Shown one piece after another: positions 1 to 64,000 of a DNA stretch of 64,000 nucleotides; position 1 is the first letter of the stretch; every line of letters begins with the position of its first letter. This DNA is from Sphingopyxis sp. QXT-31 (GTDB taxonomy: Bacteria; Pseudomonadota; Alphaproteobacteria; Sphingomonadales; Sphingomonadaceae): the NCBI RefSeq assembly GCF_001984035.1, contig NZ_CP019449.1:1054001-1118000 (forward strand), given 5' to 3'. The notes under the pieces were generated by a model. The model had not been told where the DNA came from, searched no databases, and was given only the letters and a program-made list of their open reading frames with translations. Made by a program: the position numbers and the translations under genes.

Positions 1-957
1 GCGATCGATGACGTCATGCCGCCGCTCCCCTTCAACCAGATTCAGTTCGCCGAGCTCGCCGACTGGAACGGCGAGCCCGACCATCGCGGCTGGCGCAAGG
101 TGCTGATGAGCCTCGAGGATCTGTGCGGCCGTCCGCCATTGACGGGCGGGGAGGGGGCGGTTGCGCCGCCGCCAACCACCACGCCTGCGCCGTCTCCGGC
201 ACCCGCACCGACGACTGCGCCGACGCCGGCCCCGCCGCCGCCCGAACCGGCGCCCGCCAAGAGCTCGCCGCTTCCCTGGATCATCGGCGCGGTTGCGATC
301 ATCGGCGCGGCGCTCGCCTGGTGGCTGCTCCAGCCGACCCAGATGCGTACCGTCGAGGGCAGCGGCCCAGCCGTGGGCGCCGGCAGCACGCCGACGACCG
401 GCGAGATCGCCACCCCCGCCGCCCCCGGCGAGGCCTTCACCCTCGCGGCGGTGATCAACGACCCCGAAGGTTTCACCAACATCCGCGCCGAACCCTCGTC
501 CAGATCGGCCATCCTCGGCAAGGTGCTCGATGGCGAGAAATTCCTGACCTATCAGCAGAGCGGCCCATGGTGGCGCGTACGCAAGGCCGACGGCACCACC
601 GGCTTCATGTTCCGCAAGCTGATCCGCGTGCTCGACGGCGCCAGTCCCGACCCCGCGCCCATGGCGGGGCCGCCCGTCGTCGCTCCCACCGGCGTCGGCG
701 GCAGTGGGGTGGTCATCCCCGATTCGTCCGAGCGGCTGCTGACCACGGACGACATCGCCTATTTCGGCGCCAACGAACTGCGCATCGCGCGCAACGAGAT
801 TTTTGCGCGCAACGGCTTCCGCTTCAAGGATCCGTCGCTGCGCGCGCATTTCAGCCGCTTCACCTGGTACCAACCGACCACCGACAATGTGCAGCTTTCG
901 GCAATCGAAAAGGCGAATGTCGCGCTGCTGAAATCGGCCGAAGCGGCGGCGCAATGA
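1..957 (+). CDS. TIR-domain membrane protein with SH3 and YARHG domains (5' end outside window)
   Basis: The reading frame is open from base 1, so the N-terminus lies upstream. The first ~35 visible residues (LPFNQIQFAEL, then W-x-G, then GW) resemble the C-terminal end of bacterial TIR domains. A Pro/Ala-rich linker (about nt 165-260) leads to one membrane helix (nt 274-336, WIIGAVAIIGAALAWWLL). After it come a bacterial SH3-like domain (nt 460-635, with NIRAEPS and WWRVR) and a C-terminal YARHG-type domain (nt 735-935, with RIARNEIFARNGFRF). The inferred arrangement is a cytoplasmic TIR domain, one helix, and an envelope-facing SH3/YARHG part. The stop overlaps the next start (ATGA), so the two genes are probably translated together. 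TIR domains cleave NAD or make cyclic ADP-ribose signals in known systems; the catalytic residues are not in view, so activity cannot be judged. Confidence 0.75.
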   Translation, partial: AIDDVMPPLPFNQIQFAELADWNGEPDHRGWRKVLMSLEDLCGRPPLTGGEGAVAPPPTTTPAPSPAPAPTTAPTPAPPPPEPAPAKSSPLPWIIGAVAIIGAALAWWLLQPTQMRTVEGSGPAVGAGSTPTTGEIATPAAPGEAFTLAAVINDPEGFTNIRAEPSSRSAILGKVLDGEKFLTYQQSGPWWRVRKADGTTGFMFRKLIRVLDGASPDPAPMAGPPVVAPTGVGGSGVVIPDSSERLLTTDDIAYFGANELRIARNEIFARNGFRFKDPSLRAHFSRFTWYQPTTDNVQLSAIEKANVALLKSAEAAAQ

Positions 958-2738
958 GCGAGACGGCGACGGCGGACCTCGCCGCCGCCGAGGCGGAGGT
1001 CGCGCATCGCCTTGGGCACGGCGATGCGCTGAGCGCCTTCGACTGCGCCGCCGCCGCACGCAAGCAGGGGCTCGAAAGCGACCGGCTGCGCTACCTGATG
1101 GTCCGCGCGCTCGCGGCATCGGGCGACAGCCTCGGCGCTATGCACCTCTACGAAAAGCTCGGGCTGGCCGACACCGGCGACGTCGACTGCCTCGCGCTCG
1201 CCGGGCGCATCTGGAAGGACCGAGCCTTCGACCGCGGCCTCGACGAGCGCCGGGCCTGGCTCGAAAAGGCCGCCGCCGCTTATGCCCATGCCTGGGACGT
1301 CTCGGGCGCCAGCTTCCCCGCGATCAACGCCGCCAGCCTCTATGCCATGCTCGGCGATCCCGAGCACGCCGCGGCGCTGGCTGAACCGATCGCGGCAGTG
1401 GGGGCGGCGGGCAATTATTGGGACGCGGTCACGCTGATCGAGGCGCTGCTGCTGCTCGGGCGCGGCGAGGAAGCGCTCGCGCATGCCGCCGCCGCCGATA
1501 CGATGGGCGGCGCGCGCGCCGGCGACCGCGCCTCGACTTGCCGCCAGATCATGCGGCTCGCCAACAGCGGCGCCGTGGAACACGAATGGGCGGCGGCGGT
1601 CGCCGACCGGCTGCGCCCGCCCCCCGTCGGCGTCTATTGCGGCCGCATGTTCCGCGAGGGCGGCGAGGGCGAGGCCCGCGCGCTGGGGGCGATATCGGAC
1701 GCTCTCGACGCGCAGCCCTTCTCCGCGCTGATCGGCCCGCTCGCCTGTGGCGCCGACATCCTCTTCGCCGAAGAAGCGATAAGGCGCGGCATCGACCTCA
1801 CGGTAATCCTGCCCTTCGCCGAAGAGGATTTTATCGCCCAGTCCGTCCGCCCGGGCGGCGAAGACTGGGTGACGCGCTACCTGCACTGCCGCGACGCCGC
1901 GGCAATGGTCCATTTCGCCAGCAACTCGCGTTATGTCAGCGACGACTGCCAGTTCATCCTCGGCTCGCACACCGCGATGGGGCTCGCGAAGCTGCGCGCG
2001 CGCGAGCTCGAGACCGAGGCGGTTCAGCTCGCCGTCGTCGATCCCGAGGTGCTGGCGCGCAGCCAGGGTGCGATCGCCGGCACCAACGCCGACATCGCCT
2101 TGTGGGAGACCTATGGCGGACGAACCCAATTGATTGCTGTAGGCGGGCTCGACCGGCGGCTCGATTTCCCCGCGCCGGTTCCACCGCCTGAAGGCCACCG
2201 CCGTGGGCTGTACGCGATCCTCTTCGCCGACTTCGCGGGCTTCTCGAAGCTCGGCGAGCGCGAACTGCCCATCTTCGCGCGCGAGGTGATGGGCGGCATC
2301 GGCCGTGTTCTCGACAGCTTCGGCGAGCATGTGCTGTTCCGCAACACCTGGGGCGACGCGGTCTATGCCGTGATATCCGAGCCCGCGATCGCCGCACAAA
2401 CCGCGCTCGCGATGCAGGAACAGCTCGCGGTGCTGCCGCCCGGGCTCGGGCTCGAGGGTCACCACGCAGGCATGCGCACCGGCATCCATTTCGGCCCGAT
2501 CTATCGCGGGCGCGACCCAGTCGTGGGCAACGAGCTCTGGTACGGCACCGAAGTCACCCGCACCGCCCGGATCGAGCCCGTGACCCTGGTGGGGCAAATC
2601 TACTGCACCCAGCCGATGGCCGCGATGCTCGCGCTGATGAATATCCGCGATTTCGACTGCGACTATGTCGGCAAGGTCCAGCTCGCCAAGGACTATGGCG
2701 ACCTCGCGCTCTACCGCCTGTCGCGGCGGGCGCGTTAG
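954..2738 (+). CDS. TPR/TRAFs-binding-like, SLOG-like and class III nucleotide cyclase fusion protein
   Basis: A 594-residue soluble protein whose ATG overlaps the stop of the TIR gene. Residues 1-210 are Ala-rich helical repeats like the TPR-S/TRAFs-binding region (DUF4071 type). Residues ~225-370 look like a Rossmann/SLOG-type nucleotide-sensing fold (VGVYCGRMF, then GPLACGADILFAEEA and TVILPF). Residues ~419-594 are a class III adenylate/guanylate cyclase domain: both metal-binding aspartates are visible (FADFAGFS and NTWGDAVYAV), and RTGIHFGP and TARIEP follow. The lysine that usually selects adenine appears replaced (N before TWGD), and the transition-state Asn appears to be Thr while the Arg is kept. 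The product could therefore be a cNMP other than cAMP, or the domain could be weakly active. The pairing with a TIR protein suggests a sensing or defence module; that is inference. Confidence 0.8.
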   Translation: MSETATADLAAAEAEVAHRLGHGDALSAFDCAAAARKQGLESDRLRYLMVRALAASGDSLGAMHLYEKLGLADTGDVDCLALAGRIWKDRAFDRGLDERRAWLEKAAAAYAHAWDVSGASFPAINAASLYAMLGDPEHAAALAEPIAAVGAAGNYWDAVTLIEALLLLGRGEEALAHAAAADTMGGARAGDRASTCRQIMRLANSGAVEHEWAAAVADRLRPPPVGVYCGRMFREGGEGEARALGAISDALDAQPFSALIGPLACGADILFAEEAIRRGIDLTVILPFAEEDFIAQSVRPGGEDWVTRYLHCRDAAAMVHFASNSRYVSDDCQFILGSHTAMGLAKLRARELETEAVQLAVVDPEVLARSQGAIAGTNADIALWETYGGRTQLIAVGGLDRRLDFPAPVPPPEGHRRGLYAILFADFAGFSKLGERELPIFAREVMGGIGRVLDSFGEHVLFRNTWGDAVYAVISEPAIAAQTALAMQEQLAVLPPGLGLEGHHAGMRTGIHFGPIYRGRDPVVGNELWYGTEVTRTARIEPVTLVGQIYCTQPMAAMLALMNIRDFDCDYVGKVQLAKDYGDLALYRLSRRAR

Positions 2739-4027
2739 GGCGCGCGCAGCCGCGCGACGAAGAAGCCGTCGAGCCCGCCCGCATCGGCCAGCATGTCGGG
2801 CAGGGTGCGCACGAAGCCTTCGGCGGTCGGTGTGACGCCCGCCGGAAGTTCATCGGCGCGCGCCGCTTCGACGCTCCACCCCGGATGCGCCGCAAGGAAG
2901 GCTGCGACCTGATCCTCGCCCTCGGGGCGTTCGAGCGAGCAGGTGGCATAGACGAGCGTCCCGCCGGGCTTCACCCACGCGGCTGCACGCACGAGCAATT
3001 CGGCCTGCAGCGCTGCCATCTCCGCGATCTCGCGCGCTTCGATGCGATGAAGCACGTCGGGATGGCGGCGAAAGATGCCCGTCGCCGAACAGGGCGCGTC
3101 GAGCAGCACCGCATCGGCGGCCTCGCCGGGCTGCCACTGACGGATGTCGCCCTGCACGACCGCGGCCTCCAGCCCGGTGCGGTCGAGATTTTCTTCGAGC
3201 CGCGCCAGCCTCTTGGCGCTCGAATCGACCGCGAGCACCGACCAGCCCGCCGCGGCGAGCTGCATCGTCTTGCCCCCGGGCGCGGCGCAGAGGTCGAGCA
3301 CGGTGCGGCCCTCGCCGGTGCCGAGCAGCCGCGCGGGGATGCTCGCCGCGATATCCTGCACCCACCAGCCGCCAGCTTCGAAACCGGGCAGGTCGGTCAC
3401 CGCCTGCCCGCGCGGCAGGCGCAAATGGCGCGGCGCCAGGCTCACGGCGTCGGGCCAGGTCGCCGCCTCGGGTTCCTTGGCAAAGATCAGATCGAGCGGC
3501 GGTGCGGCGCTCCACGCCGCCTCGGCCGCCGCTACCATTGCATCGCCCCACGCCTCCGCCCAGCGCGCGGCGGTGGCCGCGGGCAGGGTGGCGCGCTCGG
3601 GCAGCGTCCATTCGTCCTGCTGCGCACGCGACAATAAGGCATGGACCAGCCGCCGCGGCCCGCCGTCGACCAGCGGCAGCGCGGTCGAGACCACCGCATG
3701 CCCCGGGCTCTTCAGCACCAGCAGTTGCGCGAGCGCGAGGCGCAGCACCGCGCGCGACTTGACGTCTTCGGGCAGCGGCTGCGCGGTCGCGCCGTCGATC
3801 AGCGCGTCGATGTCGACCATCCAGCGCAGCGTCTCCGACACGATCGCGACGGCAAAGGCACGGTCGGCGGGCGCCAGCCCCTGCGTCGCGGCGTGCGAGG
3901 CGATGTCGAGCGGGTCGCCGCGGCGCAGGATCGCGTCGAGCAGACGCAGCGCTGCGCGCCGCGGCGCGGTGCCCGGCGGCTCGGCGTCGGGTCGGCCGCG
4001 GCGGGCATGGGGGCGGCGATCAGCCAT
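2735..4027 (-). CDS. rsmB: 16S rRNA (cytosine-5) methyltransferase, RsmB/NOP family
   Basis: A 430-residue protein. The N-terminal ~140 residues form a NusB-like RNA-binding domain (RAALRLLDAILRRGDPLD). The SAM-dependent methyltransferase domain follows, with the glycine-rich SAM loop (VLDLCAAPGGKTMQLA) and both cysteine motifs of m5C RNA methyltransferases: PCS in LLDAPCSATGIFRRHPD and TCS in LVYATCSLERPEGEDQV, the second being the nucleophile. It methylates 16S rRNA, C967 in E. coli numbering. The gene converges on the cyclase gene and their ends overlap by 4 nt (its TAA is read from 2737-2735). It is divergent from the SDHAF4-like gene with 37 nt between them. The N-terminus has extra Arg/Pro-rich residues before the NusB fold. 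Confidence 0.9.
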   Translation of the reverse strand: MADRRPHARRGRPDAEPPGTAPRRAALRLLDAILRRGDPLDIASHAATQGLAPADRAFAVAIVSETLRWMVDIDALIDGATAQPLPEDVKSRAVLRLALAQLLVLKSPGHAVVSTALPLVDGGPRRLVHALLSRAQQDEWTLPERATLPAATAARWAEAWGDAMVAAAEAAWSAAPPLDLIFAKEPEAATWPDAVSLAPRHLRLPRGQAVTDLPGFEAGGWWVQDIAASIPARLLGTGEGRTVLDLCAAPGGKTMQLAAAGWSVLAVDSSAKRLARLEENLDRTGLEAAVVQGDIRQWQPGEAADAVLLDAPCSATGIFRRHPDVLHRIEAREIAEMAALQAELLVRAAAWVKPGGTLVYATCSLERPEGEDQVAAFLAAHPGWSVEAARADELPAGVTPTAEGFVRTLPDMLADAGGLDGFFVARLRAP

Positions 4028-4064
4028 GGTTGGCGAAGCGGACGAAAGGGCTTATCATGGTGTC

Positions 4065-4274
4065 ATGACCCAGAGCAGCAATCCGGACAGCATCGGCGGC
4101 ACGCCCCGCGCGACCAGGCGCCCGGCGCATGTGAAGCCGCCCGCGGGCTGGCAGAACAACCCGGTGCCTGAACCCGAGGCGATCAAGGAGGAACCCGCCG
4201 AGGATCAGCCCGGCGGGCGCAACCCGGTGCGCTATGGCGACTGGGAACTCAAGGGAATCGCGATCGACTTCTGA
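4065..4274 (+). CDS. DUF1674 / SDHAF4-like succinate dehydrogenase assembly protein
   Basis: A 69-residue protein ending in the diagnostic DUF1674 tail: GGRNPVRYGDWELKGIAIDF, where RYGDWE and the terminal DF are the family hallmark. Mitochondrial members (SDHAF4/Sdh8) bind the free flavinylated SdhA subunit and help build succinate dehydrogenase; alphaproteobacterial members are assumed to do the same. The first ~45 residues are Pro/Glu-rich and probably disordered, which is normal for this family. ATG 4065 is the only sensible start; no strong Shine-Dalgarno is seen close to it. No sdh genes are in the window. Confidence 0.85.
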   Translation: MTQSSNPDSIGGTPRATRRPAHVKPPAGWQNNPVPEPEAIKEEPAEDQPGGRNPVRYGDWELKGIAIDF

Positions 4275-4330
4275 AACCGGGCGACGCGGCGCGGCGCGGC
4301 ATGCGCGTCCGATCCGCGTCGCCGGGGTCA

Positions 4331-5107
4331 TCAGGCGGTCAGCGTGGCGGCGATCTCGGGCACCTTGCCCGCCTTGATCTGCTCGGCAAAGACTTCGCGC
4401 ATCAGCTGCAGCGAGAAGAGGTGCGCAAAGATCAGGCCGAGCATGCCGTTCTGCATCATCTTGCGCAGCACGTCGCCGCGCAGTTCGCGCAGCTTGTTCT
4501 CGTCGACCATCTGGAAGCCGCGATAGATGAAAGGCTTGTCGCTGCCGTCGGGCTGGATGCTGACTTCGCCGTCCATCAGCAGGTCGGCCTTTTTCAGCTC
4601 TTCCATGAAGAAACCCGTGCGCTGGCCGGCCTCCTCGAAATTCTTGCAGAATTCCAGCACCGCCTTGGTCGGCTCGGTCGGCTCGCCATTTTCGAACAGC
4701 GCATCGCCCTCGTCGAATTCGCCGAGCGCACCCGAGGTCGGGTCGAAGCACAGCGACAGCTCTTCGGTGTCGGGACGCAGCTTGGCGAGCAGGAACGGGT
4801 AGCGACGGACATAGGCCGGGACGTAAACCGGGTTCAGCAGCTTGCCGTCCTCGCCGACGAAAGTGTTGACGCCCTCGTTCAGGCCCATCAGCGCCAGCGG
4901 CACCGGGTTGTCGCCCGCCGAAAAGACGATCGGGTAGAAACGGCTGGCCGAAGCAAACTCGTCCGAGGTCAGCGGCACCGCGTGCTGGTTGATCAGGAAG
5001 TCGGCCTTGTCGAGCGCACGCGCGCGAAAATTGGCGTGGTCGATGCTCGAAAGCGGCACCAGGTCCTGATAGAAAAGCGGCAGATTGGCAGCGGGCGCAG
5101 TGGCCAT
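4331..5107 (-). CDS. SapC family protein
   Basis: A 258-residue protein of the SapC family (PF07277), which is common in sphingomonads. Recognisable stretches are NLPLFYQDLVPL at the N-terminus, FYPIVFS, PLALMGLNEGVN, VPAYVRRYPF and FDEGDALFENGEPT. The start at 5107 is chosen because a GGAG ribosome-binding site lies 8 nt upstream and family similarity begins there; the frame is open 28 codons further upstream without similarity. The name comes from an S-layer-associated Campylobacter gene, but the biochemical role is unknown. There is no signal peptide. It is monocistronic, with the stop 56 nt from the SDHAF4-like gene. Confidence 0.85.
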   Translation of the reverse strand: MATAPAANLPLFYQDLVPLSSIDHANFRARALDKADFLINQHAVPLTSDEFASASRFYPIVFSAGDNPVPLALMGLNEGVNTFVGEDGKLLNPVYVPAYVRRYPFLLAKLRPDTEELSLCFDPTSGALGEFDEGDALFENGEPTEPTKAVLEFCKNFEEAGQRTGFFMEELKKADLLMDGEVSIQPDGSDKPFIYRGFQMVDENKLRELRGDVLRKMMQNGMLGLIFAHLFSLQLMREVFAEQIKAGKVPEIAATLTA

Positions 5108-5702
5108 GATCGAACTCCGAAAACATTGAGCCCGCACGCGGGCAAAAGAAAAGCGATTGCGCGCCTTATTGGCCCCAGCGCCGCGGCGCAAGGGGGCGAT
5201 GACGGTGCAGCGGTGTTGCGCGGTGGGATTGTGGGGGATTGTGGCGGGAGGCGAGGGCTGTTTTGGGGTGGGAGCGGACCTTCTCCATCCTCCCTGTCCC
5301 GCAGGGTGGTGGAGGGGTCGAGGCCTGACACGATCGTTTCAGGCCTCGACCCCTCCACCATGCTTCGCATGGTCCCCTCCCCTTCGCGACAGGGAGGATT
5401 ATCATGGCAGCTATCGCCCGTAACCCGCCGTCAGCGCGTCCAAGAAAAAACCGCTTTCCTAATAAATCGCGCCATGATCTACCCTGCGGAATGAAGCCTA
5501 TGTCCTTTCGCAACGCCACGCGCCGGTCGCGGCTAACCCGTTGTTCGCGCACGCGATGGGGCGTCAACTTAGTCAACTTCCGTCCAGCGCGCGCGTCCTT
5601 ATCCTTGGTCTCCGCATGGACCTTTTCGGCCCGCCCGCCGGCCAGCGACGATTTCATGGAGACCGCTCGCAACCATATCACCCCCAGCGCGTCTCTGCGA
5701 CC
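5108..5702. other. Intergenic region between sapC and the PLD gene, containing a palindromic repeat
   Basis: About 600 nt separate the divergent SapC and phospholipase D genes. Bases 5287-5400 are a copy of the family A palindromic repeat (listed separately). The 5108-5286 part should hold the sapC promoter and 5401-5702 the PLD promoter. The PLD frame is open upstream to 5541, but those 54 codons show no similarity I recognise and no ribosome-binding site, so I treat them as non-coding. No RNA gene or other ORF is convincing here. Confidence 0.5.
5287..5400. repeat. Family A dispersed palindromic repeat, copy 1
   Basis: The outer ends ATCCTCCCTGTC and GACAGGGAGGAT are inverted copies. Inside, bases 5308-5328 and 5339-5359 are a perfect 21-bp inverted repeat around a 10-nt loop, including GGTGGAGGGG and CCCCTCCACC. 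The same building blocks (TCCTCCC, GGTGGAGGGG, CATGCTTCGCATGGTCCCC) recur in four other copies in this window. As RNA it would fold into a very stable hairpin. Here it lies between two divergent genes, so it is not simply a terminator. Confidence 0.85.
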
Positions 5703-7205
5703 ATGAGCGAGGGTGCGCTTTCCCCGATCGTCGTCGAGGGCCGCAATTGCTGGCGGATCGAACGCGCCGACAAGGCGCGGATGATCGTCGACGCCGCCGA
5801 TTATTACGCGCTGCTCAAAGACCTGATGGCGGGCGCGAAACAGCGTATCCTGCTCATCGGCTGGGATTTCGACCCGCGCATCCCCCTATGCCCCGACGAC
5901 AGGGGCAGGGGCGAGGCGCTCGGCCATTATCTGCTCCGCCTCGCCAAAAACTGCCCCGACCGCGACATCGACATCCTCCGCTGGAACTTCGGCGGGCTGA
6001 AGCAATATTTTTCGCCGGCCATCATCGCGATGATCGCGCGCTGGAAACTGACGCGCGCGATCAGCTTCCGCATGGACAGCGCCCACCCCTTCGGATGCAG
6101 CCATCACCAGAAGGTCGCGGTGTTCGACGATCATCTCGCGGTGTGCGGCGGCATCGACGTCAGCTCGCGGCGCTGGGACACGCGCGACCACCCCGACGGC
6201 GACGGCCACCGCACCGACCCCGACGGCAAATCCTATATGCCGTGGCATGATTCGACGATGATCCTCGCCGGGCCCGTCGGCAATGCCCTCGCCGAACTCG
6301 GCAACGAGCGCTGGCAGCGCGCGACCAAGAAACCGCTGCGCGAGATCGAAGGCGACGGCGAGAACTGGCCCGACGACCTCGAGCCCGATTTCTTCGGGGT
6401 CGACGTCGCCATCTCGCGCACCCGCGCCGAATATGACGGTTATGAGGAAATCCGGGAGATCGAGCAACTCTATCTCGACATGATCGCGGCCGCCAAGCGC
6501 TTCATCTATTTCGAGAATCAATATTTCACGAGCGCCAAGATCGCCGCCGCGATCGCCGAGCGGCTGAACGAGGACGACGCCCCCGAATTCGTGATGGTCA
6601 TGCCCAAGACCGCCGACGGCTGGCTCGAGCAGATGGCGATGGACGCCGCGCGCGTGCAACTGGTGCGCGAGATCGCCAAGGCGAAGCACGGCGATCGCCT
6701 CCGCGTCTATGTCCCGCACACCGCGGGCGGCGAGCCCATCTATGTCCACGCCAAGACCGCGATCGTCGACGACCGCCTGATCCGCGTCGGATCGGCGAAC
6801 ATGAACAACCGCTCGATGGGGCTCGACAGCGAATGCGACGTCACCATCGACGCCGCGCTGTCGGCGAACACCGGAATCGAACCGACGATCCGAGCCTTAC
6901 GCGAGTCGCTGATCGCCGAGCATCTCGGCGTCGAGCCCGCGACGGTCGGGCGCGGTTTCGAAGAAACGGGGTCGCTGATCGACACCATCGAAGCGCTGCG
7001 CAAAGGCGAAGGCCGTTCGCTCGAACGGCTCCACCTGATCGAGCCGGGGCCGTTCGACGAATATATCGCCGAGCACGAACTGCTCGACCCCGAAAGCCCC
7101 GACGCGATGTTCGACGCGATCCCCGAACGCGGAATGCGCAAGAACTGGCGCAAGGGCAAGGCGTGGATCCGGCGGCACCGGCCCTTCGGTCGAAAGCCTG
7201 CCTAA
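5703..7205 (+). CDS. Phospholipase D family protein (cardiolipin synthase-like)
   Basis: A 500-residue protein with two HKD motifs. The first reads HHQKVAVFDDHLAVCGGID (His-x-Lys-x4-Asp), and the second VHAKTAIVDDRLIRVGSANM followed by NNRSMGLDSE. This layout fits PLD-superfamily enzymes that hydrolyse or transfer phosphatidyl groups, such as cardiolipin synthases and PLD phosphodiesterases. FENQYFTS in the middle is also typical of the family. No membrane helix is seen, unlike classic Cls proteins, so a soluble or peripheral enzyme is likely. The ATG at 5703 is chosen because similarity begins just after it (VVEGRNCWRIERADKARMIVD); its ribosome-binding site is weak. A family B repeat follows the stop directly. 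Confidence 0.85.
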   Translation: MSEGALSPIVVEGRNCWRIERADKARMIVDAADYYALLKDLMAGAKQRILLIGWDFDPRIPLCPDDRGRGEALGHYLLRLAKNCPDRDIDILRWNFGGLKQYFSPAIIAMIARWKLTRAISFRMDSAHPFGCSHHQKVAVFDDHLAVCGGIDVSSRRWDTRDHPDGDGHRTDPDGKSYMPWHDSTMILAGPVGNALAELGNERWQRATKKPLREIEGDGENWPDDLEPDFFGVDVAISRTRAEYDGYEEIREIEQLYLDMIAAAKRFIYFENQYFTSAKIAAAIAERLNEDDAPEFVMVMPKTADGWLEQMAMDAARVQLVREIAKAKHGDRLRVYVPHTAGGEPIYVHAKTAIVDDRLIRVGSANMNNRSMGLDSECDVTIDAALSANTGIEPTIRALRESLIAEHLGVEPATVGRGFEETGSLIDTIEALRKGEGRSLERLHLIEPGPFDEYIAEHELLDPESPDAMFDAIPERGMRKNWRKGKAWIRRHRPFGRKPA

Positions 7206-7209
7206 GTAT

Positions 7210-7288
7210 CCGTTCGTGTCGAGCGAAGTCGAGACACCCGAAGGCGGGCGTTCCCCAAGCGTGTCTGGACTGCGCTCGACACGAACGG
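7210..7288. repeat. Family B palindromic repeat between convergent genes
   Basis: The arms CCGTTCGTGTCGAGCG (from 7210) and CGCTCGACACGAACGG (ending 7288) are exact inverted copies, with GAGACAC/GTGTCT pairing further inside. The element fills nearly the whole gap between the PLD stop (7205) and the CitE-like stop (7300). The same word, a CGTTCGTGTCGAGCGAAGTCGAGACA-like sequence, is familiar as a dispersed element in sphingomonad genomes; that is recollection. In RNA it forms a long hairpin that could protect or end transcripts from both sides. Confidence 0.8.
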
Positions 7289-7299
7289 AGGTACAGGGA

Positions 7300-8151
7300 T
7301 TAATCCGCCAGCGAAAGGATATGCCGCGCCTGCTTCAAATGCGGCGCGTCGACCATCTTGCCGTCGACCTGTAGCACCCCGACGTCGGGGTTGGCCGCAA
7401 AGGCGTCGACGATCGCCTGCGCCCGCGCAACCTCGTCGGCGGCAGGGGTGAAGGCGGCATTGATCGGGCCGACCTGCGAGGGGTGGATCGCCATCATCCC
7501 GGTAAAGCCGTCGCGCCGGGCGCGCGCGGCATAGGCGGCGAGGCCGGTCTCGTCCTTGATCGCCGGAAAGACCGTATCGACCGCCGCAACCCCCGCGGCG
7601 TGCGCCGCGAACAGCGTCATCGCGCGCGCGACCTCATAGGGCGGCGTATAGCCGCCGTCGGCCTCGCGGCTCGTCGTCGCGCCGATTGCCGCGGGGAGAT
7701 CCTCGGCGCCCCAGGTCAGCCCGAGCAGCCGGTCCTTCACTTCGCGGTAGCTGCCGAGCGTGAAGATCGCCGCGGGCGTCTCGGTCGCGATCGGCAGTAT
7801 CGCGGGCAGCGAGGCGTCTTCGGCGGATTCGCTGCGCAATATGGTGTCGAGCTGCAATATGCTCGGCGCGCCCTCGGCCTTCGGCAGCATGATCGCGTCG
7901 GGCCGTGCGCCGACGATCGCGGCGACGTCGGCCGCCGTCAGATGCCCGTCAAGCGGGTTGACGCGCACCAGCGTGATGACCTCGCGCGACCCCGCCAGAT
8001 GGTCGGCGATCGCATGCCGCGCCGTGTCCTTGTTCGCGAGCGACACCGAATCCTCGAGGTCGAGGATGATCGCGTCGGCGCCCGAGGCGGCGGCCTTGGC
8101 AAAGCGCTCGGGGCGGTCGCCGGGGACAAAAAGGAGCGAGCGGAGTCTCAT
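7300..8151 (-). CDS. HpcH/HpaI aldolase / citrate lyase beta-like (CitE-like) CoA lyase
   Basis: A 283-residue TIM-barrel protein of the CitE/HpcH family. It begins MRLRSLLFVPGDRPERF, typical of the family, and shows ILDLEDSV (acidic metal/CoA site), VRVNPLDG (substrate-binding Arg), MLPKAE, GAEDL and AIHPSQV. Relatives cleave malyl-CoA, methylmalyl-CoA or citramalyl-CoA. It is the last gene of the acyl-CoA carboxylase operon, so a role in breaking a hydroxyacyl-CoA made downstream of the carboxylase and MaoC hydratase is plausible. The start at 8151 is set by family alignment; the frame runs upstream into a family A repeat, which is a false extension. That repeat separates it from the MaoC gene. 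Confidence 0.85.
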   Translation of the reverse strand: MRLRSLLFVPGDRPERFAKAAASGADAIILDLEDSVSLANKDTARHAIADHLAGSREVITLVRVNPLDGHLTAADVAAIVGARPDAIMLPKAEGAPSILQLDTILRSESAEDASLPAILPIATETPAAIFTLGSYREVKDRLLGLTWGAEDLPAAIGATTSREADGGYTPPYEVARAMTLFAAHAAGVAAVDTVFPAIKDETGLAAYAARARRDGFTGMMAIHPSQVGPINAAFTPAADEVARAQAIVDAFAANPDVGVLQVDGKMVDAPHLKQARHILSLAD

Positions 8152-8157
8152 GATCAA

Positions 8158-8290
8158 ATCCTCCCCGGAACGGGGAGGGGGACCATGCGAAGCATGGTGG
8201 AGGGGGCTGTCGTCATGGAGTGGAGTGTGAGACCGCCAACCCCCTCCGTCAACCCTGCCGGCCGCCACCTCCCCGCGAGCGGGGAGGATT
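8158..8290. repeat. Family A dispersed palindromic repeat, copy 2
   Basis: The ends AATCCTCCCCG and CGGGGAGGATT are inverted copies. Internal GGGGAGGGGGACCATGCGAA and GCATGGTGGAGGGGG match the other copies. It sits inside the carboxylase operon: its right end touches the MaoC stop codon (8291) and its left end is 6 nt from the CitE-like start codon. It could attenuate or process the polycistronic transcript before the last gene. Confidence 0.85.
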
Positions 8291-8740
8291 TCAAGACCGC
8301 TTCTTGATCAGCGCCGACCGCTCGCACTGGCACACCGTCTCGCCGCGCTGGTTGATCGCTTTGTGCAGGAAGGTCACGATCCCGGCATTGGGCCGCGATT
8401 TGCTCTCCTTGAGCCCGACAACCTCGCTCGTCGCATACAGCGTGTCGCCGATGAACACCGGCTTGGGCATGACGAGCTTGTCGTACCCCAGGTTCGCGAC
8501 CAGCGTGCCCAGCGTCGTATCGCCCACCGACAGCCCGACCATCAGGCTGAAGGTGAAGGTGCCGTTGACGAGGATCTGGCCGAATTCCGACGCCTTGGCC
8601 GCCTCGATGTCGAGGTGAAGCGGCTGCGGATTATGCGTCATCGTTGTGAACAGCAGATTGTCGGTCTCGGTCACCGTGCGCCGGATCTCGTGCGTCAGCG
8701 TGTCGCCGATCGCCCATTCGTCGAAATATCTGCCGGTCAT
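8291..8740 (-). CDS. MaoC family hot-dog dehydratase / enoyl-CoA hydratase
   Basis: A 149-residue single hot-dog protein. [18 protein letters not shown] at the N-terminus and the catalytic segment [14 protein letters not shown] (Asp/His pair of the R-hydratase dyad) place it in the MaoC family; [14 protein letters not shown] and [13 protein letters not shown] are further family features. It should hydrate an enoyl-CoA to a hydroxyacyl-CoA. The start codon overlaps the mccA stop (TGATG), so translation is coupled. In many alphaproteobacteria a MaoC gene and a CitE gene accompany methylcrotonyl-CoA carboxylase-type subunits, as here. Confidence 0.9.
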
Positions 8741-10581
8741 CAGCCTTCTTCCTTCTCGATCCGCACCAGCAGCGCCTCGACCTGCACCTGCCCGCCGGCC
8801 ACCGCGTTGAGTTCGGCCACCACCCCGTCGAAGGGCGCGGTCAGGCTATGCTCCATTTTCATCGCTTCGAGCGTGAGCAATTTCTGGCCCTTGATCACCT
8901 TATCGCCCGCGGCGACCTCGACCGCGATGACCTTGCCGGGCATCGGCGACAGGATCGCGCCGTCGCCCGCCGCCCCGCCGGTGCTTCCCGCGGCGCGCCA
9001 GGGGGTGAGCTGCCACACCGATCCGCTTTCGGCGACGAGCATCGCCGGCGCAGGCTCCTCGGCGCCGGGTCCGTGGAGCGCCACTTCGACACGCTTGCCG
9101 TCGAGCAGGAAGGGCGCCGAGCGAACGTCGGGCGCGTTGAGGCGAAAACCGGCCTGCAGCGACCGCGGCGTCATCGCCATTGCGGCATTGGTCAGCGCCT
9201 GCGCCGAGGGTTCGGGCTCGGCGGTCATGCTGTCGCCGTCGCGGCCGATGAGGCCGGTGTCGACGCTGCCCGCGACGAAATCGGGGTGGTCGAGCGCATT
9301 GATCAGAAACGCGGAATTGGTCTTCACCGGCCAGATCGCGCTGTCCTCGAGCATCTCGGACAAGAGTTCGCGCGCTTCCTCGCGGTCCTCGCCCCAAGCG
9401 ATGACCTTCGCGATCATCGGGTCGTAGAAGGGCGATACCTCGGCGCCCTCATAGACGCCGGTGTCGACGCGGCCATTATGCTCGGGGAGCTGGAAAAGCT
9501 CGAGCGTGCCGATCGAGGGCAGAAAGCCCTTGGCCGGATCCTCGGCGTAAAGCCGCGCTTCCATCGCCCAGCCGTTGATCGCCAGCTCGTCCTGCGCCAG
9601 CGGGATCGGCTCGCCCGATGCGACGCGCAGCTGCCATTCGACCAGGTCGACCCCGGTAATCTCCTCGGTCACCGGATGCTCGACCTGCAACCGCGTGTTC
9701 ATCTCCATGAACCAGATGCGGTCGGCGCGCAGGCCCTCGCTGGCGTCGGCGATGAACTCGATCGTGCCCGCGCCGACATAGTCGACCGCCTTCGCTGCGC
9801 GGACTGCGGCGGCGCAGAGCTCGGCGCGCGTCGCTTCGTCCATGCCGGGGGCTGGGGCCTCCTCGATGACCTTCTGGTGGCGGCGCTGCAGCGAGCAGTC
9901 GCGCTCGAACAGGTGGACGACATTGCCGTGCATATCGCCGAACACCTGCACCTCGATATGGCGTGGGGTCAGGATATATTTCTCGATCAGCACATGGTCG
10001 TTGCCGAACGACGCCGCCGCCTCGCGCTGGCACGAGGCGAGCGCGTCGGCGAAGTCCGCCGCGGCATCGACCTTGCGCATCCCCTTGCCGCCGCCGCCCG
10101 CGACCGCCTTGATCAGTACCGGATAGCCGATTTCAGCCGCACGTTCGGCGAGGAAAGCGGGGTCCTGATTCTCGCCCATATAGCCCGGCGTCACCGGCAC
10201 CCCGGCCTCGGCCATCAGCTTCTTGGCGGCGTCCTTCAGACCCATCGCGGTGATCGACGAAGGCTTGGGCCCGACCCAGACGAGTCCCGCATCGGCGATC
10301 GCCTGTGCAAATTCGGCATTCTCCGAAAGGAAACCATAACCCGGATGGATCGCCTCGGCGCCGGTTGCCTTCGCTGCAGCGATGATCTTCTCGCCGATAA
10401 GATAGGATTCGCGTGCCGGCGACGGCCCGATATGCACCGCCTCATCGGCTTCGCGCACATGCAGCGCGCGTGCATCGGCGTCCGAATAGACCGCAACGGT
10501 ACGAATGCCCATCTCGCGCGCGGTGCGGATGATACGGCAGGCGATTTCGCCGCGATTGGCGATGAGGAGGGATTGGATCAT
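8740..10581 (-). CDS. mccA: Acyl-CoA carboxylase alpha subunit (biotin carboxylase plus biotin carrier), methylcrotonyl-CoA type
   Basis: A 613-residue protein. Residues 1-~445 are the biotin carboxylase ATP-grasp module ([46 protein letters not shown]). The C-terminal ~70 residues are the biotin carrier domain, with the biotinylated lysine K575 in EAMKMEH. Next to an mccB-type carboxyltransferase subunit this is most likely the alpha subunit of 3-methylcrotonyl-CoA carboxylase in leucine breakdown; a geranyl-CoA or propionyl-CoA enzyme cannot be excluded. An AAGGA ribosome-binding site 9 nt upstream of the ATG lies at the end of the small upstream ORF. Confidence 0.9.
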
Positions 10582-10588
10582 TTGTCGA

Positions 10589-10831
10589 TTATCCTTGCCA
10601 AGACAGACGGTCTGGCAATTCTCCAGACTCCCAAGCCTTCTTTACCTTATGCTGCGCGGCGGCTGCCGGTCGCGCTTCGACGTCATGTTCCTCAAACGAA
10701 AAGCCGGAAAATTCTCCGGTGTTGGTATCGATGAAAAAGGTGCCAGCGCTGCCTTCGTGATGGAAAGCATAGGCAACCTTGCCGCCGTGTTCGCCGACCC
10801 GGCGAATATCTACGGTGCCGTATCCCACCAC
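10589..10831 (-). CDS. Unrecognised 80-residue protein inside the acyl-CoA carboxylase operon
   Basis: The frame fills the gap between mccB and mccA exactly. A GTG start at 10831 (or the next GTG at 10828) follows the mccB TGA by a base and an AGGA motif lies just upstream; the TAA at 10589 is 7 nt before the mccA ATG. The protein is acidic with a Phe-rich middle (AYAFHHEGSAGTFFIDTNTG), the motif FSGFSFEEHD and a C-terminus ending LPDRLSWQG. No signal peptide or membrane helix is seen. The DNA is clearly less GC-rich than the flanking genes. I do not recognise a family. Position and coupling suggest a partner of the carboxylase or a later insertion. Confidence 0.6.
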   Translation of the reverse strand: MVGYGTVDIRRVGEHGGKVAYAFHHEGSAGTFFIDTNTGEFSGFSFEEHDVEARPAAAAQHKVKKAWESGELPDRLSWQG

Positions 10832-10832
10832 A

Positions 10833-12431
10833 TCACATCCTGAACACGCCGAACCCGCGATCTTCGACCGGAGCATTCAGCGTCGCCGCAAAGGCCAGCC
10901 CCAGCACGTCGCGCGTTTGCGCCGGGTCGATGATCCCATCGTCCCACAGCCGCGCGGTCGCGTGATAGGGATTGCCCTCATCCTCATATTTCTGCCGGAT
11001 CGGCGCCTTGAAGGCCTCCGCCTCTTCCGCCGTCCACTTCTCCGCATCGCGGTGCACCGTCGCCAGCACGCTCGCCGCCTGCTCGCCGCCCATCACGCTG
11101 ATCCGTGCATTGGGCCAGGTGAACAGGAACCGCGGCGAATAGGCGCGCCCGCACATGCCATAATTGCCCGCGCCGAAGCTGCCGCCGATCAGCACCGTAA
11201 TCTTCGGCACGGTCGCGGTCGCGACCGCGGTCACCAGCTTTGCGCCATGTTTCGCAATGCCTTCGGCTTCGTACTTCCCACCGACCATGAAGCCGCTGAT
11301 ATTCTGCAGGAAAAGCAGGGGAATGCGGCGCTGCTGCGCCAGCTCGATGAAATGCGCGCCCTTCACGGCGCTTTCGCTGAACAGCACGCCGTTGTTCGCG
11401 AGGATCGCGACTGGGATGCCCCAGATATGCGCGAAGCCGCAGACAAGCGTCGCGCCATAATTCGCCTTGAACTCGTGGAATTCGCTGGCGTCGACGATAC
11501 GGGCGATCGCCTCGTGCACATCATACGGTGCGCGTACGTCCTGCGGAATGATCCCGTACAATTCCTCGCCGTCATATTTAGGCGGCCGCGACTCCTTGAT
11601 CGCGACCTCGAACCCCGCGTCGCTCCCCAAATGGCTGACGATATCGCGCACGATCGTCAGCGCATGCTCGTCATTCTCTGCGAGATGATCGACGACGCCC
11701 GATTTCTTCGCGTGCAAATCGCCGCCGCCCAGATTCTCGGCGCTGATTTCCTCGCCCGTCGCCGCCTTCACCAGCGGCGGGCCGGCGAGGAAGATCGTGC
11801 CTTGGTTGCGTACGATTACCGTCTCATCGCTCATCGCGGGAACATAGGCGCCGCCCGCGGTGCAGCTTCCCATGACGCAGGCGATCTGCGGGATGCGCTT
11901 GGCGCTCATCGTCGCCTGATTGAAGAAGATGCGCCCGAAATGATCGCGGTCGGGAAACACCTGGTCCTGATGCGGCAGGTTCGCGCCGCCGCTGTCGACG
12001 AGATAGATGCAGGGCAGGCGGTTCGCTTCGGCAATCTCCTGCGCGCGGAGATGCTTCTTCACCGTCATTGGATAGTAAGTGCCGCCCTTTACCGTCGCGT
12101 CGTTGCACACGATCATGCACTGTCGCCCCGACACGCGTCCGATGCCACAGATCAGCCCTGCGCCTGGGACTTCGCCCTCATAGAGGTCGTTGGCTGCGAG
12201 TTGGCCGATTTCGAGGAAGGGCGAACCGGGATCGAGCAGCCGCTCGACGCGTTCGCGCGGCAGCAATTTGCCGCGGCTGGTGTGGCGCTCGCGCGATTTC
12301 TGGTTGCCGCCCAGCGCCGCCTCGGCGACACGCGCGCGCAGCTCGTCCTTCAGTGCGATATTATGCGCGGCATTGGCGCGATAGGCCTCGCTATCGGCGT
12401 TGATCATCGTTCCCAGGACCGGTGCACTCAC
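10833..12431 (-). CDS. mccB: Acyl-CoA carboxylase beta subunit (carboxyltransferase), methylcrotonyl-CoA type
   Basis: A 532-residue carboxyltransferase. Family features include [75 protein letters not shown] and [14 protein letters not shown]. The SGGANLP segment is typical of 3-methylcrotonyl-CoA carboxylase beta subunits rather than propionyl-CoA carboxylase. It transfers carboxylate from biotin to the acyl-CoA. The start is a GTG at 12431 with GGGAG 11 nt upstream, matching the usual N-terminus (SAPVLGTMI, then [13 protein letters not shown]); the frame is open further upstream without similarity. It is the first gene of the operon and diverges from the M13 peptidase gene, so the 146-nt gap 12432-12577 should carry both promoters. 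Confidence 0.92.
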
Positions 12432-12577
12432 GTCGATTTCTCTCCCGTTCAGAATGGCCGCGTTAGCCGGTCGTTCGTCGATTGGAAAGCGCCGCAGGCC
12501 GAAATCGGGTGGCGTTGAAACCATCGGCACACAGGCCCGTTGCTTCGGCACATTTTCCCAACACAAGGTCGTCCGCC

Positions 12578-14665
12578 ATGAACCATCGCTTCCTCGCCAT
12601 CCTGCTGTCCAGCGCCGCCATCCTCGGCTCCACCGCCGCCTGCACCAGCGGCAAGGAGGAAAGCAGCGCCGCCTACACCGTCGGCACCGACCTCGGCATC
12701 AGCAAGGCCGCGATGGATACCAGCGCCAAGCCCGGCGACGATTTCTACGCTTACGCCAACGGCAATTGGGACAAGACGACCGAAATCCCCGCCGACCGCT
12801 CGTCGATCGGTGCCTTCTACGTGGCGCAGCTCGAAACCGAAAAGCGCAACCGCGAACTGGTCGATGCGATCGTCAAGGGCGACGCCGCCGCCGATACCAA
12901 CGAAGGCCGCATCGCCGCCTTCTATAAGGCCTATACCGATACCAAGGCGATCGACGCCGCGGGGATGAAGCCCGTCGCCGCCGACATCGCGCGCTTCAAC
13001 GCGATCGCCGACAAGGCGGCGCTGTCGAAAGTGCTGGGCGAACAGACCCGCGCCGACGTTGACCCGCTAAACGCCACCGATTTCGGCACCGAAAATCTCT
13101 TCGGCCTTTTCGTGACGCAGGGGCTCGCCACCCCGGGCGAAGTCATCCCCTATATGCTGCAAGGCGGTCTCGGTTTGCCCGAGCGCGAATATTATCTGTC
13201 GGCCGATCCCAAGATGGCGGCGATCCGTGACCAATATCAGGCCTATATCGCCAAGCTGCTGACCGCCGCGGGGCAGCCCGACGCCGCCGCCAAGGCCAAG
13301 CGCATCTACGACCTCGAGGTGAAGATCGCCAAGGCCCACGCGACGCGCGAACAGAGCGAGGATTTCACCAAGTCCGCCGCGGTCTGGGCGAAGGGTGATT
13401 TCGCGAAGAAGGCGCCCGGCATCGACTGGGACGCGTATTTCGGCGCCGCGGGCCTCGCGGGCGCGGGCAAATTCGGTGCCTATCATGCGAATGCGATCAC
13501 CGGCCTCTCGGCGCTCGTTGCATCGGAGCCGCTCGACGCGTGGAAGGATTGGCTCGTCTTCCACCAGATCAACAGCCACGCCGATGTGCTGCCGACTGCG
13601 GTCGATAGCGCGCATTTCGCCTTCTACGGCACCACGCTCGCCGGCACACCGCAGCAGCGCGCCCGCGACAAGCGCGCGCTCGATGCGCTCGACATCTATC
13701 TCGGCGATGCGGTGGGCAAGGCTTATGCCAACAAATATTTCCCCGCCGCGGCGAAGGCCGAGGTCTCCGACATGGTCGAAGGGATCAAGGCGGCCTTCGC
13801 CAAGCGTGTCGAGACGATCGAATGGATGGCGCCCGAGACCAAGAAGGAAGCGATCAAAAAGGTCGAGGGGATCGCGGTCGGCGTCGGCTATCCCGAGACC
13901 TGGCGCGACTATGGCGCCTACACGATCAGCGCGACCGACGCCTATGCAAATGTCGTCGCGGGCGAAAAGGCCGAGACCGCGCACCAGCTCGCCAAGATCG
14001 GCAAGCCGATGGATAAGGGCGAATGGTGGATGGTGCCGCAGACGGTCAATGCGGTGAACCTGCCGGTCCAGAATGCGCTGAACTTCCCCGCCGCGATCCT
14101 CCAGCCGCCCTTCTTCAACGCCAAGGCCGATCCCGCCTATAATTATGGCGCGATCGGAGCGGTGATCGGTCATGAGATCAGCCACAGCTTCGATAACAAT
14201 GGTGCGGCCTTCGATTCGACCGGCGCGCTGCGCAATTGGTGGACCCCAGCCGATCTGGCCAAGTTCAACGCGGCGGGCGACGCGCTCGCTGCGCAGTATG
14301 ACAGTTACAAGCCGTTCCCCGATCTCGCGCTCAACGGGCGGCTGACGCTCGGCGAGAATATCGCCGACGTCGCGGGGCTGCAGGCCTCCTACGACGCCTA
14401 TCGTGCCTCGCTGGGCGGCAAGGAAGCGCCGGTGATCGACGGCTTCACCGGCGACCAGCGCTTCTTCATCGCCTTCGCGCAGACCTGGGCGACCAAGATG
14501 CGCGCCGAAGCGCTCCGCGCCCGCGTCGCGACCGACGGCCACGCCCCGGGCATGTACCGCGCGCTGACGGTGCGCAACCTCGACGCCTGGTATAAGGCTT
14601 TTGACGTGCGGGAAGGCGACAAGCTGTACCTCGCCCCCGACAAGCGCGTGCGGGTGTGGGGCTAA
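12578..14665 (+). CDS. M13 family zinc metallopeptidase, lipoprotein (PepO/neprilysin-like)
   Basis: A 695-residue predicted lipoprotein: the hydrophobic leader [18 protein letters not shown] gives a lipobox with Cys22. The mature part begins with the M13 N-terminal domain ([16 protein letters not shown]). The zinc-binding HExxH is HEISH at 532-536 in [17 protein letters not shown], with the third ligand E593 in [25 protein letters not shown] and MRAEALR are also typical. The C-terminus ends KRVRVWG; the usual CxVW motif has Val in place of Cys, common in bacterial members lacking disulfides. It degrades oligopeptides in the periplasm. The GC-rich opposite frame is a shadow. Confidence 0.92.
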
Positions 14666-14695
14666 GGTAGCGCCGCGGGCCGGCGCGGACTTGAG

Positions 14696-14726
14696 ATCCT
14701 CCCCGTGGCGTCGCCATGGAGAGGAT
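14696..14726. terminator. Short hairpin between convergent peptidase and Lrp genes (truncated family A repeat)
   Basis: ATCCTCCCCGTGGC and GCCATGGAGAGGAT pair with two mismatches around a short loop. The outer sequence ATCCTCC matches the ends of family A repeats, so this may be a minimal remnant of that element. It lies between the stops of two convergent genes and can fold on either RNA strand. There is no T-run, so a canonical intrinsic terminator is not shown. Confidence 0.5.
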
Positions 14727-14738
14727 ATGGACGAGGGC

Positions 14739-15215
14739 TCAAGCCTCGACCGGAATCCCCGCCAGCTGCTTCGCGGTGCGGATCGTCAGCGAGGTCTTCA
14801 CGCTCGTCACATTGGGCGCCGAGGTCAGGTGCGCGGTCAGGAACGATTGGAAGCTCTGCAGGTCGCGCGCGACGACCTTGAGCAAAAAGTCGATCTCGCC
14901 GTTCAGCATATAGCATTCGCGCACCTCGGGCAGCGCGCCGACATAATCCTCGAAGGCCTTGAGGTCGGCCTCGGCCTGGCTGCGCAGGCTGACCATCGCG
15001 AACACGGTGATGCCGTAGCCAAGCTTCGCCGCGTCTAGGTCGGCGTGATAGCTGCGGATCACCCCCGACTCCTCCAGCGCGCGCACGCGGCGCAGGCAGG
15101 GCGGGGCGGTGAGTCCCACCAGCTGGGCCAGCTCGACATTGGTCATCCGCCCGTTTTTCTGCAGCTCGTGCAGGATTTGCAGGTCGATCTGATCGAATTT
15201 CTGGCTCGCCATCAT
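14739..15215 (-). CDS. Lrp/AsnC family transcriptional regulator
   Basis: A 158-residue protein. An N-terminal AsnC-type winged helix-turn-helix (DQIDLQILHELQKNGRMTNV, then ELAQLVGLTAPPCLRRVRAL) is followed by a RAM (ligand-binding, αβ-sandwich) domain with YGITVFAMVSL and EIDFLLKVVARDL. Such regulators bind amino acids and control amino-acid or energy metabolism, often including their own gene. A GGAAG ribosome-binding site precedes the first ATG; a second ATG follows at once, so the start could be 15212. The AT-rich upstream stretch (about 15240-15285, with ATAATTATAT) is a likely promoter and autoregulatory site between this gene and the divergent histidine kinase. Confidence 0.9.
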   Translation of the reverse strand: MMASQKFDQIDLQILHELQKNGRMTNVELAQLVGLTAPPCLRRVRALEESGVIRSYHADLDAAKLGYGITVFAMVSLRSQAEADLKAFEDYVGALPEVRECYMLNGEIDFLLKVVARDLQSFQSFLTAHLTSAPNVTSVKTSLTIRTAKQLAGIPVEA

Positions 15216-15310
15216 TGTAACTTCCGTTTCTCTCTAACGGCATGACCATAATTATATTTCAGGCGATTGCAATTGTCCCACAATGCGACGCGCGTGGTTA
15301 AGGCGCTTTC

Positions 15311-17050
15311 ATGACCGCGGGATTCACGCTAGCCGGTAAATATACGCTAACCAGTTCAAGGGGTGGGGGCCCGCACCGCGTGACCGCCGATACGATGATC
15401 GCGACCATCTTGCGCCAGGCTCCGGCCGACGGGCGGTCGTGCGTCGCGGCCTGGCGGCAGCTTTCCGATATTCTGGCGCAGCGCGGCAATCAACTGGACG
15501 ATGACGATATTCGTCGCTCCTTGCACGCGCTCGCGGTCCTGCGTCCGCAGATTCCCGAACCGGTGCGCCGCGACTGCGCGCGCGCGATCGCCCGCCACAG
15601 CCGTTTTGCGCCGATCGTCGCGCTCTACGCCAACGACGTGCCCGCGGTGTCGCTCGCGATGCTCCGCGATGCGCAATTGTCGGAGGCCGACTGGCTCGCG
15701 CTGCTCCCCGCGACGGGGCCGATGGCGCGCTCCTTCCTTGCCGCGCGGGGCGACCTGCCCGAAGGCGTCAAGCGTGCGCTCGCCAGCCTCGGCGCCGCGT
15801 CGGTCGCGCTGCCGCAGCCCGATCCGATGCCCGAGGCCGAGGTCGTTGCGATCGTCGAAGCGGCACCCGCGCCGACTCCGACGCCGCCGCCCGCCGAATC
15901 GGAACCCAGCCAGATCAGCGAGCTCGTCCGCCGCATCGACAAATATCAGTCGGCGCGCGGCCAGTCGGCACCCGAGCCGCGCCCGGCGCAGCCCGCACGC
16001 GACAGCTTCCTTTTCGAAACCGGCCCCGACGGCGTAATCCACTGGGTCGAGGGCATCCCGCGCGGCGCGGTGATCGGCCTGTCGATCGCCGAGGCCGCGC
16101 TCGGCGGCGAGCCGGGTACCGACGGCGTCGCTGCGGGCGCCTTCCGCCAGCGCGCCGAGATGATCAACGCGCGCATGATGCTCGAGGGGGCCGAGGCCGA
16201 CGCGGGCGAATGGCGCTTCTCGGCCTTGCCCTGGTTCGACCGCGCGACCGGGCAGTTCCGCGGCTATCGTGGCAGCGCCCGCCGCCCGCAGCGCAACGAA
16301 ATTCCTTATGGTTTGCCCGCCCAGGAGGACAATGCCGGCGATTCGATCCGCCAGCTGATCCACGAACTACGCAGTCCGCTCAATGCGATCTCGGGCTTCG
16401 CGCAGATCATCTCGGGCCAGATGTTCGGCCCCGTCAGCCACACCTATCGCGCCATGGCCGACACGATCGTCACCGACGCCGCGGCGGTGCAGGCGTTGAT
16501 CGACGATTTGCAGGCCGCGACGCGCGCCGCCACGGAACCGGCCCCGCCCACGGGCGAGAACAGCGACATCGGCGCGATCACCGCGCAGGTCGAGCGCGAC
16601 CTCGGTCCTTTGCTCGCCGAGCACAATGTCGGCATCAGCATCTCGCGCGTCGGCGGGCCCTTTCATGCCGCGGTCGAGGATCTCGCGGCGCGGCGCATGG
16701 TCGGCCGCCTGATCACCGCGCTCGTCGACGTCTCCGAATCCAACGGCGCGCTCGTCGGCCAGCTGCTTGCCGACGGCGTGCAGAAAGGCGAGCTGCAGCT
16801 ACGCCTCGTCCGTCCCGTCGCGATCCGCTTCACCCCCGCGCGCGACCTGCTCGACCCTAGCTACAGCCCCGAGGGCGACGCGCCCGGCGCCGCGATCCTC
16901 AGCCTCGGTTTCTCGCTGCGGCTCGTCGACAGCCTCGCGCGTGCTGCCGGGGGGCGGCTCGATATCGGGCATAACGCCTTGACCTTGCACCTTCCCTCGG
17001 CCAGTCCAAGCGCTGCTGCGGACCAGCCGGTCCCGCGGCAGCACGACTGA
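15311..17050 (+). CDS. Histidine kinase-like protein with HisKA H-box and degenerate ATPase domain
   Basis: A 579-residue soluble protein. Residues ~30-170 are Ala-rich helices without a family I recognise. A Pro/Glu linker follows, then a PAS-like segment (~225-335, FLFETGPDGVIHWVEG). The phosphoacceptor helix is LIHELRSPLNAISGFAQII with H351. The ATP-binding region is poor: the N-box asparagine is not evident (MVGRLITALVDVSES in its place) and the G boxes are reduced to AILSLGFSLRLVDSLARAAG, missing the GxGxGL pattern. It may therefore be a pseudokinase, a phosphotransfer protein or a scaffold. There is no partner response regulator nearby. Start choice is uncertain; an ATG at codon 29 is possible. 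Confidence 0.75.
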   Translation: MTAGFTLAGKYTLTSSRGGGPHRVTADTMIATILRQAPADGRSCVAAWRQLSDILAQRGNQLDDDDIRRSLHALAVLRPQIPEPVRRDCARAIARHSRFAPIVALYANDVPAVSLAMLRDAQLSEADWLALLPATGPMARSFLAARGDLPEGVKRALASLGAASVALPQPDPMPEAEVVAIVEAAPAPTPTPPPAESEPSQISELVRRIDKYQSARGQSAPEPRPAQPARDSFLFETGPDGVIHWVEGIPRGAVIGLSIAEAALGGEPGTDGVAAGAFRQRAEMINARMMLEGAEADAGEWRFSALPWFDRATGQFRGYRGSARRPQRNEIPYGLPAQEDNAGDSIRQLIHELRSPLNAISGFAQIISGQMFGPVSHTYRAMADTIVTDAAAVQALIDDLQAATRAATEPAPPTGENSDIGAITAQVERDLGPLLAEHNVGISISRVGGPFHAAVEDLAARRMVGRLITALVDVSESNGALVGQLLADGVQKGELQLRLVRPVAIRFTPARDLLDPSYSPEGDAPGAAILSLGFSLRLVDSLARAAGGRLDIGHNALTLHLPSASPSAAADQPVPRQHD

Positions 17051-17089
17051 CCGGAGCGGGGGCGCTTCGGGAAAATAGGGGAAAATCCG

Positions 17090-18106
17090 GTGCCGCAGGC
17101 CGGAAGTCTTTTGGCGTCTCCGCATGCGTCCGATGTCGTGACGCTCGCCGACGACGAGCGCCCGCATTTCTGGGTCACCATCGACACCGAAGAGGATTTC
17201 GACTGGTCGGCGCCCTTCGCGCGTACCGGCTACCGCCTCGACTCGGTCCCCGCGCTCGCCGACTGCCAGCGATATTTCGAGGCGGCGGGGGTCGCGCCCA
17301 TCTATCTCGTCGACTGGCCGATCGTGGCCGACGATCGCGCGGTCGCGCTTCTCGGCGCCGCGCAGGCGGCGGGGCGCTGCGACATCGGCGCGCAGCTCCA
17401 CCCCTGGGTCACCCCGCCGCACGACGAGACGGTGGGCGAGCGTAACAGCTATACCGGCAACCTCCCCATCGAGCTCCAACGTGCCAAGATGACCGCATTG
17501 CGCGATGCGATCCAGGGCCGCTTCGGCACCCAGCCGCTGGTCTACCGCGCCGGGCGCTACGGGCTCGGCGACCATAGCGCCGCGATGCTCGCCGATCTCG
17601 GCTTCCGCTGCGACACCTCAGTGCGCTCGGGCTTCGACTATCGCGGGGGGTACGGCCCCGACTATCACGCGATGCCGCTCAAACCCTGGTGGGTCGAGAC
17701 GCAGGGCCGGATGATCCTCGAAATGCCGGTGACCACCGTCTTCGGCGGGCTGCTCGGGGGCCTCGGGCGCCCGGCCTATCACCGGGCCGGCGCCGGCGGC
17801 CGTGCCGCGCTCGCGCGCCTCGGGCTTTCCGAGCGCATCGCGCTGACCCCCGAGGGCATTCCCGCCGAGCGCGCGTGCAAGGCGATCGACATCGCTGTCG
17901 CCCAGCGGCTGCCGGTGCTGAACTTCTCCTTCCATTCGCCCTCGCTCCAGCCGGGCAACACGCCCTATGTGCGCACCGACGCCGACCTCGCCGCTTTCTA
18001 CCGCTGGTGGGATGTGGTGCTCGCGCATCTCGCGAAACGCGGCATCGCGCCGACCACCGCGACCGAGATATTGGCGATGGCGGAGCGCCGCGCCGGCGCA
18101 GCCTGA
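17090..18106 (+). CDS. Polysaccharide deacetylase-like protein (WalW-type)
   Basis: A 338-residue protein with NodB-like features: FWVTIDTEEDFDWS (catalytic Asp pair), the metal-ligand segment DIGAQLHPWVTPP, YRAGRYGLGDHSAAMLADLGF (Arg of motif 3), and NFSFHSPSLQPGNTPYV near the C-terminus. Such proteins are often encoded close to glycan genes and may deacetylate an exopolysaccharide. No signal peptide is found. The start is a GTG at 17090 with AGGGGA upstream. It lies 39 nt after the kinase-like gene and may be cotranscribed with it. Confidence 0.85.
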   Translation: MPQAGSLLASPHASDVVTLADDERPHFWVTIDTEEDFDWSAPFARTGYRLDSVPALADCQRYFEAAGVAPIYLVDWPIVADDRAVALLGAAQAAGRCDIGAQLHPWVTPPHDETVGERNSYTGNLPIELQRAKMTALRDAIQGRFGTQPLVYRAGRYGLGDHSAAMLADLGFRCDTSVRSGFDYRGGYGPDYHAMPLKPWWVETQGRMILEMPVTTVFGGLLGGLGRPAYHRAGAGGRAALARLGLSERIALTPEGIPAERACKAIDIAVAQRLPVLNFSFHSPSLQPGNTPYVRTDADLAAFYRWWDVVLAHLAKRGIAPTTATEILAMAERRAGAA

Positions 18107-18162
18107 GCGTTGATGCTTGCCAAGCCTCGCCGCGCTCCGCTATCGCCCGTGCGTCCCCACGG

Positions 18163-18238
18163 GGGCCTGTAGCTCAATGGTTAGAGCTGGCCGCTCATAA
18201 CGGCTAGGTTGCGGGTTCGAGTCCTGCCGGGCCCACCA
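18163..18238 (+). tRNA. tRNA with CAT anticodon (probably Ile2, else elongator Met)
   Basis: A full cloverleaf of 76 nt with encoded CCA. The acceptor stem GGGCCTG pairs with CGGGCCC, the D arm is AGCTC..GAGCT, the anticodon loop is CTCATAA with CAT at 18196-18198, and the T arm is GCGGGTTCGAGTCCTGC. The 5' half resembles alphaproteobacterial tRNA-Ile2, whose C34 is changed to lysidine to read AUA. It is not the initiator, because G1-C72 is paired. Confidence 0.9.
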
Positions 18239-18296
18239 TTTTCCTTGCAAATCGAAACCCATCCCGCTCCATGTCGGTAACGAGAATGGGGAGGCG

Positions 18297-19775
18297 ATGA
18301 TGGGCAAGAAGCGGACGATCCTGCTGGGCGGACTGACGGTGCTGGCCGTGATCGCCGGAACCGTCGCGGTGCGCACGGCAAGCTTCGAACCCGCCGACAT
18401 CGCCGACGGCGGCGATATCCGGCTCGCCGCGGCGCCCGCTTATGATCTCGCGGCCGCGGTCCAGCATCTCAGCGCCGCGGCGCAGATCCCGACCATCTCG
18501 CACCAGGATCCCGCCGAGAATCAGGTCGCCGACTGGGACAAGCTCCACGCCTGGCTCGCGGCGACCTATCCCGCGACACACGGCGCGATGACGCGCACGA
18601 TCCTGCCCAATCGCACCCTCGTCTATTACTGGCCGGGCAGCGACGCGTCGCTCGAACCGATCATCCTGATGGCGCATCAGGACGTCGTGCCGGTGACCGC
18701 GGGGACCGAGAAGGATTGGAAATATCCGCCCTTCGCCGGGACCATCGCCGAGGATGCCGTGTGGGGCCGCGGCACCGTCGACGACAAGGGCTCGCTGATC
18801 GGGCTGTTCGAGGCGGTCGAGGCGCTCGCCAAATCGGGCTTCAAGCCCAAACGCGGCATCTATCTGGTCTCGGGCCACGACGAGGAAGCGGGCGGCAGCG
18901 GCGCGGTTGCCGCCGCGGCGCTGCTGAAGGGGCAGGGGGTGCAGGCGATCTTCACCCTCGACGAGGGCAGCATCGTGCTCACCGACACGCCTGTGATCGA
19001 CGGGCCCGCGATCATGATCGGCATCGCCGAAAAGGGCTATGCCACGCTCAAGGTCACCGCCAACGCCCCCGGCGGACACAGCTCGATGCCCCCCGCCGAG
19101 ACCGGGGTCGAGACGCTGGCGAAGGCGGTGCTCGACATTACCGGCGACCCTTTCCCCATCGAGCTGCGCGGCCCCGGCGCATCTATGATCGAGGCGCTTG
19201 CCGCGAAGAAGGGCGGCACCACGAAGATGGCCGTCGCCAACCCCTGGCTCTTCGCGCCGCTGCTCAAGCGCCAGCTCGGCGGCGCGCCCACCACCGCCGC
19301 GGCTTTCCACACCACCATCGCGCCGACGATGCTGGAGGGCAGCCCCAAGGAGAATGTCCTGCCGCAATCGGCGAACGCGCTGATCAACTATCGCATCGCG
19401 CCGTGGAATCGCTCGACCGACGTGATGGCGCGCGCCAGGGCCGCGGTCGGCGATGGCAAGGTCGATCTCGCCTGGGTTGGCACCCCGCGCGAGCCGTCGC
19501 GCGTCTCGTCGACCAGCTCGCAGGGCTGGAAATGGATCGCCGCCGCGGCGCGCGCCGACGCGCCGCAGGCGGTGCTCACCCCGACGCTCGTCGTCGCGGG
19601 CACCGACAGCCGCAGCATGGAGCCGGTGTCGAAGGACGTCTACCGCTTCATGCCGATGCATTTCTCGCTGAAGGAATCGGCGATGATCCACGGCACGAAC
19701 GAGCATATGAAGATCGACAGCTTCAAGCGCATGATCGATTTCTACGCGCGGCTGATCGCGACGTCGGCGGGGTAG
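18297..19775 (+). CDS. M20 family zinc carboxypeptidase (PM20D1-like), membrane-anchored or secreted
   Basis: A 492-residue protein beginning with a hydrophobic leader (TILLGGLTVLAVIAGTVAV), a signal peptide or anchor. The zinc ligands of clan MH are visible: MAHQDVVPV (His, Asp), WGRGTVDDKGS (bridging Asp), SGHDEEAGGSGA (catalytic Glu and ligand), and the last ligand in MIHGTNEHM. The lid domain is the central segment with NAPGGHSSMPPAETGVETLA. It probably hydrolyses peptides or N-acyl amino acids in the periplasm. The ribosome-binding site GGGGAGG precedes ATG 18297, which is followed by another ATG. The tRNA ends 59 nt upstream. Confidence 0.9.
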   Translation: MMGKKRTILLGGLTVLAVIAGTVAVRTASFEPADIADGGDIRLAAAPAYDLAAAVQHLSAAAQIPTISHQDPAENQVADWDKLHAWLAATYPATHGAMTRTILPNRTLVYYWPGSDASLEPIILMAHQDVVPVTAGTEKDWKYPPFAGTIAEDAVWGRGTVDDKGSLIGLFEAVEALAKSGFKPKRGIYLVSGHDEEAGGSGAVAAAALLKGQGVQAIFTLDEGSIVLTDTPVIDGPAIMIGIAEKGYATLKVTANAPGGHSSMPPAETGVETLAKAVLDITGDPFPIELRGPGASMIEALAAKKGGTTKMAVANPWLFAPLLKRQLGGAPTTAAAFHTTIAPTMLEGSPKENVLPQSANALINYRIAPWNRSTDVMARARAAVGDGKVDLAWVGTPREPSRVSSTSSQGWKWIAAAARADAPQAVLTPTLVVAGTDSRSMEPVSKDVYRFMPMHFSLKESAMIHGTNEHMKIDSFKRMIDFYARLIATSAG

Positions 19776-19795
19776 GGTGTGAGGGTGTCTTTGAT

Positions 19796-20098
19796 ATGAG
19801 CGGGAAGAATTTCGCGACGTGGTGGCGGAAATTGCCATGGCAGGGAAAACTTTTGGTTGGATGGGCCGCCTTCGCGTTCACGTCGCTTGTTTTGCTGAAA
19901 CTGGCGGACTTGGCAGGATTTAGTTTCCCTGAACGCTCGTCAGCGCAGCAATCACCGTTTTCCAGAGACGAGTGCATTCGCCGCCATCAAAGTTCCTACT
20001 TTGACCGCAATCCTGACATGTTGGAACTTACCGACGATCAGATCAGTCGGGTGGCACGCGCTTGTGCCATAGAAGAATCTGAATACTACAACTGGTAG
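19796..20098 (+). CDS. Hypothetical 100-residue protein with one membrane helix
   Basis: Starts 20 nt after the M20 peptidase stop. A basic N-terminus ([18 protein letters not shown]) precedes a membrane helix ([19 protein letters not shown], residues ~19-38), then an extracytoplasmic part with [14 protein letters not shown] and a C-terminus rich in Asp/Glu. The two Cys (60 and 90) could form a disulfide. GC content is visibly lower than in the neighbours. I know no family. It is read in the same direction as the peptidase and lies between two tRNA genes, a region where foreign genes are often found. Confidence 0.55.
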
Positions 20099-20109
20099 CC
20101 TCAGAGAAT

Positions 20110-20186
<77 letters not shown>

Positions 20187-20290
20187 AACCGCGACGGGCC
20201 TTAGAGGGACGATCCGGACAAGTCCATCCCGTCGATGCCCGATGCGCTAATGTCGGTTTTGGGGTGGTTATAGGACATTTCATTTTTCAT

Positions 20291-20367
20291 CGTCATCCCG
20301 GCGAAGGCCGGGATCTCGCCGGTGATTCAATGCGACAGGGTGAGATCCCGGCCTCCGCCGGGATACG
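20291..20367. repeat. Family C palindromic repeat
   Basis: CGTCATCCCGGCGAAGGCCG, continuing GGATCTC, faces an inverted GAGATCCCGGCCTCCGCCGG, continuing GATA. The outer arms pair as ATCCCGGC-AGG-CCGGGATCTC against GAGATCCCGGCC-CCGCCGGGAT. Sequences of this type are widely scattered in sphingomonad and other alphaproteobacterial genomes (general recollection). It lies between tRNA-Pro and the Ala-rich lipoprotein terminator. The rest of the 20187-20397 gap shows no gene. Confidence 0.8.
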
Positions 20368-20397
20368 GAAACCACTAGAAAGCGCCCGTCGTCAACG

Positions 20398-20429
20398 AAA
20401 AAAGGCGGCCTTCCCGAAGGAAGACCGCC
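20398..20429 (-). terminator. Rho-independent terminator of the Ala-rich lipoprotein gene
   Basis: On the minus strand a stem of 11 pairs, GGCGGTCTTCC with GGAAGGCCGCC (one T-G pair), encloses TTCG and is followed by TTTTTT. It begins 39 nt downstream of the lipoprotein stop, a textbook intrinsic terminator. Confidence 0.9.
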
Positions 20430-20467
20430 CATTTCCAGTTTCGGTCATTGCCCCGAAGGGCTGAGAC

Positions 20468-20752
20468 TTACTTCTTTTCTTCAGCCGGAGCGGCCGGAGC
20501 AGCTTCAGCGGCCGGAGCAGCGGCGGCGTCAGCAGCCGGAGCGGCGGTCGCAGCAGCGTCGGCACCAGCGGCAGCAGCTTCGGCGCCTTCAGCGGCGGCG
20601 TCGGCGCCAGCAGCGGCGGCGTCGGCGCCGGCTTCGGCGGTCGCGTCTGCGGCCGGAGCTTCGGTGGCGGCGGGCTCTTCAGCAGCCTTTTCACCGCAAG
20701 CGGCGAGGGCGAACATGCTGGCAGCAACGGCGATAGCAGCAAACTTCTTCAT
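20468..20752 (-). CDS. Small Ala-rich lipoprotein
   Basis: A 94-residue protein with a lipoprotein signal (MKKFAAIAVAASMFALAAC, lipobox LAAC, Cys19) followed by a low-complexity tail of Ala, Glu and Asp in imperfect repeats such as AGADAAA and AEGAEAAA, ending EEKK. The tail is probably unstructured. Such proteins are abundant in sphingomonads and of unknown role. It is a monocistronic gene: its own terminator follows and the 5' region is AT-rich (20780-20860), suggesting a strong promoter. Repeat-encoded Ala stretches make length variation between strains likely. Confidence 0.85.
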   Translation of the reverse strand: MKKFAAIAVAASMFALAACGEKAAEEPAATEAPAADATAEAGADAAAAGADAAAEGAEAAAAGADAAATAAPAADAAAAPAAEAAPAAPAEEKK

Positions 20753-20897
20753 GATGTGTGGCTCCCTAAAATGCCTTTCCGCGGTAGGGAAAATCCCGTC
20801 ACGCGAGCCGCGGGATTTAGCCGTTTCGTGCCAATCGTCAACAAAAATAATTGAGTTGGCGCGCCTCCCGCGGAAATCCTACCATTTTGGTTGAGTA

Positions 20898-22325
20898 TTA
20901 CGTCAGCTCGGCATCGGCGCTGTTCGCCAGAATCGCCAGAGTCGCGGTCCACGCCACCACATTCTGCCGCAATTGTGCCGGATCGATCTTGTCGAGCGTG
21001 TCGTCGGGCGTGTGGTGCAGGTCGAAATAGCGCGTGCCGTCCTGTTGCAGGTCGATCGCGGGCACGCCCGCCGCGACCAGCGCGCCGATGTCCGCCCCGC
21101 CGCTCGCGGGCGTCTTGCCGCGGGTGATGCCGAAGGGCGCCAGCGCCGCCGCGATCCGGTCCTCCAGCGCCTTAGCGCTCGCGGGGAGCTTGAAATCGAC
21201 GCGCCACACGCGATCCGCCCCGAAATCGGATTCGAGCGCCACCGCATGCTTCTCGGTCCCGTGCTTTTCGAAATAGGCCTTGCCGCCGAACACCCCGACT
21301 TCCTCGGCGCCCGCCCACAATATGCGGATCGTGCGCCGCGGCTGGCCCGCGCTCATCACATGCTTCGCCGCCGCGGTGATGATCCCGCAGCCCGCGGCGT
21401 CGTCGATCGCCCCGGTGCCGAGGTCCCAGCTGTCGAGGTGGCAGGCGACGATCACGGGTGAGGCGGCGGGATCGCTGCCCGGCACTTCGGCGATCACATT
21501 GCCCGAATGTTTGGTGCCGAGGTCCCGCGGGGTGAGGACGAGCTTCATCCGCAGCGGCTCGGGCACATAGACAATGGCGCCCGTCTCATTCTCCCTGGTG
21601 TGCATTGCTTGCGCGCGCACCCACTGGCGCGCCAGCTGGTCGGCGTCGGGGTTCGACAGCGCCCCCGCGGGAATCGGCTTCACCCCCGCCTCGAAATTGG
21701 TGCCGCCGGTATGGGGCCCGCGATGATTGTCGGTGCCGATCGAGCGGATCACGACGGCGATAGCGCCTTTCTTCGACGCCGCATTGGCGCCCATGAAGCG
21801 CCCGCGGCCATATTGGCCGTAGCCGCTGCCGTCCTGCGTCCGTTCCATCTGGTTATTGATGAAGACGATCTTGCCCTTCACCTCGGCATCGGGCGCGGCG
21901 AGCAGCGCGTCGTAGCTGGCGAAATAGGCGATCTCGCCCTCAATCCCCTTAGGGCCGGTCGAGGCGCTGTTGCCGAGCGCGGCGATATGCAGCTTCTGCG
22001 GCAGGAAGGGGCTGGTCAGCGATGCTTCTTCGGCGCCGCGCACCCACACTTTCATGTCGAACTGTTCTTCGCGCACATTGGCGAAGCCCAGCGCTTGCAG
22101 CCGCGCAACCGCCCAGCGCCGCGCCGCGGATTCGGCCTCGGTCCCCGCCATGCGCGGGCCGATCTCGGTGGTCAGGTCCTCGGTGATCGACCAGGCGATA
22201 TCCTTGCCCTGCTGCGGCAGCTCAACCGCGCTCGGCGACGGCGGTAGCGAGGCGGCGACGCTGGTGGCGGCCAGCAAGGCGGCGGTCAGCCCGGCGGCGC
22301 AGGCGAGGGGGGCGGTGATTTTCAT
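20898..22325 (-). CDS. M28 family zinc aminopeptidase, secreted
   Basis: A 475-residue protein with a signal peptide (MKITAPLACAAGLTAALLAA, cleaved near TSVAAS). The peptidase domain shows VIVACHLDSWDLGTGAIDDA (His and bridging Asp), WAGAEEVGVFGGKAYF (catalytic Glu and ligand), a further Asp/Glu segment, and the last His in LHHTPDDTLDKID. Between signal and catalytic domain is a PA-like region (GKIVFINNQMERTQDGSGYG). It removes N-terminal residues from peptides in the periplasm or outside. The start at 22325 is set by the signal peptide; the open frame extends a further 20 codons. It diverges from ettA, with a 130-nt gap. Confidence 0.92.
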   Translation of the reverse strand: MKITAPLACAAGLTAALLAATSVAASLPPSPSAVELPQQGKDIAWSITEDLTTEIGPRMAGTEAESAARRWAVARLQALGFANVREEQFDMKVWVRGAEEASLTSPFLPQKLHIAALGNSASTGPKGIEGEIAYFASYDALLAAPDAEVKGKIVFINNQMERTQDGSGYGQYGRGRFMGANAASKKGAIAVVIRSIGTDNHRGPHTGGTNFEAGVKPIPAGALSNPDADQLARQWVRAQAMHTRENETGAIVYVPEPLRMKLVLTPRDLGTKHSGNVIAEVPGSDPAASPVIVACHLDSWDLGTGAIDDAAGCGIITAAAKHVMSAGQPRRTIRILWAGAEEVGVFGGKAYFEKHGTEKHAVALESDFGADRVWRVDFKLPASAKALEDRIAAALAPFGITRGKTPASGGADIGALVAAGVPAIDLQQDGTRYFDLHHTPDDTLDKIDPAQLRQNVVAWTATLAILANSADAELT

Positions 22326-22455
22326 GCCGTCGTCGTAACCGCGCGCGCCGTCCGCGCAAGCGTCGATTGCCAACGCCGCGCCCATTCGCTAACCGGCGCG
22401 CAACATCTCTCCCGGCCGCCCGCGCGCGGTCCAGCCAGACATCGGAGCAAATCCC

Positions 22456-24135
22456 ATGGCCGCCCAATATAGTTTCGTGATGAAGGGTCTCAGCAAGACC
22501 TATCCCGGCGCGCAAAAGCCGACGCTCAAGGACCTGAGCCTGCAATTCTACCCCGATGCCAAGATCGGCATCGTCGGCCCGAACGGTACGGGCAAATCGA
22601 CGCTGATGAAGATCATGGCCGGCATCGACAAGGAATTCACCGGCGAAGCATGGCCGGGCGAGGGGATCAGCGTCGGCTACCTAGCGCAGGAGCCGCAGCT
22701 CGACCCGACCAAGACGGTCAAGGAAAATGTCATGGACGGCGTCCGCGGCGTCGCCGACATGATGGAGCGCTTCAACGAGATCAGCACGCTGATGGCCGAT
22801 CCGCCCGCCGACGCCGATTTCGACGCGCTGATGGAGGAAATGGGCACGCTCCAGGAAAAGATCGACGCGGTCGATGGCTGGACGCTCGACAACCAGCTCG
22901 AAATCGCGATGGAAGCGCTGCGCTGCCCGCCGGGCGACTGGAGCGTCGAGAATCTGTCGGGCGGCGAAAAGCGCCGCATCGCGCTCACCCGCCTGCTGCT
23001 CGAAAAGCCCTCGATCCTGCTGCTCGACGAACCGACCAACCACCTCGATGCCGAAAGCGTCGCCTGGCTCGAAAAGCATCTTGTCGACTATCCGGGCAAC
23101 GTCATCCTCGTCACCCACGATCGCTATTTTCTCGACAATGTCGTGAACTGGATCCTCGAACTCGATCGCGGCCGCTATTTTGTCTACGAGGGCAATTATT
23201 CGACCTATCTCGAAAAGAAGGGCAAGCGCCTCGAGCAGGAAGCGCGCGAGGACCAGGGTCGCCAGAAAGCGATCAAGGACGAGCTCGAATGGATCCGGCA
23301 GTCGCCCAAGGCGCGTCAGGCCAAGTCGAAGGCGCGTATCAAGTCGTTCGACCAGCTCGTCGAGGCGCAGGAAAAGCGCACCCCCGGCAAGGCGCAGATC
23401 GTCATCCAGATCCCCGAACGCCTCGGCGGCAAGGTGATCGAGGTCGACGGCATCTCGAAGGCCTATGGCGACAAATTGCTGTTCGAGAACCTGTCCTTCA
23501 CCCTCCCGCCCGGCGGCATCGTCGGCGTCATCGGTCCCAACGGCGCGGGCAAATCGACGCTGTTCAAGCTGATTACCGGCCAGGAAACCCCCGACAGCGG
23601 TAATGTCACCATCGGCGACACCGTCCGCCTCGGCTTCGTCGACCAGAGCCGCGACGACCTCAAGCCCGACAACAATGTCTGGCAGGAAATCTCGGGCGGC
23701 CACGAGCTGATGAACATCGGCAAGCACGAGATGCAGACGCGCGCTTATGTCGGCGCCTTCAACTTCAAGGGCGTCGACCAGCAGAAGAAGGTCGGCCAGC
23801 TCTCGGGCGGCGAACGCAACCGCGTCCATCTGGCGAAAATGCTCAAGGAGGGCGGCAACGTCCTCCTGCTCGACGAACCGACCAACGACCTCGACACCGA
23901 AACGCTCGCGGCGCTCGAAGAAGCGCTCGAGAATTTCGCGGGCTGCGCCGTGGTCATCAGCCACGACCGCTTCTTCCTCGATCGCCTCGCGACGCACATC
24001 CTGGCCTTCGAGGGCGACAGTCACGTCGAATGGTTCGAAGGCAATTTCGAATCCTATGAGGAGGACAAGATCCGCCGCCTCGGCGACGATGCGACGCGTC
24101 CGCACGCGACGTCGTACAAGAAACTGACGCGCTGA
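22456..24135 (+). CDS. ettA: Energy-dependent translational throttle protein EttA (ABC-F)
   Basis: A 559-residue ABC-F protein without membrane helices. Two ATPase cassettes each have Walker A (GPNGTGKST at 41-49; GPNGAGKST in the second), signature LSGGE and Walker B (LLLDEPTNHLD; LLLDEPTNDLD). The charged linker between them (YLEKKGKRLEQEAREDQGRQ) is the P-site tRNA interaction motif, and the insert in domain 1 is the arm. EttA binds the ribosomal E site and gates the first elongation steps according to the ATP/ADP ratio. Length and identity of motifs match E. coli EttA (555 residues). Confidence 0.95.
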   Translation: MAAQYSFVMKGLSKTYPGAQKPTLKDLSLQFYPDAKIGIVGPNGTGKSTLMKIMAGIDKEFTGEAWPGEGISVGYLAQEPQLDPTKTVKENVMDGVRGVADMMERFNEISTLMADPPADADFDALMEEMGTLQEKIDAVDGWTLDNQLEIAMEALRCPPGDWSVENLSGGEKRRIALTRLLLEKPSILLLDEPTNHLDAESVAWLEKHLVDYPGNVILVTHDRYFLDNVVNWILELDRGRYFVYEGNYSTYLEKKGKRLEQEAREDQGRQKAIKDELEWIRQSPKARQAKSKARIKSFDQLVEAQEKRTPGKAQIVIQIPERLGGKVIEVDGISKAYGDKLLFENLSFTLPPGGIVGVIGPNGAGKSTLFKLITGQETPDSGNVTIGDTVRLGFVDQSRDDLKPDNNVWQEISGGHELMNIGKHEMQTRAYVGAFNFKGVDQQKKVGQLSGGERNRVHLAKMLKEGGNVLLLDEPTNDLDTETLAALEEALENFAGCAVVISHDRFFLDRLATHILAFEGDSHVEWFEGNFESYEEDKIRRLGDDATRPHATSYKKLTR

Positions 24136-24140
24136 CCGGG

Positions 24141-24587
24141 ATGGGCGGGGAGGCGGCTCCGATCTCGTCGAGCGCAATCCGGCTCGATGCCGACGCGCTC
24201 AACGCCTTTCTGGAGCAGGCCTTTCCGCACGCCCATCCGGGCACGCGCGGTCATGTGGTCTCGGCCGCGCCGGGCCATGTCCAGGCGCGGATGGACCCGA
24301 ACGACAAGGCGCTCCGCCCCGGCGGGCTGATCTCGGGCCCGACGCAGATGGGTTTTGCCGACATGGCCGCCTATGCGCTCGTCCTCGCGCATATCGGCCC
24401 CGTTGCGATGGCGGTGACGAGCGCGCTGAACTACCAGTTCCTGCGCCCTTGCCGGCCAGGACCATTGTTCGCCGACGCGACGATGCTGCGTCTCGGCAAG
24501 CGCCTCGCGGTGATGGACGTCCGCATCTGGACCGACGATCCCGACAAGCCCGTCGGGCAGGCGCAGGTGACTTACGCGATTCCGTGA
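24141..24587 (+). CDS. PaaI-type hot-dog thioesterase
   Basis: A 148-residue hot-dog protein. The core helix with the sequence NDKALRPGGLISGPTQMGFA, followed by DMAAYALV, holds the family's catalytic Asp, and NYQFLRPCRPGPLFADATML is the strand pair typical of PaaI/YigI members. It probably hydrolyses aromatic or medium acyl-CoA thioesters. It starts 5 nt after ettA and is likely cotranscribed. A family A repeat follows 5 nt after the stop. Confidence 0.85.
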   Translation: MGGEAAPISSSAIRLDADALNAFLEQAFPHAHPGTRGHVVSAAPGHVQARMDPNDKALRPGGLISGPTQMGFADMAAYALVLAHIGPVAMAVTSALNYQFLRPCRPGPLFADATMLRLGKRLAVMDVRIWTDDPDKPVGQAQVTYAIP

Positions 24588-24592
24588 CGACT

Positions 24593-24730
24593 AATCCTCG
24601 CTGTGGCGAAGCGATGGGGAGGGGGACCGCCGCGAAGCGGTGGTGGAGGGGCGGCGACGGTGCGCCAATGCCCCTTCGTCAGCGGCTAGAGCCGCTGCTA
24701 CCTCCCCATGGCTTCGCCACAGGGAGGATC
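24593..24730. repeat. Family A dispersed palindromic repeat, copy 3
   Basis: AATCCTCGCTGTGGCGAAGC near the left end is matched by inverted GCTTCGCCACAGGGAGGAT at the right end. Internal GGGGAGGGGGACCGCCGCGA followed by AGCGGTGGTGGAGGGG is nearly identical in copy 4. It fills the gap between convergent stops (thioesterase 24587, DUF899 gene 24732) and touches both genes' ends. Confidence 0.9.
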
Positions 24731-24731
24731 A

Positions 24732-25436
24732 TCAATATTCCAGCGCCGGATACCAACTCGTCCCCCGCCCGCCGGGCGTCAGGTCCAAGATGCTCCACAG
24801 GCTCGCGATATCGGGCGCGTCGCGCGGGTCCTGCCCCGGATCGGCCATCTCCGCGGTCATCTCGCTCTTCCAGAACAGCCGGATCCCGCTGCCATTGCGC
24901 TTATAGACGACCAGCGCCGGATTCTCGGTCCCGTCCTTGTTGAGCAGATGATAGTCGCGCGCATAATCGTCGCCGACGGTCTGCACAAAGTCGAGCGCCC
25001 GCCACCCGCGCTCCGCGGCGAAGGCCTGCTGACGCTCGACCGGGCTGCGCCCCAGGACCTTTAGCGCGACGCGCTGCTTGATGTCGTTGGCATTGCCGTT
25101 CACCGACCCCAGCCAGTTGGTGCACATCGGGCACGGCCGCGCGCGCTCAGGCCCGTACATCCAGAAATAGGTGACCAGCGTGTCGTGCTCGCCGAACAGT
25201 TCGGCCAGCCCCAGGTCGGCGCCAGCGGCATCGCGGAAGCGGTAATCGGCCGCGACCAGCGGCCCCGGCGGCAGCGCGCGGCGCTGTTCGGCGACGCGCG
25301 TTATCTTGCGGCGGAGGTCGATCTCCTCGGCCAGCAAGGATTTTCGGGCCTTGGCATAATCATCGTCTTCGCCGGGGATCGCGCGCCGCCGCGACGCGAG
25401 CGCCGGCGCGGCCAATAAAGGTTGGCGAAGGGCCAT
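24732..25436 (-). CDS. DUF899 (thioredoxin-like) family protein
   Basis: A 234-residue protein of the DUF899 family: DDYAKARKSLLAEEIDLRRK, EQRRALPPG, FRDAAGADLGLAELFGEHDT and LVTYFWMYGPERARPCPMCT are the typical order. The CPMC pair sits where thioredoxin folds carry their active site. A reductase or sensor role is assumed, not shown. ATG 25436 is preferred because AGGGAG is well spaced; the ATG at 25440 is out of frame. The C-terminus has WSILDLTPGGRG, as in other family members. Confidence 0.85.
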   Translation of the reverse strand: MALRQPLLAAPALASRRRAIPGEDDDYAKARKSLLAEEIDLRRKITRVAEQRRALPPGPLVAADYRFRDAAGADLGLAELFGEHDTLVTYFWMYGPERARPCPMCTNWLGSVNGNANDIKQRVALKVLGRSPVERQQAFAAERGWRALDFVQTVGDDYARDYHLLNKDGTENPALVVYKRNGSGIRLFWKSEMTAEMADPGQDPRDAPDIASLWSILDLTPGGRGTSWYPALEY

Positions 25437-25603
25437 TCATGTCTCCCTGATTGCAACTGTCATCGCTTTGCCATTTTGGCGGAAAAGCGCCAAATCGTCC
25501 GCTCGCAAATGCGGGGCGCCCTGACCGGGAAACGCCCGATATCGGCGACGAGTTGCAGTCAGGCGCCGCAACCCGCGATTTTTCGTTCCTCGCCCTTTCA
25601 AGC

Positions 25604-25623
25604 TGTGTTATGTCGATAACACA
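25604..25623. promoter_or_regulatory. Perfect 8+8 inverted repeat, likely operator
   Basis: TGTGTTAT-N4-ATAACACA, an exact dyad of 8-bp arms, ends 17 nt before the ATG of the secreted protein gene at 25640. The arms are AT-rich in a GC-rich genome, which is unusual by chance. The spacing and 20-bp length fit a dimeric repressor site (GntR- or LacI-type operators look similar), but the regulator is unknown. Confidence 0.6.
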
Positions 25624-25639
25624 ACTGGGGAGGGCATCC

Positions 25640-26212
25640 ATGAAACTTGTTTATTTCGCAGCAGGCGCCGCACTGGCCGCGGCGGCTATCCCGGCGCAGG
25701 CGCAGATGCGCACCGACCCGGCGGTCATCGCCGAGCAGAAGGCGGCGATCGCCAAGCTCGAAAAATTGCGCGGCGAATGGCGCGGCAGCGCGACGATCAC
25801 CGGCCCCGGCGGCTCGCTGAAGCTGGTCCAGACCGAGCGCGTCGGCCCGATGCTCGATGGCACGCTGATGGTCGTCGAAGGGCGCGGCACCGACGAGGCG
25901 GGCAAGCTCGTCTTCAACGCCTTCGCGGTCATTTCCTACGACGCCGCGACCGACCAATATGCGATGAACAGCTGGACCGACGGGCGCAGCGGCAAATTCC
26001 CCTTCGCGGTCACCGACAAGGGTTTCGACTGGAGCGTGCCGCTGCCCAACGGCGCGAAGATCCAGTACAGCGCGACGCTCGCCGACGGCAAATGGGTCGA
26101 GATCGGCAGCTATGTCGGACAGGGCATGCCCCCCGTCGAATTCGCCAAGCTCGACGTTCAGCGCATCGGCGATACCGACTGGCCGGCCGCGGGGGCCGTC
26201 GGGCCGCAATAG
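25640..26212 (+). CDS. Secreted DUF1579-like beta-barrel protein
   Basis: A 190-residue protein with a clear signal peptide (MKLVYFAAGAALAAAAIPAQ, cleavage after AQAQ). The mature part alternates strands typical of lipocalin/FABP-like small-molecule barrels: LRGEWRGSATITGPGG, VQTERVGPMLDGTLMVVEGR, AFAVISYDAATDQYAMNSWT and YSATLADGKWVEIGSYVG. It resembles DUF1579 proteins, of unknown ligand. GGGGAGG precedes the ATG, and a perfect inverted repeat just upstream suggests regulated expression. It ends 4 nt before the stop of the opposite-strand gene at 26217, so they are convergent. Confidence 0.75.
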   Translation: MKLVYFAAGAALAAAAIPAQAQMRTDPAVIAEQKAAIAKLEKLRGEWRGSATITGPGGSLKLVQTERVGPMLDGTLMVVEGRGTDEAGKLVFNAFAVISYDAATDQYAMNSWTDGRSGKFPFAVTDKGFDWSVPLPNGAKIQYSATLADGKWVEIGSYVGQGMPPVEFAKLDVQRIGDTDWPAAGAVGPQ

Positions 26213-26216
26213 CAGC

Positions 26217-26795
26217 CTACGTCGGCGCCACTTCCCACAGGATCAGCTTGGTCGCGTTGACATCCTCGCGCCCCTTCGCCGCGTCCGAGCGGCTGAGCTT
26301 AACCCCGCCCTTGAGCGCGCCCATCTCGAGCATCGCGTCGATCACCACCACGCCGCCGGCGCCGACATCGACCTCGATCTCGTCGGGCCGCGCCAGCTTC
26401 GCCTTGGCGGTGCCGACCTGGATATGATGCTTGCCGGGTTCGACATCGGCCATCAGCATCTGGCCCGACTTGATCTGCCCCTGCGTCGTGCCGTCGAGCG
26501 TCACGTTCATCCCCTGCAGCGCGGCGACGAAGCCGCGGCGAGTGATATAGATGCGGCCCTTGCCGTCAGGCGCCTGCATCCGCCGCGCCTCAGCCAGCGC
26601 CGCCGGATCCGCCTTCGCCCCGCTCTTGTTGCTCGACAGCGCCCAGATGCAGAAAGCGACGACACCGATCAGGAACAGGGGCGCGAGGATCATCATCGTG
26701 CCTTCGCCGACCAGGCTGGCGATCGATGGCCCCATGAAAGCCCCGACGATGGCCGCGAAAAAAATGATCGTCAGCCACATCGCATTCTTGCTCAT
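26217..26795 (-). CDS. Hypothetical membrane protein with two N-terminal helices
   Basis: A 192-residue protein. Two helices (AMWLTIIFFAAIVGAFMG and MMILAPLFLIGVVAFCIWAL) are followed by an Ala/Lys linker (SSNKSGAKADPAALAEARRM) and a ~120-residue β-rich cytoplasmic or periplasmic domain with RIYITRRGFVAALQGMNVTL, VEPGKHHIQVG and ILWEVAP. The second half resembles small PEGA-like β-domains (G-x-H-I/V-x-V), but I do not assign a family. AGGGGA is spaced 6 nt from the ATG. It runs in the same direction as the carbonic anhydrase gene just upstream (24 nt away) and is probably in one operon with it. Confidence 0.65.
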   Translation of the reverse strand: MSKNAMWLTIIFFAAIVGAFMGPSIASLVGEGTMMILAPLFLIGVVAFCIWALSSNKSGAKADPAALAEARRMQAPDGKGRIYITRRGFVAALQGMNVTLDGTTQGQIKSGQMLMADVEPGKHHIQVGTAKAKLARPDEIEVDVGAGGVVVIDAMLEMGALKGGVKLSRSDAAKGREDVNATKLILWEVAPT

Positions 26796-26818
26796 GTCCG
26801 TTCCCCTGTCTGCGGCAC

Positions 26819-27457
26819 CTAGGCCGGTGCAAAATCTCCCGTCGCGTCGTCCATCACATGCAGCACCCCGTCGCTGATCGCGAAGAAGGCACCGCGCAGT
26901 TTCAACGTTCCGCGCCGCTCTTTCTCCTGAATACAGGGGAAGGTGCGCAGATTCGCTATGCTCACGCGCACAGCCGCCATTTCCATCGCGCGCCCCGCCT
27001 CGCGATTGTCGATGTCCGGATGTTCGGCGCGCACTTCGGCGCTCGCCTCGTCGAGCATCGCGATCCAGTCGGCGATGAAGCCGCCATGGCCGGGCTCGGC
27101 GCCCGCCATCGACCGGTGCAGCGCCGCGTGGCACCCGCCGCAGAGGCCATGCCCCATCACGACGATTTCCTCGACCTTCAGGAACTGCACCGCAAACTCG
27201 AGCGCAGCCGAAACGCCGTGGCGACCCGGCGTCGTCTCGAACGGCGGCACCAGCGCCGCGACGTTGCGCACGACGAAGATTTCGCCCGGATTGGTGTCGA
27301 AAATCTGCGAGGGCTCGACGCGGCTGTCGGAGCAGGCAATCACCATCACCTTGGGCGATTGTCCCTCCGCCAGCTCGTCCCAGCGTTCGCGTTGCAACTG
27401 CCATCCTCGCTCACGGAAACGACGATAGCCTTCGACCAGTTCGGTAAAGCGAGTCAT
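26819..27457 (-). CDS. Beta-class carbonic anhydrase
   Basis: A 212-residue protein with all β-carbonic anhydrase motifs: ACSDSRVEP (C42 zinc ligand, D44-R46 dyad), [10 protein letters not shown], and [13 protein letters not shown] (H103 and C106 zinc ligands). It interconverts CO2 and bicarbonate in the cytoplasm and may supply the carboxylases of the cell. Length is normal. It is divergent from lipA, with a 62-nt gap. Confidence 0.95.
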
Positions 27458-27519
27458 GGCGGCGCTTTAGCATAGGAAGAGAGGTTGAGAAGAGGCGCGT
27501 GCGCGACTATGTGGGCGCC

Positions 27520-28446
27520 ATGAACGCCCCGCTGCCGAAACCGTCCGAACGCACCCGCAAGCCCGACTGGATCCGCGTCAAAGCACCGACCAGCCCTGGC
27601 TATGCCGAAACGCGCAAGCTGATGCGCGAACTCAACCTGCATACGGTGTGCGAAGAGGCCGCCTGCCCGAACATCGGCGAATGCTGGACCAAGAAGCACG
27701 CGACGGTGATGATCCTCGGCGACACCTGCACCCGCGCCTGCGCCTTCTGCAACGTCAAGACGGGCATGCCGCGCGCGGTCGACCCGTTCGAGCCCGAGCA
27801 CACCGCGATCGCCGCGGCGAAGATGGGGCTCAGCCATATCGTCATCACCTCGGTGGACCGCGACGACCTGCCCGACGGCGGTGCCAGCCAGTTCGTGAAG
27901 GTGATCGAGGCGCTGCGCCGCGAGGCGCCGCAGACGACGATCGAGATCCTGACGCCCGATTTCCGCAACAAGCCCGAAAGCGCGGTCGCGGCGATCGTCG
28001 ATGCGCGTCCCGACGTCTACAACCACAATCTCGAAACCGTGCCGCGGCTCTATCCGACGATCCGCCCGGGCGCGCGCTATTATGCCTCGCTGCGCTTGCT
28101 CGAGAGCGTCAAGCGCCGCGATCCGTCGATCTTCACCAAGTCGGGGATCATGATGGGCCTCGGCGAAGAGCGGATGGAGGTGCATCAGGTGATGGACGAC
28201 ATGCGCAGCGCCGACATCGATTTCATGACGATGGGCCAATATCTCCAGCCGACGCCGCGGCACGCCAAGGTGATCGACTTCGTCACCCCGCAGGCGTTCG
28301 ACGCCTATGCGCAGATCGCGCGCGCCAAAGGCTTTCTGCAGGTCGCGGCCTCGCCGCTGACGCGCTCGTCCTACCACGCCGGCGACGATTTCGAGGTCAT
28401 GCGCGCCGCGCGCGAGGCGCAACTCGCCCGCGCAAGGGCCGGCTGA
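27520..28446 (+). CDS. lipA: Lipoyl synthase
   Basis: A 308-residue radical-SAM enzyme. The auxiliary cluster motif CX4CX5C is C44-C49-C55 and the radical-SAM CX3CX2C is C70-C74-C77 ([12 protein letters not shown]). [12 protein letters not shown] and SGIMMGLGE are family features, and the RSSYHAG segment near the end provides the conserved Ser that ligates the auxiliary cluster. It inserts two sulfurs into octanoyl groups on pyruvate dehydrogenase and related enzymes. I prefer the ATG at 27520; a GTG at 27499 in the same frame is an alternative and would add 7 residues. The following gene starts one base after its stop. Confidence 0.95.
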
Positions 28447-28887
28447 TTGCCGAGGCATCAGGAAAGCCGCATCCTGCCGTACAGCGCGGACCAGATGTTC
28501 GCGCTGGTATCGGATATCGCGCATTATCCGGATTTCCTGCCCTGGGTCGTCGCGCTGCGCATCCGAAGCGACAGCGAGAATGAGGCGGTCGCCGACATGA
28601 TCGTCGGCTTCAAGGGGCTGCGCGAAAGCTTCTCGTGCCGCGTGCACAAGCAGCGCCCGGACAGCGTGACGGTCAGCTATATCGACGGCCCGATGAGCCA
28701 CCTGACGAATGAATGGCATTTCGTGCCCGTCGAGGACGGCGGCTGCCGCGTCGACTTCATGGTCGACTTCTCCTTCCGCAGCCGCATGTTCGAAGCGCTG
28801 GCCGGTCAGATGTTCGACAAGGCGCTCAGGAAAATGATCGCGGCGTTCGAGACGCGCGCGGATGAGCTTTACGGGGTGGCGGCGTAG
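28447..28887 (+). CDS. Coq10/RatA-type polyketide cyclase (START-fold) protein
   Basis: A 146-residue START/SRPBCC protein beginning with TTG immediately after the lipA stop, so translation is coupled. Family features are the RILPYSADQMFALVSDIAHY start followed by PDFLPWVV, SFSCRVHKQRPDSVTVSYID, GPMSHLTNEW and FDKALRKMIAAFETRA. Coq10 relatives bind ubiquinone and assist respiration; the E. coli homologue RatA was described as a ribosome-associating toxin, but there is no paired antitoxin here. A lipA–coq10-like pair is common in alphaproteobacteria. Confidence 0.88.
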   Translation: MPRHQESRILPYSADQMFALVSDIAHYPDFLPWVVALRIRSDSENEAVADMIVGFKGLRESFSCRVHKQRPDSVTVSYIDGPMSHLTNEWHFVPVEDGGCRVDFMVDFSFRSRMFEALAGQMFDKALRKMIAAFETRADELYGVAA

Positions 28888-28915
28888 CGGCTGTTTGTGG
28901 GACGGGGCTGACGTT

Positions 28916-29053
28916 CCAGTTCCTCCCCGGAACGGGGAGGGGGACCGCCGCGAAGCGGTGGTGGAGGGGCCGGGACGGTGCGTCATGGCGAGAGGTTTCG
29001 ACCCCTCCGTCAGCCCTTCGGGCTGCCACCTCCCCGTTCCGGGGAGGAACTGG
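28916..29053. repeat. Family A dispersed palindromic repeat, copy 4
   Basis: The outer arms, 28916-28937 and 29032-29053, are a perfect 22-bp inverted repeat containing TCCTCCCCGGAACGGGG and its complement. Internal GGGGAGGGGGACCGCCGCGA then AGCGGTGGTGGAGGGGC matches copy 3 and CCCCTCCGTCAGCCCTTCGG matches copy 5 in inverted order. It lies between the convergent stops of the Coq10-like gene and cinA. Confidence 0.92.
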
Positions 29054-29096
29054 CAACGTCCGCTCCCCACCCCAAAGCGGACAAACCACCAGCCGC

Positions 29097-29648
29097 TCAA
29101 CCCGCGGGCAGCGCAATATCCTCCGACGGCCCCATCGCATCGCGTTCGGGCAGCAGCAGGTCGAGTGCGAACATCGCCGCGGCGTGGCGGATCGCCGCGC
29201 GATCGCCTCCTTCGAACTGCACGCGCTGGGTGAAATATTCGTCGGGGTCCTGCCCGCGCAGCCCGCGCGCGAAGACGACCAAGCCAACCGGCTTCTTCTC
29301 CGACCCGCCGCCCGGCCCTGCGATCCCCGTGATCGCGACCGCGACATCGGCGTCGCTGTTCGCCAACGCGCCGGTCACCATCGCCCAGGCGGTCGCCAGC
29401 GACACCTCGCCAAAGGTCTCCAAAATCTCGCTGCTGACGTCGAGCTGGCTCTGCTTGGCGTTCGCCGAGTAAGTGATGAAACCGCCCGAGAATACGTCGG
29501 AGCTCCCCGGAATGTCGGTCAGCGCGACGCACACCATGCCGCCAGTGCAGCTCTCGGCCGCCGCTAACTTGCGCCCCGCGGCGCGGTTGGCGGCGAGCAC
29601 GGTCTCGGCGAGGGCGTCGCGTGCGTCGTTTCGATCGGGTTCGGACAT
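29097..29648 (-). CDS. cinA: CinA-family nicotinamide-nucleotide amidohydrolase (PncC-like)
   Basis: A 183-residue protein corresponding to the C-terminal domain of CinA alone, as in E. coli PncC/YdeJ-like proteins. Motifs: KLAAAESCTGGMVCVALTDI (active-site Ser), GFITYSANAKQSQLDV, and AITGIAGPGGGSEKKPVG. It deamidates nicotinamide mononucleotide in pyridine nucleotide recycling. It follows the secreted protein gene with only TAAC between stop and start, so the two are coupled in one operon with ispDF upstream. Confidence 0.9.
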   Translation of the reverse strand: MSEPDRNDARDALAETVLAANRAAGRKLAAAESCTGGMVCVALTDIPGSSDVFSGGFITYSANAKQSQLDVSSEILETFGEVSLATAWAMVTGALANSDADVAVAITGIAGPGGGSEKKPVGLVVFARGLRGQDPDEYFTQRVQFEGGDRAAIRHAAAMFALDLLLPERDAMGPSEDIALPAG

Positions 29649-29649
29649 G

Positions 29650-30186
29650 TTATTCGGCGCAGACGTTGGGCGAGCGCTGCTTTTCGCCGGGCTTGTCGTC
29701 GCCCGTCAGCGCCAGGATCGCGGCCATGAAATCGCCCGCCTGCCGCGGCGACATCGCGGCCAACGACGCCACCAGCGTATCGACGTCGCGGCACGACCCG
29801 GGCTTGATCTCGCCCTCGATCATCGCTGGGATCATCGCCTCGACCAGCGGCTGGAGCAGTTCGTCGGGCATTTGTTCCATGACCGCGGCGTCGGTCTCGC
29901 CGTCCCGATCGCCGAATTTCATGAAAGCCGCGCGCGCGACGGGCCAATTCTCGGCCTGCACCGCGCGATACCCCTCGATCATCGCCGCGGCCCCGCCCGC
30001 GAGAAAGGCGTCGCCCGGCAGATGCGCCGCGCACGTGTTGCGCACTCCTTCGATCACCGACGGCATCGCGTAGCCCATCATGCCGGCGATCTCGGCGCGC
30101 GTGATGCAGATCTGTGCCACGGCCTGCGCCGGCATTCCCACCATCGCCATCGCCGTAACTACGGCCGCCAAACCCCTGTTTTTCAT
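29650..30186 (-). CDS. Secreted hypothetical protein
   Basis: A 178-residue protein with a signal peptide (KNRGLAAVVTAMAMVGMPAQ, cleaved near AVAQ). The mature part is helical, with ICITRAEIAGMMGYAMPSVI, EGVRNTCAAHLPGDAFLAGG and a Cys near each end of the chain (CITRAE, SCRDVD, NVCAE). I do not recognise a family. Two ATGs lie at 30192 and 30186; the AAGGA site fits the second. The upstream ispDF stop overlaps the first ATG, so the gene is cotranscribed between ispDF and cinA, an order that recurs in sphingomonads as far as I recall. Confidence 0.7.
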   Translation of the reverse strand: MKNRGLAAVVTAMAMVGMPAQAVAQICITRAEIAGMMGYAMPSVIEGVRNTCAAHLPGDAFLAGGAAAMIEGYRAVQAENWPVARAAFMKFGDRDGETDAAVMEQMPDELLQPLVEAMIPAMIEGEIKPGSCRDVDTLVASLAAMSPRQAGDFMAAILALTGDDKPGEKQRSPNVCAE

Positions 30187-30188
30187 AA

Positions 30189-31337
30189 TCATTCCTTCCA
30201 AAGGATCGTCGCGACCGCCTGCGCCGCCAGTCCCTCGCGCCGCCCGGTAAAGCCGAGCCCTTCGGTCGTCGTCGCCTTCACGCTTATCCGCGAAAGGGGC
30301 AGGCGCGCAATTTCCGAAATGCGCAATCGCATCGCCTCGCGGTGCGGCCCGACCTTCGGCGCCTCGCCGATGATCGTGAGGTCCAGATGCTGGATATCGC
30401 CGCCCCGGTCCGCGACGCGCTGCACCGCATGGTCGAGAAAGCGCCACGATTCCGCGCCCTTCCACTGCGGGTCCGACGGCGGGAAATGGCTGCCGATATC
30501 GCCGTCCGCAGCCGCGCCGAGCACCGCGTCGGTGATCGCGTGCAGCGCAACGTCGGCGTCGCTGTGCCCCGAAAGCCCATGGCTATGCTCGATTCTGATG
30601 CCGCCCAGCCACAGCGGCTTGCCCCCCACCAGCCGGTGCACATCATATCCCATGCCCGTCGCGATCCGCATCGTCTCTCTCTCCACGCCGAGCAGGCTCT
30701 CGAGCATCGCGAGATCCTCGGCAAAGGTCAGCTTGTGCAGCCGCGCGTCGCCCGCGACCAGCGCGACCGGCTCGCCCAGCCGCCGCACCAGCTGCGCATC
30801 GTCGCTCGCCGCTTCGCCCGCGGACTCTTCATGCGCGCGGCGCAGCGCGCCCAGCCGGAAGGCCTGCGGCGTCTGCACCCGCGCCAGTTCCGCGCGGTCG
30901 ACCACGCCGGCATCGGCCTGCCGCACGATCGTGTCGGCCACCGGCAGCACCGGGATCGCCGCGGCCGCACCATCGGCGATCGCCGCGACCAGCCGGTCGA
31001 TGACTTCGCCCGTCACCCCCGGTCGCGCGCTGTCGTGCACCAGCACCACCGTTTCGTCGTTCAGGCCCGCCAGCGCTGCCAGCCCGCTAACCACCGAATC
31101 CTGACGCTCGGCCCCCGGCGCCGCGCGCGTCCATCCGGCGGGGAGGGCGATTTCGTCCACGCTCACCAGCACCCCGGCATAGCCCGCCAGCGCGTCGAGG
31201 CTCCATTGCAGCACCGGCTTGCCCCCCAGCATCGCCTGCTGCTTGGGCGCGGCAAAGCCCGTACGCGTCCCGCGCCCACCCGCAAGCAGGATCACCGCGA
31301 TCTTCGGCTGACCGGAAAGGGGAGCGGATTCGTCCAT
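30189..31337 (-). CDS. ispDF: Bifunctional IspD/IspF (MEP cytidylyltransferase and MEcPP synthase)
   Basis: A 382-residue fusion. Residues 1-~225 are IspD: AVILLAGGRGTRTGFAAPKQ (CTP-binding loop), LVHDSARPGVT, and VQTPQAFRLGALRRAHEES. Residues ~226-382 are IspF: RIATGMGYDVHRL, SGHSDADVALHAITDAVLGA (metal ligands), GDIGSHFPPSDPQWKG and VKATTTEGLGFTGR. The two catalyse consecutive and non-adjacent steps of the non-mevalonate isoprenoid pathway; fusion is normal in alphaproteobacteria. The start at 31337 is set by similarity. It is divergent from dusB with a 97-nt AT-rich gap. Confidence 0.95.
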   Translation of the reverse strand: MDESAPLSGQPKIAVILLAGGRGTRTGFAAPKQQAMLGGKPVLQWSLDALAGYAGVLVSVDEIALPAGWTRAAPGAERQDSVVSGLAALAGLNDETVVLVHDSARPGVTGEVIDRLVAAIADGAAAAIPVLPVADTIVRQADAGVVDRAELARVQTPQAFRLGALRRAHEESAGEAASDDAQLVRRLGEPVALVAGDARLHKLTFAEDLAMLESLLGVERETMRIATGMGYDVHRLVGGKPLWLGGIRIEHSHGLSGHSDADVALHAITDAVLGAAADGDIGSHFPPSDPQWKGAESWRFLDHAVQRVADRGGDIQHLDLTIIGEAPKVGPHREAMRLRISEIARLPLSRISVKATTTEGLGFTGRREGLAAQAVATILWKE

Positions 31338-31434
31338 CAGCAGAGGCGGGTAGCGCAGCCCCGGCTTGCGGGAAAGCCGCTTAGCGTGTAGGGGCGTGCA
31401 CAAATTTTAGGCAATTTAACCCGAAAGTCTCCCC

Positions 31435-32433
31435 ATGGCGGCGCTCAGCCCCATCCAGATCGGCCATATCACCATCGCGGATCCCGTGATCCTCGCGCCG
31501 ATGACCGGCGTCACCGACCTGCCGTTTCGCAAGCTCGTCCGCTATTATGGCTCGGGGCTCAACGTCACCGAGATGATCGCCAGCCAGGCCGCGATCCGCG
31601 AAACGCGCCAGTCCATTCAGAAAGCGGCCTGGGACCCGGTCGAGGAACCCGTGTCGATGCAGCTCGTCGGCTGCACCCCCTACGAGATGGGCGAGGCGGC
31701 CAAGCTCAACGAAGACCGCGGCGCGTCGATCATCGACATCAACATGGGCTGCCCGGTGCGCAAGGTCACCAACGGCGACGCAGGCTCGGCGCTGATGCGC
31801 GACCTGAAGCTCGCCGCCGCGCTGATCGATAGCTGCGTCAAGGCTGTGAGCGTCCCCGTCACCGTGAAGATGCGCATGGGCTGGTGCCACGACAGCCTCA
31901 ACGCGCCCGAACTGGCGCATATCGCCGAGGATCTGGGGGCGAAGCTCGTCACTGTCCACGGCCGCACCCGCAACCAGATGTACCGCGGCGAGGCCGACTG
32001 GGGCTTTGTGCGCTCGGTCAAGGACGCCGTGTCGATCCCCGTTATCGTCAACGGCGACATCTGCTCGTCGGCCGATGCGACGACCGCGCTCGCGCAGAGC
32101 GGCGCCGATGGCGTCATGATTGGCCGCGGCGCCTATGGCCGCCCGTGGTTGCTGGGCCAGGTGATGGCGGCGCTGCGCGGCGAGGCCGAGCGCCCGGACC
32201 CCGGCCTCGACGAGCAATATGACGTCATTACATCACATTACCGCGCGATGATCGACCATTATGGCGAAATGACCGGGGTCAATATGGCGCGCAAGCACCT
32301 CGGCTGGTACGTCAAGGGGCTGCACGGTTCGGCCGAGTTCCGCAACAAGGTCAACCAGATCCCCGACAGCAAGTCGGTGCTGGACGCGCTCGAAGCCTTC
32401 TACGGCCCGCATCTCACAAAGGCTGCTGCATGA
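31435..32433 (+). CDS. dusB: tRNA-dihydrouridine synthase DusB (NifR3)
   Basis: A 332-residue FMN-dependent TIM-barrel enzyme. Motifs: [60 protein letters not shown] (catalytic Cys), [27 protein letters not shown] and [10 protein letters not shown]. It reduces uridine in the tRNA D-loop. Position immediately upstream of ntrB is the classical nifR3-ntrBC arrangement of alphaproteobacteria, suggesting cotranscription. No strong ribosome-binding site is visible. Confidence 0.95.
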
Positions 32434-32443
32434 GGCCCGCTGC

Positions 32444-33535
32444 GTGAGCGCGCTGACGTCGAGCATCCCCAGTTTCGACCATGACGAGCTGATCCAGTCG
32501 CACCCCGTCGCGACTTTGCTCATCGACCGCAATGGCGTGATCCTCTTCGTCAACGCCGCCGCCGAACAGCTCTGCAACACCGGCCGCGCCGCGATGGTCG
32601 GGCAGGTCGTCTACGACGTCATCGCGATGGACCGCAATTACCGCCAGCGGATGAGCGACCCCGCCTATTCGGCGCTCTTCGCGCACGGCGCCGACATTTC
32701 GGTCGGCGGGCGCAAGGCGATCTCGGTTGACATGCAGATGGTCCCCTATGGCGGCACCGGCCACCGGATCCTCGCGCTCGTCCCGTCGCAGCGCGAGGCC
32801 GAACTGATGGGCGGCGCGATCGGCCGCTCGGGGCGCGCCGCAGGCGCCGCCGCTTCGATGCTCGCGCACGAGATCAAGAATCCCCTCGCCGGCATCCGCG
32901 GCGCCGCCCAGCTGCTCGCGCGCGGCGCCGACGACGGCAAGGCGCGTTTTACCAAGCTGATCGTCGCCGAAGTCGATCGCATCGCGACCTTGATCGACCA
33001 GATGGAGCATTTCTCGCGCGGCCAGCCGATCGCCTGCGACGCGCTCAACCTCTACCAGCCGATCCACCAGGCGATGGAGGCGGTGCGCGCGCGCCAGCTG
33101 CCCGGCATCCGCTTTTCCGAGGATTTCGACCCGTCGCTGCCGCTCGTGCTCGGCAACCATGATGCCATGGTGCAGATCTTGCAGAACCTTCTCACCAACG
33201 CCTCCGAAGTGCTCGTCGGCCGCGACGACGGCGTCGTGCGCCTCGCCACTGCCTATCGCCACGGGCTGTCGATCGACAATGGCGACGGCCGCGGTCGCAT
33301 CGCGCTGCCGATCGAGGTCAGCGTCAGCGACAACGGCCCCGGCGTTCCGGCCGAGATCCGCGGCGACGTCTTCGATCCCTTCGTGACGACCAAACGCGAG
33401 GGCAGGGGGCTCGGCCTCGCGCTCGTCGCCAAGCTCGCGCGCGACATGGGCGGCACCGTCCAGCATATGCGCGACGGCGACTGGACGCGCTTCCGCGTCC
33501 ACCTTCCCGCGGCCCAGCAGGGGCGTAGCGCATGA
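32444..33535 (+). CDS. ntrB: Nitrogen regulation histidine kinase NtrB
   Basis: A 363-residue soluble kinase. The N-terminal PAS domain (ATLLIDRNGVILFVNAAAEQ) is followed by the HisKA helix with H142 in MLAHEIKNPLAGIRGAAQLL, the N-box NLLTNASEV, then DNGPGVP, FDPFVTTKREGRGLGLALV. In the family it phosphorylates NtrC when nitrogen is limiting, and its activity is set by the PII protein GlnB. It begins with GTG, 10 nt after dusB, and its stop overlaps the ntrC start (ATGA). Confidence 0.95.
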   Translation: MSALTSSIPSFDHDELIQSHPVATLLIDRNGVILFVNAAAEQLCNTGRAAMVGQVVYDVIAMDRNYRQRMSDPAYSALFAHGADISVGGRKAISVDMQMVPYGGTGHRILALVPSQREAELMGGAIGRSGRAAGAAASMLAHEIKNPLAGIRGAAQLLARGADDGKARFTKLIVAEVDRIATLIDQMEHFSRGQPIACDALNLYQPIHQAMEAVRARQLPGIRFSEDFDPSLPLVLGNHDAMVQILQNLLTNASEVLVGRDDGVVRLATAYRHGLSIDNGDGRGRIALPIEVSVSDNGPGVPAEIRGDVFDPFVTTKREGRGLGLALVAKLARDMGGTVQHMRDGDWTRFRVHLPAAQQGRSA

Positions 33536-34947
33536 TCGGCAAGACCATCCTGCTCGTCGAGGACGATCCGACGATCGCGCTGATCATCCGCGAAACGCTC
33601 GCCGAGGAATGCGGCAGCTTCGCCGCGGTCACCAGCGTCGCCGAGCGCAACGCCTGGCTTGCGGCGAACGCGCCCGACCTCGTCATCACCGACGTCGTGC
33701 TGCCCGACGGCGACGGGATCGACTCGCTCCCCGGCGCCGGGCTTGCCCCCGACGTGCCGGTGATCGTGCTCTCGGCGCAGAACACGCTCGACACCGCGGT
33801 GCGCGCCACGGGCATCGGCAGCTATGATTATCTGCCCAAGCCCTTCGACCTCGAGGATTTGATCGCCAGCGTCCGCGCCGCACTCGCGCGCCGCGGCGAC
33901 GAGCCTGCGGCGGCGCCAGATCCCGGCGCTGCGGACAGCCACGGCCTCGTCGGCCGTGCGCCGGCGATGCAGGCGGTCTACCGAACCATCGCGCGCCTCG
34001 CCTCGAACGACCTCGCAGTGCTGATCCTCGGCGAATCGGGGACGGGCAAGGAGGTCGTCGCGCGGGCGGTCCACGCGACAGGCCTCCGCCGCGCCGGGCC
34101 CTTCGTGGCGATCAACATGGCCGCGATCCCGCGCGAACTGATCGAGGCCGAGCTCTTCGGCCACGAAAAGGGGGCCTTCACCGGCGCGACCAGCCGCAAC
34201 GCCGGGCGCTTCGAACAGGCGGCGGGGGGCACGCTCTTCCTCGACGAGATCGGCGACATGCCGCTCGACGCGCAGACGCGGCTGCTCCGCGTGCTGCAAA
34301 GCAACGAATATTCGACCGTCGGCGGCAGCCAGTCGCTGCGCGCCGACGTCCGCGTCGTCGCCGCGACCCACCGCGACATGCGTACGCTGATCGCCGACGG
34401 CCGTTTCCGCGAGGATCTCTTCTACCGGCTCAACGTCATCCCGGTGACGCTGCCGCCCTTGCGCGACCGCCGCAGCGACATCGCCGCGCTCGTGCGCCAT
34501 TTCGTCGACAGCGGCCGCCGGTTCGGGCTCCCCGACCGGCAATTCGCACCCGACGCGATGCAGATGCTCGAGCGCTACGACTGGCCCGGCAACGTCCGCG
34601 AACTCGGCAACGTCGTCCAGCGCCTCGCGGTGCTCTCGCGCGACACGATCGTCTCGGTCCGCGACGTCGAGGCGGTGCTCCACGAAAGCGGCGAGGGGAT
34701 TTCGATCGTCGCGCCCCAGGACGCGATCGGCCGCGCGGTCGACGACTGGGCGCGGGAGGAACTCGCCACCGACCACGACGGCACCCTCCACGAGCGCCTC
34801 GAAGCGATCGTCGAAGCCGCCCTCTTCCGCCGCGTCCTGCGCGACGTCCGCGGCAACCAGCTGGAGGCGGCGCGCCGCCTGGGGATCAACCGCAACACGC
34901 TGCGCAAAAGACTCGGCCAGCTCGATATCGATCCGACGCGGGCTTAA
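33532..34947 (+). CDS. ntrC: Nitrogen regulation response regulator NtrC (sigma-54 activator)
   Basis: A 471-residue protein with receiver domain (LLVEDDPTIALI, phosphoacceptor D54 in ITDVVLPDGDG), AAA+ domain with Walker A GESGTGKE, the sigma-54 contact loop GAFTGA at 214-219, GGTLFLDEIGDMPLDAQ (Walker B), and YDWPGNVRELGNVVQRLAV. The C-terminal Fis-type helix-turn-helix is NQLEAARRLGINRNTLRKRL. The intact GAFTGA motif shows that it can activate sigma-54 promoters, unlike NtrX encoded downstream. No terminator is seen after the stop. Confidence 0.95.
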   Translation: MIGKTILLVEDDPTIALIIRETLAEECGSFAAVTSVAERNAWLAANAPDLVITDVVLPDGDGIDSLPGAGLAPDVPVIVLSAQNTLDTAVRATGIGSYDYLPKPFDLEDLIASVRAALARRGDEPAAAPDPGAADSHGLVGRAPAMQAVYRTIARLASNDLAVLILGESGTGKEVVARAVHATGLRRAGPFVAINMAAIPRELIEAELFGHEKGAFTGATSRNAGRFEQAAGGTLFLDEIGDMPLDAQTRLLRVLQSNEYSTVGGSQSLRADVRVVAATHRDMRTLIADGRFREDLFYRLNVIPVTLPPLRDRRSDIAALVRHFVDSGRRFGLPDRQFAPDAMQMLERYDWPGNVRELGNVVQRLAVLSRDTIVSVRDVEAVLHESGEGISIVAPQDAIGRAVDDWAREELATDHDGTLHERLEAIVEAALFRRVLRDVRGNQLEAARRLGINRNTLRKRLGQLDIDPTRA

Positions 34948-34973
34948 CTCTCGCGCGGCAAACATAGATCAGT

Positions 34974-35105
34974 ATGAATCGTGCCAGTATACCCTATGGT
35001 GTTGCCCGTATCGGGTTCACGCCCGATGGCCGTACGGAAGGGATCATTCCTGATGACGGCGGGGCAGGAGATATCCGATGCCCGGAACGCGCCACACCGA
35101 TCTGA
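34974..35105 (+). CDS. Possible 43-residue ORF, first of three overlapping orphan ORFs
   Basis: Starts 26 nt after ntrC and would give a protein with RASIPYGVARIGFTPDGRTE and GIIPDDGGAGDIRCPERATP. The gene-like codon choice is less GC-biased than in ntrC. No ribosome-binding site is visible. It overlaps the next ORF by 28 nt. The bases 34948-34973 hold nothing else. Low confidence; it may be a fragment of a decayed gene. Confidence 0.25.
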   Translation: MNRASIPYGVARIGFTPDGRTEGIIPDDGGAGDIRCPERATPI

Positions 35106-35368
35106 ACGCTTATCGGCAACTCGTTGCCGTTCAGCGGCACGACCATCCGCAGCATTTTGCCGAGGCCATGGGCGGCCCGCTTGTGGCCGACGCGGGCCGA
35201 TGTGGGCCTGGGACGGCCCGCAGTGCCGCCCTTTCCCCTGGTGGGCACAGGGCGGCCATGCGCGCTGCAAAGAATGTCTTCCCTGCCGGCGGCAAATGGC
35301 TCGTGGGCCAGACAAAGAACGCAGACGAGGACAACGCTCAACCGGCCGTCAGCCCCGCATGTCGATAA
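35078..35368 (+). CDS. Possible 96-residue orphan protein between ntrC and ntrY
   Basis: A strong AGGAG ribosome-binding site is spaced 8 nt from the ATG, which supports translation. The predicted protein begins MPGTRHTDLNAYRQLVAVQR with HDHPQHFAEAMG and is otherwise low in secondary-structure cues; no domain or signal is recognised. Its stop overlaps the start of the following ORF (ATGTCGATAA), consistent with coupling. Codon use is less biased than in the flanking ntr genes, suggesting acquisition. The opposite strand has an open frame of similar length, so coding is not certain. Confidence 0.4.
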   Translation: MPGTRHTDLNAYRQLVAVQRHDHPQHFAEAMGGPLVADAGRCGPGTARSAALSPGGHRAAMRAAKNVFPAGGKWLVGQTKNADEDNAQPAVSPACR

Positions 35369-35589
35369 CGAATGCTCGGGAAATTCTTGATCGGCTGACC
35401 GCCCCGCAACTGGCTCGCCTTCGCGGGCTCTTCGGCACGCGGCATGCGCAACCCTGGAATAACGGCGACGACGAGTTGAAAGCTATGCGTCTGGTGCATT
35501 GCCATCAGAATGGGCAGGGGCGGGAAACCACCGAACTCAACAATCTCGGCTGGACCGTCGCGATGATTGCCGACACGGCGGACTTCTGA
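35359..35589 (+). CDS. Hypothetical 76-residue protein between ntrC and ntrY
   Basis: The protein (MSITNAREILDRLTAPQLAR, then LRGLFGTRHAQPWNNGDDEL) looks like a genuine small helical protein, with a charged ...MRLVHCHQNGQGRE segment and C-terminus MIADTADF. No family is recognised. The start overlaps the stop of the upstream ORF; there is no good ribosome-binding site, so it probably depends on coupling. The base composition is lower in GC than the ntr genes. Confidence 0.5.
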   Translation: MSITNAREILDRLTAPQLARLRGLFGTRHAQPWNNGDDELKAMRLVHCHQNGQGRETTELNNLGWTVAMIADTADF

Positions 35590-35970
35590 GGTCGGCACTG
35601 GTGGCGTCCCGCACCGTCTCCGCGGGGCTAGCGCGCTGCCGGGTAGAAGGCGATTGCTGCCCATAACGAACGCCGCCGGTTCGGTGGGGCGTCCTAAAAA
35701 GGGGGAGCGGCCACAAAGATCCTCCCCACGCGCAGCGATGGGGAGGTGGCAGCCCGCAGGGCTGACGGAGGGGTTCGCGACGTCAAAGGTCAGCGCCGCG
35801 CCGCAACCCCTCCACCACCGCTTCCCGGCGGTCCCCCTCCCCATCGCTTCGCGTGGGGAGGATCTTTAGGGCAGTTAGCAAGCCCAACCGAGCCGCTTTC
35901 CGCGGCCAACTGTGGCCCTCGCGCACTTTGTGTGTTTTCTATGCAACAACATTGTCGTAGCAGGGACACA
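35590..35970. other. Intergenic region before ntrY with palindromic repeat
   Basis: The 381-nt gap after the orphan ORFs holds a family A repeat (35715-35867) and, downstream of it, the probable ntrY promoter region (35868-35970), which is less GC-rich. No ORF or RNA gene is convincing; an open frame that runs from 35746 into ntrY passes through the repeat and is rejected as a start. Confidence 0.5.
35715..35867. repeat. Family A dispersed palindromic repeat, copy 5
   Basis: AAAGATCCTCCCCACGCG at the left end pairs with CGCGTGGGGAGGATCTTT at the right end, and AGCGATGGGGAG with CTCCCCATCGCT. Central blocks GGTGGCAGCCCGCAGGGCTG, ACGGAGGGGTT and CCCCTCCACCACCGC match the complement of those in copies 3 and 4. 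It lies in the gap between the orphan ORFs and ntrY, ending 104 nt before the ntrY start. Confidence 0.9.
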
Positions 35971-38262
35971 ATGGCGACCAGCGCTCCCTTGGCGAACGAC
36001 AGCGATTCCGGCGGACAGAACGTGCGCGCCAAGGCCTGGCAGTTCGCAGTGCCCGAATATTATGCGCTCGCGGTGATGCTCAGCGTCGGCATTGCAACCT
36101 ATATCTTCGTCACTGGCGACGCGCAGAGCGACCGGCTGCTCACCCCCGCGCTCGTCGCCGCGATCATGGTCGCGAACCTGCTGCCCGCCATGACCCTCAT
36201 TGTGCTTGCGGGCAGTCGGATCGCGCGCGCGCGCGCCACCAGTTCGATGGCGGGGGGCAACGGTCGCCTTCACGTCCGCCTCGTCGCGCTCTTTTCGCTG
36301 ATCGCCGCAACGCCGACGATGCTCGTCGTAATCTTCGCGTCCTTGCTCTTCCAGCTCGGCGTCGATTTCTGGTTCTCGGACCGCTCGCGCGGCATGTTTG
36401 AAAATGCCGCCAGCCTCGCGCAGGGCTATTATCAGGAAAACCAGCGTGAGGTCGTTGCGAATACCGAAAAGATGGCGCAGGATCTCGGCGCCATCCTGAC
36501 GCGCTTCCCGATCGATGGCCCCGATTTCGCCGACTATTATCTGCAGCAGGTCGTCGTCCGGAACCTCAATGAATCGGCGATCATCGAGGTCGGTGCCGAT
36601 GGCGTCGCGCGCACTGCCGCGATGATCGACCCCGACAATCGCGACGCCGAAGCGCGGATCACGCCCGAGATGGTCGCGCGGCTCGACAGCGGCGAAAAGG
36701 TGATCGCCTCGCGCCAGCAGGACCGAATCGAAGCGGCGACCAGGCTGCCCGGCCGCACGCGCGCCTATCTCTACGCCTCGCGCGACGCCAATGTCCTCGG
36801 TTTTCAGCAGTCGGTGCGCGCCGGCACCGTGCTGGCGGATTACAACGCGCTGTTCCAGCGCTCGCAGTTGCTCCAGCTCCAGTTCAACGGTGCGCTCTAT
36901 CTCGGCGCTTTGCTGTTGCTCGCGCTTGCCGTGATCGCGGCGATCGTCGTTGCCGATCGCATCGTGCGCCCGCTCGGCACGCTCGTCGGCGCGACGCGCA
37001 CCGCCGCGGGCGGCGACCTGTCGGTGCGCGTCACGCCGACCGCGCACGACGACGAAATTTCAGTTCTTGCCAACGCCTTTAACCGCATGACTGAGCAGAT
37101 CCAGGGCCAGACCCATGCGCTCGTCAGCGCCAACGAACAGATCGAGGCGCGGCGCAGCTTTATCGAGGCGGTGCTCAGCGGCGTGTCGTCGGCGGTCGTG
37201 TCGGTCGACGCCGATCATCGCATCCTGCTCGTCAACGCAGCCGCCGAGCGGCTGATCGGCAGCGGCGCCGAGGAACTCACCGGGCGCCCGCTCGCCGAGG
37301 TCGCGCCCGAACTCGCGCGGCTGATCACCGGCGACGAGCGCGAGGCCGTGGTCCAGCTCGCGCGCAAGGAAGCCGAGCCGGCGACGCTCGCGGCCAAGGC
37401 CGTCGCGCAGGGCGACGGCTTCGTGCTCAGCTTCGAGGATATCACCCAGCAATTGCTCGACCAGCGCCGCGCGGCCTGGTCCGACGTCGCGCGCCGCATC
37501 GCGCACGAGATCAAGAATCCGCTCACCCCGATCCAGCTCGCCGCCGAACGCCTCCAGCGCCGCTTCGGCGACAAGGTCGAGGGCGACCAGGCGACCTTCC
37601 GCAAGCTCACCGACACGGTGATCCGCCAGGTCCACGACATGCGGCGCATGGTCGACGAATTTTCCAGCTTCGCGCGCATGCCCAAACCGACCTTCGGCGT
37701 CGAGGACGTCCGCGACATATTGAAGCAGGCGGTGTTCCTCTTCGAGGTGGCCAAGCCCGATATCGAATTCGGCGTCACCATCCCCAACGAGATCGAACCC
37801 CTCGTCTGCGACCGCCGCCTTCTGTCACAGGCCCTAACGAACATCGTCAAGAATGCCGTGGAAGCGATTGAAGAAAATACCAAAAATTCCGAAACTTCAC
37901 CGATAGGCCACATCCACGCCACCCTCGATATGGGGAAGGGTGGCGAAATGACGATCAGCATCACCGACGACGGCATCGGCCTCCCCGAAGCCCGCGACAG
38001 CATCGCCGAGCCCTATATGACCACGCGCCAGGGCGGCACGGGTCTCGGGCTCGCGATCGTCAAGAAGATCGTCGAGCAACATTATGGCGAGCTCGAATTC
38101 GCCGACAATCCCGCAGGGCAGGGGACGCGCGTCACGCTGACGCTCCACCCCGACCGCCTGCGCCCGCTGATGGGGCGCGGCGCCGACACCATGACAGGGC
38201 AGGCTGAAACGGTCCCCGGACGCTTCCGGAACCGCCAGGACAGAGAAGAATATGGCGCTTGA
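35971..38262 (+). CDS. ntrY: Nitrogen regulation sensor histidine kinase NtrY
   Basis: A 763-residue membrane kinase. Several N-terminal helices (ALAVMLSVGIATYIFVT, LVAAIMVANLLPAMTLIVLA, LVALFSLIAATPTMLVVIFA) and another before the HAMP domain (ALYLGALLLLALAVIAAIVV) flank a periplasmic sensor region. Then follow HAMP (RPLGTLVGATRTAAGGDLSV), a PAS domain (VVSVDADHRILLVNAAAERL), the H-box H512 in RRIAHEIKNPLTPIQLAAER, and a full ATPase domain (NIVKNAVEAI, DDGIGLPE, TGLGLAIVKKI). NtrY-NtrX controls nitrogen, envelope and respiration genes in alphaproteobacteria. The ATG at 35971 is preceded by AGGGA; an upstream in-frame ATG at 35941 is less likely. Confidence 0.93.
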   Translation: MATSAPLANDSDSGGQNVRAKAWQFAVPEYYALAVMLSVGIATYIFVTGDAQSDRLLTPALVAAIMVANLLPAMTLIVLAGSRIARARATSSMAGGNGRLHVRLVALFSLIAATPTMLVVIFASLLFQLGVDFWFSDRSRGMFENAASLAQGYYQENQREVVANTEKMAQDLGAILTRFPIDGPDFADYYLQQVVVRNLNESAIIEVGADGVARTAAMIDPDNRDAEARITPEMVARLDSGEKVIASRQQDRIEAATRLPGRTRAYLYASRDANVLGFQQSVRAGTVLADYNALFQRSQLLQLQFNGALYLGALLLLALAVIAAIVVADRIVRPLGTLVGATRTAAGGDLSVRVTPTAHDDEISVLANAFNRMTEQIQGQTHALVSANEQIEARRSFIEAVLSGVSSAVVSVDADHRILLVNAAAERLIGSGAEELTGRPLAEVAPELARLITGDEREAVVQLARKEAEPATLAAKAVAQGDGFVLSFEDITQQLLDQRRAAWSDVARRIAHEIKNPLTPIQLAAERLQRRFGDKVEGDQATFRKLTDTVIRQVHDMRRMVDEFSSFARMPKPTFGVEDVRDILKQAVFLFEVAKPDIEFGVTIPNEIEPLVCDRRLLSQALTNIVKNAVEAIEENTKNSETSPIGHIHATLDMGKGGEMTISITDDGIGLPEARDSIAEPYMTTRQGGTGLGLAIVKKIVEQHYGELEFADNPAGQGTRVTLTLHPDRLRPLMGRGADTMTGQAETVPGRFRNRQDREEYGA

Positions 38263-39625
38263 TATTTTGATCGTCGACGACGAGCGCGACATTTGCGAGC
38301 TGGTCGCCGGCGTCATGGAAGACGAAGGTTATGAGGCGCGCACCGCGTCGGACAGCGATGCCGCACTCGAGGCGATCCGCCAGCGGCGGCCGTCGCTCGC
38401 GCTGATCGACGTCTGGCTGCAGGGTTCGCGGCTCGATGGGCTGGGGCTGGTCGAGGCGATCAAGGCGTTCGACCCGACACTGCCGATCATCGTGATTTCG
38501 GGGCACGGCGGGCTCGACACCGCGGTCGCCGCGATCCGCCGCGGCGCCTTCGACTTCATCGAAAAGCCGTTCGAGGCCGAACGCCTGCTCCACCTCGTCG
38601 CGCGCGCGACCGAGAGCGAGCGGCTGAAGTTCGAATATGAGCGCCTCCGCGAACGCGCCGGCCCTGCCGACGAACTCACCGGGTCGAGCGCGGCGATCAA
38701 CAATGTCCGCGCGACACTGAAGCGCGTCGCGGGTACCGGCAGCCGCGTGCTGATCACCGGCGCCGCGGGGGTCGGCAAGGAGGTCGCGGCGCGCGTGCTA
38801 CACGGCTGGAGCGGGCGCCAGACCGCGCCCTTCCGTGTCATCTCCTCGGCGCGGATGGATCCAGAGACCGTCGAGGCCGAGTTGTTCGGCGCCGAGGGCG
38901 AGGATGGCGCGATCCGCGTCGGCCTGCTCGAACAGGCGCATGGCGGCACGCTCTTCCTCGACGAGGTCGCCGACATGCCGCTGACCACCCAAGGCAAGAT
39001 CCTGCGGGTACTGACCGACCAGAGCTTCACCCGCGTTGGCGGCCGCACCATGATCCGCGTCGACGTGCGCATCATCTCGGGCTCGGCGCGCGACCTGATG
39101 ACCGAGATCGCCGAGGGGCGTTTTCGCGAGGACCTTTATTACCGGCTCAACGTCGTGCCTGTGCATATCCCGTCGCTGCGCGAGCGGCGCGACGACATCG
39201 CCTCGCTCTGCGAACATTTCGTGAGCCGCTACGCCGCCGATCGCCACGCGCCGCCGCCGGAGATCAGCGCCGAGGCGATGGCCGCGCTCCAGGCGCACGA
39301 CTGGCCGGGCAATGTCCGCGAGCTGCGCAATGTGATCGAGCGCGTGATGATCCTGGCGCCCAGCGACCGGCTGGGGCGGATCGACGCCGACATGCTGCCC
39401 GCCGAACTGGTGCGCGGCGGCACCGACATCCTGCCCAACGCCGAATCGATCACTGCGATCCCGCTCAAGGAAGCGCGCGAGAATTTCGAGCGCGAATATC
39501 TGCGCATCCAGATCAACCGCTTCTCGGGTAATATCTCGCGCACCGCGACCTTCATCGGCATGGAGCGCTCGGCGCTGCACCGGAAGCTGAAGCTTTTGGG
39601 TTTGACCGATAATTCGGAAGAGTGA
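38252..39625 (+). CDS. ntrX: Response regulator NtrX (lacking the GAFTGA loop)
   Basis: A 457-residue protein whose start overlaps ntrY by 11 nt. The receiver domain has LIVDDERDICELV and phosphoacceptor D53 (ALIDVWLQGS). The AAA+ domain has a Walker-A-like GAAGVGKE and GGTLFLDEVADMPL, but the loop between ELFGAE and GLLEQAHGG lacks GAFTGA, so it should not open sigma-54 promoters; this is usual for NtrX. The C-terminus is a Fis-type helix-turn-helix (NISRTATFIGMERSALHRKL). It is the presumed target of NtrY. Confidence 0.93.
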   Translation: MALDILIVDDERDICELVAGVMEDEGYEARTASDSDAALEAIRQRRPSLALIDVWLQGSRLDGLGLVEAIKAFDPTLPIIVISGHGGLDTAVAAIRRGAFDFIEKPFEAERLLHLVARATESERLKFEYERLRERAGPADELTGSSAAINNVRATLKRVAGTGSRVLITGAAGVGKEVAARVLHGWSGRQTAPFRVISSARMDPETVEAELFGAEGEDGAIRVGLLEQAHGGTLFLDEVADMPLTTQGKILRVLTDQSFTRVGGRTMIRVDVRIISGSARDLMTEIAEGRFREDLYYRLNVVPVHIPSLRERRDDIASLCEHFVSRYAADRHAPPPEISAEAMAALQAHDWPGNVRELRNVIERVMILAPSDRLGRIDADMLPAELVRGGTDILPNAESITAIPLKEARENFEREYLRIQINRFSGNISRTATFIGMERSALHRKLKLLGLTDNSEE

Positions 39626-39754
39626 AGTCCAACGCTTCATGGCTTTGCGCTAGACCTGCGCTGCGCTTTGTCGCATATTGCGCACGCCAAGGCGAAGGCA
39701 ACGGGCCGAAACGGGCCGTCCAGCGGTTTTTGCCGCCAAGAACAGGAGGCCAAT

Positions 39755-40246
39755 GTGTCCGATAAAAACCAGAATCTCCAGGATCTCTTCCTCAACGCCC
39801 TGCGACGCAGCAAGACACCGGTGACGATGTTCCTCGTCAAAGGCGTCAAACTGCAGGGAATCATCACCTGGTTCGACAATTTCTCGTTGCTGCTGCGCCG
39901 CGACGGGCAGTCGCAGCTCGTCTACAAGCACGCGATTTCGACGGTCATGCCCTCGCATGATTTCGACCTCGCCTCGCTCGGCAACGACATTCGCGAGGCG
40001 CCGGCGAGCAAGGGCAAGGCGCTGCAGGACGTGTTCCTCAACGCGGTGCGCAAGTCGGACGAATCGGTGACGATGTTCCTCGTCAACGGCGTGATGCTCC
40101 AGGGCGACATCGTCGCTTTCGACCTGTTCTGCATGTTGCTCGAGCGCGAGCGGCAGGTGCAGCTGGTCTACAAGCACGCCATCTCGACGGTGCAGCCCAA
40201 CGGGCCGATCAACCTGAGCGACAGCGAGCCCGAAGGCGACGCCTGA
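39755..40246 (+). CDS. hfq: Hfq with two tandem Sm-like domains
   Basis: A 163-residue protein containing two complete Hfq domains. Domain 1 (residues ~5-66) has [33 protein letters not shown] and YKHAISTV; domain 2 (~88-147) has [33 protein letters not shown] and YKHAISTV. A typical alphaproteobacterial Hfq has one domain (~80 residues) and forms a hexamer, so this may assemble as a trimer of fused pairs. Domain 2 replaces the distal-face Lys by Met (VMLQG) and its rim is less basic (RKSDE), so the two halves may differ in RNA preference. A GTG start with perfect AGGAGG upstream. It lies 129 nt after ntrX and 8 nt before hflX. Confidence 0.95.
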
Positions 40247-40254
40247 TCGATATC

Positions 40255-41598
40255 GTGGCCGAAAGCGAAGAGGTAACCCGCGGCGCGACCGCGGTGCTGA
40301 TTGTGCCCGAATGGCACGGGCAGCGCCTGTCGCGCGACCTCGACGCGCGCGCCGAGGAGGCCAAGGGGCTCGCACTCGCGATCGGGCTCGAGGTCGTGGC
40401 GGTATTCCCGCTTCGGCTGCGGCAGACGCGCGCGGCGACCCTGCTTGGCGTCGGGCAGATTGACGCCATTAAAGCTGAGATCGGGGAAGGGGCCGCGCAA
40501 CTCGTCATCGTCGACGCGGCGCTGACCGCGATCCAGCAGCGCAACCTGGAGACGGCGTTCGGCACCAAGGTCATCGACCGCACGGGATTGATCCTCGAAA
40601 TCTTCGGCGAGCGTGCCGCGACGGCCGAGGGGCGGCTGCAGGTCGAGTTGGCGCATCTCGATTATCAGGCGGGGCGGCTGGTGCGCAGCTGGACCCATCT
40701 CGAGCGCCAGCGCGGCGGCTTCGGCTTCCTCGGCGGGCCGGGCGAGACGCAGATCGAGGCCGACAGGCGGATGATCCGCAACCGCATGGCGCGCATCCGC
40801 AAACAGCTGGAAGACGCACGGCGCACACGGCAGTTGCAGCGCTCGAAACGCCAGCGTGCGCCGTGGCCCGTGGTCGCGCTCGTCGGTTATACCAACGCCG
40901 GAAAATCGACCTTTTTCAATCGCCTGACGGGAAGTGACGTCATGGCGGAAGACATGCTCTTCGCGACGCTCGACCCGACGATGCGCGAGATACGGCTGCC
41001 CGGCATCGACAAGGCCATCCTGTCCGACACCGTCGGCTTCGTCTCTGACCTGCCGACCGAATTGGTCGCGGCCTTCCGCGCGACGCTGGAGGAGGTCACC
41101 ACCGCCGACCTGATCGTCCACGTCCGCGACATCGTCCACCCCGACAGCGAGGCGCAATATGCCGATGTCGTTGCGATCCTCAATTCGCTGGGCGTCAACG
41201 GGCCACAGGACGGCGGGGAAGGGGGCGCGGATACTCCCGACGTCATCCCGCAGATCGAGATCTGGAACAAGATCGACACCGCCGATCCCGAACATCGCGC
41301 GCAAATTGCCGAGATGGCGGCGCGGCGGACGGACGTCGCGATGATTTCGGCGGTGACCGGCGAGGGCGTCGAGGGCGCGCGCACGCTCATGGCGTCACGC
41401 CTGACCGCGCTGCACAAGGTTCAGCGCATCTTCCTGCGCTACGAAAAGGGCGAAGCGGCGGCGTGGCTTCACGCGCGCGGCGAAGTGCTGAGCGATACGC
41501 CCGAAGGCGAGGGGCATGTGCTGACGGTGCGGCTGGACCCGGCGGATGCGGCGCGCTTCGAGCGATTGTGGCCGACGGAGACTACTCCGACGCCTTGA
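40255..41598 (+). CDS. hflX: Ribosome-associated GTPase HflX
   Basis: A 447-residue GTPase starting with GTG. The N-terminal domain contains LGVGQIDAIKAEI and VELAHLDYQAGRLVRSWTHL, then GGFGFLGGPGETQIEADRR; the GTPase domain has the P-loop GYTNAGKST at 211-219, DTVGFV (G3), and NKID (G4). It splits or rescues stalled ribosomes. An insertion of ~15 Gly/Asp residues before NKID is visible. Linkage to hfq is the classical hfq-hflX order. It converges on mazG with a 17-nt overlap. Confidence 0.95.
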   Translation: MAESEEVTRGATAVLIVPEWHGQRLSRDLDARAEEAKGLALAIGLEVVAVFPLRLRQTRAATLLGVGQIDAIKAEIGEGAAQLVIVDAALTAIQQRNLETAFGTKVIDRTGLILEIFGERAATAEGRLQVELAHLDYQAGRLVRSWTHLERQRGGFGFLGGPGETQIEADRRMIRNRMARIRKQLEDARRTRQLQRSKRQRAPWPVVALVGYTNAGKSTFFNRLTGSDVMAEDMLFATLDPTMREIRLPGIDKAILSDTVGFVSDLPTELVAAFRATLEEVTTADLIVHVRDIVHPDSEAQYADVVAILNSLGVNGPQDGGEGGADTPDVIPQIEIWNKIDTADPEHRAQIAEMAARRTDVAMISAVTGEGVEGARTLMASRLTALHKVQRIFLRYEKGEAAAWLHARGEVLSDTPEGEGHVLTVRLDPADAARFERLWPTETTPTP

Positions 41599-42358
41599 CC
41601 GCCTGCCAATGCGCTTCCTGCGCGCCGAGCGACAGGCCCTGCAGCGATCCGCCGGCGCGGGCTTCCATGGCGGCAAAGCGCCGCTCGAATTTCAGATTGG
41701 CGTCGCGCAGCGCACCCTCGGCATCGACGCCGAGCTTGCGCGCGTAGTTGACGACGGCCAAGAGCAGGTCGCCGACCTCTTCATGCCGGTGCGCGTCGTC
41801 GGTAGCGGCGGCCACCTCGGCGAGTTCCTCGGCGATCTTGTCGCGCGGACCTTCGGTATCGGGCCAGTCGAAACCGACGCGCGCGGCCCGTCCTTGCAGC
41901 TTCTGCGCGCGCAGCAGCGCGGGCAGCGACAGCGCGACGCCGTCGAGCGCCCCTTTGGGGCCGTCCGCGGCGCGCTCGTTCGCCTTGATTGCCTCCCATT
42001 GCTGCCGCACGTCGGACGTCGTGGCGTCGCCGAAGATATGCGGGTGGCGGCGTTCCATCTTGGCGGAGATGGCGTTTGCGACGTCGTCGAAGGTGAAGAG
42101 TCCGTCGTCGGCCGCGATCTGCGCGTGGAAGACGACCTGGAGCAGCAGGTCGCCGAGCTCGTCGCAGATCGCCGCGGGATCGCCGCCGGCGATCGCGTCG
42201 GCGACCTCATAGGCTTCCTCGATCGTGTAAGGCGCGATGGTCGAGAAGTCCTGCGCCAGATCCCATTCGCAGCCGCCGTCGGGGTTGCGCAGCTGGCGCA
42301 TGACGGCGAGCAGGCGATCGATGGGGGAAGCGGGGGAAACGGGTCCGTCTGCGGCCAT
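41582..42358 (-). CDS. mazG: Nucleoside triphosphate pyrophosphohydrolase MazG
   Basis: A 258-residue protein with two MazG folds. The first includes LRNPDGGCEWDLAQDFSTIA followed by PYTIEEAYEVADAI and DELGDLLLQVVFHAQIA; the second has EELAEVAAATDDAHRHEEVG with DLLLAVVNYARKLG. EExxE and ExxD acidic ligands are present in both. It hydrolyses NTPs and lowers (p)ppGpp-type stress signals. ATG 42358 is chosen; an in-frame GTG one codon upstream is possible. It converges on hflX. The region just upstream carries an AT-rich palindrome that may be its promoter. Confidence 0.92.
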   Translation of the reverse strand: MAADGPVSPASPIDRLLAVMRQLRNPDGGCEWDLAQDFSTIAPYTIEEAYEVADAIAGGDPAAICDELGDLLLQVVFHAQIAADDGLFTFDDVANAISAKMERRHPHIFGDATTSDVRQQWEAIKANERAADGPKGALDGVALSLPALLRAQKLQGRAARVGFDWPDTEGPRDKIAEELAEVAAATDDAHRHEEVGDLLLAVVNYARKLGVDAEGALRDANLKFERRFAAMEARAGGSLQGLSLGAQEAHWQAVKASE

Positions 42359-42369
42359 CACTTTATCCG

Positions 42370-42383
42370 ATAATATATATTAT
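42370..42383 (-). promoter_or_regulatory. AT-only palindrome (promoter or operator) upstream of mazG
   Basis: ATAATATATATTAT is a perfect 14-bp palindrome without a single G or C, in a region otherwise well over 60% GC. It ends 11 nt upstream of the mazG ATG. On the minus strand it includes TATTAT-like hexamers suitable as a -10 box, giving a very short leader, or it could bind a symmetric regulator. Basis is position and composition only. Confidence 0.5.
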
Positions 42384-42434
42384 GTTAAATTGAATGACGG
42401 GGTCGAGGGACGAGCGGTTTCGCGTGTCCCACGC

Positions 42435-42608
42435 TTATGTCACCGCCTGCCACGTCCGGATTACCAGGAACACCAACCCGAAGATCGCGACCCACGCGAG
42501 CGCCATCTTGACCCAGTCCTTCATCGGCAACTGGCGCGCGACGAGCGCACTTATCACCAGCGCCAGCGAGCCGATGGCCCAGACCAGGCCCGTCGCCATA
42601 TCGTTCAT
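42435..42608 (-). CDS. Small two-helix membrane protein coupled to the MBL hydrolase gene
   Basis: A 57-residue protein, MNDMATGLVWAIGSLALVIS at the N-terminus, with two membrane helices (LVWAIGSLALVISALVA and MALAWVAIFGLVFLVIRTW) joined by a short charged loop RQLPMKDWVK. Its ATG overlaps the stop of the MBL gene (ATGA), which is strong evidence for translation in the same operon. The gene is too short for most gene-finding cut-offs. No family is recognised. It is the last gene of the minus-strand run; the 76 nt between it and mazG hold the mazG promoter. Confidence 0.7.
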   Translation of the reverse strand: MNDMATGLVWAIGSLALVISALVARQLPMKDWVKMALAWVAIFGLVFLVIRTWQAVT

Positions 42609-43369
42609 AGCTGCACCTCCAGCCCGTCATAGCCGGGCTCGATCCCCGGCGGCAATTCGCTGACTAGGTCGTCATAATCCATCGTATTGTCCATATGCGT
42701 GATGATCGCGCGCGGACTGCCGACCTTCTCGAGCGCCGCGAGCGTCATCGCCAGATGCGGATGCGTCGGATGCGGATAGCGGCGCAGCGCGTCGATCACG
42801 AACAGGTCAACGCCCTGAAAGAAGTCGACCATCTCGTCGGTGAACTTCGAAAAATCAGTGGCATAGCCGATCTTGTGCGCACCGTCGCTGAAGATGAGTC
42901 CGCTCGCCTTGATCGGGCCGTGCGGCATTTCGATCGCCGACACCTCGATCGGACCGATCGATTGATGGTCGAGCAGGTCAATGGGATCGACCGATGCCGG
43001 ATAGCCGGCATTCCCGGCAAAGGCGTAGGTAAAGCGCCATTTGAGCGTGTCGAGCACATGGTCGCGCGCATAGCAGGGCACCGCCGAGCCGCGCAGGTGC
43101 ATCACCTGGCGCAAATCATCGAGCCCGTGGGTGTGGTCGGCATGCTCGTGCGTCCAGATCACGGCATCAACCTCGCCCACCTCGGCGGCGAGCAACTGCA
43201 GTCGCATGTCGGGGCTGGTGTCGATCAGGATGCGGAAGCCGCCAAGCGAAATCAGGATCGAGGCACGGCTGCGCAGATTGCGCGGGTTGTCGGGATCACA
43301 CTGGCCCCAGTCATTGCCGAGCCGCGGCACGCCCGACGAGGTGCCGCAGCCGAGGATGCGGACTTTCAT
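42605..43369 (-). CDS. MBL-fold metallo-hydrolase (PhnP-like)
   Basis: A 254-residue metallo-β-lactamase-fold enzyme. The N-terminus MKVRILGCGTSSGVPRLGND with WGQCDP and the motif WTHEHADHTHGLDDLR (HxHxDH) match PhnP-type phosphodiesterases, and MPHGPIKASG, ATDFS and IITHMDNTMDYDDL follow. E. coli PhnP hydrolyses cyclic phosphates; the substrate here is unknown. The start at 43369 is by family alignment. It lies 13 nt downstream of tatD in the same direction. Confidence 0.88.
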   Translation of the reverse strand: MKVRILGCGTSSGVPRLGNDWGQCDPDNPRNLRSRASILISLGGFRILIDTSPDMRLQLLAAEVGEVDAVIWTHEHADHTHGLDDLRQVMHLRGSAVPCYARDHVLDTLKWRFTYAFAGNAGYPASVDPIDLLDHQSIGPIEVSAIEMPHGPIKASGLIFSDGAHKIGYATDFSKFTDEMVDFFQGVDLFVIDALRRYPHPTHPHLAMTLAALEKVGSPRAIITHMDNTMDYDDLVSELPPGIEPGYDGLEVQL

Positions 43370-43382
43370 GACGAATGTGACG

Positions 43383-44159
43383 TCATGGCGCCGCCTTGAA
43401 GAAAAGCTTGTAAAAATTGAGACTTGTCGCCTCGCCCAGCGTCTCGCGATCCTCGCCGCGCAGGTCCGCGAGGAAGGACAGGGTGTCGGCAACGAAGGCC
43501 GGCTCGCCGGTCTTGCCGCGGTGCGGGACGGGGGCGAGGAAGGGGGAGTCGGTTTCGATCAGCAGCCGGTGCTGCGGCAGCCATCTGGCGGTCGCCTGGA
43601 GATCGGCGGCGTTCTTGAAGGTCACGATGCCCGAGATCGAGATATAGAGGCCGAGTTCGAGCGCTTGGCGCGCAAAGTCGTCACTGGCGGTGAAGCAGTG
43701 GATAACGCCGGGGAAGACCGCCCTGTCCATCTCTTCGCCGAGCAGCGCGAGCGTATCGGCTTCGGCATCGCGGGTGTGGACGATCACCGGGAGGCCGGTC
43801 GCCTGCGACGCGTGGATATGGCGGCGGAAGCTGTCCTGCTGCCGCGCGCGGTCGCTCTTGTCGTAATAATAGTCGAGCCCGGTCTCGCCGATGCCGATCA
43901 CGCGCGGATGCGCCGCGCGCTCGACGAGCTTCGCAGTATCGACGTCGGGATGGTTGTCGGCGTCGTGCGGGTGGATGCCGACGCTGGCCCAGACATCGTC
44001 ATTCGCTTCGGCGGCGGCGAGCACATCGTCCCACTCGCTTTCGCGCGTCGCGATGTTGAGCATCGCGGTGACGCCCTTCGCCCGCGCGCGCGCCAGCACA
44101 TCGCCCTGCTGCTCGGCAAGCCCCTTGTAATTGAGGTGGCAGTGCGAATCGACGAGCAT
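43383..44159 (-). CDS. tatD: TatD family metal-dependent DNase
   Basis: A 258-residue TIM-barrel hydrolase. Metal ligands: DSHCHLNY (H6, H8), VGIHPHDAD, GIGETGLDYYYDKS (Glu), LPVIVHTRDAEADTL, GVIHCFTAS and LLIETDSPFLAPVPHRGK (Asp). TatD enzymes are exonucleases linked to DNA repair and D-aminoacyl-tRNA or protein quality control. Its start codon touches the metG stop (TAATG). The metG-tatD-MBL order is conserved in alphaproteobacteria. Confidence 0.93.
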   Translation of the reverse strand: MLVDSHCHLNYKGLAEQQGDVLARARAKGVTAMLNIATRESEWDDVLAAAEANDDVWASVGIHPHDADNHPDVDTAKLVERAAHPRVIGIGETGLDYYYDKSDRARQQDSFRRHIHASQATGLPVIVHTRDAEADTLALLGEEMDRAVFPGVIHCFTASDDFARQALELGLYISISGIVTFKNAADLQATARWLPQHRLLIETDSPFLAPVPHRGKTGEPAFVADTLSFLADLRGEDRETLGEATSLNFYKLFFKAAP

Positions 44160-45739
44160 TACGCCTCCCCTTCCCCTTCTCCCTCGGGCAGTTCGAGACG
44201 GGGAAAGATCGGGACCGGCTGAACGACGGTGAAACCGCTGGCGGCTAGGTTTTCGAACCAGTCGGTATCGGCAAGTGCCGCGGAATCGCGCGCGTCTTCC
44301 GCTATGCCCATCTGGTCGAGCAATTTGTCGGCGGCTGCCGGCACGACCGGACGGATCGCGATCGCGAGCGTGCGCACCGCCTGGAACAGCGTCATCAGCA
44401 CCGCGCGCATGCGTTCGGGATCGGTCTTGCGCAGTGCCCAGGGCGCCTGCCCGTCGACATATTGGTTGCAAGCGAAGACCGCGCGGATCCAGTCCTCGAT
44501 GCCGACCGAAAAAGCGAGCTGCTCGAATTCGCGCGGCAGACGCTCGGTCGCCATCGCGTGCAAATCGGCCAGTAGGTCGGCATCATCCGGCGCCGGCGCA
44601 TAGTCGGCGGAAAGCTTGCCATCCAAATTCTTGAAAATCATCGATAAGCTGCGCTGTGCGAGATTGCCGAAGCTGTTCGCGAGGTCGGCGTTGGCGGTGC
44701 GCACGATCGCCTCGGCCGAATAGCTGCCGTCCTGCCCGAAGCTGACTTCGCGGAGCAGATAATAGCGCAGCGCATCGACCCCAAAGCGCTCGGCCAGTTC
44801 CATCGGGTCGACGACATTGCCGAGCGACTTCGACATCTTCTCGCCGCGGTTGAGCAGGAAGCCATGGCCGAACACCTGTTTGGGCAATGGCAGATTGGCG
44901 CTCATCAGGAAGGCCGGCCAGTAAACCGTATGAAAACGAACGATATCCTTGCCGATCATATGGATGTCCGCGGGCCAGAACTTTCCCCACTCGCCGTCGC
45001 GGTCGGGGAAGCCGAGCGCCGACATGTAAGTCGTGAGCGCGTCGACCCAGACATACATGACGTGCCCCGGCGAGCCCGGTACCGGCACACCCCAGTCGAA
45101 GCTGGTGCGCGAGACGCTCAAATCCTTGAGCCCGCCCTCGACGAAGCGCAGCACCTCGTTGCGGCGGCTTTCGGGGCGGACGAAGTCGGGATTGTCGTCG
45201 TAGAGCGCGAGCAATTTGTCCTGGTAGCTGGACAGTCGGAAAAACCAGCTTTCCTCGACGGTCCATTCGACCGGGGTACCCTGCGGCGAAAGCCGGGCCT
45301 CCCCTTCCCCCTGAAGCTCGCTTTCGTCGTAGAAAGCTTCGTCGCGAACCGAATACCAGCCCTCATAGCGGTCGAGATAGAGGTCGCCATTAGCCTCCAT
45401 CGCGCGCCACAGCGCCTGCGACGCTTCGTGGTGCGCGGGATCCGAGGTGCGCATGAAATGGTCGAAACTGATATTCAGCTTGGCATACATCTCACGGAAA
45501 TATCCCGACATTTCATCAGCGAGTTCGATCGTCGGGCGGCCCTGGTCGCGCGCGGTCTGGTACATTTTCAGGCCATGCTCGTCGGTGCCGGTGGTTAACC
45601 GCACGTCGCGGCCGCGCGCGCGCTGGAAACGCGCCATGACATCGGTCGCGATCGCCTCATAGGCATGGCCGATATGCGGACGGCCATTGGGATAGCTGAT
45701 CGCGGTTGTGATGTAGAAGCGGGTCTTGGTGTCGGACAT
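44159..45739 (-). CDS. metG: Methionyl-tRNA synthetase
   Basis: A 526-residue class I synthetase with the signature HIGH at 22-25 (PNGRPHIGHAYEAI) and KMSKS (NRGEKMSKSLGN). The connective peptide lacks the zinc-knuckle cysteines of E. coli MetRS, typical of the short alphaproteobacterial type. The anticodon-binding helix bundle follows (ANSFGNLAQRSLSM, DWIRAVFACNQYVDGQAPWA). There is no C-terminal dimerisation domain, and the chain ends in an acidic tail. It charges initiator and elongator tRNA-Met. Confidence 0.95.
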   Translation of the reverse strand: MSDTKTRFYITTAISYPNGRPHIGHAYEAIATDVMARFQRARGRDVRLTTGTDEHGLKMYQTARDQGRPTIELADEMSGYFREMYAKLNISFDHFMRTSDPAHHEASQALWRAMEANGDLYLDRYEGWYSVRDEAFYDESELQGEGEARLSPQGTPVEWTVEESWFFRLSSYQDKLLALYDDNPDFVRPESRRNEVLRFVEGGLKDLSVSRTSFDWGVPVPGSPGHVMYVWVDALTTYMSALGFPDRDGEWGKFWPADIHMIGKDIVRFHTVYWPAFLMSANLPLPKQVFGHGFLLNRGEKMSKSLGNVVDPMELAERFGVDALRYYLLREVSFGQDGSYSAEAIVRTANADLANSFGNLAQRSLSMIFKNLDGKLSADYAPAPDDADLLADLHAMATERLPREFEQLAFSVGIEDWIRAVFACNQYVDGQAPWALRKTDPERMRAVLMTLFQAVRTLAIAIRPVVPAAADKLLDQMGIAEDARDSAALADTDWFENLAASGFTVVQPVPIFPRLELPEGEGEGEA

Positions 45740-45777
45740 GGCCGCGCCTTAGCGGGTCGCGGGCGTCGGGGGAAGTC

Positions 45778-46755
45778 TCAGCGCGCGGGCTTCGGTGCGA
45801 GTTCGGCGAGGCAATTGCCGATTTCGAAACCCACCATCGCGCCGTCGTACGAGCCGCGGATCGCGTCGCGAACCGTGCGCTGGACGCGGTCCCATTGCGC
45901 GAGCACCGGCGCGATCTCGGCGAGCGGGCGCTCGCGCGCGAGCCCGGCGAGCAGGCCCGGAACGATGTCGATGACGAGTTCCAGCTTGGCGCGGTTGCTG
46001 GTCCCGGCAACCTCGCGCGCGAGCGCTTCGCGCAGGCGATTGTCGGGGTCGCCGGTGGCCGCGATCGCGAGCAATTTCTTCTCGGTCGCGGCGACGTCGC
46101 TGTCGACCAGCTCGAGCGCCTTGCCGGGAATGCCGCCCGCCGCGGCGACCGTGGCGCGGACCTCGGCCATCTCGGTCATGGGGCGCTTTTCGTGCAGCCA
46201 CGCCGTCATGACGGCACGCTCAACGGGCTGGAATCGCAGCGTTCTGCACCGCGAGCGGATCGTCGGGAGCAGGCGGCCCGGCGAATGGCTGATGAGCAGG
46301 AAGACCGTCTTCGCGGGCGGCTCCTCGAGCGTCTTGAGCAGGGCGTTGGCGGCATCGGTCTCAAGGTCGTCGATCGCGTCGACGATGATCACACGCCAGT
46401 CGCCGAGCGACAGCGAGAAATGCAGCCGGCGGATCATGGCGCGGATCTGGTCGATCGTGATGTTGCGCGCGAGGTCCTTGCCCTTGTCCTTCACCTGCCG
46501 CGTCAAATGGAGAATCTCGGGGTGGTTGGCCGCCTCGACCAAGCGGGCGGCGGCGGCGTCGCCGGGGTCGTCGAGCGACGGCGCATGCCCCTGTCCGCCC
46601 GGACCATGCGTGGCTAGGAAGCGCGCCGCACGCGCAGCGAAACCGGCCTTGCCCATGCCCTGCGGCCCGGCGAGCAGCCAGGCGTGGTGGAGCCGCCCGG
46701 CGGCCCAGGCCTCGAGAAAGGCTTGTTCAGGCGCGTGATGGCCGATCAGAGCCAT
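45778..46755 (-). CDS. holB: DNA polymerase III subunit delta'
   Basis: A 325-residue clamp-loader subunit. The P-loop region reads GPQGMGKAG, with Ala in place of the Ser/Thr after Lys+1, as expected for the δ' subunit that does not need ATP. DWRVIIVDAIDDLETDAANA, LLKTLEEPPAKTVFLLISHS and LLPTIRSRCRTLRF (sensor region) are typical. It helps load the β clamp. Start overlaps the tmk stop by 10 nt. The 38-nt gap to metG holds no gene. Confidence 0.93.
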   Translation of the reverse strand: MALIGHHAPEQAFLEAWAAGRLHHAWLLAGPQGMGKAGFAARAARFLATHGPGGQGHAPSLDDPGDAAAARLVEAANHPEILHLTRQVKDKGKDLARNITIDQIRAMIRRLHFSLSLGDWRVIIVDAIDDLETDAANALLKTLEEPPAKTVFLLISHSPGRLLPTIRSRCRTLRFQPVERAVMTAWLHEKRPMTEMAEVRATVAAAGGIPGKALELVDSDVAATEKKLLAIAATGDPDNRLREALAREVAGTSNRAKLELVIDIVPGLLAGLARERPLAEIAPVLAQWDRVQRTVRDAIRGSYDGAMVGFEIGNCLAELAPKPAR

Positions 46756-47369
46756 GGTTCGAGATGCTCCATCAGGCGCGACGTCACGGCGTCGGACGCG
46801 CCGCCGGCGTCGATGACGCGCCAGCGCTCGGTCTCGGCGGCGGCAAGTTCGGCGAAGCGCGCGGCGAGGCGCGCCTGATAGGCGGCGGGCTTGCTGCCCA
46901 TCCGGTCGGCGCCCGCGGCGTCTCGTGCCGCGAGGCGGCGCGCGGCCTCATCCTCGCCGAGCGTGAGCAGGAAGGTGCGGTCGGGGAGCAGGCCTTCGGA
47001 GCCTACCGCGTGGAGCGCGAGGATGTCGGCGTCGGTGAGCCCGCCGCCGCCGCCTTGGTAAGCGCGCGACGAGTCGACGAAGCGGTCGCAGAGTACCCAG
47101 GCGCCACGTTCGAGCGCGGGGCGGATCGTGCGCGCGACATGATCGGCGCGCGCGGCGGCGAAGAGCAAAGCTTCGCTGCGCGCGTCCCAGCGGTCGTCGC
47201 TGCCCTCCATCAGCAGGCTGCGGATCGCCTCGGCGCCGGGGCTGCCGCCGGGTTCGCGCGTGGTGACGACGTCGATGCCGCGCTCCGTCAGCGCGGCGGC
47301 GAGCGCGCGGAGTTGGGTCGACTTGCCGGCCCCCTCCCCGCCCTCGAGCGTGATGAAGTACCCGCTCAC
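46746..47369 (-). CDS. tmk: Thymidylate kinase
   Basis: A 207-residue kinase with P-loop GGEGAGKST, the TMP-binding DRFVDSSRAYQG (DR motif), TREPGGSPGAEAIR and the LID region AARRLAARDAAGADRMGS. It makes dTDP. The start is a GTG at 47369 overlapping the dacC stop (GTGA). The tmk-holB pair is the usual bacterial arrangement and links DNA precursor supply to the replisome. Confidence 0.95.
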   Translation of the reverse strand: MSGYFITLEGGEGAGKSTQLRALAAALTERGIDVVTTREPGGSPGAEAIRSLLMEGSDDRWDARSEALLFAAARADHVARTIRPALERGAWVLCDRFVDSSRAYQGGGGGLTDADILALHAVGSEGLLPDRTFLLTLGEDEAARRLAARDAAGADRMGSKPAAYQARLAARFAELAAAETERWRVIDAGGASDAVTSRLMEHLEPWL

Positions 47370-48298
47370 CGCGCGGCAACGCGCTGGCGCGAAGGCTGAG
47401 CGAAACCCCAGTCGATCAGCCGCGCGGCCTCCTCGCGGCGCGCCTTGTCGCTCGCCATGCCTGCGACGACCATCACCAGCCGCCGCCCGCCGCGCTTCGC
47501 CGAGCCGAGGAAGCAATAACCCGCCTCCGACGTGTGCCCGGTCTTGAGCCCATCGGCGCCGGCGAGGCCGAGGATCGGGTTGCGGTTGGGCTGGACGATC
47601 GGCTTGCCGTCGGGCGCGGTGCCGTGCTGGAGCTTCGGGATCGAGAAATAGCGCGCATAGGCTGCGGGATGGTCGCGGATCAGCCGGTCGGCAAGCATCA
47701 CGAGGTCGGCCGCCGATACTTTGGTCACCCCGCCGTCGGGCCAGCCGCTGGGGGTGCCGAACTTACTCGATTTCATACCAAGAGAGGTCGACACCGCATT
47801 CATTCTTTTGACGAATTCGGCCTCGCTGCCGTCGATACCGACCGCGAGCACCGCGGCGGCGTCATTGCCCGACACGGTGATCAGCCCCTTGAGCAGATCG
47901 TCGACGCTGACCTTCTCGCCGGGTGCGAGGAACATCGATGAGCCGCCGTTGCCCGCACGCCACTTCTTCCACTCGGCTTCGCCGACCGTGAACTCGGTGT
48001 CGCGCGACAATTTGCCCGCCTTGATCAGGTCGAGCACGACATAGGCGGTCATCACCTTGGCCATTGAGGCGGGCGCAAAGCGCTCGTCGGCGCCGCGTGA
48101 GTAGAGGATTTTGCCCGAATCGAGGTCTTTGAGCATTACGATCGGCGCCTGCGTGACATAGGCCGGGATCTGCGGCGCGGTCGGGACGGCCTTGGGCGGC
48201 GCAGCCTTGGTCTGCGCCAAGACCGTCGTGCCTTGCGCGAGCAGCAGCAGCGCCAGCGCGACGCCCCCTGCCCGGCCGATGCTGAAGCGACCCGGCAT
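47366..48298 (-). CDS. dacC: D-alanyl-D-alanine carboxypeptidase (PBP5/6 family)
   Basis: A 310-residue serine carboxypeptidase with a signal peptide (GGVALALLLLAQGTTVLAQ). Catalytic motifs: SxxK S78-K81 (FAPASMAKVM), SGN (LITVSGNDAAAV) and KTG (DGLKTGHTSEAG). It trims the terminal D-Ala from peptidoglycan stem peptides in the periplasm. The short C-terminus lacks the amphipathic membrane-anchoring helix common in longer PBP5 proteins. It lies 5 nt after the rlpA stop, in the envelope part of this operon. Confidence 0.92.
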   Translation of the reverse strand: MPGRFSIGRAGGVALALLLLAQGTTVLAQTKAAPPKAVPTAPQIPAYVTQAPIVMLKDLDSGKILYSRGADERFAPASMAKVMTAYVVLDLIKAGKLSRDTEFTVGEAEWKKWRAGNGGSSMFLAPGEKVSVDDLLKGLITVSGNDAAAVLAVGIDGSEAEFVKRMNAVSTSLGMKSSKFGTPSGWPDGGVTKVSAADLVMLADRLIRDHPAAYARYFSIPKLQHGTAPDGKPIVQPNRNPILGLAGADGLKTGHTSEAGYCFLGSAKRGGRRLVMVVAGMASDKARREEAARLIDWGFAQPSRQRVAAR

Positions 48299-48303
48299 CG
48301 GGA

Positions 48304-49299
48304 TCAGCGGTCGCGCTGGACCTGCGCGTCGCGGAAGCCCTTCGCCTTAGCCTTGCCGGCCGCGCTCAGCGCCTCGGCTTCACTGGCATAGGGGCCCATG
48401 CGCACACGCCACAGATTGCCCGCCTTGATCACGGTGCCGCCGACCGATTTGGCGGCCGACTTGGCGCGCGTTTCGCCGCTGAAGGCGGCGACCTGGACGA
48501 CATAGCTGCCGCTCGCGGCAACCGGTGCAGGCTTGGGCTTGGCGGGTGCCGCCGCGGGTTTGGGTGCAGGCGTCTTGACCGCCGCCGGTTTGGCCGCGCC
48601 TGGGCCTTCGACGATGAAGCGGTCGCCGCCCGGCGACGGAGCCGAGGGCGTCGGCTTGCTGGTCGTCGCGGTGACGGTGCCCGCGGGGACCGGCTGGCCC
48701 GCGAGCTTGCCGCGCAAGAGCACGAGCAGCGTGTCGGGGGTCGCGAGGCGCTCGGCGACGGGCTTGCCGCTGCGCAGCTGGAGCTTCTCCGCCGCGGGCG
48801 GATTGGTGCGGCGGACGCGCACCGCGGCGAGCCCGCCATTGAGGCCGAGCTGCTGCGCGGCGCCGCGCGACAGGTCGATCAGCCGGTCGTTCGCCATCGG
48901 GCCGCGGTCGTTGACGCGGACGAGGATGGTGCGTCCGGTGTCGAGCGCCGTGACCTCGACATAGGACGGCAAAGGCAAAGTCTTGTGCGCAGCGGTGATT
49001 GCGTCGGGATCGAAGGGCTCGCCGGTCGCCGTCGGGCGCCCCGCGAGTTCCTCGCCATACCAGCTCGCATAACCGACATCGTCGTAATCGGGGATGTCGG
49101 CGGGGGTGTAGGTGGTGCCGCCCACGGTGACGGGCGCGCCGAGCTTCGGCGGGCCGTCGACGGCCACCGGTCCGGCAGGCACCGGCGACGGAGCAGCGGT
49201 CGGGCCGCTTTCCTTCTTACCGTCGAAACTACCACAACCGGCGAGCAGCAACGCCGCTCCAGCCGCCATCAGGCCCCCGCCCCTAACGATCGATTTCAT
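48304..49299 (-). CDS. rlpA: Septal ring lytic transglycosylase RlpA, lipoprotein
   Basis: A 331-residue lipoprotein (lipobox LLAGC, Cys22). The RlpA double-ψ β-barrel has the signature GYASWYGEELAGRPTATGEP and NDRGPMANDRLIDLSRGA with the catalytic Asp. A long Pro/Ala linker follows, then a C-terminal SPOR domain (SYVVQVAAFSGETRAKSAA, LWRVRMGPYASEAEALSAAG), which binds denuded peptidoglycan at the septum. The start at 49299 is fixed by the signal sequence and overlaps the upstream transglycosylase by 17 nt. Confidence 0.93.
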   Translation of the reverse strand: MKSIVRGGGLMAAGAALLLAGCGSFDGKKESGPTAAPSPVPAGPVAVDGPPKLGAPVTVGGTTYTPADIPDYDDVGYASWYGEELAGRPTATGEPFDPDAITAAHKTLPLPSYVEVTALDTGRTILVRVNDRGPMANDRLIDLSRGAAQQLGLNGGLAAVRVRRTNPPAAEKLQLRSGKPVAERLATPDTLLVLLRGKLAGQPVPAGTVTATTSKPTPSAPSPGGDRFIVEGPGAAKPAAVKTPAPKPAAAPAKPKPAPVAASGSYVVQVAAFSGETRAKSAAKSVGGTVIKAGNLWRVRMGPYASEAEALSAAGKAKAKGFRDAQVQRDR

Positions 49300-50350
49300 C
49301 CGCCAATAACCCCACAGACAGCGCGTAAAAGTTGGAACAATTGTAGTCGAGTATCGCACGATAGTTGCCGGTCAGCAAATAGGCGGTTTTTCCGGGACCA
49401 TCGGGTTCGAGCAAAGTCGCCTGGACATGATCCGCCGGCCAGCGCCCGCCCGCGGGGACGATGCCGTCGGCGCGCCATTCGGCCATCGAGCGCCAGCGGC
49501 TGTGGCGTTCGAACACGCGCGGGCAGCGCGTCGCCTGGAGCTTGCTCGCGACGCGCGCGCGGTTGAAGCCCTCGGGCACGCGCACCGCGACGCCCCAGGG
49601 CTGGCCCGCACGCCAGCCGGCGCGGCGGAGATAGGCGCCGATCGATTCGATCGCGTCGGCCTCGCTCGACCAGATATTCGCGCGGCCGTCGCCGTCGCCG
49701 TCCTCGGCGACCTCGAGATAGACCGAGGGCAGGAATTGCGGGTAGCCGAAGGCACCGGCCCAGCTGCCCTTCAGCACCTGGCGCGGCACGCCCCGCTCGA
49801 CCATCTGCAACGTTGCGAGGAACTCGGGCTCGAACAGGCTGCGGCGGCGGCCCTCATAGGCGAGCGTCGCGAGCGCCTCGGGCAGGTCGAAATTGCCGGT
49901 GACTTGGCCATAGGCGGTCTCGTGGCCGAAGATCGCGATCATGATGCTGGTCGGCACACCGGTGCGCGCCTCGATGCGCGACAGGAGCGGCAACAACCGG
50001 TCGTGGACGCGGCGCCCGCCGCCGATGCGCGCGGCATCGACATGCTTCGCTTTGTACGGCGCAAACGCCGGGATCGGCGTGTTCGGGCTAGGCGGGCTGC
50101 CGAGATTGTCGCGGTCGAGCGCGACGACGCGGGCATTGTAGCTGAGCCCCGCGGTGACGCGGTCGAAAGTCGCGCGCGACACGCCCTTCGCCTGCGCCTT
50201 GGGCCAGAGCGACTGGACATAGGCATCGAAGCCGGGATCGCCGCTTCCCAGCGCATGGAGCGGGGCCGATGCCGCCATCGTCCACGCAGAGGCGGCGACC
50301 GCCGTCGCCTTCAGAAAACGGGCGATTCCAGAAGTTTTGCGTCGCATCAT
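49283..50350 (-). CDS. Lytic murein transglycosylase (MltB-type, SLT family 3)
   Basis: A 355-residue secreted enzyme: a hydrophobic segment (TAVAASAWTMAASAPLHAL) acts as the signal. The catalytic part has IMIAIFGHETAYGQVTGNFD (Glu in GHET) and ALATLAYEGRRRSLFEPEFL with LKGSWAGAFGYPQFLPSVYL. RANIWSSEADAIESIGAYL with R-R-AGW is typical of MltB. It cuts the glycan strand to 1,6-anhydromuropeptides. The second start (50347) is an alternative. The first gene of the long minus-strand run; 150 nt to the divergent FkbM gene. Confidence 0.92.
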   Translation of the reverse strand: MMRRKTSGIARFLKATAVAASAWTMAASAPLHALGSGDPGFDAYVQSLWPKAQAKGVSRATFDRVTAGLSYNARVVALDRDNLGSPPSPNTPIPAFAPYKAKHVDAARIGGGRRVHDRLLPLLSRIEARTGVPTSIMIAIFGHETAYGQVTGNFDLPEALATLAYEGRRRSLFEPEFLATLQMVERGVPRQVLKGSWAGAFGYPQFLPSVYLEVAEDGDGDGRANIWSSEADAIESIGAYLRRAGWRAGQPWGVAVRVPEGFNRARVASKLQATRCPRVFERHSRWRSMAEWRADGIVPAGGRWPADHVQATLLEPDGPGKTAYLLTGNYRAILDYNCSNFYALSVGLLADEIDR

Positions 50351-50500
50351 GTCCACCCCATAGGCCTGATCTGGCACGGATGCACGTGTCATGAACAGGG
50401 CGCCCGGAGACGAGCCGAGTCATAAGCGCGGCGGACGGAGCGGCGTTGACGCTGTTGCCCGGCGGCGGTACGCGCTGAGAGGATTTCAGCGAGGGGCGGC

Positions 50501-51364
50501 ATGGGTATCGATCCGGGATTGTTGCGGTTTTTCTCCCCGCTGCGCCGCCTGCGGGGGTGGCAGCGCTTGTGCCGCGCGCTCAGCGGCCCGGCGCGCCAGG
50601 CGCATGGCGAGACCCGGATGCGCTATTCGCGCGGCGAGGTGAGCCTCGACCCCGCCTCCTTCGTCGAATGGAATGTGCTCGTCCTTGGCGATTATGAGGG
50701 CGACGAGAAGCGCATCTTCTGCGACCTGGCGCGGCGGCGCGGCAGGACGGGCGTGTGCCTCGACGTCGGCGCCAATGTCGGCATGCATTCGCTGACCTTT
50801 GCCGAAGCCTTCGACCAAGTCGTGTCGGTTGAACCGAACCCTCCGGTTTTCAATCGCTTGGTGCGCAATATTGCCAGTGGGTCGAGTGGAAATGTCACGC
50901 CGCACAATGTCGGTCTGGCCGACGCCGATGGCGAATTGCTCTTCTACCAGCCGACCGAGGCCAACCAGGGCACCGGGACCTTCGACCCGATGTTCGCCCC
51001 CGCCAACGCCCGCGAAGTCTCGCTACCGATCCGGATCGGCGACGACCTGATCGCCGAGACCGGGCTGGCAGGGCGCATCGATGCGGTCAAGATCGACGTC
51101 CAGGGTTTCGAGCCGCAGGTGCTCGCGGGACTGGCCGCGACGCTGCGCGAATGCCGGCCACTACTGTGGTTCGAGGTGTCGGATTCGACGATCGAGCGAA
51201 TGGCGGATTATGGCGGGGTAAAGGGCGTGGTGCCGTTCGACTTCGACCTGTTCCGGTTCCGCACTTATGCGGTCGCGGGGCTGCTCTACCGGACCGAACT
51301 GGTGGCGTGCGATGCGGACGCGCCGCTGATCAACGCCGACTATCTGGTCGTGCCCAAAGGCTGA
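50501..51364 (+). CDS. FkbM family methyltransferase
   Basis: A 287-residue class I methyltransferase. The SAM-binding motif is CLDVGANVGMHSLTFAEAFD, then VVSVEPNP and later DAVKIDVQGFEPQVLAGLAA, WFEVSDSTIERM, the order seen in FkbM proteins that methylate sugars or polyketides. A basic helical N-terminus (PLRRLRGWQRLCRALSG) precedes it. Its function is probably glycan decoration, given the sugar genes elsewhere in the window. It is monocistronic and 56 nt before the tRNA-Ser gene. Confidence 0.85.
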   Translation: MGIDPGLLRFFSPLRRLRGWQRLCRALSGPARQAHGETRMRYSRGEVSLDPASFVEWNVLVLGDYEGDEKRIFCDLARRRGRTGVCLDVGANVGMHSLTFAEAFDQVVSVEPNPPVFNRLVRNIASGSSGNVTPHNVGLADADGELLFYQPTEANQGTGTFDPMFAPANAREVSLPIRIGDDLIAETGLAGRIDAVKIDVQGFEPQVLAGLAATLRECRPLLWFEVSDSTIERMADYGGVKGVVPFDFDLFRFRTYAVAGLLYRTELVACDADAPLINADYLVVPKG

Positions 51365-51420
51365 GCGCCGGGCGAGGTTTCGCTTGCTGAGAAACGCATG
51401 CGCGCTATGGCGCGGGGCGA

Positions 51421-51510
51421 GGACAGGTGGCCGAGTGGTTTAAGGCAGCGGTCTTGAAAACCGCCGTGGGTGCAAGCTCACCGTGGGTTCGAATCCCACC
51501 CTGTCCGCCA
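51421..51510 (+). tRNA. tRNA-Ser(TGA)
   Basis: A class II tRNA of 90 nt with encoded CCA. The acceptor stem GGACAGG pairs with CCTGTCC, the anticodon loop is CTTGAAA with TGA at 51455-51457, a long variable arm GTGGGTGCAAGCTCAC follows, and the T arm contains GTGGGTTCGAATCCCAC. Confidence 0.97.
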
Positions 51511-51529
51511 AATGCGATCGTCTGTGCGA

Positions 51530-52234
51530 TCAGAAATTCCAGGCGATCGTCGCGAGCCAGCTGTGCGAGCCGAAATTGCCCTTGAAACGCTGGCCGCCCT
51601 GGATGCTGGTGAATTTGAAGCCCTCGCCGTGGATCAGGCGATATTTGACTCCGAGATCGACATTTTTGGTGAGCGGAACATAGGCGCCCGCGAGAAACTG
51701 GCCGACCGGCCGCGTCGACTTGGCGTCGATGAAGGCCTCGAGCGGCAAGCGGCTGCGGAAGCGGCTGGCCTTCACCTGCTGAAACCCCACCCCGAGCCCG
51801 GCATAGGCGCCGATACGCCGATTGCCGCCCGCCTCTACAAGGACATTCGCCATCAGCGCCTTGCGATGCGTATAGCCCTTCACATCGGGATAGACGCCGG
51901 GCTGGCTGATCTCGGGCCCGGTGAGCAAGGTCGGGACATTGACTATATAGTCGTGGATGCGGCTGCGCTGTGCGACGAATTCGCCCTCGACGCGGATTGT
52001 GCCGAAGTCGTACCCCGCCGCGAGCGCCGTGTCGAACTGACCGGTGTGATAATCGACGCGATTGGCCTCCTTGACGCCATCGACGCGGAATTCGGTGTCG
52101 ACAGGATCGGTGAGGCCCAGGCCATATTGGACATAAGCCTTGCCGTCGCGCGCCTGCGCCGCGGAGGGGATCAACAGGCCGACCGCCAGCAACGCGGTAA
52201 ACGCCCCGGCGGGCCGTTTATGGTTCGATTTCAT
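51530..52234 (-). CDS. Outer-membrane beta-barrel protein
   Basis: A 234-residue protein with a signal peptide (AFTALLAVGLLIPSAAQA) and alternating aromatic β-strands: AYVQYGLGLTDPVDTEFRVD, DTALAAGYDFGTIRVEGEFV, NRRIGAYAGLGVGFQQVKAS, VDLGVKYRLIHGEGFKF, ending SHSWLATIAWNF with the terminal Phe that BamA recognises. It resembles 8-strand barrels such as OmpA-like/OmpW families (inference). Stop lies 20 nt from the tRNA-Ser gene on the opposite strand. The start at 52234 is by signal peptide. Confidence 0.8.
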   Translation of the reverse strand: MKSNHKRPAGAFTALLAVGLLIPSAAQARDGKAYVQYGLGLTDPVDTEFRVDGVKEANRVDYHTGQFDTALAAGYDFGTIRVEGEFVAQRSRIHDYIVNVPTLLTGPEISQPGVYPDVKGYTHRKALMANVLVEAGGNRRIGAYAGLGVGFQQVKASRFRSRLPLEAFIDAKSTRPVGQFLAGAYVPLTKNVDLGVKYRLIHGEGFKFTSIQGGQRFKGNFGSHSWLATIAWNF

Positions 52235-52299
52235 CGCTTTCCCTAACTGACCCGATACGGGCATATGAGGAGAGCGAGGCGCGCGCAATCGAAACAAAT

Positions 52300-52863
52300 T
52301 CAGCTGGCGGCTTTAACGAGCACCCACAGGCCGATGACGAGGAAGAGCCCGGCCGCGATCCTGCGTACCGTGTCGAGGTTGACGCGCTTCAGCAGTTCGT
52401 GGCCGAGGAAGATCGCAGGGACGTTGGCGATCATCATACCAATCGTCGTTCCCGCCGTGACCAGTGCGACGCTCTGATATTGCGCGCCGAGCGCGATCGT
52501 CGCGACCTGGGTCTTGTCGCCCATTTCGACGAGGAAGAAGGCGATCAGCGTGGTCAGGAAGGCCCCGAATCGCGGTTTGGGGGTTTCGTCGTCCTCGAGC
52601 TTGTCGGGGATCAGCGTCCACGCCGCCATCGCGATGAAGCTCGCGCCGATGGCGTAGCGGAAGACCGGGCTGTCGAGGAAGGCGGCCGCCGAGGCGCCGA
52701 GCAGCGCGGCGAGCGCGTGGTTCGCGAGCGTTGCCACCAAGATGCCGACCATGATCGGCAGCGGTTTGTTGAAGCGGGTCGCGAGCAGGATCGCGAGCAA
52801 TTGCGTCTTGTCGCCGATCTCGGCGAGCGCGACGACGGCGGTCGAGGTGAAGAGGGCTTCCAT
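52300..52863 (-). CDS. TMEM165/GDT1 (UPF0016) family Mn2+/Ca2+ transporter
   Basis: A 187-residue membrane protein with six predicted helices. The two ExGDK(T/S) motifs, ALAEIGDKTQLLAI and VEMGDKTQVATIAL, define the UPF0016/GDT1 family, whose bacterial members export Mn2+. A yybP-ykoY (manganese) riboswitch lies upstream on the same strand, strongly supporting a manganese role. The start at 52863 is preceded by GGAG close to a 13-bp hairpin that could close the ribosome-binding site. Such a gene would protect the cell from manganese overload. Confidence 0.95.
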   Translation of the reverse strand: MEALFTSTAVVALAEIGDKTQLLAILLATRFNKPLPIMVGILVATLANHALAALLGASAAAFLDSPVFRYAIGASFIAMAAWTLIPDKLEDDETPKPRFGAFLTTLIAFFLVEMGDKTQVATIALGAQYQSVALVTAGTTIGMMIANVPAIFLGHELLKRVNLDTVRRIAAGLFLVIGLWVLVKAAS

Positions 52864-52874
52864 GGGACACTCCG

Positions 52875-52926
52875 GGGCCGGGCGGCGTTGCGATTCCAAC
52901 GGACATCGAAACCCGCCGCCCGGCCC
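52875..52926 (-). promoter_or_regulatory. 13-bp hairpin next to the Shine-Dalgarno of the Mn transporter gene
   Basis: Bases 52875-52887 (GGGCCGGGCGGCG) and 52914-52926 (CGCCGCCCGGCCC) are perfect complements around a 26-nt loop. The stem ends 1 nt before the GGAG at 52873-52870, and no T-run follows. It is the likely expression platform of the riboswitch, acting on ribosome access rather than by intrinsic termination; this is inference from position. Confidence 0.6.
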
Positions 52927-52947
52927 GGACGTGGGGTCGATGCCATT

Positions 52948-53045
52948 GGTCTCGCCCAAGCGCTTTGCGCTTCCACCGCACCACGGCCTCTCGACCGAGT
53001 ATGTTGACGCGGTGGCCCGTCCGGATGGACGGCTGGCTACTCCCC
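52948..53045 (-). ncRNA. yybP-ykoY manganese riboswitch
   Basis: On the minus strand the segment starts GGGGAGTAG, then has CGTCAACATACTCGG and ends GGGCGAGACC, the conserved sequence elements of the yybP-ykoY Mn2+ aptamer in the right order, and the GDT1 family is a known downstream gene. The first nine bases coincide with the last codons and stop of the lipoprotein gene upstream. Confidence 0.9.
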
Positions 53046-53267
53046 AGATGACGTGGGTGCGTTAGGCGCTGGTGCTTCGGGAGGCAAGGGCTTTGGCGCC
53101 TCTTCTCCCGCATCCTTCGCAGCCTTGTCGGCGGCGGCGATGTCGGCGTCCATTGCCTTGGCGCGCGCCTCGATCTCCTTCGTCGCCTTGTCGTAGCGGT
53201 CCTCGAACTTGGGCTCCTTCTCGCACGCGGCAAGCAGCAAGGGCAGGAGGAGCAGCGCCGCGCGCAT
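53037..53267 (-). CDS. Small lipoprotein overlapping the Mn riboswitch
   Basis: A 76-residue lipoprotein: leader MRAALLLLPLLLAAC (lipobox LAAC, Cys15), then a charged helix (DRYDKATKEIEARAKAMDAD, IAAADKAAKDAGEE) and a Pro-rich tail ending APTSSGE. Its ATG overlaps the tamB stop (TGATG), so it is made together with TamB. The last codons (GGG GAG TAG) form the start of the riboswitch aptamer. Role unknown; linkage to TamA/TamB suggests an envelope function. Confidence 0.8.
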   Translation of the reverse strand: MRAALLLLPLLLAACEKEPKFEDRYDKATKEIEARAKAMDADIAAADKAAKDAGEEAPKPLPPEAPAPNAPTSSGE

Positions 53268-56200
53268 CAATAGTCCTTGCGGTAGCGGACGCTGAAATTG
53301 GTCTGGCCCGAGCCGCCCGCCTGGCTGAGGATTGAGAGCGCCGGGGTCAGGCTGATTTCGAGCTGCGTCGCGGTATAGCCGCGGCCGTCTGTGATCACCT
53401 CGAGGTAGATATCGTTGGTGATGTGCTGGCCCGCGGCGAGCGCAGTGCCCCTGCCCTGCGTATCGTCGGGGCCGAGGACGCGCAGGCGGTCGATACCGGT
53501 CGCCGACTGCAGCGCGCCGAGCGGGCTGAGGCCGCCGCTGCCCCGCAGGCTGTTGAGCGAGGCGGCGAGCTGCACCGCCTGGAGCGGCGACAGCGCGGTG
53601 ATCGAATCGCCGAACAATATGCGTGAGACGATCTCGTCCTGCGGCAGCCCGGGAACGCTTGAGAAGGCGATCTGCGGGTTCTGCGCGCGGCCCGAGACGT
53701 TGACGGTGACGGTGACATTCTCGATCGTGTCACTGGCGATCAGGCGGATCGACGGGTCGAACGCGTCGCCGGTCGGGAAATTCACCCGGCCCTCGGTGAG
53801 TTCGAACGAGCGGCCCGCGAAGCCCAGGGTGCCGCGCACCAGCTCGATCTCGCCGGTGACGCGCGGTGCCTGGGTGGTGCCCTTGAGCGTGACGTCGGCC
53901 TGCCATTCAGATTCAAGCCCCATGCCGCTGACATAGATTTCGTCGCTGGCGCGCAGGCGGATGTCGAGGCGGATGAGGTCGAACAGGCTGGTGCCGACCG
54001 AGGCGAGCCCGTCGCCGCTGATCCGCGGGCGGCCCGCGGGCGGCTTGCGGCGGACGCCGGTGAGCACGGGGACTTGTGCGGCGCCCTGGCGGACGATGCG
54101 GTAGCGCGTTTCGGGAAGGCGGAGGTCGCCCGACAGCAGCGCGGTCTGGCCCGCGACCTTTTCGAGCGTGAGGTTGCCGGTGGCGCGCGCCGAGAGGTCG
54201 TCGCTGCGCGCGAGGCGGGCGTTGTCGAGCACCGCCTCGATCTTCATCGGATAGCCGCTGTCCCTCGCGAGGCTGACGTAACCCGACGCCTTGACCGTGC
54301 CGTCGCCCGCGATCGCGGTGAGCTGCTCGATCTCGAGCCGGTCGCCCGAGAAGCGGCCGTTGACGACCATGTTGGTCAGCCGCGTGCCATAGGTCAGATT
54401 CTCGTAGTTGAGCGCATTGCCGCGGATGACGCCGTCGAGGCACGGGTCGGAGAGGCGGCAGCTGAAGTCGGCGGCGACCGCGATCGGCCCGCCGAGCCGC
54501 TGGTCGCCCGAGCCGACGAACGAGAAGAGCGTGTCGGCGGGGCCGTTGTAGCGGAGGCCCCCCGACAGCGGTGCCGCCTGCAGGCGCGTCATCCAGGTTC
54601 CGGTGCCCGGCGGCAGCGGACGGAGCGAGGCCTGAAGGCGGCCGATGACGCTGCCGCGCTTGCGCATCACCGCGCTCGCCTCGCCGCCGTCGGCGAGCAA
54701 TTTGCCGGCAAAATTGATGTCGACCGGCTGGCTGACCGTCGCGGCGGTAGTGCGCGTGAAGCCGGTGATCGTCAGGCGCGCGTCGGCGCGCGGGAAGCTG
54801 GTGCTGCTCGCCTGTTCGAAATCGACGCTGCCCGTCGCGCGGCCGCCGAGGCCCATGTCGGGATAGACTGCGTTGAGCAGCGACAGGTTGACGCGGTCGA
54901 GCCGGCTCTGGAGCATGATGCCGTCGTCGAAGCGTCCCGCGAGCCGCGCGCTGCTGCCGCGGCCGAAATCGAGTTTGGTCGGGAGCAGTTCGTAGCCGTC
55001 CTTGCCGGGGATGATCCGTGCCGGGCTGGTGGTGCGGAAATTGATGCCCGTCGCACGGCCCTGCACCGAGGCGCGCCAGAGTTCGGGGGTCAGGTCGGCG
55101 TTGGCGGCGACTCGGAAAGCTACGCCGCTGCTGCCCTCGACCAGCGCCTGTGCCTTGCCCGCGCCATTCTGATAATCGATCTTCACGCGGCCGACCGCGA
55201 TGTCGAACTCGCGGACGCGCGTCTGCGCGATCTGGATGTCGGCGATGACGCGCGGGCGCTCATAAAGGATGACGTCGGCGTCGACGATCGCGGAGCCGAT
55301 AGCCAATTGGGCAGGCCCAGGCAGCACGACATTGTTGGCGCGGACGTTGATCGCGGCGGCCTGATATTTCCCTGCGGCGCTGAGGCGGACGAGCCCGCCG
55401 AGGCCCTGGCCCGAAGCGTCGAGCTGGCCCACGAAGGGACCCGCGGCGCTCTGGACGAGGCGGCCCTTGAAACCGATGCCCGACAGGTCGCCGCGCTCGA
55501 TATCGATGGTCAGCGGGCCTTTCGCAGTGAGCAGCACGACATCGGCGGCGAGCGGGCCATAGTCGGTGTCGCCGGTGGCGGCGAGGCGATAGCCGTTCGG
55601 CGCGCCGGTGATGCGTGCGACGAGCTTCTGGAGCCCGATGCCGAGCCCGGGGCGGTCGGCGGTGAGCGTCGCGCGCGGATCGGTGATCGTCCCTGCAAGT
55701 TGCAGGCCGAGCGGGCCATAATCGGTCGAACTGGCGCGCGCGGTCAGCTGGATCTGGCCGTTGGGGTTGTAGCTCCCCTGCCCGCTGGCCACGCGCATCA
55801 GCGGGGCGTTGAGACGCAGATTGGCAAACCGGATCACGCCGTCGGTGCCGTAGCGCACGTCGCTCGACGCGGTCGCATTGCCGCCGAGGACGTTGCGGAC
55901 GCCCGAGTTGAAGAGCTGAGTCGAGCGCGCGCGGACGCGGCCGACGATCTCGAAGCCGCCGTTCGCGGCGGTCTTCAGATCGGCGTCGGTATCGATGTCG
56001 AAGATGCCGACGCTTTCGATGCGATAGTCGTCGATCCGCCCGTCGATCGCGCCGGTGTAGAAGCCGCGGTTGAGGTCGGCGATCAATATCGCCTTGGCGT
56101 CGATGCGGCTCGAGCGGAGGCGCATATTGTCGCTGAGCAGGCGGCCGTCCTTATAGGCGAGGTCGCCGTCGAGGCGGACCTGCACGAGCGTGCCCCCCGC

Positions 56201-57502
56201 GACGACATCGAGCCCGCGGATGCGCGTCGCGCGGCCCGCGACGGGGACGAAGATCTGGTCGGGATCGACGCGTGCCTTGCCCGCGAGGTTCAGCGCCTCG
56301 ATCACTATGTCGTTGACCGCGAGGCTGGTCGCATTAGCGGTGTATTCGACCGTCGGCAGGCGGAATTCGCCGTCGAGCCGCGCCTGCGCGCGCAGCCCGT
56401 TACCGCGCACGGAAGGCGCGATGGTGCTGGGTTTGAGCAGCACGAAAGCGATCTGTAGGCCGTCGTAGCGGCTGGCGCCGAGATCAATCCCGCCGCTGAG
56501 CCCGACGCGCGCAGCGTCGGAGGAAATGCGGCCGTCGAGATCGACCTTGCGCTCGGCAAGGCGCGCGGTGAGGTCGATCGCGGTTTCGGTGCCGAGCATA
56601 TCGGCGACGGGGCCTGCGGCGAGCAGCCGCGACGGCTGCGCGGTGCCCTTGATCGCGAAAGTGCCGTCGCGCGCGGCGAGACCCAGGCGCGCGAGCGGCG
56701 CGGTGCCGAGGTTGCCGGTGAGTGTGCCGTTCCAGACTTTCCAGTCCCCCTTGCCGGCGAGCTTGGCGGTCAGCGGTTCCTTGAAGCCGCCCATCGCGGC
56801 GAGCACGCCGCCCTGCGGCGCGTTGATAGCGAGATCGACGTCGAACCGATTCGCTTCGGGAACGGCGTCGAGAATCAGCGCAAGCTTGTCGCCTTTGGCA
56901 TCGCTGCCGATGGTCTCGGCATTGGCTGTCACCTGCGCGCGGCGATCGGCGATCGCGACCTTCCCGGTCAGGCGCGCTTCCTGCCGCTGGCCCGCTACGG
57001 GGGCCTCGAAGACGAAGCGGTCGACCTGCAATTTGGCGACGTCGAGGTCGATATCGGGAAGCAGCGGCTCGCCGGTGTCGGGCACGACCTTGAAGGTTGG
57101 GAGCCGCTGCATCGTGATCGTCTGCGCGGTCGCCGAACGGATATCGATGTGGTTCGACAGATAAGCGAAGGGGCGCCAGTCGACGCGCACTTCGGGCGAG
57201 CGCAGGAAGACACCCTTCGTATCCTTCAGCGTCAGGTCGCGGATCACCAACTTGCCGAACAACGAACCATCGAGGCGGCCGATGCCAATCTTCATCCCGT
57301 TTTCGAGCTCGATCTTCTCGATCTGCGTGACGACGAAACGTCGCCCAGCGTCGCTGTTGAGCCCGATCAGGAACAGGCCGATCAGGGCGACGATGCTTAG
57401 GATCGCGATGCCGGTCCAGCGCGCGATGCGCCGCGGCCAAGACAGCTTCGCCTTCACCGGCGGCGGCGGCGGCGCGTCGTCGAAGGCGGTGTCGGCGGCC
57501 AT
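53267..57502 (-). CDS. tamB: Translocation and assembly module inner-membrane protein TamB
   Basis: A 1411-residue protein. A single N-terminal helix (~30-48, WTGIAILSIVALIGLFLIGL) anchors it in the inner membrane. The long middle is repetitive β-structure (GLALxA/TLxGxL-type strands) forming a periplasm-spanning groove. The C-terminal DUF490 domain (RGTLGFAGRSFELTEGRVNF, SRILFGDSITALSPLQAVQL, FSVRYRKDY) is the family hallmark. TamB carries lipids or outer-membrane proteins across the periplasm with TamA. Its start overlaps the tamA stop (TGATG) and its stop overlaps the lipoprotein start. Open frames on the other strand are composition shadows. Confidence 0.95.
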   Translation of the reverse strand: MAADTAFDDAPPPPPVKAKLSWPRRIARWTGIAILSIVALIGLFLIGLNSDAGRRFVVTQIEKIELENGMKIGIGRLDGSLFGKLVIRDLTLKDTKGVFLRSPEVRVDWRPFAYLSNHIDIRSATAQTITMQRLPTFKVVPDTGEPLLPDIDLDVAKLQVDRFVFEAPVAGQRQEARLTGKVAIADRRAQVTANAETIGSDAKGDKLALILDAVPEANRFDVDLAINAPQGGVLAAMGGFKEPLTAKLAGKGDWKVWNGTLTGNLGTAPLARLGLAARDGTFAIKGTAQPSRLLAAGPVADMLGTETAIDLTARLAERKVDLDGRISSDAARVGLSGGIDLGASRYDGLQIAFVLLKPSTIAPSVRGNGLRAQARLDGEFRLPTVEYTANATSLAVNDIVIEALNLAGKARVDPDQIFVPVAGRATRIRGLDVVAGGTLVQVRLDGDLAYKDGRLLSDNMRLRSSRIDAKAILIADLNRGFYTGAIDGRIDDYRIESVGIFDIDTDADLKTAANGGFEIVGRVRARSTQLFNSGVRNVLGGNATASSDVRYGTDGVIRFANLRLNAPLMRVASGQGSYNPNGQIQLTARASSTDYGPLGLQLAGTITDPRATLTADRPGLGIGLQKLVARITGAPNGYRLAATGDTDYGPLAADVVLLTAKGPLTIDIERGDLSGIGFKGRLVQSAAGPFVGQLDASGQGLGGLVRLSAAGKYQAAAINVRANNVVLPGPAQLAIGSAIVDADVILYERPRVIADIQIAQTRVREFDIAVGRVKIDYQNGAGKAQALVEGSSGVAFRVAANADLTPELWRASVQGRATGINFRTTSPARIIPGKDGYELLPTKLDFGRGSSARLAGRFDDGIMLQSRLDRVNLSLLNAVYPDMGLGGRATGSVDFEQASSTSFPRADARLTITGFTRTTAATVSQPVDINFAGKLLADGGEASAVMRKRGSVIGRLQASLRPLPPGTGTWMTRLQAAPLSGGLRYNGPADTLFSFVGSGDQRLGGPIAVAADFSCRLSDPCLDGVIRGNALNYENLTYGTRLTNMVVNGRFSGDRLEIEQLTAIAGDGTVKASGYVSLARDSGYPMKIEAVLDNARLARSDDLSARATGNLTLEKVAGQTALLSGDLRLPETRYRIVRQGAAQVPVLTGVRRKPPAGRPRISGDGLASVGTSLFDLIRLDIRLRASDEIYVSGMGLESEWQADVTLKGTTQAPRVTGEIELVRGTLGFAGRSFELTEGRVNFPTGDAFDPSIRLIASDTIENVTVTVNVSGRAQNPQIAFSSVPGLPQDEIVSRILFGDSITALSPLQAVQLAASLNSLRGSGGLSPLGALQSATGIDRLRVLGPDDTQGRGTALAAGQHITNDIYLEVITDGRGYTATQLEISLTPALSILSQAGGSGQTNFSVRYRKDY

Positions 57503-59874
57503 CAGAAGGCCTGCCCGATCGAGACATAGACGCTGACCCGTCCCTCGCCCGGCTGGCGATCGATCGGGGTTGCGATATCGAGGCGCATCGGGCCGAAATT
57601 GGTGTAGAAGCGCCCTCCGATGCCGACGCCGTAGCGCAGGTTCGAAAAGGTCGGGGTCGAGCCGCGATAGACCTGCCCCGCATCGACGAAGCCGACGATC
57701 CCGTAGTTGCCGAAGCGGTAGCGCGCCTCGACCGCGGCCTCGTTGACGCTGCGCCCGCCGATCGGGTCGTTGTTCGGATCCTTGGGGCCCAGCTGCTGAT
57801 AGCCGAAGCCGCGCACCGAGCCGCCGCCGCCGGCGTAGAAGCGCCGCGATGGCGCGAGATTTTCGCGCGAGGCGCCGAGGATCGAGCCGACGCGGACGCG
57901 GCCCGCGAGCACGATGCTGTCGGTAACCGGATAATAGCCGCTGACGTCGATGCGCGCGCGGGCATAAGGCGAGAAGCGGCCACTGAGCGAACCTTCGGGC
58001 TGGAGCAGCCCGGTGACGCGGAAACCCTTGGTGGGGTTGAGCAGATTGTCGCTGCGGTCGATGCCGAGCTGGCCGGTCAGCCCCGCGATATAATAGACGC
58101 TGCGCGTGCGGTCGGCGAGGAGGAAGTCGTAATCATCCTCGCTCGTCGCGATCAGGTCGAGGCCATAGGCGTAGGTCAGCTTCTTCTGCCAGATCGGCGT
58201 CGATTCGCGGCTGACGCGCGCGCCGACACGCCCGGTGAGCGCTTCGAAGGCGTTGTAATCGCTGCGCGACGCCTCGGCGATCAGTTCGAAGGTGCGGTCG
58301 CGGCGTCCGGCGTTCGAGCGGCGGAAGGTGACGCCGAGCGCCTGTTCCTGCGTGCCCGCGATGCCGCGGACGATCAGCGCGCCCTCGGGCGGGAAGAGGT
58401 TGCGGTGCGTCCAGCTGCCCTCGAGGCGGATGCCCTCGCCAGTGCCGTAACCCGCGCTGGCGGCGAGGGTGCGCGGCGGGCCCGCCTCCTGCGTCACCAG
58501 CATCGTCACATATTCGGTGTCGTCGCCCGCGCTGTCGCCAGTCTTTTGCGGCTCGACCGACACGGTGGCGAAGAGCCCGGTCGCGACGAGCGCCTGGCGC
58601 AGGTCGTCGGCCTTGCGGCTGTCGTAGAGCTCGCCGCGCTTGAATCGCGCAAGCAGTTCGACATGCTCGACGTCGAAGGCGAGCTTGCCCGTGGTTTCGA
58701 AGCCGCCGAAGCGCGAGCGGGGACCGATGTCGACGGGCAGCGTGTAGACGCCGTCGCCGGTCGCGCCGTCGAGCAGGATGTCGCGCTGGCCGACGGTCGC
58801 GAAGGGATAGCCTTCCTCGGGCAGCTTCAAGGCGATCGCGGCTTCGGCGCCCTGCACGCGCTGGGCGACAATCGGTTCGCCGATCGCGAGCGGGAAATTA
58901 TCCTTGATCAGCGTCGGCGGGACGGTGGGTGCGGCGTCGATGATGATGTCGGCGAGCGTGTAGCGCTGACCGGGGACGACATCAATGATCGCGGTGAGCG
59001 GGCGGCGCTGGCGCGGCGTGGTGTCGGGGGTCGTGCCGCCTGCCGGGGCAGTGGCGGGCGTGGCGGCTCCATTGGCGCGTCCGCCGCCCTGTCCGTCGCC
59101 CCCGACGCCGCGGTCGAGCCGCGTGTCGACGCGCGCGTCGTAATAGCCTTCGGAAGCGAGCACGCGGCGCATCAGGTCGGCGTCGGCGGTCAGCCGCGCG
59201 CGCACCATCGCGGCGTTCGCCGCCTCGCCGTCGCCGTCGTAGAGCGCCGACAGGTCGCCGAACAGGTCGGCGAGGTCGGCGTCGGTGCTGTCGTCGGCGG
59301 GCGCAAGGCCGTTGACCTGGACCGTGTAGGTCACCTTGGCGCTCTCGTCGGCGAATTCGGGTTCGGCGAATTCGACCGGCTCAGCGTTGAAATTTTCGAG
59401 CGGCGGCAGCGGCTTGGCGAGCTCGACGTCGTTGATCGGCGCGTCGCCGATCGCCTCGACCGCGTCGCCGTCGGCGAGCGCGGGGGTCGGGGCGGGCTCG
59501 GAACCGGGCGCGGCTTCGCCTTCGGAGACGGCTTTGGTCGCCTGGCGGCGTTCGAATTCGGCGATCGATTCCAGCGGCACGTCGAGTTCGGGGTCGTTTT
59601 CGGCGGAGATCGGCGGGATTGCCTTCTCGAACTCCTCGTCCTCGATGATCGGCTCGACCGGGGGGAAGACGGCATCGGGCGGCGGCGGCGTGGGCTTCGC
59701 CATTTCGGTATCGGCGACGGTTTCGGTGACCGGCGGCGGCGCGGGGGCGTCCTGCGCCTGCGCGGTCGTGGCGGCGAGGCCGAGGAGCGAAGCGGAGAGC
59801 GCGAGCGCATGGCGCAGCGGCACCCCCGCCGCGGTCCGGAGGATCATTATGCGAGGGTTTTCAGAATCTTGCAT
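57502..59874 (-). CDS. tamA: Outer-membrane assembly factor TamA (BamA/TamA family)
   Basis: A 790-residue protein. A hydrophobic leader (RHALALSASLLGLAATTAQA, cleaved near residue 41) is followed by ~130 residues of Pro/Glu/Asp-rich low-complexity sequence, then POTRA domains (VTYTVQVNGLAP, YYDARVDT, IDVVPGQRYTLADIIIDAA), then the barrel with FSPYARARIDVSGYYPV, RRFYAGGGGSVRGFGYQQLG (the conserved loop-6 VRG(F/Y) motif), GNYGIVGFVDAGQVY, and FGPMRLDIATPIDR. It ends in F. The acidic N-terminal insert is an unusual addition. The start is uncertain: ATG 59874 was preferred; 59847 is an alternative. Confidence 0.92.
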   Translation of the reverse strand: MQDSENPRIMILRTAAGVPLRHALALSASLLGLAATTAQAQDAPAPPPVTETVADTEMAKPTPPPPDAVFPPVEPIIEDEEFEKAIPPISAENDPELDVPLESIAEFERRQATKAVSEGEAAPGSEPAPTPALADGDAVEAIGDAPINDVELAKPLPPLENFNAEPVEFAEPEFADESAKVTYTVQVNGLAPADDSTDADLADLFGDLSALYDGDGEAANAAMVRARLTADADLMRRVLASEGYYDARVDTRLDRGVGGDGQGGGRANGAATPATAPAGGTTPDTTPRQRRPLTAIIDVVPGQRYTLADIIIDAAPTVPPTLIKDNFPLAIGEPIVAQRVQGAEAAIALKLPEEGYPFATVGQRDILLDGATGDGVYTLPVDIGPRSRFGGFETTGKLAFDVEHVELLARFKRGELYDSRKADDLRQALVATGLFATVSVEPQKTGDSAGDDTEYVTMLVTQEAGPPRTLAASAGYGTGEGIRLEGSWTHRNLFPPEGALIVRGIAGTQEQALGVTFRRSNAGRRDRTFELIAEASRSDYNAFEALTGRVGARVSRESTPIWQKKLTYAYGLDLIATSEDDYDFLLADRTRSVYYIAGLTGQLGIDRSDNLLNPTKGFRVTGLLQPEGSLSGRFSPYARARIDVSGYYPVTDSIVLAGRVRVGSILGASRENLAPSRRFYAGGGGSVRGFGYQQLGPKDPNNDPIGGRSVNEAAVEARYRFGNYGIVGFVDAGQVYRGSTPTFSNLRYGVGIGGRFYTNFGPMRLDIATPIDRQPGEGRVSVYVSIGQAF

Positions 59875-60028
59875 CTGCTGGCCGCCAATCCAAGGCTTCT
59901 GACCCGCGGCGACGGGCGGCGCAACCTGTTTCTGCGCCGTTGCGACGGATGGATGGCGGCCGCTGACGATGATTTTCCCCCTGCCGTTGCCCAAGCAACG
60001 TCGCTCGGTGGCGAGTGGTTCCGCGCGC

Positions 60029-61192
60029 TCAGCTTTCGCGGCCGAGGAGATCGACCATGACTTCTGCCTGGCGATCGACCGACAGGTTGGCGAGTGCATA
60101 GGCGCGCGCCGCGGGGTCGGCGAAATCGCCCTTATCGAGCAGCCCGGAGAGAAGAGCGGCGAGGCCCGCGACATCGCCTTCGTCGAAGAGATGCCCCTGC
60201 CCGCCCATCACCTCGGGGATCGCGCCCGAGCGGCTGCCGACCATCGTGCGACCGCACGCCATCACTTCCTGGATGACGCGGCCGTACTGCTCTTTCCACT
60301 TGGGGGTGCTGAGCGAGGGGAGCACGACGATATCGGCGGCGTTCATGTAGCGCGCCATGTCCTCATGCTTCGATTCGAAGAAGATCACGCGGTCGGACAA
60401 GCCGAGGCGTCCGATCTGCGCCTGAAGCTGCGCGGTATAGGCCGACGTTCCGATGAAGTCGTCGATCAGGAACTGCCAGTCCTTATCGCGAATCCGGTCG
60501 AGCGCATCGATGAGCAGATGGATGCCCTTTTCCGGGGTCTGGCGGCCGAAATAGGCGATCGTCGGGCGCGTCAGGCCGAGCTCGGCGCGCACCGCGGCGC
60601 GATCGGCGTCGGACAGCGGCTGGAACAGCCGCGCGTCGAAACCGAGCGGAACCTGCGTCGCGGTGAGCCCCATCGCCTCGATCAGCGCGGTGCCGTCGGC
60701 GCTCAAGGTGAAGACGCGGTCGACCCTGCGCCTAGCGCCGCGGCGCAGCCACGCCTTGACCAGCGCCGAGGCGATGCCTGCGGGCTTACGCGTTTCGAAC
60801 GCCTTTTTGAGGTCGATGCCGAGGCTCTGCGGCATATTCTCGGCGGTGAGCGACCAGAGCTTGGCGCTCGGCGCGACCTTCTTGGCCTGCTGCACCATCA
60901 TGCTCGCGGGGTCGCTGTCGCAATAGATATGCGTCGGCCTGAAAGCGTCGACGACCGCCTGCAGCCCCTGCAGCGTGTGCGTGCGCTGGTTGGTGCCGCT
61001 GAGCTCGAGCAGCGTCAGATCGTAGTTTTCGGGCGGGAAGTCGGGCGTGTCGCGCCACTTTCCGCCGACGAAATGGCGGCGCGGGACGACAAGATGGACG
61101 GGCATGCCCTGCGCCCCGATCTCGCGGAACAGCGCGCGGTTCACAGGCTCGTGACACGAGAGCGAGATGCCGAGGAGCCGCGGGCCCGTCAT
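60029..61192 (-). CDS. Glycosyltransferase family 4 protein
   Basis: A 387-residue GT-B transferase. The N-terminal half contains LLGISLSCHEPVNRALFREI, GVPVHLVVPRR-like VHLVVPRRHFVGGKWRDTP and IYCDSDPASMMVQQAKKVAP; the C-terminal half has TIAYFGRQTPEKGIHLLIDA, YMNAADIVVLPSLSTPKWKE, EQYGRVIQEVMACGRTMVGS (the GT4 EX7E-type acceptor region) and SGAIPEVMGGQGHLF. It uses a nucleotide sugar to extend a surface glycan. Its start overlaps the stop of the epimerase gene by 4 nt. The 154-nt gap 59875-60028 before tamA is free of genes. Confidence 0.88.
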   Translation of the reverse strand: MTGPRLLGISLSCHEPVNRALFREIGAQGMPVHLVVPRRHFVGGKWRDTPDFPPENYDLTLLELSGTNQRTHTLQGLQAVVDAFRPTHIYCDSDPASMMVQQAKKVAPSAKLWSLTAENMPQSLGIDLKKAFETRKPAGIASALVKAWLRRGARRRVDRVFTLSADGTALIEAMGLTATQVPLGFDARLFQPLSDADRAAVRAELGLTRPTIAYFGRQTPEKGIHLLIDALDRIRDKDWQFLIDDFIGTSAYTAQLQAQIGRLGLSDRVIFFESKHEDMARYMNAADIVVLPSLSTPKWKEQYGRVIQEVMACGRTMVGSRSGAIPEVMGGQGHLFDEGDVAGLAALLSGLLDKGDFADPAARAYALANLSVDRQAEVMVDLLGRES

Positions 61193-62103
61193 GCGAAAGC
61201 GGCGATGGTACGGCGCGCTTCGTCGGCGATGCCGGCCGTGGGCTTCCAGCCGAGCGCGCCGAGACGCGAGATATCGACCGTGAAGGGCTCGCGGAAGGCA
61301 TCGGTGCCGTCGCCATAGGCGATCGGCACGGGCTGCGGCGCGGCGGCGGCGATACTTTCGGCGAGCGCCTGCATCGTGATCGCGTGGCCTGCGCCGAGGT
61401 TGAAGAGGTTCGCCCAGCCCGCGTCGGCGCGCAGCAGCAGTTCCACCGCCGCGATCGCATCGCCGAAGGGCAATATGTCGCGATAGCTTTGCCCGTCGTT
61501 GCGCAGTTCCATCGCGCCCTTCTCGGCGATCTGGCTGCAAAGGTCGATGAAGATCAGCCCCGCCTGTTCGCCCAAATCCCGGTGCGCGGGGGCGCCGACC
61601 ATGTTCGTGGGGCGGAGGATCGCGATGCGGTCGACGGCGTCGCTGGCGAGCAGCCGTTCCTCGACCGCGCGGTGCGCCTGGCCATAGGGATGGTGCGGCG
61701 CGGGGACCATGTCTTCGGAATAGCTGGTGCCGACCTTGCCGCCATAAACGTGGAAGGTCGAAAAATGGACCAGCCGCTCCGCCCTGCCCTCGCCGAGCGC
61801 GGCTAGGCAAGCGCTGGCGGTAGCGAGGCCCTGCGCCATCGCACCGTCGGCATCGTGTCCCGCGGCGCGCGCGCCGGGCATCGCGAGATTGACGATGGCT
61901 GTAAAATCGCCGCCTGGGAGCGCCGCATCGACACTGCTGTCGAAGCTAAAGGAGGCTATGCCGCGCTCCGCGAGCCATGCCGCCCGCGCGGGTGTGTCCG
62001 ACCGCACGGTTACCGCGACGTCCCAGTCGCCCGCCAGCGCTTCCGCCAGCCGCGCTCCGAAATATCCGCTGCCGCCGACGAGCAGCAGGCGGCCTTCAGC
62101 CAT
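61189..62103 (-). CDS. NAD-dependent sugar epimerase/dehydratase
   Basis: A 304-residue short-chain dehydrogenase-like enzyme: LLVGGSGYFGARLAEALAGD (NAD-binding GxxGxxG variant), FSTFHVYGGKVGTSYSEDMV, HPYGQAHRAVEERLLASDAV (YxxxH in place of the usual YxxxK), LRPTNMVGAP and QSYRDILPFGDAIAAVELLL. The catalytic Tyr is present, but the lysine of the usual YxxxK appears replaced by His, which is unusual and may alter activity. It is coupled to the 3,5-epimerase-family gene (8-nt overlap) and to the glycosyltransferase. It should act on a CDP- or dTDP-deoxyhexose. Confidence 0.8.
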   Translation of the reverse strand: MAEGRLLLVGGSGYFGARLAEALAGDWDVAVTVRSDTPARAAWLAERGIASFSFDSSVDAALPGGDFTAIVNLAMPGARAAGHDADGAMAQGLATASACLAALGEGRAERLVHFSTFHVYGGKVGTSYSEDMVPAPHHPYGQAHRAVEERLLASDAVDRIAILRPTNMVGAPAHRDLGEQAGLIFIDLCSQIAEKGAMELRNDGQSYRDILPFGDAIAAVELLLRADAGWANLFNLGAGHAITMQALAESIAAAAPQPVPIAYGDGTDAFREPFTVDISRLGALGWKPTAGIADEARRTIAAFA

Positions 62104-62545
62104 GCCTGACGTCCCAGTTGTACGGGATCTTGTCGGTGAACGGGTCCATACGGTCAATCTCGTCCGCGCGGTGCGCGATCGTCGTGCAGTTCGCGACGAT
62201 CGCGGGATATTGGCCGTAGCCCTTGAAGCCGTTCCACACGAAGGGCGGCACGGTGACGAGGCAATAATTGTCCTCGCCCATGAAGATTTCCTGCAGTTCG
62301 CCGCGCGTCGGCGAGCCTTCGCGGTCGTCGTAGAGCACGAATTTGATGCGACCGTGGACGACGGCATAGTTCAGCGTCATCTCGCTGTGGATGTGCCATG
62401 CCTTGATCGCGCCGGGTTGGACGCAGGAGAAATAGATTTCGCCGAATTTCTCGAAATGCGGCGCATCGGCGCGCAGCATGTGCATGATCTTGCCGCGCTC
62501 GTCCGGAATCTGCCGCAGCGGTGTAATCAGGACGCCGTCGATCAT
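62096..62545 (-). CDS. dTDP-4-dehydrorhamnose 3,5-epimerase family protein
   Basis: A 149-residue cupin-fold protein. Family features: GVLITPLRQIPDERGKIMHM, EIYFSCVQPGAIKAWHIHSE (catalytic His near the active site), NYAVVHGRIKFVLYDDREGS, VTVPPFVWNGFKG. It is similar to RfbC-type proteins but shorter (about 180 residues is usual). Members convert 4-keto-6-deoxyhexoses or act as isomerases in CDP-sugar routes. The start is 21 nt after the rfbG stop. Confidence 0.85.
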   Translation of the reverse strand: MIDGVLITPLRQIPDERGKIMHMLRADAPHFEKFGEIYFSCVQPGAIKAWHIHSEMTLNYAVVHGRIKFVLYDDREGSPTRGELQEIFMGEDNYCLVTVPPFVWNGFKGYGQYPAIVANCTTIAHRADEIDRMDPFTDKIPYNWDVRHG

Positions 62546-62566
62546 CTATTCCCCCTCTGGGTTGGT

Positions 62567-63679
62567 TCAGTCCGCCCAGGCGAGCGATTTCGCCCGCGCC
62601 TCGGCCACATAGGTTGCGATATCGTGACGCGTCTGCGCCAGCGGATCGGCGCCGTCGGCGACCACCGCCTTGTACCAGCCCGCGGTCAGCGCGACTCCGC
62701 CTGCGAAGTCGAGCGTCGGTGCCCATTCGAGCTTGTGATAGGCCTTGTCGATCGACAGGCCGAGCAGGCCGGCCTCATGCACCGCGCCTGCCTCGGCGGC
62801 ATTCACCCATTCGCCGGGCCAGTGCTTCAAAAATTCGGTGACCAGCCGTTCGACCGAGCCATTGGCCTCGACCCACGGGCCGAAGTTGAAGGCTTCGGTG
62901 ACGTCGGTGGGCGATTTGACCCGCGCGGTCGTGACTGCGCCGCCGAGCAGCGCGCCGAGCCAGAGATAGCCGCTCAGCGATTCGAGCACATGCTGCCACG
63001 GCCGCGTCGCGCGCGGGTTGCGGATGCGGATCGCCTCGCCCTGCGACAGGCTGCGCACGCAGTCGGGGACAATGCGGTCGACCGACCAGTCGCCGCCGCC
63101 GATGACGTTGCCCGCGCGCACCGTCGCCATCTTTACCGGGCTGTCCGGCGCCGAGAAGAAGCTGCGGCGATAGCTGTGGGCCGCGATCTCGGCGGCGCCC
63201 TTCGACGCGCTGTACGTGTCGTGCCCGCCCATCGGGTCGTCTTCGCGGTAACCCGATAGGATTTCGCGATTCTCGTAGCATTTGTCCGAAGTGACGCACA
63301 CGGCGACTGCGGGCCGCCCGGCGCGGCGCAGCGCATCGAGGACATGCACCGTGCCCATGACGTTGGTCGCCATCGTCTCGACCGGATTGTCGTAGCTGTA
63401 GCGAACCAGCGCCTGCGCCGCGAGGTGCAGGACATAGTCGGGCTTGTGCGCCGCAACGACGTCATTCACCGCATCGGCGTCGCGCACGTCGCCGACGATA
63501 TGCGTCAGTCGGTCGGCGAGGCCGATGCTGTCGAAATGCGTCGGGCCGTCATCGACCTTGTGCGAGAAACCGACGACATTGGCACCGAGCGTGAGCAGCC
63601 ATTCGGCCAGCCACGATCCCTTGAAGCCGGTGTGGCCGGTAAGCAGCACGGTCTTGCCGCGGTAGGCGTCGCCGAACAT
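62567..63679 (-). CDS. rfbG: CDP-glucose 4,6-dehydratase
   Basis: A 370-residue short-chain dehydrogenase. Motifs: VLLTGHTGFKGSWLAEWLLT (NAD loop), HLAAQALVRYSYDNPVETMA, VTSDKCYENREILSGYREDD, YSASKGAAEIAAHSYR (YxxxK) and RAGNVIGGGDWSVDRIVPDC, ATRPWQHVLESLSGYLWL. The sequence order is diagnostic of RfbG/AscB. It converts CDP-glucose to CDP-4-keto-6-deoxyglucose, the branch point for 3,6-dideoxyhexoses. Its start is 9 nt after rfbF. Confidence 0.93.
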   Translation of the reverse strand: MFGDAYRGKTVLLTGHTGFKGSWLAEWLLTLGANVVGFSHKVDDGPTHFDSIGLADRLTHIVGDVRDADAVNDVVAAHKPDYVLHLAAQALVRYSYDNPVETMATNVMGTVHVLDALRRAGRPAVAVCVTSDKCYENREILSGYREDDPMGGHDTYSASKGAAEIAAHSYRRSFFSAPDSPVKMATVRAGNVIGGGDWSVDRIVPDCVRSLSQGEAIRIRNPRATRPWQHVLESLSGYLWLGALLGGAVTTARVKSPTDVTEAFNFGPWVEANGSVERLVTEFLKHWPGEWVNAAEAGAVHEAGLLGLSIDKAYHKLEWAPTLDFAGGVALTAGWYKAVVADGADPLAQTRHDIATYVAEARAKSLAWAD

Positions 63680-63687
63680 CGCGCTGC

Positions 63688-64000
63688 TTACCACTTTTTC
63701 CAGGGCGCCTGCCCTTCGGCCCACAGCTCGTTGAGCAGCGAATATTCGCGCGGCGTGTCCATCGGCTGCCAGAAACCGTTATGTTCGAACATCATCAGCT
63801 CGCGGTCGGCGGCGAGGCGTTCCATGGGCTCGCGCTCGAGGATCAGCTCCTCGCGGTCGTCGAGATAATCGTCGACGAAATTGCGGTTGAAGACGAAGAA
63901 ACCACCGTTGATATGGCCGCCCGACACCTGCGGTTTCTCGTTGAAGCTCGCGACGACGCCGCCTTCGGTGCCGAGCTCGCCGAAGCGGCCCGGAGGATAG
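63688..64000 (-). CDS. rfbF: Glucose-1-phosphate cytidylyltransferase (5' end outside window)
   Basis: The frame is open to the edge of the window and the visible 103 residues are the C-terminal part of RfbF: RFGELGTEGGVVASFNEKPQ, SGGHINGGFFVFNRNFVDDY, ERLAADRELMMFEHNGFWQP and MDTPREYSLLNELWAEGQAP. The GGHINGGFFV and GFWQPMDT motifs are family-specific. It makes CDP-glucose from CTP and glucose-1-phosphate, the first step for rfbG next door. Starts near base 64000 cannot be seen. Confidence 0.9.
   Translation of the reverse strand, partial: YPPGRFGELGTEGGVVASFNEKPQVSGGHINGGFFVFNRNFVDDYLDDREELILEREPMERLAADRELMMFEHNGFWQPMDTPREYSLLNELWAEGQAPWKKW

Follow-up and report, generated by a model that had tools for sequence, protein, structure and literature searches.

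The Hfq of Zymomonas mobilis (ZMO0347) contains two Sm-like domains, and double-domain Hfqs were reported in six other Sphingomonadales species in the same work, which also raised the question of whether three chains form a ring (Yang et al., 2010; PMC2877685). Z. mobilis Hfq contributes to inhibitor tolerance (PMC2877685; PMC9797736). It also matters for growth, according to a study whose authors state that a role of the protein as sRNA chaperone in that organism is still to be demonstrated (PMC7064620). The available parts of PMC4004385, which describes a GST-Hfq pull-down, give no oligomeric state, and those of PMC9797736 contain no mention of a double domain; structural terms on Hfq were not found in PMC7546472. 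The initial annotation of the locus described here called the RNA biology of such proteins little studied, which is fair: the 2010 report did not settle whether three chains form the ring, and no paper on the structure, the oligomeric state or the asymmetry (described below) of a tandem, fused or double Hfq came up in our search of the open-licence literature. The tandem form is modeled in NCBIfam as PRK14091 (NF010691, RNA chaperone Hfq, 176 positions), an entry that provides a name and a model without a mechanism.

The closest structure is the Hfq of Caulobacter crescentus (6gwk), which is the best PDB sequence match (E 2.4e-31) and Foldseek rank 1, to domain 1 of the tandem. Unlike the tandem, it has one domain per chain and six identical subunits, each with N28, K31 and a full rim. 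Its acidic tip docks on rim residues R18/K19 of the monomer next to it, whereas K21, which is part of the same patch, is not contacted directly; the tail residue E75 forms bonds with R49 and S39 of the neighbor (PMC6561178). By alignment, R18, K19, K21, R49, and S39 are positions 16, 17, 19, 47, and 37 of E. coli Hfq. On the distal face, the A-site involves Q52, Q33, and L32, and the R-site involves T61, L26, I30, and Y25 of the adjacent subunit, with a water-mediated part for N28; the two sites span a subunit interface (PMC10628458). In P. aeruginosa Hfq, the K31 backbone bonds the A phosphate and, in simulations, the N28 backbone lies at the N nucleotide (PMC8121710); N28 can also contact the partner protein Crc (PMC9890229).

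Gene, Locus and Domain Structure

The window analyzed here is a stretch of 64,000 nucleotides from Sphingopyxis sp. QXT-31. Its hfq gene (39755..40246, +) codes for 163 aa from a GTG start to a stop codon ending at 40246. A Shine-Dalgarno-like AGGAGG, read from the sequence, is located at 39744..39749 (+), 5 bases upstream of the GTG at 39755; an alternative, longer in-frame ORF starts at TTG 39668. The upstream neighbor is ntrX (38252..39625, +; NF051870, 709.5 bits), which was also used in the species tree, and the downstream neighbor is hflX (40255..41598, +; TIGR03156, 427.2 bits), giving the order ntrY-ntrX-hfq-hflX, followed by mazG on the opposite strand. NtrX-like and HflX-like ORFs were both present at 207 of 221 hfq loci with long flanks (the window, 80 named and 140 other loci), pooling tandem and single forms; the window is among the 207. 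This conserved ntrX-hfq-hflX neighborhood indicates that the window gene is the orthologous hfq and not a paralogue. PF17209 (E <= 0.001) matched this ORF alone across the 4,285,026 bases of the genome, which is a single contig; a second, single-domain Hfq with which the tandem could form mixed rings was thus not found. The named best matches to the protein were from Sphingopyxis.

Elsewhere in the window, a Mn2+ riboswitch (yybP-ykoY, RF00080, 55.6 bits) was found at 52884-53058 (-), at the start of an ORF (52300-52959, -) that presumably belongs to the UPF0016/GDT1-type Mn exporters, which it resembles. Rfam also identified three tRNA genes, at 18163-18235 (+), 20113-20186 (-), and 51421-51507 (+).

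The initial annotation had described two Hfq folds in one chain, and the profile searches bear this out. PF17209 (Hfq; cut-off 27 bits) matched twice, with 101.4 bits for domain 1 (Hfq/Sm core, residues 8-68; 39776..39958, +) and 90.4 bits for domain 2 (Hfq/Sm core; 40022..40210, +), and between the two matches lies a linker (39959..40021, +). Pfam gave 188.3 bits over two stretches and TIGR02383 183.3 bits against a cut-off of 61.7, while PRK14091 spanned residues 1-160 in one stretch (302.5 bits, cut-off 270). The motifs that had been claimed for each domain, QD-LFLN and YKHA, are recognizable in both halves as QD-FLN and YKHA, and 40 of 63 aligned positions are identical between the domains. 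An acidic C-terminal tail, identified from the net charge of tandem tails, follows domain 2 only (40211..40243, +). The window protein has the N-terminal helix and five-strand Sm fold of Hfq, and departs from the one Sm domain per chain of that family by carrying two. Because NCBIfam gives the tandem a model of its own, two domains per chain mark a subtype of Hfq.

An AlphaFold2 model built from 53 aligned sequences (pLDDT 89.1, pTM 0.85) predicted both Sm folds with confidence, placing helices at residues 8-19 and 90-101 and strands at 22-66 and 105-148 in domains 1 and 2, respectively. One domain alone covers TM 0.40 of the chain in Foldseek; compared with this value, the pTM implies a defined domain-domain pose, and the model thus suggests that the two domains have a confident relative position. 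Foldseek and VIA-align returned single-domain Hfq chains, with 6gwk as the best, which carry no information on inter-domain geometry, and no tandem Hfq was found in the PDB by sequence among 35 matched sequences, all of <=114 residues.

Distribution and Single Origin of the Fusion

A survey of Sphingomonadales found Hfq in 290 of 296 genomes of the order, and a family survey gave a match in 388 of 397 Sphingomonadaceae genomes. By hand count, the 388 genomes comprised about 340 with a tandem and 47 with a single Hfq; in the remaining one, G540, the gene is truncated by the end of its contig. A tandem was called at E <= about 1e-54, or from a double match for five members of the fast-evolving genus g12; single calls came from domain counts in 30 of 47 cases (11 + 19) and from E-values in the remaining 17. 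With the cut G540 set aside, each genus was all-tandem or all-single in this count. The named tandem genera include Sphingopyxis, Sphingobium, Novosphingobium, Sphingorhabdus, Blastomonas, Erythrobacter, Tsuneonella, and Croceibacterium, and Hankyongella ginsenosidimutans has a single-domain Hfq. A fused Hfq in Novosphingobium may already have been reported by Sun et al. in 2002. The statement that tandems occur in "some sphingomonads" was right as to their presence and understated their extent, as they occupy most Hfq-positive genomes of the family and have one origin. Chance, an assembly artefact and a recent in-frame duplication are rejected as sources of the tandem, given the divergence of its domains (40/63 identical) and its family-wide occurrence. 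The other finding that would have spoken against the initial reading, relatives with single-domain Hfqs only, is likewise contradicted by these numbers.

No tandem Hfq was found outside Sphingomonadaceae in samples of 385 alphaproteobacterial and 200 phylum genomes. In the former, 319 genomes had Hfq and 7 had two matches, namely 5 Sphingomonadaceae tandems, G606 with two separate loci and G853 with two contig-end fragments. In the latter, 129 had a match and 7 had two, namely 6 Sphingomonadaceae tandems and G948, with its matches on two contigs.

A few unusual loci were also observed. G298 carries two equal-scoring single Hfq matches on contig C1 (positions 50958 and 2859890 of 2,880,809 bases), perhaps because of an untrimmed circular overlap. 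An open frame of 895 aa with Hfq at its end (L196) was rejected as a chance frame, NtrX lying in a different one. L082 and L083, apparent single Hfqs with K28, both abut the end of a contig and are probably truncated tandems. Six metagenome proteins of 241-248 aa have three Hfq domains (P0001, P0002, P0003, P0004, P0008, and P0237) in the order D1-D1-D2 or D1-D2-D2, some with mixed middle domains; each is a singleton, on contigs of 791-1621 bp. No genome with more than two Hfq matches was found among the 296 of the order survey; among the family genomes checked by domain count, the fragmented G492 and G507 have four and three matches, respectively, scattered over contigs. The triple Hfqs may be either mosaic assemblies or rare unequal crossovers.

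The origin of the fusion was mapped on a tree of NtrX and HflX, with hfq excluded (FastTree, SH-like support; 153 rows, 149 different; 104 tandem and 49 single). It shows one change of state, with support of 100 on that branch, and no reversal from tandem to single was seen on it. With five Alphaproteobacteria from outside the family as the root, Sphingomonadaceae with a single-domain Hfq formed a grade below the tandem clade, L195 being the nearest of them. A tree of the Hfq domains themselves, set aside for having too few columns, placed domain 2 in one clade (support 93) and showed two changes for domain 1. On the NtrX and HflX tree, the tandem thus goes back to one fusion event in the ancestor of most Sphingomonadaceae.

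Divergence of the Two Domains

The 189 tandem loci, in which the window gene appears several times, gave 154 distinct domain pairs, 134 from the main clade and 20 from genus g12. The 126 single loci gave 70 distinct single Hfqs after removal of three truncated ones (L082, L083, and L087, the last with a stop inside the match). Since all tandems stem from one event, the residue counts below are not independent and record long conservation, not repeated events. Positions are numbered after E. coli Hfq through the alignment with the PDB matches.

In the window protein, positions 28 and 31 are both Lys in domain 1 (K29..K32; 39839..39850, +), and Asn and Met in domain 2 (N111..M114; 40085..40096, +). 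The same holds throughout the main clade: in 134/134 distinct tandems, the window protein included, K28 and K31 occur together in domain 1, as do N28 and M31 in domain 2. All 70 distinct single Hfqs have N28 and K31. Over six domains, the total number of Lys at these two positions is the same in the tandem as in single Hfq. The loss of the distal Lys from domain 2, already noticed in the window protein, is thus clade-wide; the gain of a Lys at 28 in domain 1, the proximal core in both halves and the acidic tail on domain 2 had not been mentioned in the initial annotation.

A second difference concerns the rim. Positions 16-19 read R17 R18 S19 K20 in domain 1 (39803..39814, +) and R99 K100 S101 D102, a degraded patch, in domain 2 (40049..40060, +). 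A basic residue occupies each of positions 16, 17, and 19 in 70/70 single Hfqs and in domain 1 of 134/134 main-clade tandems, but in domain 2 of only 10/134, so that the less basic rim proposed for domain 2 also extends across the clade. Of the 134 domain 2s, K or R is retained at 16 in 103, at 17 in 50, at 19 in 15, and at 47 in 19, and S or T at 37 in 3, whereas domain 1 keeps positions 16, 17, 19, 47, and 37 in every main-clade tandem. Further substitutions in domain 2 (n = 134) are N41 to L (128), W38 to A (119), M63 to Q (133), R47 to E (96), and D9 to E (50).

Other residues are unchanged in both domains (Q8, F25, G29, V30, L32, Q33, D40, Q52, Y55, K56, H57, and T61), allowing for one truncated domain-2 row. 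Five positions, Q8, F42, Y55, K56, and H57, make up what we take to be the proximal uridine pocket. Q8 is present in 134/134 of each domain, F42 in 134 domain 1s and 133 domain 2s (one Tyr), and Y55, K56, and H57 in 134 and 133 (one row cut short). Judged from the alignment, the core pocket residues are kept in both domains, but the pocket of domain 2 is not wholly unchanged (L41, E9).

Domain 2 has evolved faster, with a mean pairwise identity of 75% compared with 87% for domain 1, and the two domains of a main-clade protein are 58% identical on average. This rate might suggest that domain 2 was simply relaxed after the fusion, keeping its ring-forming and proximal residues while its other differences are without function. 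The scatter at position 19 of domain 2 (G in 43, E in 37, R in 13, and others; n = 134) is what relaxation predicts, and 7 of the 20 g12 tandems lack M31. However, drift would scatter residues that are here fixed or nearly so, as N28, M31, L41, Q63, and A38 of domain 2 are, and K28 of domain 1, present in every main-clade tandem, is not accounted for. In the main clade M31 does not look like decay, since it never varies although the rest of domain 2 changes more quickly than domain 1. We therefore consider relaxation an unlikely explanation. Rather, the conservation pattern suggests split RNA-binding roles of the two domains.

Genus g12 evolves fast and, by its sequences, departs in part from the main-clade signature. 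Among its 20 distinct tandems, domain 1 has K28 in 20/20, K or R at 31 in 20/20, and all three rim basics in 14/20, and domain 2 has N28 in 19/20, M31 in 13/20, and all three rim basics in 0/20. In the 8 most divergent (L307-L314), M31 is lost in 7/8 and domain 1 has R31 in 8/8. The same eight show F39 to H in 8/8 domain 2s and H57 to Q in 4/8 domain 1s.

A Proposed Ring of Three Chains

Our preferred reading is that the orthologous hfq was fused once and that three chains close into an alternating six-domain ring with divided roles, to which we assign a probability of roughly two-thirds. The data show the fusion, one origin for it on the tree made here, and the residue patterns; from these the ring, the alternation of domains, the pairing of neighbors and a weaker sRNA annealing are inferred. 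Three tandem chains would form a pseudo-hexamer with domains 1 and 2 in alternation. Domain 1 would supply two lysines on the distal face and the basic rim at which RNAs anneal, and domain 2 the core of the proximal uridine pocket with a weak rim and an acidic tail, giving a ring of three strong rims and three acidic tails. Each distal ARN site would combine position 31 of one domain with position 28 of its neighbor, and alternation would then leave exactly one Lys per site, K31 with N28 or K28 with M31. A side-chain role of these positions may be involved, although the contacts reported in P. aeruginosa are by the backbone; by analogy with N28 and Crc in that species, a protein partner could explain K28 instead.

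The linker and tails may be read in the same way. The linker has 12-22 aa between domain envelopes (161 distinct tandem cores), comparable to the 15-aa tail of Caulobacter Hfq (PMC6561178). With g12 excluded, mean net charge is -5.9 for tandem tails (134 distinct) and -1.1 for linkers (139 distinct), and -4.1 for single-Hfq tails (81 of 84; three tails of at least 40 residues excluded). The linker would be the former tail of domain 1, running past domain 2, and the domain 1 that follows in the ring would offer its rim as docking site for the tail of domain 2. Tail-contact positions kept in domain 1 and eroded in domain 2 are expected if the domain 2 tail meets the next domain 1.

The domains might instead sort by type, six chains stacking a domain-1 ring on a domain-2 ring (12 domains), with the first ring alone doing the normal work of Hfq. 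At 58% identity separate interfaces are conceivable, and the linker might span between rings. Sorting, however, would give one ring two Lys (K31 and K28) per ARN site and the other ring no Lys at all, which does not account for the compensating pattern, and the partition of tail and rim better suits neighbors within one ring. Both arguments are indirect. We regard this arrangement as quite improbable.

The function of the tandem may also have shifted. In PMC7064620, Z. mobilis Hfq neither co-purified with nor bound in vitro the sRNAs Zms4 and Zms6, whose levels were hfq-independent. Such non-binding fits a ring with half its rims, on the basis of two sRNAs only. It also fits the idea, compatible with an alternating ring, that annealing of sRNA to mRNA has ceased to be the main task of the tandem, which would now be chiefly an mRNA/distal-face or RNA-stability protein, as does the loss of most rim basics from domain 2. 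Against this stand the small number of sRNAs tested, the retention of the five presumed pocket residues in both domains, and the failure to find a ProQ match in this genome as a substitute. Such a change of function is possible but doubtful.

In E. coli, a mutation in Hfq appears six times per ring, which makes it hard to test whether six equal subunits are needed and how many rims or distal sites are used at once. The tandem chain is a natural Hfq whose two halves can be mutated separately, and the old question of whether three chains make the ring and whether the halves are equal is narrowed to a short list of mutations. It is also the Hfq of a large, industrially used family that includes Sphingopyxis, Novosphingobium, Sphingobium, and Zymomonas.

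Comparison with Known Systems

The double-domain architecture itself was already known; what this analysis adds is that the fusion maps to one origin and that the two halves have diverged in a fixed and complementary way, which appears to be new. Z. mobilis Hfq (P0235, 161 aa), from another genus than the window protein, shares its architecture and its K28/K31 - N28/M31 signature, and no analysis of this asymmetry was found in the available part of PMC2877685.

A likeness of principle exists with the eukaryotic Sm/LSm hetero-rings, which are pseudosymmetric, consist of diverged subunits and have a common ancestor with Hfq (PMC11655659). Sm/LSm rings are built from six or seven different subunits coded by separate genes, whereas the tandem Hfq carries two subunit types in one chain, and the analogy does not make it a member of that group. 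Tentatively, and at somewhat less than even odds, the tandem may represent a bacterial half-way house between homomeric Hfq and these hetero-rings, that is, an obligate alternating trimer whose K28/M31 swap would retain one lysine per distal ARN site across unlike interfaces and whose domains would share out rim and acidic tail, with three strong annealing edges instead of six, acting as a graded, weaker sRNA chaperone. Taken together, the tandem Hfq provides a homomeric RNA ring of mapped single origin that appears to be heading to pseudosymmetry, a step also taken by the eukaryotic Sm/LSm proteins.
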